Source: a virus
Length of the DNA stretch: 30,167 nucleotides
IMG/VR virus record: IMGVR_UViG_3300006922_002050
Location: 1 to 30,167 of that record
Strand: one strand, 5' to 3'
Below, in pieces: positions 1-30,167 of the stretch. The notes under the pieces were generated by a model, which did not search any database, was not told the origin of the DNA, and saw nothing but the letters and a program-made list of their open reading frames with translations. A program made the position numbers and the translations under genes. Position 1 is the stretch's first letter. Each line of letters starts with the position of its first letter.

Positions 1-979
1 AGTATTGGGATTTGATGAACTCTGCGAAGTCTGTGTTCCCGAAGACGGGTTCCCAAAATTCCTTTGTGAGGGTTTCGCTTTGTCGAACCTTTTTCTCGTC
101 ACCAGCAATACTATACCAACCATTACTAGGCTTAACAACATACCCACCAGCAAGAGCAACATCCAGAAGACCACTAAACTGTTGGACACCACCTTCCCAA
201 GAAACTGAAATAGGGATTTTACTTTTCTCTTTAACATATCTAGATTTTTCTACATTAATAATAAAGTGATAACCTTTGATTTCTGTGCCTTGTTTGTCTT
301 GTTGACGACCCAGAATCCAAATGTTGTCAGCACTGTAGTATATACCAGTTCCGCCACCGACGATATCTTTCGGGAAGAGACCAATCTCTTTGTATGTGTG
401 GTTGACGGCAAGCATTGGAATGTTTTTCATTGTCAGATAGGGAGTTACCATTCTGAACAGACCTTTTAATGCTTTAGCACGAGACATATCTGCAACCGAC
501 TTCTCATTCAATGCATCTTCAAGTTCTTTCTTGGATGCAAGATTACCAATCGAGTCAATAACAATAATAACGTTATCGTCTCGGTCAAGTTCTTCAAGTT
601 GACCAATAATGTCAAACTTGAGTTCCTCAACATTCGCAATCGGTGTGTGCAGAACTCTGCTGGTGTCAATCCCGAACTGCTCGAAGTAAGATTGTGGCGA
701 ACCAAACTCACTATCATAAAAAAGCAGAACAGCATCTTTTTTCTCTTTAAGATAAGCACCTGCCATCAGCAGGGCAAAAGAGGTTTTAAAGTGCTTACTG
801 GGACCGGCTAGAACGGTCAATCCTGGCGTTACACCACCGTCTATGGAACCCGATAGAGCAACGTTGACCATTGGAACGTTTGTGGGTACCATATCTTTTT
901 CAGTGAAGAACTTACTCTCCGACAGTATCTCCGTCGTCTTGATTTTCGAGTTCTTCTGTAATTTGTTCATAACTGACAT
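1..979 (-). CDS. uvsX: UvsX, RecA-like recombinase (3' end cut off by window edge)
   Basis: Strand-exchange recombinase that coats ssDNA and drives recombination-dependent replication, working with UvsY and UvsW, both encoded in this window. The frame is open from 979 to the window edge (about 326 codons). Walker A is GPSKHFKT at residues 59-66, and the VIDSIGNLASKKE block is nearly identical to T4 UvsX. The start at 979 is chosen because the N-terminus reads MSVMNKLQKN and continues into SKFFTEKD, which aligns with the T4 UvsX N-terminus, and because AGAAGG lies 5 nt before this ATG. A start at 890-892 would lose that conserved N-terminus. The gene therefore overlaps the 3' end of the upstream UDP-glucose dehydrogenase by 68 nt in another frame. 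Function is certain; the exact start (979 or 970) is likely. Confidence 0.95.
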   Translation of the reverse strand, partial: MSVMNKLQKNSKIKTTEILSESKFFTEKDMVPTNVPMVNVALSGSIDGGVTPGLTVLAGPSKHFKTSFALLMAGAYLKEKKDAVLLFYDSEFGSPQSYFEQFGIDTSRVLHTPIANVEELKFDIIGQLEELDRDDNVIIVIDSIGNLASKKELEDALNEKSVADMSRAKALKGLFRMVTPYLTMKNIPMLAVNHTYKEIGLFPKDIVGGGTGIYYSADNIWILGRQQDKQGTEIKGYHFIINVEKSRYVKEKSKIPISVSWEGGVQQFSGLLDVALAGGYVVKPSNGWYSIAGDEKKVRQSETLTKEFWEPVFGNTDFAEFIKSQY

Positions 980-1847
980 TTTGTGCCTTCTCTCTATCAT
1001 CTAATTCATATTGTGAGCGATACTCATTGTTTATTGTAATACATTCTGCAAGCAAAGTCAAGTCATTATCATACTTGGTGAATGCCAAAGTATCTTTGGG
1101 GAAACATGCGCCGCCATAGCCTTGCTTGCCATCAAAGCCTGGAACAGTCATGTGACTAGGTCCGATACGAGCATCGTTAGACACGACACGAGAAATCGAA
1201 TGCCAGTTGACACCATTCTTCTTACATGAATCGTAGATTTGATTGAAGAAAGTTACTCTCATAGCAAGATAACTGTTAATAGTGTATTTGATGTAAGATG
1301 CTTCCATAGGAGACACAACAGCAAATGATGTTGACAAACAGTTTGAGAAAAGACCATAGAATTCAGTCAAAGGCTTATCAGCACCTGGAACACAGCCGAT
1401 TACATGGAATGGAGCATTCACAAAGTCACGCTTTGCGTTGGCTTCTGTCAGAAACTCTGGGTTGTAAAGTAGACGATGAATGTCTTCTTTAAACAGTGAG
1501 TTATACAGTCTGTCAATGATGTCAGGCGTAACTGTTGATTTGATAACAACCATTGCCTTCGTATGCTCAAGTAGTTTAAGAACTGCGTCTTCTACAATTG
1601 ATGCATCAACAAAGCCGCTTTCGCTCATTGGTGTTGGCGCACAGATGAATACAAGCTGTGGCTCCCAATCAATCAAATCGTCAACTGTTGTGTCATGCTT
1701 CGGGTCAACATAGAACTTTGTAAGACCTTCATGTGTGAAAGCAAAGTCAACTGCTTGACCAACAAAGCCATGTCCAACAATGCCAAGACGAAGACGACCT
1801 GCTTCTTCATCATCTGGTTCATATTTTTTACTTTTAGTTTTCGCCAT
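912..1847 (-). CDS. UDP-glucose 6-dehydrogenase family protein
   Basis: Predicted to oxidise UDP-glucose to UDP-glucuronate with two NAD+. The N-terminal Rossmann motif is GHGFVG at 25-30, followed by a central E-x4-K-x3-N helix (E182, K187, N191) and the active-site motif GGACFPKD with catalytic Cys248. At 311 aa it is shorter than most bacterial enzymes (about 390-450 aa), and much of the C-terminal UDP-binding domain appears reduced. The family is clear, but a related nucleotide-sugar substrate (GDP-mannose, UDP-HexNAc) cannot be excluded. It follows the 4-epimerase by 1 nt, so the pair probably forms a two-step nucleotide-sugar pathway. Its last 68 nt overlap the start of uvsX. Confidence 0.88.
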   Translation of the reverse strand: MAKTKSKKYEPDDEEAGRLRLGIVGHGFVGQAVDFAFTHEGLTKFYVDPKHDTTVDDLIDWEPQLVFICAPTPMSESGFVDASIVEDAVLKLLEHTKAMVVIKSTVTPDIIDRLYNSLFKEDIHRLLYNPEFLTEANAKRDFVNAPFHVIGCVPGADKPLTEFYGLFSNCLSTSFAVVSPMEASYIKYTINSYLAMRVTFFNQIYDSCKKNGVNWHSISRVVSNDARIGPSHMTVPGFDGKQGYGGACFPKDTLAFTKYDNDLTLLAECITINNEYRSQYELDDREKAQNVSYEQITEELENQDDGDTVGE

Positions 1848-1848
1848 T

Positions 1849-2802
1849 TTAGTTTACTCCATAGTAACGTTTATACCACTGAACAAAGGCTTGAACACCT
1901 TGCTCAATGTTCACTTTGGGTTCATAACCCAAGGCTTCTAGTTTCTTAGTAGAAGCCCAAGTCTCTTGTGTGTCTGCGGGATGTGGTGGTGCTAATTTAA
2001 CTTTAGCATCAACACCCAACTCTTTACTTATGCAATCAATAAAGTGCATCAGTTCTACTTGCTTACCACGACCAATATTGAAGATTTCGTTGTTGTCAAT
2101 ATTCTTGTGTTCAAACAGAACAGTCTTGATACCAGCAATGATGTCACCAACATATGTGAAGTCACGCTTCATGTCACCATAGTTGTATGCTTCAATCTCT
2201 TTACCAGCAAGAATATTCTTCGTGAAGTCAAACAGAGCCATATCAGGACGACCCCATGGACCATAGACTGTAAAGAAGCGCAAGCCAATATTGTTCAGAC
2301 CAGACGAGATGAACTGTGATTCATTCACACGCTTTGTCCAGCCATATGCGTTCAACTGATGACCATGAACGTTTGGCTCGGTCCACGGCAGTGGATATGT
2401 GCCAGCATAGACGCATGATGTAGACGCATAGATGACTTGCTTTGTATCATACATCTTACAGATGTCAATCACATTCTGTGTTGCATCAATATTGTCTGCG
2501 TGATACAGGCGTTCTTTACCATACGAGTCACGAACACCTGCTCGTGCGCCAAGATGAATAACTACATCTGGACGAAACATCTGAAACACTTCGTCAAGTT
2601 TGTCAAAGTCTTTCATGTCTACATTGAGAACTGGATGACGAAACGCTGTGATGCGGTCATACTTCAGTTGAGGGTCATAAAGGTTATTATTATAGTTATC
2701 AATACCGATAACATTGAATCCGTCTTCAATCAAGTCTGCCATCAGATGTGTGCCGATGAAACCCGCACCACCCGTGACTAATATCTTTGCTGTATTATCC
2801 AT
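1849..2802 (-). CDS. UDP-glucuronate 4-epimerase-like SDR protein
   Basis: Extended short-chain dehydrogenase/reductase, predicted to interconvert UDP-glucuronate and UDP-galacturonate. It shows the NAD motif GGAGFIG at 11-17, the STS block at 127-129 and the catalytic Tyr153-x3-Lys157. The segment VYGPWGRPDMALFDFTK and the later MKRDFTYV are typical of the CapI/LpsL-type UDP-glucuronate 4-epimerases. The start at 2802 is preferred over an upstream in-frame start at 2883 because MDNTAKILVTGG begins directly at the first beta strand and gives a normal 317-aa protein. It overlaps the stop of the preceding gene by 8 nt (ATGGATAA). UDP-glucose or UDP-arabinose epimerase activity is possible, but the sequence fits UDP-glucuronate best. 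Confidence 0.82.
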   Translation of the reverse strand: MDNTAKILVTGGAGFIGTHLMADLIEDGFNVIGIDNYNNNLYDPQLKYDRITAFRHPVLNVDMKDFDKLDEVFQMFRPDVVIHLGARAGVRDSYGKERLYHADNIDATQNVIDICKMYDTKQVIYASTSCVYAGTYPLPWTEPNVHGHQLNAYGWTKRVNESQFISSGLNNIGLRFFTVYGPWGRPDMALFDFTKNILAGKEIEAYNYGDMKRDFTYVGDIIAGIKTVLFEHKNIDNNEIFNIGRGKQVELMHFIDCISKELGVDAKVKLAPPHPADTQETWASTKKLEALGYEPKVNIEQGVQAFVQWYKRYYGVN

Positions 2803-3730
2803 TTCTGTAAATATACTCCAATGCTCTATCTGCTTCTTTGTCCAATGGTCTATTATTATACCACATTCCTGTGTCATTGTCAAGTTCTTTACACAGGGTT
2901 GCTATCTGAGTCGCCGTTATCGGATAGCCTTTTGCTACTGCGTTGCCCGCAATCGCAATCATAATCTGATACATCTTGTGATACCAACCAGTGTTAGTAA
3001 TCGCTTTGTATTCAAGTTCAAGTCTGCGTGGCATGAACGGGCAGTCACGATAACTTGTCCAGTTGTAATCAGTATTATCTAGGGAATTTTTACGATGCTC
3101 CATCACTGCTTTCTGAAGTGCAGGAGGTAGTCTGTCCATGAAAGAGTTACCCTGCTTCTCTACATATGCGTGTTTGTTCATCAGCATATCAGGGTCGATG
3201 TGTGTGCCTTCATTCGTAAAGATGAAGTTGTATGCATTTGGATACTGCGCTGGCACATAATACATACGAGACAAGTCTTTTGTCTGCTTGTCGCCCAGAC
3301 CTTCGAACTCTTCGTTCATCGCAAACCAGAAGTGAGGCAACTGTTTACTGTCAACATTACGAGTCAATGGAAACACAAGACGAAACTTAGGTTGCTCAAT
3401 AGTTGATGATGCAGTAGAGTAGCAAACATAGTGATGCTCACCAAACTTCTCGTAGAGTGTCTGCTCTAGAACAGCAGAATCCACTGCGTAATCATCAACA
3501 TCAAGACAAGCCCAACCAGACCAGTAATCAACATTCTTGTTAGACCGGGTAGTATCATCATGATAGCGAGCGGGGCTAATAAGAGGAGAAGAATCTGTTC
3601 CACCTTTTTGTCCTTTCTGTTCTGACAATCCATACAACAAAGTCTCGAAGTCGTCCCAAGAGTCAAACTCTTGGAAGCGATGAGTCTTGTTGTCAAATGT
3701 ATTTTTGAACAATGTTAATGCATATCTCAT
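2795..3730 (-). CDS. Primase-polymerase (AEP)-like protein, putative
   Basis: A 311-aa protein with features resembling archaeo-eukaryotic primase/prim-pol proteins of phages and plasmids. An acidic motif ACLDVDD at 75-80 fits the metal-binding DxD. It is followed by a YSTASST...KFRLVFPL block at 104-122, resembling the second prim-pol motif (usually S-x-H then R-L-V-x-P-L), but the usual His is replaced by Ala or Ser. The C-terminal region with ATQIATLCKEL and ALEYIY resembles the helical C-terminal part of such proteins. No T4-type primase gp61 is in this window. It is transcribed from its own promoter directly upstream with only 6 nt between -10 and ATG. Priming activity is not shown, and a degenerate or non-catalytic homologue is possible. 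Confidence 0.55.
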   Translation of the reverse strand: MRYALTLFKNTFDNKTHRFQEFDSWDDFETLLYGLSEQKGQKGGTDSSPLISPARYHDDTTRSNKNVDYWSGWACLDVDDYAVDSAVLEQTLYEKFGEHHYVCYSTASSTIEQPKFRLVFPLTRNVDSKQLPHFWFAMNEEFEGLGDKQTKDLSRMYYVPAQYPNAYNFIFTNEGTHIDPDMLMNKHAYVEKQGNSFMDRLPPALQKAVMEHRKNSLDNTDYNWTSYRDCPFMPRRLELEYKAITNTGWYHKMYQIMIAIAGNAVAKGYPITATQIATLCKELDNDTGMWYNNRPLDKEADRALEYIYRNG

Positions 3731-3736
3731 TGTCTT

Positions 3737-3765
3737 AATATATCACACTTTGCAATATAAAGCAA
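3737..3765 (-). promoter_or_regulatory. Sigma70-type promoter, leaderless spacing, before prim-pol-like gene
   Basis: On the minus strand: a weak -35 TTGCTT (3765-3760), a 17-nt spacer ending in GTGTGA, and -10 TATATT (3742-3737), then AAGACA and ATG at 3730. The upstream gene's TGA stop (3745-3743) lies directly before the -10. The predicted start site falls on or beside the A of the ATG. The -35 is poor, but the TGTGA-TATATT block matches the polymerase promoter. Confidence 0.65.
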
Positions 3766-4381
3766 GTTCTAATTTCGATATTGTGTGTTTTTCTGTGCCA
3801 TCTTCAAGTATCTCATACATATCACACTCATACGGCCATGTTTTTACCAACTTCAACTTACCATGGTCTTTAATTGCTTTTACAACATCTGGCGTTTCGT
3901 GATTGTCAAACATAACCCACTCTGCTTTAAGAATGTCAACAGCAAGTGTTATGTCAAGAATAACATTACCATATAGATGTTGACCATCAATGAAAACAAA
4001 CGGAAAACGTTTGTGAGTTTTAGTGTGACCCTTTTTTCTAGCATCACTCCCGTTTAATATAAACAGTTCTTTCCAAACTTGAGGAGACTCATAAGGAAAC
4101 ATATCTTTCACATTGGCATACTTGCTCTTTACAATTGGAGCAAATTGCATAAACTTTGTGTGCGCTGGACCACATGAATAAATCTCACAGTCAGGTAATG
4201 TCTGCGCCCAGTAACTTGTCGAGTGACCTTTATAGAATCCAATCTCAAGCATCTTTCGAGGATTCACATTATTCTTCACATAATGAAATGCGTCATAGAC
4301 TGGTTGAGTTGGAGGAATCCATCCCCAAGTCTTGCCTCTGTAGTGCTTATCGTTTTCGAGGTGGTCTATATCATACATCAT
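3743..4381 (-). CDS. Class I SAM-dependent methyltransferase-like protein
   Basis: A 212-aa protein with a Rossmann methyltransferase motif [12 protein letters not shown], at 44-54, followed by an alternating helix/strand pattern. The later [20 protein letters not shown] segment resembles the methyltransferase family in which an Asp and His after strand 4 bind a metal. The substrate is unknown. The family includes sugar and small-molecule O-methyltransferases, so a link to the nearby UDP-sugar genes is possible but unproven. The start at 4381 overlaps the stop of the DNA polymerase gene by 4 nt (ATGA), so translation is probably coupled. A second ATG follows at 4378. Confidence 0.7.
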
Positions 4382-6849
4382 GAGAAAAACATATCCAGTT
4401 GCGCTCTCGGTTCTGCGCTCCAGCCAACAGCATCGAGAATGGGTTCAAGGGGTCCAACAAATGTCTTTTCGAACATCTTAGAGTAATCGACATACTTGTT
4501 GAGATTTAATTCTTTGGGCAAGGTCACAGGATAAGCAACGACATTTTCGTTGATAGGATTAGGTGTCTTGAGATATACAAACTTCACTTTCTCACCATTC
4601 TTAATTGTCTCATAACGTAGCCCTTTGTCTTTTATATAGTGATTATATAATAATGCGCCGCGCACATGAATAGGTGTTCCCTTCTTGTAGATTGACATTC
4701 TGTCAGACCACTTGTCAACTTCGCTCACACCACGAGGAAATGAGATTTGTTCAGCGGGCAGTTTTACAAACTCAGACTTGAAGTTTGAGATGAACTTCTG
4801 TGTCTCTGTCTCAGAACCCTTGACAAGAATAGCAAACATCTCTTTCATACGCTCACGCACAATCTGCGGTGTTGACGATTTGATTGCCTCGATGCCCATC
4901 ATCTTGAGTTTGGGTTCTGCGTATTGAACACCCTCAGAGTTGTGAACATTGAGAATGTAACGCTTCTTAGCGACCCAGATACCTCTGTCAGCAATTACTT
5001 CACGACCCATCTCCATACGATTAGAGTATGCTTGAGTGTAAGACGCCATGTCTTCAAAAGACTTTGTTAGAACCTTCTCAAAGTGTTCACGACAAATCTT
5101 ATCAAGAAACTTCACAGGGTCTTTAGGCTTAAACTTATCGACAAGGCTCGACATGTTGAGATATACAGAGTCCGTGTCGATAGCAATCACATAGTCTTTG
5201 TCAGGTGTTTCTAATAGAGTATTCATCTCAGTGTTGACAGCACGTTCTGCCCACTTGATGGCTAACTGACCAGCCAGTGTAATGCTCTCAGCAACTCGTT
5301 GGTCAAAGTAACGGAACCAACGATTGCCTAGCGCACCATACAGACTGTTCATCAAAATCTTAATCGCCATCTGCTGATTGTCTAGAGTGGCAATCTTGTT
5401 TGACAATGCTTTTGTTGGTGTCTGCTCATACTCTTGCTGTGCGTCAAGCATTTCTTTTTTGATGACACGGCGTTCAGAATAATACTGACGAATGACACTG
5501 GGAATAATACCTTCTTTTTGCTTGCTGAACTTTACGCCCGATGGTGCAAGTGCAAAGCCAGCAGGAATATCTGTTTGCTTGCGTAGCATCTGCTCGACAC
5601 TCGTGTTAGTCAGACCAGACAATACAGTCTCGGGCGACATGTTGTATTGCACAATGATGTTTGGATACAGAGAGTTCAAGTCAAATGATGTGACCCAGTC
5701 ATGTGAACCGACATGCGGTTCTTTTACATAGCCACCTTCATAGTTACTCTTTGCTTTCTCAATCTTCTGTGGCACAGCAATCTTCTGCGAATACAGAATA
5801 CGATGAATGATACTATCCCAGATGTTTGTTGTGCCTAGCACATCTTCATAGTTCACACCACCTTTGTATGCAAGAGTGAATGCGAGTGATATCAGACCAA
5901 GTTTCTCTTCGAGCATGTCAACGAGTTCAACATCTCGGATGTTATACTCCATGAACTTCTGATGGTCTTCTTTATAGAGTGTATGCAGATTACCGAAGTC
6001 TTCGTATGACAACTTACGCTCACCCAGCACCACATTAGCAATGTGGTCAAGACGATACGACTCTTGCTGACCCAGAGTGTTCAGCGTAAACTTACGAAAC
6101 AAGTCATAGTAATCAAGTTGAGCGATACCGCACAAGTCATATGCTTTTACTTCACGCATACCAAACTTGTTTGCTTGTATAGTTCTTTGACGAACTTCAC
6201 CCCACGGCGAGAACCTCAGCACAGATTCCTCACCAAGAACTTTTCTTGTTCTATTAACAAGATAGGGAATATCAAACTGCTTAGTATTCCAGCCAGTCAC
6301 AACATCAGGCGAGCCATGTGTTGACCAGTATTCAAGAAACTTGTTTATTAGGTCAAGTTCATTGTCACAGTGTTGGTAGATAACATTATCAGGTGGAGTG
6401 AACTTGTCACAGCCCCATGCACGAAAGAACTCTTCTTTACTGTTCTTGGTCGTGATAGCGGTGATAGGATGATTAGCATACTCAGGCTCAGGAAAGCCTT
6501 CGTCGGATGCGACCTCGATGTCGATAGTCGTTACAGCAATCTTAGACGGGTCAAACTTGATGTCGCCTGTCCACTTCTGTGTAATAAACTGTGAGACATA
6601 GTTCGTCATGCCATAGACATCAAAGCCTGAGACATGTTCGTATCGTTTTACGAAGTCTGTCGCATCTCGCATTGAGTCCATGGTAACAGGCTCTACAGAA
6701 ACACCATCGAGTGTGCGCCAAGTGCCTTTTTCTGAATTCACATAAAGGGTGGGTTTAAATGGAAACTTCTTCTGAATACGTTTCGTGCCTGTATAGCCAC
6801 GACACTGAAGAAAGTTACCGCTACGTTCTATTGATGTATAAAAGTCCAT
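4378..6849 (-). CDS. 43: DNA polymerase, family B (gp43)
   Basis: Replicative DNA polymerase with proofreading exonuclease, 823 aa (T4 gp43 is 898). Exo I carries D110 and E112, Exo II is GWNTKQFD at 186-193, and Exo III is Y302-x3-D306. Polymerase motif A is DLNSLYP at 390-396, motif B is KILMNSLYG at 497-505, and motif C is the DTD at 558-560. The C-terminus LDMFFS resembles the T4 clamp-binding tail. The N-terminus MDFYTSIE matches the start of T4 gp43 (MKEFYISIE), so the ATG at 6849 is secure even though no ribosome binding site precedes it. In T4 the messenger is repressed by gp43 itself and RegA. Here the predicted leaderless start leaves no 5' operator of the T4 kind. Confidence 0.98.
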
Positions 6850-6855
6850 TATGTT

Positions 6856-6884
6856 AATATATCACACTTCTCAAGATATGTCAA
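6856..6884 (-). promoter_or_regulatory. Sigma70-type promoter of gene 43, leaderless spacing
   Basis: On the minus strand: TTGACA (6884-6879), a 17-nt spacer ending in GTGTGA, TATATT (6861-6856), then AACATA and ATG at 6849. With normal initiation 7 nt after the -10, the transcript begins at the start codon. It lies just downstream of the Hsp20-unit terminator. Confidence 0.85.
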
Positions 6885-6890
6885 TGATGA

Positions 6891-6927
6891 AATAAAAAGA
6901 GGGCGGTGAACCGAGTTGACCGCCCTC
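6891..6927 (-). terminator. Rho-independent terminator after Hsp20 unit
   Basis: A perfect 9-bp stem, GAGGGCGGT/ACCGCCCTC (6919-6927 with 6899-6907), has an 11-nt loop and is followed on the minus strand by TTTTTATT. It separates the Hsp20 unit from the polymerase promoter. Confidence 0.92.
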
Positions 6928-6934
6928 AAGCTAA

Positions 6935-7015
6935 TTAGACTAACGCTGAAACAACGATAGCCATCTCAGCAAACGCCACGGCAATGATGCCGTTTAGAAG
7001 GTTGATGTGTGTCAT
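6935..7015 (-). CDS. 26-aa hydrophobic microprotein downstream of Hsp20
   Basis: A short ORF reading MTHINLLNGIIAV and then AFAEMAIVVSALV, most of which could form one membrane helix. A good Shine-Dalgarno (GAGGAAA) lies about 7 nt before the ATG, and the stop is just before the terminator, so it appears to be the last gene of the Hsp20 transcript. No homologue is recognised. The precise fit between ribosome binding site and terminator argues for a real gene, although a chance ORF cannot be excluded. Confidence 0.65.
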   Translation of the reverse strand: MTHINLLNGIIAVAFAEMAIVVSALV

Positions 7016-7031
7016 TTTATTTTCCTCGTGA

Positions 7032-7448
7032 TTAATTGATTTTAATGCTACGAGGCTGCTTCTCTTTTGGGATTTCTAACTTCAAATTTACTGCAAGAAT
7101 ACCGTCCGTAAGAGACGCTCCAGTTACTTCGACATACTCAGAGAGACGGAATTGACGTTTAAAGTTTCTTGTGGAAATACCACGATGAATAACTTCTCGT
7201 CCTTTACTCTCATACTCACCTGTGATAGTGAGAGAACGTTCCTTCTGTTCTACATGAATATGGTCTTGAGTGAACCCTGCAACAGCAACTTCGATAGTGA
7301 ACTCATCGTCCGACTCTTTAATAATGTTATGAGGCGGATAGTGGTCATTCGCATGTTTAGTCGCATATTCTAGTTCGTTAAACAAGTGGTCAAAACCAAT
7401 GAATGCGGATTTAGGGAATAGTTGTTTACCTACTTTTAGATTAGTCAT
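7032..7448 (-). CDS. Small heat shock protein, Hsp20/IbpA type
   Basis: A 138-aa alpha-crystallin-type chaperone that binds unfolding proteins and keeps them soluble. The core domain runs from about residue 40 (NIIKESDDEFTIEVAVAGF) to 128, including TITGEYE, the GISTRNFKRQFRL segment typical of IbpA, and a late AVNLKLEIPKE strand, with a C-terminal I-x-I (IKI) near the end. A clear Shine-Dalgarno (AGGAG) precedes the ATG. The gene has its own sigma70-type promoter and a leader hairpin upstream, and shares its transcript with a 26-aa peptide. Hsp20 genes are common in aquatic T4-like phages, where a role in folding or assembly of virion proteins has been suggested. Confidence 0.93.
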   Translation of the reverse strand: MTNLKVGKQLFPKSAFIGFDHLFNELEYATKHANDHYPPHNIIKESDDEFTIEVAVAGFTQDHIHVEQKERSLTITGEYESKGREVIHRGISTRNFKRQFRLSEYVEVTGASLTDGILAVNLKLEIPKEKQPRSIKIN

Positions 7449-7484
7449 GTCTGTTATCTCCTATTTAATTAGCAAGACATATAA

Positions 7485-7507
7485 GAAGACCCGTTATCGG
7501 CATCTTC
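7485..7507 (-). promoter_or_regulatory. Hairpin at 5' end of Hsp20 leader RNA
   Basis: GAAGA/TCTTC arms with an inner CCG/CGG around loop ATAA sit at the predicted 5' end of the Hsp20 mRNA, about 40 nt before the start codon. It may stabilise the RNA. It does not cover the ribosome binding site, so a thermometer role is not supported directly. Confidence 0.4.
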
Positions 7508-7514
7508 ATTACTA

Positions 7515-7543
7515 TATATAAGAACTCACCGTTCAAATGTCAA
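7515..7543 (-). promoter_or_regulatory. Sigma70-type promoter of Hsp20 unit
   Basis: On the minus strand: TTGACA (7543-7538), a 17-nt spacer and TATATA (7520-7515). A leader of roughly 60 nt with AGGAG precedes the Hsp20 ATG, unlike the leaderless junctions elsewhere in the window. Confidence 0.82.
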
Positions 7544-7552
7544 GTGGTTCAG

Positions 7553-8119
7553 TTAAATAAATGTTGCGGGGTCACAATCAGAGTCACTCTCAAAACCAAA
7601 TGAGAATGTGACCCGTGCAGTCTTAGGCTCAATTTGATGCCAAGTTCCTCGAGGAATCCAAACAGCATCTCCAGGCTTCATCATTCTAACATCGTCTCTG
7701 TTCGAAGGCTCTTCTGTATAACCTATCGTAATCTTGACTTCGCTGATAACCTGAACAAGAAAAACATCCATTTTATCTGCATGACGAGGATACGAATCCG
7801 AGTTCTGACCAAAACCAACAAACGCAATGTTAGTAATATTAGGTTGCCCTTTGTCATATTCAAGTTTTTTAGGAGCAGGCAATACAAAGAAGTCATTCAT
7901 ATCTTGCTGAATTTCTTTCGCAAATCGTGGAGCAGAAGGTCTGGAATGACATGAGTTGAGACCAACTCTCTGCTTATCACGATTCCAAGCATATAACTCT
8001 GGTGGATGAGTATCAATAAGACGCATCATCTTGTTCCAATCATAAGACTGTGTATCTGCTTTTGTCCACCAGTGACGCTTATTACGAATGTCTTCAATAT
8101 GGTCTTCGAAGTTAATCAT
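7553..8119 (-). CDS. Cupin/JmjC-like protein
   Basis: A 188-aa protein with a double-stranded beta-helix signature. The metal-binding pair is H113-x-D115 (RHADKMD), followed by KPGDAVWIPRGTWHQ at 148-162 with the distal ligand His161. This fits cupin or JmjC-type 2-oxoglutarate oxygenases, and the PGD-x-WIP-x-G-x-WH segment is typical. The substrate is unknown: JmjC-like enzymes hydroxylate proteins or tRNA bases, while plain cupins bind many ligands. The start overlaps the RegA stop by 4 nt (ATGA), so it is translated with RegA in the replication operon. It is one of four oxygenase-like genes in this window. Confidence 0.7.
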   Translation of the reverse strand: MINFEDHIEDIRNKRHWWTKADTQSYDWNKMMRLIDTHPPELYAWNRDKQRVGLNSCHSRPSAPRFAKEIQQDMNDFFVLPAPKKLEYDKGQPNITNIAFVGFGQNSDSYPRHADKMDVFLVQVISEVKITIGYTEEPSNRDDVRMMKPGDAVWIPRGTWHQIEPKTARVTFSFGFESDSDCDPATFI

Positions 8120-8487
8120 TTATTTCCGATGTTATACTTGGGACAAAGTTCCCACTCGTCTTTCTCTTTATATCCGATAATCTTAATCTGACGCAAAGGA
8201 GCGCAATCTTGAGCAACGTCTTTGTTTTGAATATCAACAAGACCCCAATCAGACAGAAGTGTAGCAATTGTATTGCGGCGTTCTACGTCTGACTGTTCTA
8301 GATTTGATTTTTTACCGTCAAGCATAAACAACTCTTTGAAGTGAACGATGTAATATCGTCCTTGCTTGTGCAGAATATGACAAGACTGATAGAGTTTCTT
8401 ATCTTTACGAGATGCGACACCGATGCGTGTCAGAGTTTCACGAACTTTAAGGAAGTCATCAGGTTCGGCTAGAGATATCTCTAGCAT
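8116..8487 (-). CDS. regA: RegA translational repressor
   Basis: RNA-binding protein that represses translation of many early T4 mRNAs by covering their start regions. The sequence MLEISLAEPDDFLKV aligns with the T4 RegA start MIEITLKKPEDFLKV, and ETLTRIGVASRKDKKLYQSC and YYIVHFKELF are also strongly conserved. The 123-aa length matches T4 (122 aa). The reading frame extends upstream to a GTG at 8526, but homology and a GGAG before the ATG at 8487 favour the shorter protein. It lies between gp62 and the cupin-like gene, the T4 position next to gp62. Confidence 0.96.
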   Translation of the reverse strand: MLEISLAEPDDFLKVRETLTRIGVASRKDKKLYQSCHILHKQGRYYIVHFKELFMLDGKKSNLEQSDVERRNTIATLLSDWGLVDIQNKDVAQDCAPLRQIKIIGYKEKDEWELCPKYNIGNK

Positions 8488-8512
8488 GTTCACTGGACTC
8501 CATGCGACTAAA

Positions 8513-8881
8513 TTATTTTCTTCCACCTTTATATACCTTCTTCTTTATTGTTGCTATTTGAGAAGGGGAAAGGAGTGACATGACCTGTCGTGCTTTTTCA
8601 TTACTATAGCCATAATACTCTTTCACCAATTCAATATCATTCTCTACTTCAGGTTTTAACCATTTAGAAAAGCGTTTGCGCTTTCTAACTATATTTATAA
8701 GAAATTGATATTGTAAGCGATTGTCAAGATGATGATGAAGATTCATCTCATTTGCGAGAACCACAGTGTCGGAGAAGTATGACAGACTGCGATTTACCAT
8801 AAACGAGTTGTAGGTCTTTTCTTCAAGCATCACATCTTTCTTAGAGTAGTTGATGGATGTTACATAATCAAACGGGTTCAT
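8513..8881 (-). CDS. 62: Clamp loader small subunit (gp62)
   Basis: A 122-aa subunit of the gp44/62 clamp loader that places gp45 on DNA. It is shorter than T4 gp62 (187 aa) but has the block NRLQYQFLINIVRKRKRFSKW at about 54-74, which corresponds to T4 FNYLMAAVPRGKRYGKW, and conserved MVNRSLSYFSDTV and ANEMN segments. It has its own promoter inside the end of the dCMP deaminase gene, with GGAG 8 nt before the ATG. RegA follows. The short length is typical of marine T4-like phages. Confidence 0.88.
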   Translation of the reverse strand: MNPFDYVTSINYSKKDVMLEEKTYNSFMVNRSLSYFSDTVVLANEMNLHHHLDNRLQYQFLINIVRKRKRFSKWLKPEVENDIELVKEYYGYSNEKARQVMSLLSPSQIATIKKKVYKGGRK

Positions 8882-9337
8882 TTAAATCTCCAATTGTTCT
8901 AGTAGTATATCACACTTTTCTAGAAACGTCAATCCTTCTTTTTTTCTATATGTGTGTCCGTATACAACTCTTGATATACCGGACTGATAGATAAGTTTTG
9001 CACAGTCGAGACAGGGAGCGCATGTTGTGTAGAGTGTTGCACCCTCCGCCGATTCTGACGACTTCGCAACTTTTGCGATTGCATTCGTCTCCGCATGAAG
9101 CACCTCTGGTTTTGTTTTAGGCATGTTTCCGTATTCGTCAGTGGTCTCACATTTGTTTGACCATCCACTTGGCATTCCATTATAGCCAATAGAAATAATA
9201 CGATTGTCTTTTACAAGGACACAGCCGACTTGCGCTCTTTTTGCTGATGAGAGAAGTGCGTAGTTCTCAGCCGTCTTCATGTGGGCTTTATCCCACTTAT
9301 TCAAAGTTGAATTCCGTTTGCTTCGGTACCCACTCAT
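8882..9337 (-). CDS. dCMP/dCTP-type deaminase (zinc-dependent)
   Basis: Predicted to deaminate dCMP to dUMP, feeding dTMP synthesis. The zinc and catalytic motifs are clear: His81-Ala-Glu83 and P108-C109-x2-C112, numbered from the chosen start. The core also has QVGCVLVKDNRIISIGYNGMP, as in T4 Cd. The start is uncertain. The open frame begins at 9439, but the family N-terminus (KWDKAHM) suggests 9337, which gives 151 aa and a 41-nt overlap with the preceding small ORF. An ATG at 9280 would avoid the overlap but trim the first helix. The 3' end contains the gp62 promoter. Confidence 0.9.
   Translation of the reverse strand: MSGYRSKRNSTLNKWDKAHMKTAENYALLSSAKRAQVGCVLVKDNRIISIGYNGMPSGWSNKCETTDEYGNMPKTKPEVLHAETNAIAKVAKSSESAEGATLYTTCAPCLDCAKLIYQSGISRVVYGHTYRKKEGLTFLEKCDILLEQLEI
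8904..8932 (-). promoter_or_regulatory. Sigma70-type promoter of gp62-regA
   Basis: On the minus strand: TTGACG (8932-8927), a 17-nt spacer ending in GTGTGA, and TATACT (8909-8904). A short leader with GGAG leads to the gp62 ATG. It lies inside the coding end of the dCMP deaminase gene. Confidence 0.78.
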
Positions 9338-9488
9338 TGTTGATACGAATGAATCCTTCTGGTTGTGAAATATTGGGTTCGGTATACTTATCACTGAAGA
9401 CAACAAATTCTCCAGTCTTTTTATCCACTCGATTGCCATACTCGTCTAACTCCCATGATGTGGTGTCGTCTTTATTGATATATTTCAT
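9297..9488 (-). CDS. 63-aa hypothetical protein
   Basis: A small acidic protein (MKYINKDDTTSWELDEYG...) rich in Asp, Glu and aromatic residues. It has a GEFVVF strand and a GFIRINNEWV segment that could form a small beta domain. No family is recognised. It starts 1 nt after the stop of the 66-aa membrane protein and overlaps the chosen start of the dCMP deaminase. Tight packing in the replication operon supports it as a gene. Confidence 0.6.
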   Translation of the reverse strand: MKYINKDDTTSWELDEYGNRVDKKTGEFVVFSDKYTEPNISQPEGFIRINNEWVPKQTEFNFE

Positions 9489-9489
9489 G

Positions 9490-9690
9490 TTACCCCCAAT
9501 GTCTGATTACGCCTGCAATAATAAAGAAGCAAGTCAACCAATTGACTAACTGAAGCACTATCTTTATATATAATCCTCGCTTCGCTTGGCGCATGGTCAG
9601 AACAGGAACTTTTGGTTCATCTTCGTCTGTGCGACCAATATAATAGTCAAGTGACCTAGCGAGTATCTTTTCCCAAGTTCTGTATTCCAT
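9490..9690 (-). CDS. 66-aa single-pass membrane protein
   Basis: A hydrophilic N-terminus (WEKILARSLDYYIGRTDEDE) is followed by one likely membrane helix, about residues 42-62 (IKIVLQLVNWLTCFFIIAGV), and a short C-terminal tail. No family is recognised. The start overlaps the preceding stop as TAATG, indicating translational coupling to the nucleotidyltransferase gene. Confidence 0.65.
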   Translation of the reverse strand: MEYRTWEKILARSLDYYIGRTDEDEPKVPVLTMRQAKRGLYIKIVLQLVNWLTCFFIIAGVIRHWG

Positions 9691-10067
9691 TAATCTAATG
9701 TGCCTTCGTCTCTCATTTTTGTTCTAATTTTTGTTGCACTTATACTATGTATTGTAGCACCTAAATCATGTTCTGTCAATGTATATCCTACATTACGTCC
9801 GTAACTAATGTCTACAATATTTGGAACTTTCATAATAGTGTATTCTTTGTTATATGTGTAACCGTGTTTATTTAATTTATCAATAATATTGTCTGCTACT
9901 TGTGCATGTGTAAATGGGTTATCGTCTATACCAAACACATCTCTTATTTGAATACAAACTTGTCCAGTTTTTTCCATTGCACGTTTGAATAATTCAGTGT
10001 GTCCATCATGCCATGGTTGCCATCTACCAAGCATTTGTATAGTAGGCTTTTGCCAATTAAAGTCCAT
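9690..10067 (-). CDS. HxGH nucleotidyltransferase (NMNAT/cytidylyltransferase-like)
   Basis: A 125-aa nucleotidyltransferase-fold protein. The nucleotide-binding motif is H20-D-G-H23 after MLGRWQPW, and the C-terminal ISATKIR at 109-115 matches the ISxTxxR motif of this superfamily. The GRxQPxHxGH form is closest to NMN adenylyltransferases such as NadM and the NadR N-terminus, but the protein is short, so the substrate is open. It overlaps the kinase gene by 11 nt. Together they recall two-enzyme pairs that activate a phosphorylated metabolite with a nucleotide: NMNAT plus kinase in NadR, or ATP sulfurylase plus APS kinase. Confidence 0.7.
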   Translation of the reverse strand: MDFNWQKPTIQMLGRWQPWHDGHTELFKRAMEKTGQVCIQIRDVFGIDDNPFTHAQVADNIIDKLNKHGYTYNKEYTIMKVPNIVDISYGRNVGYTLTEHDLGATIHSISATKIRTKMRDEGTLD

Positions 10068-10488
10068 CGTATTGTTTCCCCATAAATCTATTTACTACAG
10101 GCAACAATGTTTCAGGTGTATTATCAAACCATTTACTAACATGGTAGTCTACATTGTCTGGCGTTTCAAACAAATCGTTTGTGTCTTCAAAACGGCTGCG
10201 AGAAATAGTATCCATCCATACTGTGTAGTCAGGATTAAACTGTAATCGTGCTTCTGAAGTTGGGCACACAAAATCAGCGACTGCAATTTTGCCTGCCATA
10301 ACAACACCGTCTGCTAGATGTTTCATACGCTGTGCTTGTCTCATACGTCCTTCTATGCTGAAGTCCCAATCGTCGTAACGATTGCGTATCTCGTCAGCAT
10401 TAATGTGTATCCCGCCTACTAATTCGGCAAATGGTTTAGCCAGTGTAGTTTTGCCACTGCCAGGCAATCCAAAGATTAATATTTTCAT
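10057..10488 (-). CDS. APS kinase-like P-loop kinase
   Basis: A 143-aa P-loop kinase. Walker A is GLPGSGKT at 7-14. The segment HINADEIRNRYDDWDFS, then a GRMRQAQRMKHLADG helix and VADFVCPTSEARLQF, resembles adenylylsulfate kinase (CysC). The start at 10488 is chosen because MKILIFGLPG begins at the first beta strand and AAGGA precedes it; the open frame extends to 10560 without homology. Sulfate activation is the family reaction, but other small-molecule or nucleic-acid 5'-kinase roles are possible. It is paired with the nucleotidyltransferase that follows. Confidence 0.75.
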   Translation of the reverse strand: MKILIFGLPGSGKTTLAKPFAELVGGIHINADEIRNRYDDWDFSIEGRMRQAQRMKHLADGVVMAGKIAVADFVCPTSEARLQFNPDYTVWMDTISRSRFEDTNDLFETPDNVDYHVSKWFDNTPETLLPVVNRFMGKQYDGL

Positions 10489-10504
10489 AAGTTTGATTCC
10501 TTTG

Positions 10505-10594
10505 CTACTTCCTACGTTTAGGAATCTCTTGAACATCACCGAAATAAATGAACACTCCAATAAGAATGAGCGTTCCGATATAAACTATCCACAT
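10505..10594 (-). CDS. 29-aa membrane microprotein coupled to gp44
   Basis: A short ORF reading MWIVYIGTLILIGVFIYFGD and then VQEIPKRRK: one hydrophobic helix (about residues 2-18) followed by a basic tail, a positive-inside topology. The start overlaps the gp44 stop as TAATG, the coupling seen repeatedly in this window. Its stop is 16 nt before the next gene, and AAAGGA lies in that gap. No family is recognised. Confidence 0.6.
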   Translation of the reverse strand: MWIVYIGTLILIGVFIYFGDVQEIPKRRK

Positions 10595-11532
10595 TACACA
10601 TACTCCACTTGAGCCATACATTCAGTCAGACATGCAACCAGATTGAGTTCGTGGTCTGCAACAAACGCATTCTTGTATTGATAATCAGCAATAATGAGAA
10701 TGAGTTGCGGAATACTTTCAGGCTTCACATGAGCCTCTACACTATCGTAGATGCCTCGAAAGATAGACGCTGGCTCTAGGTCGATATTATTGACGACCCA
10801 CTTACGCATACCTTTGAAGTCTTTGTCTCGTAGAAACTTATATAGGTCAGAGTATTTACTTTCATCTTCGATAAGCGCATCAGCATTGATAGTGCCACCG
10901 ATTGATGCACGTTGTATCTCATTAAGCGCACGACGAAAATCAGGGAAGTGCTTCATAATAAGAGGAGCAAGAACCTTCTTGTTATACTCAATACCCTCAC
11001 CAATAAGAATCTCTTTGGCTCGTGAGAAGAACTGTTGTCCAAGTATTGCTCGGTCTGTGTTTGTCTTCACATTGAACTCATACACACCACAACGAGAGTG
11101 CAGTGGCTCGATGATACGGTTCTTAAAGTTACATGTCAGAATGAACCGACAGTTCTTCGAGAACTCTTCAATGAAGCCACGCAATGCGGGCTGTGTAGAT
11201 TGTGGATTGAGATAATCTGCCTCATCGAGGATGACAACTTTGTAGCCGCCAGATAGCGACACTGATGATGCAAACTGCTTAATCTTGCCACGCAATGTAT
11301 CAATGTTACCTTCTTCAGAACCGTTGATAACAATGTAGTCTAGACCAAGTTCGTTACAAATAGCACGAGCCACTGTAGTCTTACCAAGACCAGCAGTGCC
11401 AGAGAAAATCATATTAGGAACTTCACCAGAGTCTACAATGTTCTGAAATACTTTCTTCAGGTCGTCTGGTAAAATTGTGTCTTTGATAGTTTGAGGTCGA
11501 TACTTCTCAACGAAGAGGAATTCTTTTGACAT
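10594..11532 (-). CDS. 44: Clamp loader large subunit (gp44), AAA+ ATPase
   Basis: An RFC-like ATPase that opens and loads the gp45 clamp with gp62. At 312 aa it is close to T4 gp44 (319 aa). Walker A is GTAGLGKT at 45-52, Walker B is VVILDEAD at 99-106, and the SRC arginine-finger motif is at 146-148. The N-terminal EKYRPQTIKD is typical of the family. It has a dedicated promoter and a GGAG ribosome binding site 6 nt before the ATG. A strong terminator separates it from gp45, so gp44 is transcribed separately here. Confidence 0.97.
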   Translation of the reverse strand: MSKEFLFVEKYRPQTIKDTILPDDLKKVFQNIVDSGEVPNMIFSGTAGLGKTTVARAICNELGLDYIVINGSEEGNIDTLRGKIKQFASSVSLSGGYKVVILDEADYLNPQSTQPALRGFIEEFSKNCRFILTCNFKNRIIEPLHSRCGVYEFNVKTNTDRAILGQQFFSRAKEILIGEGIEYNKKVLAPLIMKHFPDFRRALNEIQRASIGGTINADALIEDESKYSDLYKFLRDKDFKGMRKWVVNNIDLEPASIFRGIYDSVEAHVKPESIPQLILIIADYQYKNAFVADHELNLVACLTECMAQVEYV

Positions 11533-11554
11533 GAGGTCTCCATAATAAAAAACA

Positions 11555-11583
11555 AGTATATCATATTATATACTGTAAGTCAA
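11555..11583 (-). promoter_or_regulatory. Sigma70-type promoter of gp44 operon
   Basis: On the minus strand: TTGACT (11583-11578), a 17-nt spacer and TATACT (11560-11555). The -35 begins 2 nt after the T-tract of the preceding terminator, so termination and restart are back to back. The leader contains GGAG before the gp44 ATG. Confidence 0.85.
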
Positions 11584-11584
11584 T

Positions 11585-11623
11585 AAAAAAGTGGGGCGAG
11601 CGGAAAGGAGACGCTCACCCCAC
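11585..11623 (-). terminator. Rho-independent terminator between gp45 unit and gp44
   Basis: The minus-strand hairpin GTGGGG-(mismatch)-GAGCG is paired with CGCTC-ACCCCAC around a 9-nt loop (CDNA 11591-11623) and followed by six T's. It has 11 paired bases with one mismatch. Its loop region repeats that of the neighbouring hairpin at 11626-11658. Confidence 0.9.
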
Positions 11624-11625
11624 CC

Positions 11626-11658
11626 ATAAGTCGGCGGAAAGGAAACGCTCAGACTTAT
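11626..11658 (-). other. Second hairpin, twin of the adjacent terminator
   Basis: The 7-bp stem ATAAGTC/GACTTAT plus an inner GCG/CGC encloses a loop. The 18-nt core at 11634-11651 matches the terminator core at 11600-11617 at 17 of 18 positions. It includes the stop codon of the 70-aa gene and lacks a T-tract of its own. Confidence 0.6.
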
Positions 11659-11867
11659 TCTTCGATACTTTGTTCTGACTGATACTCTTCGCAGATTTGA
11701 ACAATCTGAACAGCCTGGTCACGAAGTTGACCAATTGTCGATAGTTCTTCTCCTTTGAAGCCGCCGCGTTGAACGACAGTATCAATAACAGCCACAGTTG
11801 AACGAGCAACGCGATTGCCAAGTTCATAAATTGCGGTGTGGTCTTCTTCTTTTTCAGCTTTAGCCAT
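11655..11867 (-). CDS. 70-aa hypothetical protein downstream of gp45
   Basis: A small acidic, helical protein beginning MAKAEKEEDHTAIYELGNR, with QLRDQAVQIVQICEEYQ near the C-terminus. No family is recognised. GGAG lies 9 nt before the ATG and the gp45 stop is 4 nt upstream, so it is co-transcribed with the sliding clamp. In T4 the small RNA polymerase-binding protein RpbA is a neighbour of gp45, but no similarity to it could be seen. An alternative overlapping frame (11615-11827) has no such support. Confidence 0.72.
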   Translation of the reverse strand: MAKAEKEEDHTAIYELGNRVARSTVAVIDTVVQRGGFKGEELSTIGQLRDQAVQIVQICEEYQSEQSIEE

Positions 11868-11871
11868 AATA

Positions 11872-12549
11872 TTATGCTCCGTAAGTTGATGATTTTTCTA
11901 CAGCGATGAAATATTCAATAGTAGATTGTTTACCTTTAAAGTGTGAAATTAGTTTAGATGAAATTTCAACATCGTAGTCTTCGCTCACAACTTTAATATT
12001 GTTCACGTTCAGAATAAAGTTAAAGTCAACTCCTTCTGGATAGACACCCTCAACATCAATCGAGAATGTATTTGATGTCGCATCTTCACTATCAACAACA
12101 GAGATTTTTACAGCACCTTGAGTAGGTGTAATCGCAATCTCGTCATGACCAAGAGCAGACGCGGCTTTCTTCACTTTATCAAGTGTAGCACTATCTAGCG
12201 TAAATTTAACTTCAGCTTCAGGCATGTTGATAGCATTACCTGGCGATGTCAGCATCTCAGGATCCGAGAAGTGATACTTAACAGCAGAGCGACCAGTCTT
12301 GTCAGTAACAACAACATAATCTTTCTCGAACTTGAGACGAGGCTCATCGACAAGATTGATGACATTCAGAAACTCGTTCAAGTCATAGATGCCAAACTTC
12401 TGAGGGAATGCTTCATGTAATTCTGTTGTAGACAAGACGTTACGGGCGACTGAAATAGTCTTGAGAGTATTGCCTTCGTTGAACACAATGTTCGGGTTGA
12501 TTGAGGCATAGTTCCTCAATACGTTGATTGTAGTATCTGTAAGTTGCAT
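11872..12549 (-). CDS. 45: Sliding clamp (gp45)
   Basis: Trimeric DNA clamp for gp43 and, with gp55 and gp33, the mobile activator of late transcription. The 225-aa product begins MQLTDTTINVLRNYASINPN, matching the T4 start MKLSKDTTALLKNFATINS. YDLNEFLNVINLV and FNFILNVNNIKV correspond to T4 YDLNGFLGILSLV and FNFIINMANMKM. The open frame starts at 12591, but the homologous start at 12549 has AAGGA upstream. The promoter -35 overlaps the gp46 stop codon. Confidence 0.95.
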   Translation of the reverse strand: MQLTDTTINVLRNYASINPNIVFNEGNTLKTISVARNVLSTTELHEAFPQKFGIYDLNEFLNVINLVDEPRLKFEKDYVVVTDKTGRSAVKYHFSDPEMLTSPGNAINMPEAEVKFTLDSATLDKVKKAASALGHDEIAITPTQGAVKISVVDSEDATSNTFSIDVEGVYPEGVDFNFILNVNNIKVVSEDYDVEISSKLISHFKGKQSTIEYFIAVEKSSTYGA

Positions 12550-12579
12550 GATATAATCCTTTTCTAAACTTATAAATGT

Positions 12580-12608
12580 ATGATAACACAATGTGCGGTT
12601 AAAGTCAA
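12580..12608 (-). promoter_or_regulatory. Sigma70-type promoter of gp45, -35 overlaps gp46 stop
   Basis: On the minus strand: TTGACT (12608-12603), a 17-nt spacer and TATCAT (12585-12580). The TGA inside TTGACT is the gp46 stop codon. Unlike the leaderless junctions, a 30-nt leader with AAGGA follows. Confidence 0.82.
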
Positions 12609-14323
12609 GCCTTTATTTTACTAAAGTTCTTTTCTTTTGTGAACTCAATCTTACGAGCAAAGGCTACATCTTCGAGTTCAGACTTATGCGAGATAATAAA
12701 GACATTAGTGTCTTCGGCGACACTTGAGATAATCTTCATCAGGTTCTCAATACCTTCTTCATCGAGTGACGAGTCAAATGTCTCGTCAAGTATAAGAAGA
12801 TTGGTAGCAACACTATTCTTCATCTTAGCAATCTGACGCCAAGTGAATAGTAATGACAAGTCAATGCGTTGCTTCTCACCCTCAGAGAATGAGTCGTATG
12901 AGAATGCATCACGATGGCGTGAGCGAATAGTCTCACTGAAACTTTCGTCGAGATTGAAGTGGACAAAGAAGTCCAGAATCTGTAGATACTCATTAGTCAG
13001 TTTGTTGATGACTGGAAGATACTGCTTGATAATCTTAGTCTTAATACCAGTATCTTTGAGTAGTTCACTCTTGACGACATTATAATTGTTCTGCTCAGTT
13101 AGCCTATACTTCTCGTCTTGCAGTCCCTCTTTCTCTACACGGAGTGTTTCCAGTTCAGTATTCGCTTCACTGAGGTCACCTCTCTGTTCAGACAATACAG
13201 TGAGTTCAGCGTTAATGACATCCATGGTTCTGTTAATTGACCCAATCTCTTGAGTGTTAGCATTGACCTTTGATTGCCACTCCCGTATACTTTCCATCTT
13301 TGTCTGCAACTCTTCTTGTTGCGTGATTAGAGTTTCTCTTTGCATTTTGCCCATCTCAAGGGCTGTCTTGATTGTACCTGCTTTAGTCTTACACGATTCG
13401 AGATGATAGTTCTTCGTTGTCTCATCAATGTCTTGTTCACACGTTGGACACGTATCGTTCTCTTCGAAAAACTTCGCCTGCTTGACAACTTCTTTTTGTT
13501 GCGTTTTGAACTGCGCCATGTATTTGTCAATGGAGGTAATATCTGAAGATACCTTAGTTGCTCCCTCGTTGATACTTGGGGATTTCTCAGTGATTTCATT
13601 TGTCAGTTCCTCATTCTTCTCGTTCAAGATACGAATGTCTTCCTGCAAAGATTTGATAGTGTCGAGTTTTTCTTTTTTCGCTTGTGCGGTTATTGAACTC
13701 AGGTCTCGGAGATACTTCTTCTGTGCATTGATTTTGGTTTCAACCATACTCAACTGATGACCGTTATCACTCATCTTGTCTTTGAGTATAGACATTCGCT
13801 CTTTCAACAGTCCATTCATTTTACTGAACATGTTGATGTCAAGTAGGTCTTCAATCACTTCACGCCTTGCTTGAGAGGAGAGTTGCATGAATGGCACGAA
13901 GGATGAAGACCCCAAGACCACAATCTGATGAAAAGATTTGTGGTTCAACTTAACGATGTTTTTCTCAAGCGTAGACTGATAATCTTTTGCATGAGAGTCT
14001 TGGTTCATAAGATTGCCGTCAATCCAGATTTCAAACTTATTAGGTTTGATACCACGGATAACTTTATACTTTTTTGAACCGATACGAAACTCAACCTCTA
14101 CCAAGGTACCCTTACCATTGATAGTATTCACCAGTTGAGTCTTCGATATCTTACGGTGCGGTTTACCAAATAGACCAAAGGAGAGAGCGTCTAACATGGT
14201 AGATTTACCCGCACCGTTACTGCCGACAATCAGAGTTGTCGGAGTTTCTTCAAAACTAATCTCGGTAAAGTTATTACCTGTCGATAAGAAGTTTTTAAAT
14301 CTAAGTTTTTCGAAATAAATCAT
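12605..14323 (-). CDS. 46: Recombination endonuclease subunit gp46 (Rad50/SbcC-like)
   Basis: SMC-type ATPase that with gp47 resects DNA ends for recombination-dependent replication and degrades host DNA. At 572 aa it matches T4 gp46 (560 aa). Walker A is GSNGAGKS at 34-41. A coiled coil flanks the zinc hook CPTC (C292, C295), the ABC signature is FSEGEKQRI at 479-487, and Walker B is LLILDE at 509-514. The N-terminus MIYFEKLRFKNFLS is the normal start of this family, so the ATG at 14323 is correct although no ribosome binding site precedes it. Its promoter ends 6 nt before the ATG. Confidence 0.97.
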   Translation of the reverse strand: MIYFEKLRFKNFLSTGNNFTEISFEETPTTLIVGSNGAGKSTMLDALSFGLFGKPHRKISKTQLVNTINGKGTLVEVEFRIGSKKYKVIRGIKPNKFEIWIDGNLMNQDSHAKDYQSTLEKNIVKLNHKSFHQIVVLGSSSFVPFMQLSSQARREVIEDLLDINMFSKMNGLLKERMSILKDKMSDNGHQLSMVETKINAQKKYLRDLSSITAQAKKEKLDTIKSLQEDIRILNEKNEELTNEITEKSPSINEGATKVSSDITSIDKYMAQFKTQQKEVVKQAKFFEENDTCPTCEQDIDETTKNYHLESCKTKAGTIKTALEMGKMQRETLITQQEELQTKMESIREWQSKVNANTQEIGSINRTMDVINAELTVLSEQRGDLSEANTELETLRVEKEGLQDEKYRLTEQNNYNVVKSELLKDTGIKTKIIKQYLPVINKLTNEYLQILDFFVHFNLDESFSETIRSRHRDAFSYDSFSEGEKQRIDLSLLFTWRQIAKMKNSVATNLLILDETFDSSLDEEGIENLMKIISSVAEDTNVFIISHKSELEDVAFARKIEFTKEKNFSKIKA

Positions 14324-14329
14324 GTAGTC

Positions 14330-14358
14330 ATTATATCAAATATAAACGGTGAAGTCAA
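14330..14358 (-). promoter_or_regulatory. Sigma70-type promoter of gp46, leaderless spacing
   Basis: On the minus strand: TTGACT (14358-14353), a 17-nt spacer, consensus TATAAT (14335-14330), then GACTAC and ATG. The TGA in the -35 is the stop of the 47-aa zinc-ribbon gene. Confidence 0.9.
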
Positions 14359-14498
14359 GCAGTTTCTTCGTCCTCTACTGCTCCACACCAATCACACTCA
14401 ACACCTTTCTCAAATCCAATCTTGCCGCCATGCACTGGACATACATGCTCCCAGAAACCTTCCTTGGGCGCAAAGCCATCATCAAATCCTAATCCCAT
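14355..14498 (-). CDS. 47-aa zinc-ribbon-like microprotein between gp47 and gp46
   Basis: A small ORF starting MGLGFDDGFAPKEGF, with C20-x2-H23 and C37-x2-C40 spaced like a treble-clef or ribbon zinc site (VCPVHGG ... ECDWCGA). The tail is acidic. The start overlaps the gp47 stop as TAATG, and the stop lies inside the gp46 promoter -35. Translational coupling, motif spacing and tight packing support a real gene. The function is unknown; its place suggests a partner of gp46/47, which is inference only. Confidence 0.75.
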   Translation of the reverse strand: MGLGFDDGFAPKEGFWEHVCPVHGGKIGFEKGVECDWCGAVEDEETA

Positions 14499-15556
14499 TA
14501 TACAATCTCCATCGTTTGCGCTTCTATCATCAACTCAGAGACCTCATGCTTGATGCGGTCTTTATCTAAGTCTGTATTCACTGCATCTATATAGTTATAC
14601 ACGATTGTCTCTGTATCGTCAAGTGAAATCTGTTCATCACCGACATTCTCTCCAATAAACTCTTTGAAGTCTTCTGCAATCTTGAGTTCGTGTATTCTCT
14701 GTGCTTGCACACGGTCGATGAAACGCTCGAACTCGTAGTGGTCACCCTTGTTGTTCACAATTACTTTGACGAACTTATTATCAAGATAAGATAAGTCTTG
14801 GAACTTATTCATGTTATCATGGTCGTAATAAATCTTCTCGTAAATAGTGATTGGATTTCTAACTGCTGTAATCTCACGAGTCTCAGTATCTAGCACATGA
14901 AAATATTTTGGGTCATTACAATCGTTCCAAAAGAACTCCATCTGACTACCAAGATAATGAACATTGCCCATATGAGACTTAGCATGAAAATGACCAGATA
15001 ATACCATCTCGAAACGAGAGAACAAGTCAGGAGACATTCCATCATGACAAGGCATACCACGTTGCATTTCAAAGCCAGCGAGTTCAAGGTGAGCGCCAAT
15101 GACATCGACCTTACAGTTGTTAATAAACTCTAAGGACTCTTTCTCGTTCTCGTCATTAATCCACGGGACAAGACCCATCTTCATGCCATCGTAGTCAACA
15201 ACTCTTGGTTCAAGAATAAGGTTGACCTCATTCATATAGTGACCCTGCAACTCTTTCAGTGCATTGAGTTCGTTGGTGTTCTTGTAGTATACATCATGAT
15301 TACCAGGAATAATATCCATGGTAATACCATGCTTACGCATAGGCTCAAGAAAGATTTTACGATTGTGATGTAGTGACTTGAAGTTGATTGTCTTACGATT
15401 GTCGTAATAATCACCCAAGTGCAGAATGTGTTTGATGTCATTCTCTAACAGATATGGAAAGAACACCTCAGAGTAGAAGCGTTCTTGGTAGTCCATAAAG
15501 ATGTCAGAAGAATTGCGGATACCACAATGGGTATCGTTTAAAATGGCAACTAGCAT
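14498..15556 (-). CDS. 47: Recombination endonuclease subunit gp47 (Mre11/SbcD-like)
   Basis: Metal-dependent nuclease partner of gp46. At 352 aa it is close to T4 gp47 (339 aa). The phosphodiesterase motifs are all visible: D8-x-H10, G48-D-x2-D52, GNHD at 85-88, a His at 156 (GAHLE) and GHFH at 188-191. The start overlaps the stop of a 42-aa ORF as TAATG, and its stop overlaps the zinc-ribbon ORF in the same way, giving a chain of coupled genes. Confidence 0.97.
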   Translation of the reverse strand: MLVAILNDTHCGIRNSSDIFMDYQERFYSEVFFPYLLENDIKHILHLGDYYDNRKTINFKSLHHNRKIFLEPMRKHGITMDIIPGNHDVYYKNTNELNALKELQGHYMNEVNLILEPRVVDYDGMKMGLVPWINDENEKESLEFINNCKVDVIGAHLELAGFEMQRGMPCHDGMSPDLFSRFEMVLSGHFHAKSHMGNVHYLGSQMEFFWNDCNDPKYFHVLDTETREITAVRNPITIYEKIYYDHDNMNKFQDLSYLDNKFVKVIVNNKGDHYEFERFIDRVQAQRIHELKIAEDFKEFIGENVGDEQISLDDTETIVYNYIDAVNTDLDKDRIKHEVSELMIEAQTMEIV

Positions 15557-15684
15557 TAGACGTTATCCGGAGTCTTTGCTCTACGCATGGCTTCTGCCAT
15601 AGTAAGTTTTGACGGACTATTATTCTGTAGTTTGATTGCCTTCTTACGCAATTTACGAATTTGAGTTTGTTTTGCTTTGTCCAT
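15556..15684 (-). CDS. 42-aa basic hypothetical protein upstream of gp47
   Basis: A short ORF starting MDKAKQTQIRKLRKKAIK and ending AMRRAKTPDNV, strongly basic and probably helical. Both ends are coupled by TAATG: its start to the 54-aa gene and its stop to gp47. No family is recognised. A nucleic-acid-binding role would fit the charge but is a guess. Confidence 0.68.
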   Translation of the reverse strand: MDKAKQTQIRKLRKKAIKLQNNSPSKLTMAEAMRRAKTPDNV

Positions 15685-15848
15685 TAGTAATCCAGTCTCC
15701 TCGCCTCAATGATACTTCGGCTATCTTCTATCCATGCTTGAATTGTTTTATTATCTTTATAGAACTCACGCTTCTCAGGTGTATCATAATTGTCTACGAC
15801 CCATTGTGCTTGTTCTACAGTTTTTCCATGATATGATAAATTTTTCAT
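15684..15848 (-). CDS. 54-aa hypothetical protein, first gene of gp47 operon
   Basis: A small protein starting MKNLSYHGKTVEQAQWVVDN, mixed charged and probably helical. The frame extends to 15896, but the promoter -10 ends 6 nt before the ATG at 15848, so that ATG is taken as the start. No family is recognised. It heads a coupled set (54-aa, 42-aa, gp47, zinc-ribbon). Confidence 0.68.
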   Translation of the reverse strand: MKNLSYHGKTVEQAQWVVDNYDTPEKREFYKDNKTIQAWIEDSRSIIEARRLDY

Positions 15849-15854
15849 TCTTTT

Positions 15855-15883
15855 ATTATACCACAATTCCAGTAAAAAGTCAA
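15855..15883 (-). promoter_or_regulatory. Sigma70-type promoter of gp47 operon, leaderless spacing
   Basis: On the minus strand: TTGACT (15883-15878), a 17-nt spacer, consensus TATAAT (15860-15855), then AAAAGA and ATG at 15848. The TGA in the -35 is the gp55 stop codon. Confidence 0.9.
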
Positions 15884-16473
15884 GAGATAAAATCACTCAA
15901 GTCAGAGTCAACATTGACTGCTCGACGTTTGCGTTCTTTCTTGACAACCTCTTTCCAGAAGGAGTCTTTCTCTTTGACTTCATCAATCTTAGAGCGAAGC
16001 GAGTCAACAAAGGCTGCCGCGACATTTGCAGACTGTGCATCGCCGAGTTCATTATCAAGAAAGTTCTCAATGCCTGACTGCTCAATATATCTCATCTTAA
16101 TATCTTGTTGCTTCTTCTCACGCTCGATGCGGCGTAGAAATGCATACCACGAAATCTGTGTGAAGTATGCAAACGCATTTGGTTTCCCTGTGCGTGTCGC
16201 CGCTTCGATATCATAGTTCTCTACAGCTTTCAGACAGTTCTCAACAGCATCCATTACCATCTCGTCACGATACGAATAGCGCACGAAATTAGACTTGTGG
16301 GAGAGTCCTTCACAAATCTTAAGGAAACACATAGCGATATAATCAGGCACTTTAGGCAACGGCTCCTGTGTCTTCTTGGCTTCATTCAATACTACTACAT
16401 AGTCTACAATTGCTTGCGAGAACTGTGCATTATTTACATAGTGTGGTTTATCTTGTGGTTTTATTTTACTCAT
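15880..16473 (-). CDS. 55: Late transcription sigma factor gp55
   Basis: Directs host RNA polymerase to TATAAATA late promoters, activated by gp45. The 197-aa product matches T4 gp55 (185 aa) in YVNNAQFSQAI, ICEGLSHKSNFVRYSY, MDAVENCLKAVENYD, PNAFAYFTQISWYAFLRRIE and the following basic stretch. The ATG at 16473 is preferred over an adjacent GTG at 16476. It overlaps the cytidylyltransferase 3' end by 8 nt. Candidate targets in this window are the late promoters at 25194-25201 and 30045-30052. Confidence 0.93.
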   Translation of the reverse strand: MSKIKPQDKPHYVNNAQFSQAIVDYVVVLNEAKKTQEPLPKVPDYIAMCFLKICEGLSHKSNFVRYSYRDEMVMDAVENCLKAVENYDIEAATRTGKPNAFAYFTQISWYAFLRRIEREKKQQDIKMRYIEQSGIENFLDNELGDAQSANVAAAFVDSLRSKIDEVKEKDSFWKEVVKKERKRRAVNVDSDLSDFIS

Positions 16474-16894
16474 CACTAACTTTCATTTTGTTTCTCAGTT
16501 GACTGCTTGCAAACCGATGATGTCTACTATTATAATATATTTCAATGCCATTGTCAAGACAATACTGCTTTCCTGTATAATCTTTTTCACGATACTCGTC
16601 ACCGATGATACGAACATTGAAGTCTAACAACTGCATCAAGTCTAGTAAATCTTCTTCTGTCTCGTATGGAATAATCTCATCGATATATTTACATCCGCTC
16701 AGTTGTATATATCGCTCTACTACCGACTGGAGTGGTGCGTTCTTTTCTGGTCTATCAATCTGCGGATTTGTTTGAAGAGCCGCAATGAGATAGTCACATT
16801 GCTTCTTGGCTTCTTCGAGCATTGCTACATGTCCTGCATGAAATAAATCGAATGCTGAACAGGTTAAACCTTTTTTTAAATTAGTGCTTGACAT
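16466..16894 (-). CDS. Cytidylyltransferase-like protein (TagD/RfaE type)
   Basis: A 142-aa nucleotidyltransferase with the H19-A-G-H22 motif in FDLFHAGHVAMLEEAK, typical of glycerol-3-phosphate cytidylyltransferase and the RfaE C-terminal domain, and a C-terminal SSQLRNK at the place of the usual RTxGISTT-type motif. It probably joins CTP or ATP to a phosphorylated alcohol or sugar. It is the last gene before gp55 and lies 51 nt after the first oxygenase-like gene. The substrate cannot be told from sequence. Confidence 0.8.
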   Translation of the reverse strand: MSSTNLKKGLTCSAFDLFHAGHVAMLEEAKKQCDYLIAALQTNPQIDRPEKNAPLQSVVERYIQLSGCKYIDEIIPYETEEDLLDLMQLLDFNVRIIGDEYREKDYTGKQYCLDNGIEIYYNSRHHRFASSQLRNKMKVSDE

Positions 16895-16945
16895 ATTATG
16901 AAATCCATGATATAATTAAAGAGTTCTTTGAGGGCAGGTAGAATA

Positions 16946-17584
16946 CTACTTTTTCTTTCCTTGAATACCATCGACATACAACCATGATTTAGGATTGAAT
17001 GTCGTAGCATATTTAGTTTGAAAGTATCTGTCGTTCTTATCGTCAGTAACATTTCTGTCTGGAATTATTGCATCTACACTACCTGCAAATCCATATCTAA
17101 TGTCACTTGTCTTGGCTGTATGCTTTGTGTATCCAGGAAACATGACAATCATACCTCGTTCGGGATATACACTGTAATTATCCATATCGTTGAACACTAA
17201 AGGGTCAACTGCATCCATATAATAGACAAATGAGAGAAAGTGCGGCCAGTGAGTGTGCGTTCTTGCATCGTGATTGTCGCCTAAAATTTTATAACCCCAC
17301 ATCTCAGTCATATAGAACTCATCACAATTATTAAAACCCAAAGCCCTTCTGTCATTCTGAACATATGTGCGAACATACTCTCTCGCCATCTCAAGTGCTT
17401 TGTCATGAATTGGCTTTGTTTCAGGAAAGTTCTTATACATTCTTTCGTGTGTTGTATATGCTGTAGAGTTGCCAACTGAATTTGCATATCTGTCAATGAT
17501 TGCCATCAGATGTTCGTTATCAATATCATCCTCAGAGATATGGTCAATCATAACCAGTTCATCAAATTTAGATTCATGCCACAT
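16946..17584 (-). CDS. 2OG-Fe(II) oxygenase-like protein, paralogue A
   Basis: A 212-aa protein with a double-stranded beta-helix-type core: an HTHWPHFLSFVYYMDA block, then YPERGMIVMFPGYTKH and a final RYGFAGS. The paired His in H-x-H-W, the distal His and the late Arg fit the metal and 2-oxoglutarate sites of phage 2OG-Fe(II) oxygenases of the TIGR02466 type. It is the third of three tandem paralogues that share this block and overlaps paralogue B by 11 nt. It has the longest C-terminal extension (about 35 aa, ending QGKKK). The substrate is unknown. Confidence 0.65.
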   Translation of the reverse strand: MWHESKFDELVMIDHISEDDIDNEHLMAIIDRYANSVGNSTAYTTHERMYKNFPETKPIHDKALEMAREYVRTYVQNDRRALGFNNCDEFYMTEMWGYKILGDNHDARTHTHWPHFLSFVYYMDAVDPLVFNDMDNYSVYPERGMIVMFPGYTKHTAKTSDIRYGFAGSVDAIIPDRNVTDDKNDRYFQTKYATTFNPKSWLYVDGIQGKKK

Positions 17585-18146
17585 ACTGAAGACTTCCTGC
17601 TAATACATATCTAGTGTTACTCGTAGCGACCTTTACTTGATGAAATACATTGCCTCGGAACATAAGCATGAGTCCTGGTTCAGGTTTTACCTCAAGGTCA
17701 AGATATGGGAAATAGATAGGGTCTGACGCATCCATATAATAAACGAAAGTCAGCATGTGCGGCCAATGATTATGAGGCACACCTTCAAAGCCATCTACAA
17801 TCTTATAACCCCACAGTTTATGAACAGCAAGTTTACTACCTTCACGATTTGCATATGGCGGAACATTCTCAATCTTATTGACGACAGCATGACCAGAATC
17901 TTCCCAGTGCTTGAAGTAAGTCTCAAGCCACTTATGTCCCATCTCAACTGCGGCATCACAAACACTCTTGGTCGTAGATGCATGTGCTATGTGCAAGTCG
18001 TCATTTGTGATGTGATTGTTACCAAATTTAGGGTTCTTCTTCACATTACAAGAAATATTATCTAGAAGAACAATCAACGCATCATCGTCATAGAGATTGA
18101 CATTCTCTTTTAAAATCAGTTCTTTTTCATTACAATTATAAAACAT
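17574..18146 (-). CDS. 2OG-Fe(II) oxygenase-like protein, paralogue B
   Basis: A 190-aa paralogue of its two neighbours. The core reads HNHWPHMLTFVYYMDASDP, then PEPGLMLMFRGNVFH and RYVLAGSL, with the same H-x-H-W, distal His and Arg pattern. The start overlaps the stop of paralogue C as TAATG, so the three genes are translated together. An N-terminal segment of about 90 aa (HIAHASTTKSVCDAAVEMGHKW) is shared in outline and probably forms the helical cap seen in such oxygenases. Confidence 0.65.
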   Translation of the reverse strand: MFYNCNEKELILKENVNLYDDDALIVLLDNISCNVKKNPKFGNNHITNDDLHIAHASTTKSVCDAAVEMGHKWLETYFKHWEDSGHAVVNKIENVPPYANREGSKLAVHKLWGYKIVDGFEGVPHNHWPHMLTFVYYMDASDPIYFPYLDLEVKPEPGLMLMFRGNVFHQVKVATSNTRYVLAGSLQYVA

Positions 18147-18754
18147 TATACAATAGACTTATCGTTTAGAAACTTCTTAGGAAAGAAATCGTTTTGATTA
18201 GACACTTTATGTCCTGTAGCAAAAGACTTATCGAAGTTCAATGAGCCTGAAACTAAGTATCTGTGTGTCGTAGGATTATCTGCCTCGTGATTTAAATGTC
18301 CGCGCCACAGATACATATCGCCTGCTTTTGGATATATGTAGTGGTCAAGTTCAGCAAAGTATAGTGGGTCACAATCGTCAAAGTAATATGCGAACACGAA
18401 GTCTGCCGGCCAATGTTCATGCTTTCCTAGACCTTCGCCTGGATAGATATGAAAGCCCCACATGCTTGTTAATTTTACTTGAAGAACATCAAGTGGCGTA
18501 AACTGCTTACAGTAGTTCTCTTGAGCCGCATAGAATTCTTTGCCCCATTGCTTAGTGAGTGCTTCTGCGGCTTCGACAATAGGTTGTGTCTGCTCGAAAT
18601 TTTCGTGAAGTCTATCATGAGTCGCAATGCTCTGTTTGTCGGGATTTGGTTTATGTCCCCACTTATCGATAACCATAATCAAGAAATCGTCATTTGGACA
18701 ATCTACTGTTGTATGAACAATACATTCAGGTCCTGCTGAATAATCAAGTATCAA
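18146..18754 (-). CDS. 2OG-Fe(II) oxygenase-like protein, paralogue C
   Basis: A 202-aa paralogue, the most diverged of the three. The core is KHEHWPADFVFAYYFDDCDP, then YPKAGDMYLWRGHLNH and HRYLVSGSL. The start is a TTG at 18754 that overlaps the preceding TGA (TTGA), with AGAGGA 7 nt upstream. No ATG lies near, and the paralogue lengths support this start. An unusual TTG start coupled to the Lsm-like gene may lower its output. Confidence 0.62.
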   Translation of the reverse strand: MILDYSAGPECIVHTTVDCPNDDFLIMVIDKWGHKPNPDKQSIATHDRLHENFEQTQPIVEAAEALTKQWGKEFYAAQENYCKQFTPLDVLQVKLTSMWGFHIYPGEGLGKHEHWPADFVFAYYFDDCDPLYFAELDHYIYPKAGDMYLWRGHLNHEADNPTTHRYLVSGSLNFDKSFATGHKVSNQNDFFPKKFLNDKSIV

Positions 18755-19236
18755 TGTATAGTCCTCTTGCCTGGGTCAAACTTTAGAATATTGTTATCTC
18801 CACTATCACCCTCCATTTGAGAGAGAACTTCTTTTTCTTCTTTAGAGGCTTGTTTCAGAAACTCTTGCATCTTCTCTGTCATCGTCTGTGTTTTTTCGCC
18901 AGTCGTTTCTTCGTGTTCTTTCATGCGCTCATCATATGATAAAGCCATTTCGTCAACTGCTTCCTTCCATTGCTTCACTAACGGCGGTGCTGGTTCAACA
19001 ATACCTACAACGTGCTGACCATTTAGAATAACGAACTCATCAGGATTCTCGGCATAGACCAGCCATGGTCGAAATGCATAATAACGAACACCTGTTTCCA
19101 TTTCACCCAAAGAGAGTCTCATTGGTTTTCGAATAACAAGTTCGAGTTCTTCTTCGTTATGCCATTGAACAATCTCGCAAACAATCTCTTCACCACTTGC
19201 CAGTTTAAACTGTCTTAATTCATATTGATTACTCAC
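18751..19236 (-). CDS. Lsm/Hfq-like N-terminal domain protein, conserved in T4-like marine phages
   Basis: A 161-aa protein. Residues about 6-80 look like an Sm-type small beta barrel (FKLASGEEIVCEIVQW, then LELVIRKPMRL and YYAFRPWLVY, and FVILNGQHVVGIVEP). A charged helical tail rich in Glu and Lys follows. It starts with GTG at 19236, overlapping the radical SAM stop by 8 nt (GTGAGTAA) with GGAG and AAAGG just upstream. RNA binding is the usual role of Lsm folds, but this is fold-level inference. Confidence 0.5.
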   Translation of the reverse strand: MSNQYELRQFKLASGEEIVCEIVQWHNEEELELVIRKPMRLSLGEMETGVRYYAFRPWLVYAENPDEFVILNGQHVVGIVEPAPPLVKQWKEAVDEMALSYDERMKEHEETTGEKTQTMTEKMQEFLKQASKEEKEVLSQMEGDSGDNNILKFDPGKRTIH

Positions 19237-20935
19237 GACCTTTTCTCCAGTCTTGTTCTAGTTTCATCTTCTTGTATTTAGCGATGTGCTTAATGATTGG
19301 TTTATGGTCTTTCTTCTTAGGATTATTGTGAAAATACTTTCTAATCTCTGTGTCACGATTCTTACCATAGTCTGTAGCAAGTGGTACATGAATACGAAAG
19401 CATGTTTCTGTCTGCGCTCCTAAATCTGCTCGTTGTCTTAAAAATTCACCGCCCCATTCAATGACATCAATCATATCGTATTCGTCAGATGGATGTCTCC
19501 ATAGAGTTCCATCGTTTAGATAATCTCTGTTTCTAAATCTTCGATTCATGCTGAACCAGAATTTAGTTCCTTTGTCGAGAAACATGTGTTGTATCTCTTC
19601 TTTGGTATAGAAGTAATATTCTGACTTGCCATATCTTTCTACTTCACGACCTGATGCGAGAGTGCCACCCATGTTTGATAAGTCAAACTTCTCGAAGTCA
19701 TTGTTCTTTGCTGGATTGATATCAAGAGTTCCCATACCAACTCGCTGATGAATCCAGTTTTTATTTAGCCAGTCTGCTGTATCGTCTAGACTGTCCATAC
19801 TTTCTTCTTCAAGACCTGTAATGAATGTTGACGAGCCACAATATGCTGTTGGTGCTTTCTCCATAAAGTATTCTTGCACTTCAAGTAACTTGTCTTTCAC
19901 TTTATTGGGATGCATACCTTTACCAATAATCTTACCTGCTTTGTGATTGAATGTCTCTAGACCATAATGATGAGCAGTAAATCCCGCTTCAATCATGTGG
20001 TCCCAAGTTTCTTTGCCGTGTGTCACAAGCATGTCAAACCTTGCATAGCCGCCGAGAAATGGCTGGAACGGTAACTTTCGTGCTACCTTTGCTATCATTT
20101 CCATCTTCTCTGGTCGGTCGTTTACAGTGTCGTCAGACAGATAATAATTCTGAATGCCCCATCTCTCATAATTCTCCATCATCTCTGTGTGAAGCGAAGT
20201 CTCTTCACGAGTCGTATCTTCTTTCATACCAATCAATGGATACATACAGAACTTACATGTAAAGCGACAACCTCTCGATAGTTCAAGCACAAGATACTCA
20301 TATGGTTGAATGTAGTCACGCTCTTCATACGAGATGTTTGCGTCTCTTTTAGGATAACACTTATGAGTATGAACTGCGTCTATCAGATAGCCTTCTTTAC
20401 CATTCACATTTGTTACTTTGTGAATATGCTCAATCTCGTCAGAGTAACCAGTATGTTTATTCAGAATGGCTTCCATTGCAAATTCAGCATTGCCTAGAAC
20501 CCAGTAGTCGCAATCAATATCTCGCAATGAGCGACCATACCATCCACCCGCGATATGAATTACATGAGGATGCTTGTCTCTGATATATTGAATTACTTTG
20601 TTGACATACTGAGGAACACCATCAGTCATTGAGAATACTACACTCCAGCCGCAGAAGACTGTATCTTTTGTTATTCGCGTATCGATGTAATCTATAATCT
20701 CATCCCAGTCGAACTCGGTCATATAATCTAGAACTTCACAATCCCAGTTCTTCTTTCGAAAATAAGTTGCAAGTTTGTGATTACCAGTTCCGCGGTGATA
20801 TATCATAGAAGCCTGTTCTTCTAGAATATCACCTTGATAGGGATTACCTGTTGCTTGTGTATCCGAAAGGCCAAATGCGACATTACCTAGTTTGGGATAG
20901 AAACCACCAAAAAAGAGACCGTGTTTATTAGACAT
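19229..20935 (-). CDS. Radical SAM protein with B12-binding-like N-terminal domain, copy 1
   Basis: A 568-aa protein. Residues 1-160 resemble the cobalamin-binding Rossmann domain of class B radical SAM enzymes (VFCGWSVVFS, VIHIAGGWYG, YWVLGNAEFAMEAIL) but lack an obvious DxHxxG cobalt-ligand motif. The [4Fe-4S] motif C223-x3-C227-x2-C230 lies in LSRGCRFTCKFC, followed by YYLSDDTVND and HHYGLETFNH as in the radical SAM barrel. A C-terminal basic tail follows. It overlaps copy 2 by 8 nt (ATGTCTAA). Compared with copy 2 it lacks a C-x2-C near 192 and a 9-aa insert near 315. The reaction may be a methylation or other radical modification; the substrate is unknown. Confidence 0.82.
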   Translation of the reverse strand: MSNKHGLFFGGFYPKLGNVAFGLSDTQATGNPYQGDILEEQASMIYHRGTGNHKLATYFRKKNWDCEVLDYMTEFDWDEIIDYIDTRITKDTVFCGWSVVFSMTDGVPQYVNKVIQYIRDKHPHVIHIAGGWYGRSLRDIDCDYWVLGNAEFAMEAILNKHTGYSDEIEHIHKVTNVNGKEGYLIDAVHTHKCYPKRDANISYEERDYIQPYEYLVLELSRGCRFTCKFCMYPLIGMKEDTTREETSLHTEMMENYERWGIQNYYLSDDTVNDRPEKMEMIAKVARKLPFQPFLGGYARFDMLVTHGKETWDHMIEAGFTAHHYGLETFNHKAGKIIGKGMHPNKVKDKLLEVQEYFMEKAPTAYCGSSTFITGLEEESMDSLDDTADWLNKNWIHQRVGMGTLDINPAKNNDFEKFDLSNMGGTLASGREVERYGKSEYYFYTKEEIQHMFLDKGTKFWFSMNRRFRNRDYLNDGTLWRHPSDEYDMIDVIEWGGEFLRQRADLGAQTETCFRIHVPLATDYGKNRDTEIRKYFHNNPKKKDHKPIIKHIAKYKKMKLEQDWRKGRE

Positions 20936-22667
20936 AGTTCTCTGGCGCCCACTCTTGACTTAGTTTAAACTCTTTATATTTTTTAATATGACTTACAACT
21001 GGTCGTGGATTTTTCTTTTTTGGATATCGCTGAAAATACTTCTTCATCTCAGTGTCACGTTTTTTACCCCAGTCTACCAAAAGTGGCATGTGCATACGGA
21101 AACAAGTCTCGCCTGTAATACCCATATCATCCCTGCTTCCGATAAACTGTTGAGTGAACTCAACGGCATCAATCATGTCATAGTCATCAGACGGATGCCT
21201 CCAGATTGTTCCATCTGTTAGATAGTCTCTGTTTCTAAACTTCTTGTTAAGATGGAAGAAATACTTTAGTTCGTCTGTGAAGAACATATGGTCAATATCA
21301 TCTTTAGAATAGAACTTATAATTTGATTGACTATATCTTTCTACTTCACGACCACTCACAAGTTTACCTGACATATTAGATAAGTCAAACTTTTCAAAGT
21401 CGCTGTGACCACAGTGATTAATATCAAGAACGCCCATACCAATTCTTTGAACTGTCCAGTGTTTATTAACCCATTCTTGAGTCTCATGCAAACTTTCAAT
21501 ACTTTCTTTCTCTAGACCTGCAATGAATGTAGAACCGCCCGAATAAGCAGTTGGCGCCCGCTTCGTAAAGTATTCTTCAATCTCTAGCATTCCATCTTTG
21601 ACTTTATCGGGATGCATACCTTTACCGATAATCTTGCCAGCATCATGATTAAATGTCTCGATACCATAGTGATGTGCTGTGAAGCCAGCTTCAATCATAT
21701 GGTCCCAGATTTCATACTTACCATACGGACCAAACTCACGACCATGATTGATTATCAAATCAAGTCTAGCGTAACCACCAAGAAATGGTTGAAACGGAAG
21801 TTTTCTTGCGACTTCGCCAAGCATCACCATCTTCTCTGGTCGGTCGTTTACTGTATCATCAGATAGATAATAATTTTCTACGCCCCATCTCTGGTAGTTC
21901 TCCATCATTTCATTATAGAGTGATACCGGGTCTCGGGTCGTATCTTCTTTCATGCCAATAAGTGGATACATGCAATACTTACACGCAAATCTACAGCCGC
22001 GTGATAGTTCCATTGACAGACATTCGTATGGCTGAATACCATCACGTTCTTCGTAAGATATGTTCGCATCAGGTTTTGGAAAGCACTGGTGACATTTACT
22101 ATGAACTGCATCGATGACATAACCCTTTTTGCCATTGATGTTTGTTACAGGATGAAGATGTTCAATCTCATCTGCATAGCCTGTGTGCTTCTTCAGAATG
22201 GCTTCGATTGCAAATTCACCATTACCCATAATCCAGTAATCGCAATCAATGTCCTGTAATGCTCTACCATACCATCCACCTGCAATATGAATTACATGAG
22301 GATAATGCTCACGAATATAAGCGATAATTCTATTGACATGACTAGCAGAAGTCCCTGCGAGAGTAAACACAACACTCCAACCACAGAAGACTGTATCTTC
22401 GGTGATGCGTGAGTCAATATACTCTGCAATTTCATCCCAGTCAAATTCTGTCGTATAATCAAGACACTCAATGTCCCAATTACTCTTACGAAGATATGTT
22501 GCAATTTTATGATTACCAAACGAGCGAAAGAGTGCCATCGAAGCAATCTCTTCGAAGTAATCACTCTTGTATGCGTTACCTGTTCCGTTTGTTTCGTATC
22601 CTGGAACCCCAAACATTACATTACCAAGTCTAGGGTAGAATCCTCCGAACATAAGTCCGTGCTTCAT
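20928..22667 (-). CDS. Radical SAM protein with B12-binding-like N-terminal domain, copy 2
   Basis: A 579-aa tandem paralogue of copy 1. The radical SAM cysteines are C225, C229 and C232 in LSRGCRFACKYC. The N-terminal domain (GLMFGGFYPRLGNV, FCGWSVVF, IAGGWYGRAL) matches copy 1; residues 61-100 differ at 8 of 40 positions. It carries an extra C192-x2-C195 in HSKCHQCFPKPD and an insert GREFGPYGKYE. The start overlaps the UvsW stop by 4 nt (ATGA), tying this accessory island to the uvsY-uvsW operon. Function beyond the superfamily cannot be assigned. Confidence 0.82.
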   Translation of the reverse strand: MKHGLMFGGFYPRLGNVMFGVPGYETNGTGNAYKSDYFEEIASMALFRSFGNHKIATYLRKSNWDIECLDYTTEFDWDEIAEYIDSRITEDTVFCGWSVVFTLAGTSASHVNRIIAYIREHYPHVIHIAGGWYGRALQDIDCDYWIMGNGEFAIEAILKKHTGYADEIEHLHPVTNINGKKGYVIDAVHSKCHQCFPKPDANISYEERDGIQPYECLSMELSRGCRFACKYCMYPLIGMKEDTTRDPVSLYNEMMENYQRWGVENYYLSDDTVNDRPEKMVMLGEVARKLPFQPFLGGYARLDLIINHGREFGPYGKYEIWDHMIEAGFTAHHYGIETFNHDAGKIIGKGMHPDKVKDGMLEIEEYFTKRAPTAYSGGSTFIAGLEKESIESLHETQEWVNKHWTVQRIGMGVLDINHCGHSDFEKFDLSNMSGKLVSGREVERYSQSNYKFYSKDDIDHMFFTDELKYFFHLNKKFRNRDYLTDGTIWRHPSDDYDMIDAVEFTQQFIGSRDDMGITGETCFRMHMPLLVDWGKKRDTEMKKYFQRYPKKKNPRPVVSHIKKYKEFKLSQEWAPENYV

Positions 22668-24145
22668 TTTAGATTAACCTGATGTATCTTGTAAGGAAAC
22701 TGTTCTTTAGTATATATCTTAATTCTTTCTGCACTGTGACGTAGAGTAAAGTTCTTATGCGACTTGATATGTAAGTCGTCTGCAATGTCATAGAGTTGTG
22801 TTGTCGAGCCATCATCGCTCTGACGTAGACCACGACCTATTGATTGCAGGACTTTAACCTGAGACTTAGAAGGACTAGCAAAGACAATGTTATGCAGATT
22901 CCTAATGTTGATGCCTGTGCTAAAAGTGCCAAGTGATGCGACGATGATAGCATTCTTTTGTTTCTCCACGATTCCACGAATCTGTTCTCTGTCAGATGCA
23001 TCGACTTCACCCGACACATAGTATACGGGTCTGTCGCCTGCTCTGTCTTTAATCATATCATATAATGGTTTGCCATGCTTCTCCACAAACTGAAATAATA
23101 CCAGACTGTTCCCAGTTTGGTCAAGAGCAAGGTTTGTGATGAGGCGATTGCGCTTCTCATTTGTGACAATGTAATCTATCTCTTCTTGATATGTTGCGTC
23201 TTTCAATTTATGACAGACATCGTTATGATATCGTAATAGTAAGACAGAGATATTTAGTTTTGCAAGTGTTCCTTTCTCTTGCAAATCTCGTGTCATAGTG
23301 ACGCGCTTTGTAGGTCCAAATAGTCCCTCAAGCACAAGTTTGTTTGTCTCTGTGCCATCAAGTGTGCCTGTCGTTCCAAAGCGATACTCAGCGTTGACGC
23401 ATTTGTTCATAATACCAGACAACGACTTTGCTTTGAAGAGATGCACTTCATCTCCAAACACACAGCCGATATTCTCAAACCACTCTTTGGGAAACTTATA
23501 GATTGACTGCCATGTCGAGATGATAATCTGTTTGTCTGTCGTCTTATCTTTACCAGAGTAAATCTTATGACACTCAGCCTCTACGTCAAAGCCGTAGTCT
23601 GCAAAGTCTTTATACATCTGTTCGACTAGACTTGTAGTAGGAACAACAATGAGTATCTGTTTATCATAGTTGTCCATATACCAACGAAGTAGATTGTAGA
23701 TGATAAACGATTTACCTGAACCTGTAGGTGACAACAACACAGCACGTTTGTTCTCAATGCCGTGAGTCACAGCATCATACTGATAGTCACGCAACTCATA
23801 TGGCATCTTCAGGTCGCTTTGAAACTTGACGAGGTTCTGATGCTGAACGTGGTTCTTTTTTGCAGGATGTCCGAACTCAGTTTCTTGCAGTTGCAACGGA
23901 TACATTCTATCTTGACAGAACTTCTTCAGATGCTCATACAGACCAACGTTCAGTTCACGAGTGACTTGATTGAAGAGTTTGATTTTGCCGTCCCATTTAC
24001 GTGCCTTATACATCGGCATCCATTTGTAACCAGGAGCAAAGAATGAAAAGTATTCTCTCAATTCTGGTAACTGATGTATCTCACAATCAATGAGCATCAT
24101 AGAGTGGTCTTTAAGACCAACAGTAATGGTATTAGGTAAAGTCAT
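22664..24145 (-). CDS. uvsW: UvsW DNA helicase
   Basis: Superfamily 2 helicase that unwinds R-loops, reverses forks and shifts T4 from origin to recombination-dependent replication. The 493-aa length is near T4 (503). An N-terminal DNA-binding domain (YKARKWDGKIKLF) precedes Walker A SPTGSGKS at 139-146, DEVH at 232-235, GTTGTL, a late TFSTGINI, and QSIGRGLRQ as motif VI. It follows UvsY by 15 nt. A 5-bp hairpin (24154-24168) with the UvsY stop in its loop sits in that gap. Confidence 0.96.
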   Translation of the reverse strand: MTLPNTITVGLKDHSMMLIDCEIHQLPELREYFSFFAPGYKWMPMYKARKWDGKIKLFNQVTRELNVGLYEHLKKFCQDRMYPLQLQETEFGHPAKKNHVQHQNLVKFQSDLKMPYELRDYQYDAVTHGIENKRAVLLSPTGSGKSFIIYNLLRWYMDNYDKQILIVVPTTSLVEQMYKDFADYGFDVEAECHKIYSGKDKTTDKQIIISTWQSIYKFPKEWFENIGCVFGDEVHLFKAKSLSGIMNKCVNAEYRFGTTGTLDGTETNKLVLEGLFGPTKRVTMTRDLQEKGTLAKLNISVLLLRYHNDVCHKLKDATYQEEIDYIVTNEKRNRLITNLALDQTGNSLVLFQFVEKHGKPLYDMIKDRAGDRPVYYVSGEVDASDREQIRGIVEKQKNAIIVASLGTFSTGINIRNLHNIVFASPSKSQVKVLQSIGRGLRQSDDGSTTQLYDIADDLHIKSHKNFTLRHSAERIKIYTKEQFPYKIHQVNLK

Positions 24146-24160
24146 GCATCTATGTATGCC

Positions 24161-24607
24161 TTACATACCAGACTCAAATTGTCTCCAGCGAATCATGTTA
24201 CCAATTGTCTGATGACGCCATGTAAGATTAGAGATAATCTGTTCTAAAGTCTCAATGACAGTTTTTAGATACTGTATACGCATCTCGGACTCCTGTATTT
24301 CTGGGTCACTATCATAGTAGTGTTCCATCTCACCCTTCAGAACTTTAAGTCCATTGAATGGGTCAGGATGCCAACCCTTTGTTTTGAGAGTATCTTCGTC
24401 CATCTTACCATTGTAGTAGAGCCACTTGTCTTTCAACAGAGACTTCTGTGCAAATTCTGCTTTCTTGAGACGAAGTTTTGTCAAAGCATGATACTCAAGA
24501 TACTTCGAGTGCAACGCTGGAGTCACACGAGAAGTTTCATCGAGTTGATGCTTTGAGATTTCGGAGTCTTCTTTCCACTCCGCAAGGATGCTTTCTAAAT
24601 CAATCAT
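24161..24607 (-). CDS. uvsY: UvsY recombination mediator
   Basis: Loads UvsX onto gp32-coated ssDNA. The 148-aa helical protein has LESILAEWKEDSEI, a central YYNGKMDEDTLKTKGW that resembles the T4 YYSGRGDGDEF region, and the C-terminal MIRWRQFESGM that matches T4 DMRAFEAGK. The ATG at 24607 follows the -10 by 6 nt with no ribosome binding site. The gene leads a unit that continues into UvsW and the radical SAM island. Confidence 0.92.
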   Translation of the reverse strand: MIDLESILAEWKEDSEISKHQLDETSRVTPALHSKYLEYHALTKLRLKKAEFAQKSLLKDKWLYYNGKMDEDTLKTKGWHPDPFNGLKVLKGEMEHYYDSDPEIQESEMRIQYLKTVIETLEQIISNLTWRHQTIGNMIRWRQFESGM

Positions 24608-24613
24608 TATATA

Positions 24614-24642
24614 ATTATATCAAACTTTACAGTAAAAGTCAA
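24614..24642 (-). promoter_or_regulatory. Sigma70-type promoter of uvsY, leaderless spacing
   Basis: On the minus strand: TTGACT (24642-24637), a 17-nt spacer ending in TTTGA, consensus TATAAT (24619-24614), then TATATA and ATG. The TGA in the -35 is the stop of the gp19-like gene, so an early-type promoter starts at the end of a late gene. Confidence 0.9.
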
Positions 24643-25175
24643 ACAATTTCGAACTGAGAGAACCTGAATGATGCGTCAAATGTCAGGAATGTTGTATCAC
24701 CTGCCGTTGACTGAAACTGAATACCGCCAAGATTTGTTGGCATACAATCTAGATAACGAATTTTCTTTGTTGTGTTGTTGTGACTAGAAAGAATAGACAA
24801 TGTGATGTCAGCATATGTTGGCTTCTTGGTGCCTCTCTCACCAGCAGAAACAGCACCATCATTTACAATACGAACCATCCAATCATACATTTCTTGATAA
24901 CCTTTCATATCTTCGTCAACAAGAAGTGTGAAAGATAGTTCAGTAAAAGTCATTTTGTCACCAGCAAGAGGGACAGACGTAATACGACGAACAGGAAGTT
25001 CTACGGGGTTGAGATTTGCACCAGGGTGCTGAACAGATTGAGCAAAGAACTCAAGATTTGGATACTTGGTTCTGTCAATCAACACTCTAAAGCCAGACGG
25101 CTGAAGATAGTTTATATTATCTGTCAACTCTTCATCAAGAACTTGTGTATTAATCTGCGTTGTATCAATGGGCAT
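24639..25175 (-). CDS. Tail tube protein, gp19-like
   Basis: A 178-aa virion protein with the outline of the gp19/gp54-type tail tube fold: an N-terminal YLQPSGFRVLIDRTKYPNLE strand pair, SVQHPGANLNPVELPVRRI, then AGDKMTFTELSFTLLVDED, the helix YQEMYDWMVRIVNDG and a final IRYLDCMPTNLGG. These correspond to T4 gp19 FQVEISYLG, INVAGDRTFDDWTVTVMND and LWPTNVGELQL. It is preceded by a late promoter and AGGAG, both in a hairpin at 25179-25208. A second tube or baseplate-tube paralogue is also possible. Confidence 0.65.
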   Translation of the reverse strand: MPIDTTQINTQVLDEELTDNINYLQPSGFRVLIDRTKYPNLEFFAQSVQHPGANLNPVELPVRRITSVPLAGDKMTFTELSFTLLVDEDMKGYQEMYDWMVRIVNDGAVSAGERGTKKPTYADITLSILSSHNNTTKKIRYLDCMPTNLGGIQFQSTAGDTTFLTFDASFRFSQFEIV

Positions 25176-25178
25176 TTT

Positions 25179-25208
25179 AAACTCCTATAGTGCTATTTAT
25201 AAGAGTTT
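25179..25208 (-). promoter_or_regulatory. Hairpin switch hiding the ribosome binding site in read-through RNA
   Basis: Arms AAACTCTTATA (25208-25198) and TATAGGAGTTT (25189-25179) pair over 11 positions, with one G-U, around an 8-nt loop. The GGAG of the downstream gene is in the 3' arm. The late promoter lies in the 5' arm and loop, so late RNA starts near 25188 and lacks the 5' arm. This mirrors the T4 gene e and soc arrangement. Confidence 0.75.
25194..25201 (-). promoter_or_regulatory. T4-type late promoter TATAAATA before tail tube gene
   Basis: A perfect TATAAATA on the minus strand, 18 nt before the gp19-like ATG, expected to be read by RNA polymerase with gp55. Predicted start near 25188, leaving AGGAG in a short leader. 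Confidence 0.88.
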
Positions 25209-25351
25209 TAATGACTATCGATATTCTGTGAAAGTTTTGTTATCACTTCCAGCCAGTATTTTCTTGCCCATACAGTGTTGGCGTTATTATACGCCTTCTC
25301 TGCATTCTTAATCAAACGAGGATAATCAAATAAACGAGGACAATTAGACAT
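25208..25351 (-). CDS. 47-aa hypothetical protein
   Basis: A short ORF starting MSNCPRLFDYPRLIKNAEKA, with a Trp/Tyr-rich middle (NTVWARKYWLEV), probably helical. The start overlaps the preceding gene's stop by 8 nt (ATGTCTAA), supporting coupled translation. Its stop region forms the 5' arm of the tail tube hairpin. No family is recognised. Confidence 0.68.
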   Translation of the reverse strand: MSNCPRLFDYPRLIKNAEKAYNNANTVWARKYWLEVITKLSQNIDSH

Positions 25352-25562
25352 CAATCCGCCCCGATACAACTTTGTGCTTCACGACTTGAAACGTATCATC
25401 AGCATCAGTCTGCTTTGCAAACTTAGATGTTGCGATAACTTCACGAAGTTTTTCATCTGCTTGTTTCTGTGCAGACTCCATAGTGATTGCTTCGAAGCGT
25501 TTGGCTCCAATAGAACCATCTTTATAGGTTACTTCTAAATCAGCATAATACATATGTGTCAT
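25344..25562 (-). CDS. 72-aa hypothetical protein
   Basis: A small protein starting MTHMYYADLEVTYKDGSIG, with an N-terminal beta hairpin-like part, a helix (MESAQKQADEKLREVI) and a final strand (TFQVVKHKVVSG). No family is recognised. The start overlaps the preceding TGA (ATGA), with GGAG 7 nt upstream. Confidence 0.72.
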   Translation of the reverse strand: MTHMYYADLEVTYKDGSIGAKRFEAITMESAQKQADEKLREVIATSKFAKQTDADDTFQVVKHKVVSGRIDV

Positions 25563-25723
25563 TGATAATCTCCAATCGCGTTAATTACTTCAATACCAAA
25601 CTCTTCGACCAATGCCTCTACACGGGCATCACGGTCTTCTTTATAGGGGAAGTGGTAACCAGCCACTTCCCCGCCAGTCAGAGAGACATCGACTTCAACA
25701 AAATACTTTCCAAGTTTAGGCAT
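25559..25723 (-). CDS. 54-aa hypothetical protein
   Basis: A short ORF starting MPKLGKYFVEVDVSLTGGEV, an acidic alpha/beta pattern ending INAIGDYQ. The start overlaps the preceding stop by 8 nt (ATGCCTAA) and the stop overlaps the next start (ATGA), so it is a link in a coupled chain. No family is recognised. Confidence 0.7.
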   Translation of the reverse strand: MPKLGKYFVEVDVSLTGGEVAGYHFPYKEDRDARVEALVEEFGIEVINAIGDYQ

Positions 25724-25901
25724 TGATTACTGCTCCTTTACCAACCCAAGTGATTTCTTCGAACTTCTCTTCGTAAGTCCGACCGTCTACAGTGAACCCA
25801 ACATCGTGTAGTTCAGTGAGAACAAACTTTACTGCTTCTTTTGCAGTCTCAAAGACGATAGTGTCTTTCGCTTTACCAGTGATATTTACTTCATATTTCA
25901 T
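25716..25901 (-). CDS. 61-aa hypothetical protein
   Basis: A small protein starting MKYEVNITGKAKDTIVFETA, with a strand, a helix (AKEAVKFVLTELHDVGF) and two later strands (EKFEEITWVGKG). It resembles the next gene in layout, so the two could be diverged copies. The open frame extends to 25958, but AAAGGA sits 7 nt before the ATG at 25901 and the promoter occupies the upstream part. Confidence 0.72.
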   Translation of the reverse strand: MKYEVNITGKAKDTIVFETAKEAVKFVLTELHDVGFTVDGRTYEEKFEEITWVGKGAVINA

Positions 25902-25929
25902 AACAAGTCCTTTCATTAACTTATATCTT

Positions 25930-25958
25930 ACATTACGATATTCAACAGAGAATGTCAA
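25930..25958 (-). promoter_or_regulatory. TTGACA-17-TAATGT promoter, copy 1
   Basis: On the minus strand: TTGACA (25958-25953), 17 nt, TAATGT (25935-25930), then AAGATATAA. The TGA in the -35 is the stop of the 51-aa gene. Two other copies share the same block (26140-26168, 26591-26619). Confidence 0.78.
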
Positions 25959-26110
25959 GCGTTTTCTTCAATGTTTTCAATAATAACTTCTTCAACAAAA
26001 CCCTTCTCGATGAAGTAGTCAGCCGCACCCTTGGCTTCTTGTTCGCTCTCAATTGCTTCGAACAAACCAGCAAGAATCCGACCACTCTTTTTCTCTTTTA
26101 CCAAATACAT
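25955..26110 (-). CDS. 51-aa hypothetical protein
   Basis: A short ORF starting MYLVKEKKSGRILAGLFEA, with a helix (EQEAKGAADYFIEKGF) and a final strand EEVIIENIEENA. The layout suggests a small alpha/beta domain. AAAGGAA lies 9 nt before the ATG at 26110, and a clear promoter precedes it. No family is recognised. Confidence 0.72.
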   Translation of the reverse strand: MYLVKEKKSGRILAGLFEAIESEQEAKGAADYFIEKGFVEEVIIENIEENA

Positions 26111-26139
26111 AATCATTTCCTTTCTCTTGACTATATCTT

Positions 26140-26168
26140 ACATTACGACATTATTCATACTTTGTCAA
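26140..26168 (-). promoter_or_regulatory. TTGACA-17-TAATGT promoter, copy 2
   Basis: On the minus strand: TTGACA (26168-26163), 17 nt, TAATGT (26145-26140), then AAGATATAG. The -35 lies within the last codons of the HNH gene. Confidence 0.78.
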
Positions 26169-26559
26169 GTCTTTTTTTTAACTTTTTTTTATGTTGTTTT
26201 CTAAAATCACCCGATATTCTGCCTTTGTTTTTATGACAAGTCTCACATAATTCTGAGCAATTCTCAGGTGTATTATCATATAAATTACCATTAACATGGT
26301 CAACTTGTGTAAGACCTATTGCCCATGGTGCTTTGTCATAATCCATAGGACAGTTAAAACCTAGATGACCATCTGCATTTGAACATTTTCCAGTCTTAAA
26401 AGGAGTAACACCTTCCTTTAGTTCTACTGAAACATCATGACAATTTTTATGACACCTCCAGCAAAAAGGACGCCAACGAGAACCACCATTTGCTACAGGT
26501 TGATTACAACCATAGTTCAAGCAAGTAGGTCTATTATCATAGTCTAGTCCGTATGCCAT
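26155..26559 (-). CDS. HNH endonuclease
   Basis: A 134-aa HNH nuclease. The N-terminal part has zinc-type cysteines (C13, C18, C33, C36, C40). The HNH core is QVDHVNGNLYDN with D87-H88, then PENCSELCETCHKNKG with C101, C105, C108 and His109. The ATG at 26559 is used because a promoter covers the upstream open frame and a purine-rich run precedes the ATG. Free-standing HNH genes in T4-like phages are often homing endonucleases. No split gene or intron is visible here, so whether it is mobile is open. Confidence 0.85.
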   Translation of the reverse strand: MAYGLDYDNRPTCLNYGCNQPVANGGSRWRPFCWRCHKNCHDVSVELKEGVTPFKTGKCSNADGHLGFNCPMDYDKAPWAIGLTQVDHVNGNLYDNTPENCSELCETCHKNKGRISGDFRKQHKKKLKKRLDKV

Positions 26560-26590
26560 TCTCTCTCTCTCTTTCTCTAAGTTATACTTT

Positions 26591-26619
26591 ACATTACAAC
26601 ATCTAGAAGAGATTGTCAA
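26591..26619 (-). promoter_or_regulatory. TTGACA-17-TAATGT promoter, copy 3
   Basis: On the minus strand: TTGACA (26619-26614), 17 nt, TAATGT (26596-26591), then AAAGTATAA. It follows the capsid gene terminator and drives the HNH gene. Confidence 0.78.
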
Positions 26620-26641
26620 GTCTTTTTTTCAAAAAAAGAAT

Positions 26642-26672
26642 AAAAAAAAGAGAGAGTCCGAAGACTCTCTCT
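26642..26672 (-). terminator. Rho-independent terminator of the major capsid gene
   Basis: A perfect 10-bp stem, AGAGAGAGTC/GACTCTCTCT, with a TTCG tetraloop is followed on the minus strand by a long T-tract. It lies 43 nt after the gp23 stop. The UUCG loop is typical of T4 terminators. Confidence 0.95.
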
Positions 26673-26715
26673 AAAAATTTGAGGTAGGTTAACCCTACTC
26701 TTATTTTTGTTACCC

Positions 26716-28032
26716 TTAGGTAAGAATGTTCTTAACACCAAATACACGGTAGTATTGGTTCTGTTTAACAGTACCGAGACCACCATTAGCAATAGCACCA
26801 GTAACGAATGGATTTGCAGCCATGCCGTAACGAGTTTTAAAGCCAATTTTTGGTTGGAATGAACTTTCTGAAACGGCTTTCACCATTTGCAGTGGAACAT
26901 ATGGGCAATAGAACACACCAGCGTCATATGCGTTTGTGCCTTTGTAACCAACAGTTACATAGTCAGTGTTTGCATATGGGTCGATGTATACGCGAGTGCG
27001 ACCGTTAAGCACACCAGCGAAGGTGTTGCCTGTGTCGTCTACTTGCAGATTGCTTGACAATGCTGGGCTGTAGTCCAAAGAACCAGAAGCAGCCAGGGCT
27101 GTAGCAACGTCAGAAGAACACAGGATAAAGTTACCTTTACCGCGGCGTGTTTCTTTTGCAATTACGTTGGCTTCACGGTCGATTTGAACCGTCAGACCTT
27201 TAAACTTCTCAGCAGACCAACGACCATCAGCATCGCTTGACAGGTTAAAGATACCAGCTTGAGCAACGTTGCTTTGCTGGGCACCTGTTTTAGCTTGTGT
27301 GTTGACTGTGCGGACAACTTCACGGTTGATTTCAGCCAGAATCTCAGCAGACAAAATGTTTGCCAACTCAGTTTCAGCGTCCAGACCATGAATGGCTTTC
27401 AAGTCCTGAGCCAGTTCCAAGCTGTATTCTGCTTTCAGCGCACGGCTTTTGGCAGTTACAGTTTGACGCTCAATGGTGAAACCCATTTCGTTAAATGTAG
27501 AAGTTGTTGTGCCAAGTGCTTCGGCATCGGCTGTTGGCATTGCGCCAGCAAAGATGTCGGTTGTGCGGGCACCAGCAGAGTCAATACCATCGGAGTCATC
27601 GTTGAAGCCTGATGGATTGTCTGAGTCGTGGGTACCTGAACTGTCACCAGAGAACTGTGTCTCGGCTTCGTTGAACAGGGCTTCACGGTTCGAAGTTGAA
27701 CCTGCACCGTAACGGGCTTTCATTGCAAAGATAAGTCCAGTTGGACCATTCATTGGCTGAACGCCGCAGATATCATATGCAAGCAGGTTTGGCATTGCAC
27801 GACGAACCAGCGAAATCAATACTGGGTCGAAGTTAGTTACACCAGAGGTGTTGTTGCCAGGAGCGGCTTCAGTGATGAAGTTACCCATAGCGGCGGCATC
27901 TTCACGAAGAGCCTTTTCTTGGTTTTCGAGAATAGCGGCAGTTACTGCACGACGATGAGGGTCTTGAATTTGCTCACCTTCGTTCAATACTGGACTCCAC
28001 TTTTCTACAAGTTGGTCATAAGATTGTTGCAT
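26716..28032 (-). CDS. 23: Major capsid protein (gp23)
   Basis: A 438-aa capsid subunit that forms the head hexamers. The N-terminal propeptide contains FITE55-A56, which fits the gp21 protease site (small-x-Glu) and predicts removal of 55 residues. The following SGVTNFDPVLISLVRRAMPNL, DICGVQPMNGPTGLIFAMKARY and the late RTRVYIDPYAN are standard gp23 sequence. AGGA precedes the ATG. The gene sits between the scaffold gene and a strong terminator. Confidence 0.98.
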   Translation of the reverse strand: MQQSYDQLVEKWSPVLNEGEQIQDPHRRAVTAAILENQEKALREDAAAMGNFITEAAPGNNTSGVTNFDPVLISLVRRAMPNLLAYDICGVQPMNGPTGLIFAMKARYGAGSTSNREALFNEAETQFSGDSSGTHDSDNPSGFNDDSDGIDSAGARTTDIFAGAMPTADAEALGTTTSTFNEMGFTIERQTVTAKSRALKAEYSLELAQDLKAIHGLDAETELANILSAEILAEINREVVRTVNTQAKTGAQQSNVAQAGIFNLSSDADGRWSAEKFKGLTVQIDREANVIAKETRRGKGNFILCSSDVATALAASGSLDYSPALSSNLQVDDTGNTFAGVLNGRTRVYIDPYANTDYVTVGYKGTNAYDAGVFYCPYVPLQMVKAVSESSFQPKIGFKTRYGMAANPFVTGAIANGGLGTVKQNQYYRVFGVKNILT

Positions 28033-28044
28033 TTTATTAATTCC

Positions 28045-29148
28045 TTATACTCTTGGAGCTGTTTTACGGATTGCTTGAATATATCTGTCCATGTCAGCAG
28101 AGACTTCAACTGTGTCATCCACATTTTCGCCATGAACTTCTTCTTCAGCGATTACTTTTTTACTGAAATATGATTCTTTGATAGTTGCAACTTTTTCAGC
28201 AAATTTTTCTTCGCTGTCAAAGTCCACATCTTCAACGAGTGACTTCAGTTTTTCTACTTGAGTGTCTGCAAGGTCACGAGACGCTTCACGAATAATCGAT
28301 TCGCGTTTGTAATCTTCCAGTTGTTCGTTGGTGTCGATAATTTTCTGAGTTGTTTCGTTGAGTTTAGACTCAAGTTCTGCAACTGATTCAGAAAGTTCAT
28401 CAACTAGGTCGACTTTGGATTCTGGAACCTCAATGTAAGACTCTGTAAACAGGTCTTTCAAATTAGTCATGAATGTCTCAGCGATTTCAGTGCGAAGACC
28501 GCTCTGAATAGCCAATTTATTCTCTTCCATCCAAGTCTCAACAACGTAGTTGAGGTAGCCGTCAACTTTTTCAATCATCTCAGATTTAGTTTCAGAGATT
28601 TCTTGAGCAAGTTCGTCTTTATACTGTTCTTCAAGACGCTCAACCTCTTCCGAGATTTTTGTCTTAACAGCAGTTTCAAACAATACAGCAGTTTTGGCTT
28701 TGAACTCATCGCTCAATGTAGCCTCAGACTCGACCAATGCATCAAGTTCGGCAGTAGTGTCAACACTGGTTTCAGCGATGACTTCATCTTCTTCCATGTC
28801 TACCGATTCGTTCTTTATGTATGAGTCATACACGCCTTGCATTTCTGCTTTAGACATACCACTCATTTTGGTGAACATTGCATTAATCATACCTGCTTTT
28901 GTTTTTGGTCTTTTCTCACCTTGATTGGCAACACCGCCTGGTGCTGGTGCTTGCTTAGTTGCACCAGCGGCTTTGTCTACAGAGGCAACGCTTTCTGGTT
29001 CGGTTACAGTTTTAACCGACTTAGCGTCACCACCTTTAGGCAGAGCGGCTGCTTCTTCAAGTGAGTCGTCTGTGTCGAGAGTTTCATCCACGATTTCCGT
29101 TGCTACTTCATCGTGGAGTTCTTCTTCGACTCTTACTTCTTCAGTCAT
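28045..29148 (-). CDS. 22: Prohead core scaffolding protein (gp22)
   Basis: The main internal scaffold on which gp23 assembles, later cut by gp21. The 367-aa protein is longer than T4 gp22 (269 aa). It is very acidic and mostly coiled coil from about residue 140 to 330 (EEVERLEEQYKDELAQEI, VAELESKLNETTQKI), with WMEENKLAIQSGLRTEIAE matching T4 WLAENKLAVDKGIKAELFE. The extra length is an N-terminal acidic and Ala/Pro/Gly-rich region. The ATG at 29148 has AAGGAG 6 nt upstream; the open frame to 29265 overlaps gp21. Confidence 0.92.
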   Translation of the reverse strand: MTEEVRVEEELHDEVATEIVDETLDTDDSLEEAAALPKGGDAKSVKTVTEPESVASVDKAAGATKQAPAPGGVANQGEKRPKTKAGMINAMFTKMSGMSKAEMQGVYDSYIKNESVDMEEDEVIAETSVDTTAELDALVESEATLSDEFKAKTAVLFETAVKTKISEEVERLEEQYKDELAQEISETKSEMIEKVDGYLNYVVETWMEENKLAIQSGLRTEIAETFMTNLKDLFTESYIEVPESKVDLVDELSESVAELESKLNETTQKIIDTNEQLEDYKRESIIREASRDLADTQVEKLKSLVEDVDFDSEEKFAEKVATIKESYFSKKVIAEEEVHGENVDDTVEVSADMDRYIQAIRKTAPRV

Positions 29149-29158
29149 ATCAGACTCC

Positions 29159-29821
29159 TTACATACTAGATTTAAGTAACGAGAGGAAATTCTTGAACTC
29201 CCGAACACTCGTCTCATATAAGACGGGCTTCGGAGCGTGTTTAATTTCAGTCTCCATTTGTTCAATTACCTGAGCCTTCAGAACACCGTTATTCCAAACC
29301 CAATCGACACCTTCCATGATTCCATTAACAAATGCATCTGGTGCTGATGGGTCTTGCACGATGTCAATCGTGCTAAGAATAAAGTCGTCTTTGACGACCA
29401 TTGCGCCGTTCTTCTGCTCAAGGCTACCCATACCACGAGTTGACACGCCTAGTTGAACGCCACCATCGAGAAGACCTTTCACAATCTTGCCCATAGGAGT
29501 ATCCAGTATTTGTGCCTTTCCTACCACATCATTGCCCTCAAATTTGAGGTCAGTAATGAGGTGAGAAACTTTATCCAAGTTAACCGTAGGACCTTCAGGA
29601 TGATTTAACTCACCCACGGCTCTCTTCTTGCTAACTTGTTCGGTAACGTATTTACCTACAGCTTTTTCCATAATAGCTTTAGGATACACACGACCGTTTC
29701 GATTCTTTGCGTCTGCTTGTGCAAAAACGCCTTCGATGACATAGTTCTTGTCACCGTTCTCTTTCTTTTCAATAAGACATTGAAGAGATTCGTTTTCTGT
29801 GTATTCAGTAATAAGTTTCAT
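29159..29821 (-). CDS. 21: Prohead protease (gp21)
   Basis: Serine protease that matures the head by cutting scaffold and capsid proteins. At 220 aa it matches T4 gp21 (212 aa). Catalytic His74 lies in GELNHPEGP and Ser127 in LGVSTRG. RNGRVYPKAIME and DFILSTIDIVQDPSAPDAFV are conserved. The start overlaps the 72-aa gene stop as TAATG. Confidence 0.96.
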   Translation of the reverse strand: MKLITEYTENESLQCLIEKKENGDKNYVIEGVFAQADAKNRNGRVYPKAIMEKAVGKYVTEQVSKKRAVGELNHPEGPTVNLDKVSHLITDLKFEGNDVVGKAQILDTPMGKIVKGLLDGGVQLGVSTRGMGSLEQKNGAMVVKDDFILSTIDIVQDPSAPDAFVNGIMEGVDWVWNNGVLKAQVIEQMETEIKHAPKPVLYETSVREFKNFLSLLKSSM

Positions 29822-30039
29822 TATGTTAATTCCTTTATTACTTTCATAGCAGACCTTTCTGCATCTTTCTGTGATTTGAAAGCGTCCAGTCGGTCGCCAT
29901 CAATATACACAACAAAAGGCAGAGTGCCCTTCTCCTTAGTGATTAGGACAGGGATTCTTTTGACCTTTTTATCGAAGACCACTTCACCTTTTGGTTTGCG
30001 ACCCTTGAGTTCACTAAGAAGTTCTTTATATGTTTTCAT
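29821..30039 (-). CDS. 72-aa hypothetical protein upstream of gp21 (head-core position)
   Basis: A small basic protein starting MKTYKELLSELKGRKPKGEV, with a strand-rich middle (RIPVLITKEKGTLPFVVYIDGD) and a helical end. It is in the position of T4 gp67/gp68 (small prohead core proteins), but no sequence similarity is seen, so the role is inferred from location only. The late promoter is 5 nt before its ATG, with no ribosome binding site. Confidence 0.68.
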   Translation of the reverse strand: MKTYKELLSELKGRKPKGEVVFDKKVKRIPVLITKEKGTLPFVVYIDGDRLDAFKSQKDAERSAMKVIKELT

Positions 30040-30044
30040 AACTT

Positions 30045-30052
30045 TATTTATA
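30045..30052 (-). promoter_or_regulatory. T4-type late promoter with leaderless spacing
   Basis: A perfect TATAAATA on the minus strand, then AAGTT and ATG. With the T4 start site 6 nt after the box, the RNA would begin at the A of the start codon. Confidence 0.85.
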
Positions 30053-30086
30053 CAAATTTATTCTTTGACATGAAATTTATTATAGA

Positions 30087-30105
30087 CCTATTAACTAACA
30101 ATAGG
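30087..30105. other. Short inverted repeat in the gap before the late promoter
   Basis: CCTATT/AATAGG arms surround a 7-nt loop, with no T-tract. The 115-base stretch 30053-30167 otherwise shows no supported gene; it is AT-rich and runs off the window. Confidence 0.35.
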
Positions 30106-30144
30106 ACCCAGTGTCTAAATGGTTGATTTTACAACATTTCTTAT

Positions 30145-30166
30145 TACTTTGTAACTACTTTGTAAC
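30145..30166. repeat. Two tandem copies of an 11-bp unit at the window edge
   Basis: The unit TACTTTGTAAC occurs twice without a gap and may continue past the window end. No function can be assigned. Confidence 0.6.
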
Positions 30167-30167
30167 T

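Follow-up and report, generated by a model that had tools for sequence, protein, structure and literature searches.

Of the auxiliary genes of marine phages that lack an explanation, those for radical SAM (rSAM) enzymes and 2OG oxygenases are some of the most frequent. In pelagimyophages, rSAM cassettes distinguish close relatives; rfaE, UDP-glucose dehydrogenase (ugd) and glycosyltransferase genes are also described, and O-chain modification was hypothesized for the rfaE/ugd genes (PMC7029224). The T4-like virus TARA_ERS488813_N000010 has 12 rSAM genes (PMC5332604), and rSAM genes are enriched alongside glycosyltransferases in Tasman Sea phages (PMC7150976). The locus described here shares with the pelagimyophage cassettes and TARA_ERS488813_N000010 a marine T4-like background, rSAM genes, an rfaE-like transferase, UDP-glucose dehydrogenase and variability among near relatives. 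It differs in that the accessible portions of these two papers (PMC7029224; PMC5332604) concern a host-recognition cluster or a gene count only, and report no slot between uvsW, an Lsm-like gene and gp55, no rSAM-oxygenase coupling and no swapping. A search that covered neither preprints nor subscription journals found no paper on this locus or on such coupling or swapping. The original prediction that no such system is known is therefore only partly right, as rSAM/sugar cassettes as such have been described in marine T4-like phages.

At the protein level, the closest characterized enzymes are the class B rSAM enzymes TsrM, OxsB, TokK, CysS, MgmA, AprD4 and PhpK (TIGR04479), which combine a B12-binding-like N-terminal domain with a SAM barrel containing CX3CX2C, and the 2OG-Fe(II) oxygenases of PF13759/TIGR02466 and of PHROG 81 of cyanophages, a type common in marine phages. 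The genomic framework is that of C48C1, Synechococcus phage S-PM2, Methylophilales phage Melnitz and Pelagibacter phage Mosig (Kyanoviridae), with which the locus has the core order uvsY-uvsW-Lsm-gp55-gp47-gp46 in common. Unlike the locus, however, these four phages lack rSAM genes, and none of them has an oxygenase gene in the uvsW-gp55 interval; in Mosig, oxygenase genes are scattered over the gene block at positions outside this interval.

Organization of the Locus

The DNA analyzed (hereafter the window) is an IMG/VR virus record (Table 1). As predicted, seven open reading frames lie between uvsW and gp55, all on the minus strand, and most of the junctions overlap by 1–11 nt. The overlaps are 4 nt (ATGA) between uvsW and rSAM1, which confirms the proposed link of uvsW to the block, 8 nt between rSAM1 and rSAM2, 8 nt between rSAM2 and Lsm, 4 nt between Lsm and oxA, 1 nt between oxA and oxB, 11 nt between oxB and oxC and 11 nt between CTt and gp55; the sole gap, of 51 nt, separates oxC from CTt. 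Three contigs of the same phage in IMG/VR (L003, L004, and L124), assembled from two other metagenomes, overlap the block at 99.4–99.9% DNA identity. Given its presence in these independent assemblies, the block is not an assembly artefact.

Table 1. Coordinates of the window, the slot genes and the core genes that border the slot.
Feature	Position	Strand	Remarks
Whole window	30,167 bases		IMG/VR virus record
uvsW helicase	22664..24145	-	Left core border of slot; phrog_16 4e-108
rSAM1, class-B-like radical SAM enzyme, 579 aa	20928..22667	-	PF04055 6e-16, PF02310 9e-6
rSAM2, rSAM1 paralogue, 568 aa	19229..20935	-	PF04055 4e-15, PF02310 2e-3
Lsm-like protein, 161 aa	18751..19236	-	phrog_527/471/431
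oxA, 2OG-Fe(II)-oxygenase-like, 202 aa	18146..18754	-	phrog_81 9e-12
oxB, 2OG-Fe(II)-oxygenase-like, 190 aa	17574..18146	-	phrog_81 5e-8
oxC, 2OG-Fe(II)-oxygenase-like, 212 aa	16946..17584	-	phrog_81 3e-12, PF13759 6e-4
CTt, HxGH cytidylyl/adenylyltransferase (RfaE domain II / TagD / ECT-like), 142 aa	16466..16894	-	PF01467 9e-12, phrog_7878 4e-33
gp55 late sigma factor	15880..16476	-	Right core border of slot; phrog_234 8e-51

The early to middle expression also proposed for the block is hypothetical. Late-promoter-like sites (TATAAATA) occur three times in the window, compared to 1.04 expected by chance, and none of them falls within 16466–24145. One, at 25194–25201 (-), is directly upstream of the gp19 open reading frame (start 25175), and another, at 30045–30052 (-), is directly upstream of an open reading frame with its start at 30039.

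Elsewhere, the window contains sugar-type genes for a UDP-glucose dehydrogenase (ugd), an epimerase and a methyltransferase. A JmjC-type (PF08007-like) protein, a further 2OG-oxygenase candidate, is encoded between hsp20 and regA at 7553–8119 (-). At 9690–10560 (-), a kinase gene (PHROG 10255) is divided into two overlapping open reading frames of 167 and 125 aa that correspond to its N- and C-terminal halves, either because the gene is naturally split or through a frame error; in L234, a homologue of the first half is placed between uvsW and Lsm.

The Radical SAM Proteins

Both rSAM1 and rSAM2 belong to the radical SAM superfamily, with 59.5 and 56.8 bits, respectively, to PF04055 (Radical_SAM; cut-off 29.5), and have the cluster motif in the SAM barrel. 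The two proteins are 68% identical, and CX3CX2C is intact in both. In 51 of 51 homologues the three cysteines of this motif (C225, C229, and C232) are invariant, and the invariant residues include RGC-F-C--C and GxE. The dN between rSAM1 and rSAM2 is 0.23 with saturated dS, indicating purifying selection. The matches of both to PF02310 (B12-binding) are sub-threshold. The AlphaFold model of rSAM1, made with 51 viral homologues (pLDDT 82.9, pTM 0.87), contains the barrel at ~215–415, preceded by a predicted B12-binding-like Rossmann domain (~1–190) that matches OxsB, TsrM and AprD4 at the level of fold, and followed by a helical C-terminal part. Foldseek matched the model to MgmA, OxsB, TsrM and AprD4 at 11–15% identity. 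The window proteins differ from the class B enzymes by this low identity and by a long C-terminal part of their own, and their use of cobalamin is putative. One of the top matches by TM score, AprD4, catalyzes a dehydration rather than a methyl transfer, and the position aligned with GGPH/GGPQ of TokK/CysS holds a different sequence in the window rSAM family.

No named equivalog fits these proteins: PhpK, HpnJ, BchE and the other B12-rSAM models of NCBIfam were all missed, and the best score, 43 bits to PhpK, is far below the cut-off (600). Neither protein matched any PHROG. Among 50,697 GenBank phage records, rSAM1 had no close homologue at E < 1e-5 and rSAM2 had merely four weak matches, all to unrelated rSAM proteins. 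The rSAM homologue of L064 used as a query for close homologues also returned none. As a profile built from only the two window proteins retrieved the same phage and nothing else, a motif-based DNA pattern was used instead.

The Oxygenase-Like Proteins

The matches of oxA, oxB and oxC (OX) to PHROG 81 are clear (3e-12 to 5e-8), while those to Pfam are weak, the best being that of oxC to PF13759 (E = 6e-4; 20.5 bits versus a cut-off of 27). The three proteins are 29–33% identical to one another, and HxHW, the second H and R are kept across them. In oxC numbering, H110, H112, H155 and R163 are invariant, with HxH as in 2rg4. The AlphaFold model of oxC (pLDDT 77.3, pTM 0.79) has a double-stranded beta-helix fold, like the structures of PF13759, and its Foldseek matches include 3bvc, PHD2 and prolyl hydroxylases. 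The OX proteins resemble PF13759/TIGR02466 in the HxH, second H and R residues and in fold, but differ in falling under the Pfam and NCBIfam cut-offs, in being a divergent triplicate and in being tied to rSAM alleles (see below). None of these genes appears to be dead, as the putative metal- and 2OG-binding residues are present in all three OX paralogues and the cluster motif is intact in each rSAM.

The suggestion that both gene types were expanded by duplication is confirmed by trees, in which the window rSAM pair and the OX triplet each form their own clade with 100/100 support and are thus lineage-specific duplications. Recent tandem duplication as the general origin of rSAM pairs holds for the window and fails for L133, whose two rSAMs are in different clades.

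Content of the Slot in Marine T4-Like Phages

In all, 138 loci with both borders complete were compiled from two uvsW scans of viral contigs, from reference phages and from rSAM loci found previously. Some of these are overlapping pieces of one contig, and a deduplicated set of 111 gave the same picture. The uvsW-Lsm-gp55 order is near-universal in the 138 loci and is found in C48C1, Mosig, Melnitz and S-PM2. The region is therefore a fixed insertion slot with modular content inside the replication/late-transcription core of a marine T4-like (Kyanoviridae-like) lineage. The variable part comprises one or two class-B-like rSAM genes between uvsW and Lsm and zero to three OX genes between Lsm and gp55. 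Plain uvsW-Lsm-gp55 accounts for 67 loci, CTt alone for 14, an unclassified gene for 10, OX-CTt without rSAM for 10, rSAM-Lsm-OX for 10, rSAM-Lsm-OX-CTt for five, rSAM-Lsm for four and rSAM-Lsm-OX-OX-CTt for four. The smaller classes include the window (two rSAM, three OX, CTt) and L317, which has an rSAM gene on each side of Lsm.

For two of the seven genes, membership of the predicted unit was rejected or not supported. Given its fixed place in nearly all the viral contigs surveyed, the Lsm-like gene (PHROG 471/527), which corresponds to "methylamine utilization", T4-GC 139, and interrupts the rSAM/OX genes, belongs to the core gene set of marine T4-like phages (Kyanoviridae) and lies outside the module. 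CTt occupies the Lsm-gp55 slot independently: it is the sole occupant in the 14 loci noted above and, in the close-relative set, was associated with neither rSAM nor OX, so that its membership was not supported. CTt passed PF01467 (CTP_transf_like; 45.7 bits versus 21) but was under the cut-offs of the specific families TIGR02199 (58.5 versus 181.5 bits) and TIGR01518 (54.1 versus 165.4 bits). Its PDB matches are ethanolamine-phosphate and glycerol-3-phosphate cytidylyltransferases, and homologues were found in 119 phage records. In another phage group (L246, L249, L254, and L281), the Lsm-gp55 slot contains a conserved protein of 210–212 aa that matches no window protein.

OX genes were present in 21 of 27 loci with rSAM versus 11 of 111 without. 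Among deduplicated close relatives the proportions were 12/16 and 7/18 (Fisher p = 0.037). Partial sets occur in both directions, with OX lacking rSAM in 11 loci and rSAM lacking OX in six. The original prediction had named relatives with these genes single and scattered as evidence against a system. rSAM alone, OX with CTt but no rSAM, and CTt alone were all observed, and the oxygenase genes of Mosig are scattered; the slot relatives, on the other hand, all use the same slot.

Replacement of rSAM and OX Alleles

In relatives that are 97–98% identical in uvsW, the rSAM and OX homologues are just 41–58% identical. L125, L132, and L142 are near-identical in uvsW (97–98%), Lsm (94–96%) and gp55 (97–100%), while their rSAMs are 47–58% and their OX proteins 42–48% identical. 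For L125 and L132, identities of 98% (uvsW), 94% (Lsm), 97% (gp55) and 99% (gp47) contrast with 47–50% (rSAM) and 42–46% (OX), and dS values of 0.29, 0.41, 0.42 and 0.14 for the same core genes contrast with saturation for rSAM and 2.05 for OX. The L132/L142 and L125/L142 pairs show the same contrast; across the three phages, dS is 0.12–0.42 in core genes, and saturated or about 2 in rSAM and OX. Along the slot, DNA identity is 93–100% at the 3′ end of uvsW, where it drops to 41–70%, and is 41–74% over rSAM, 85–100% over most of Lsm, 44–68% over most of OX and 87–100% at gp55, with sharp changes at gene borders.

Since dS is at or near saturation in rSAM and OX, whereas the flanking genes and the intervening Lsm gene have low values, the rSAM and OX genes of these near-identical phages have been replaced by divergent alleles through homologous recombination; fast evolution or positive selection as the cause of their divergence is rejected. 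Within one allele type (L132/L134), dN/dS is about 0.07 for rSAM and about 0.04 for OX, which indicates purifying selection. In a related 144-kb contig, the rSAM gene is broken (L138 6662–8300; a 399-aa open reading frame, with the match resuming in another frame), by a sequencing error or as a pseudogene.

Coupling Between rSAM and OX

If rSAM and OX cooperate, the similarities of their alleles should agree beyond the genome background. Partial correlations of BLAST identities given gp55 and Lsm were calculated over deduplicated related loci. The rSAM-OX correlation was 0.72 (p about 0.0005, n = 14), 0.60 after removal of near-duplicates (p = 0.003, n = 11) and 0.44 after removal of both near-duplicates and the window (p = 0.005); since the sample is small (10–14 loci), its members are related and the effect is smaller without the window, this evidence is good but not final. 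The control values given gp55 were 0.01 for rSAM-Lsm and 0.12 for OX-Lsm. The rSAM and OX genes co-occur, and their alleles co-vary although the intervening Lsm gene does not, which supports a coupling of rSAM and OX beyond mere neighborhood. The multi-gene system originally predicted stands to this extent, but not as a unit of seven genes.

Possible Function of the Module

The rSAM and OX genes probably constitute a swappable chemical-modification module. Our preferred, though tentative, interpretation is that they form one tailoring pathway under diversifying selection, whose substrate would most likely be a surface glycan, a nucleotide sugar or a lipid-like compound. The working unit would consist of one or more rSAMs and one or more 2OG-oxygenase-like enzymes, encoded on either side of the core Lsm gene. 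The rSAM would act first at an unactivated carbon, through a radical reaction such as methylation or dehydration/deoxygenation, as known from its structural neighbors TsrM, OxsB, AprD4 and MgmA, and OX would then hydroxylate or further oxidize the same substrate. This substrate may be made with the UDP-glucose dehydrogenase, sugar epimerase, methyltransferase and CTt of the window, where CTt, when present, would supply an activated precursor without being obligatory. The product would change the surface of the infected cell or a phage component. Diversity would be favored through a role of the product in encounters with the host, with rival phages or with host defence, and such host or phage pressure for many alternative chemistries could account for both the allele swapping and the duplications. 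The swapping suggests that the product matters for phage-host or phage-phage conflict rather than for housekeeping.

The tailoring interpretation is supported by the modularity of the slot, the replacement of alleles, the rSAM-OX coupling and co-occurrence, the recurrence of rSAM with 2OG-type genes in other viral groups (see below), the sugar genes of the window and the O-chain proposal of PMC7029224. It is weakened by the partial sets in the slot, by the absence of a glycosyltransferase gene next to the module in the window's lineage and by the neighbors of the bacterial homologues (see below). A more specific possibility, which we consider doubtful, is a serotype-like polymorphic chemistry locus, in which divergent alleles of a bipartite rSAM and OX module would be exchanged together under balancing selection and each phage would apply its own modification to a common target. 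A fixed slot with paired allele swaps amounts to a natural experiment, since a comparison of matched alleles could reveal the substrate that each pair shares.

A serious rival, though rather unlikely, is that there is no system at all and that the slot collects unrelated auxiliary genes with separate jobs, their co-occurrence reflecting shared ancestry. The single genes and partial sets, the scattered oxygenase genes of Mosig, the lack of association of CTt with rSAM and the presence in the slot of CTt, a kinase-like gene (L234) and further unrelated genes are all consistent with such a collection; yet the identities of rSAM and OX vary together more than the core genes account for, the intervening Lsm gene does not follow them, and rSAM with 2OG-type oxygenase recurs in unrelated viral groups.

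Modification of a macromolecule (protein, ribosome or tRNA), by an rSAM resembling MgmA, RimO or MiaB and an OX resembling the EF-Tu and ribosomal hydroxylases, would tune host translation or a virion protein, and is likewise a serious but rather unlikely rival. Ranked by E-value, the Foldseek matches are headed by the protein glutamine methylase MgmA, with MiaB/RimO following, PHD2 and the EF-Tu prolyl hydroxylase are among the matches of the oxygenase model, and the JmjC-type protein (7553–8119) is encoded nearby. However, these fold matches are generic (10–15% identity), Pfam reported no TRAM or UPF0004 domain of the MiaB/RimO type, and so varied and frequently swapped a set of alleles would be unexpected if the translation target were conserved. 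Nucleobase modification of phage DNA against host restriction would fit the location in the replication block and an arms race of alleles with restriction systems, but is very improbable, as the oxygenases match PF13759/PHROG 81 rather than the TET/JBP families, the slot has no base-hypermodification partner gene, and a search of a library of known defence systems matched nothing past generic rSAM/2OG models.

Wider Occurrence of the rSAM Subfamily

Members of this rSAM subfamily are common among uncultivated phages. Tandem pairs or triples are found in L021/L064, L091, L148 and L152. In L064, L091 and L017, the rSAMs are grouped with PF13759- or OX-type oxygenases, a methyltransferase or other rSAMs; the rSAM is beside a PF13759 protein and a methyltransferase in L064, and beside PF13759 in L017. 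In nine loci of another viral group (L147–L150, L152, and L154–L157), the order glucosaminidase, one to three rSAMs, Asp/Asn hydroxylase (2OG-type) and GT2 glycosyltransferase is conserved. Bacterial relatives are rare and mostly from MAGs. A Gammaproteobacteria MAG contig (L180) has six rSAM genes of the family in 17 kb with an adjoining AMP-ligase-like gene, and several of these rSAMs are paired with a ~200-aa protein of no Pfam family. Other bacterial homologues adjoin carrier-protein, AMP-ligase-like or desaturase genes, and these bacterial neighbors point to acyl or carrier-bound substrates as well. In a related 144-kb phage, an rSAM-SPASM gene is near a carbamoyltransferase gene (L312 6460–9959; contig G001, ~72.4–76.0 kb), which is another possible tailoring cluster.
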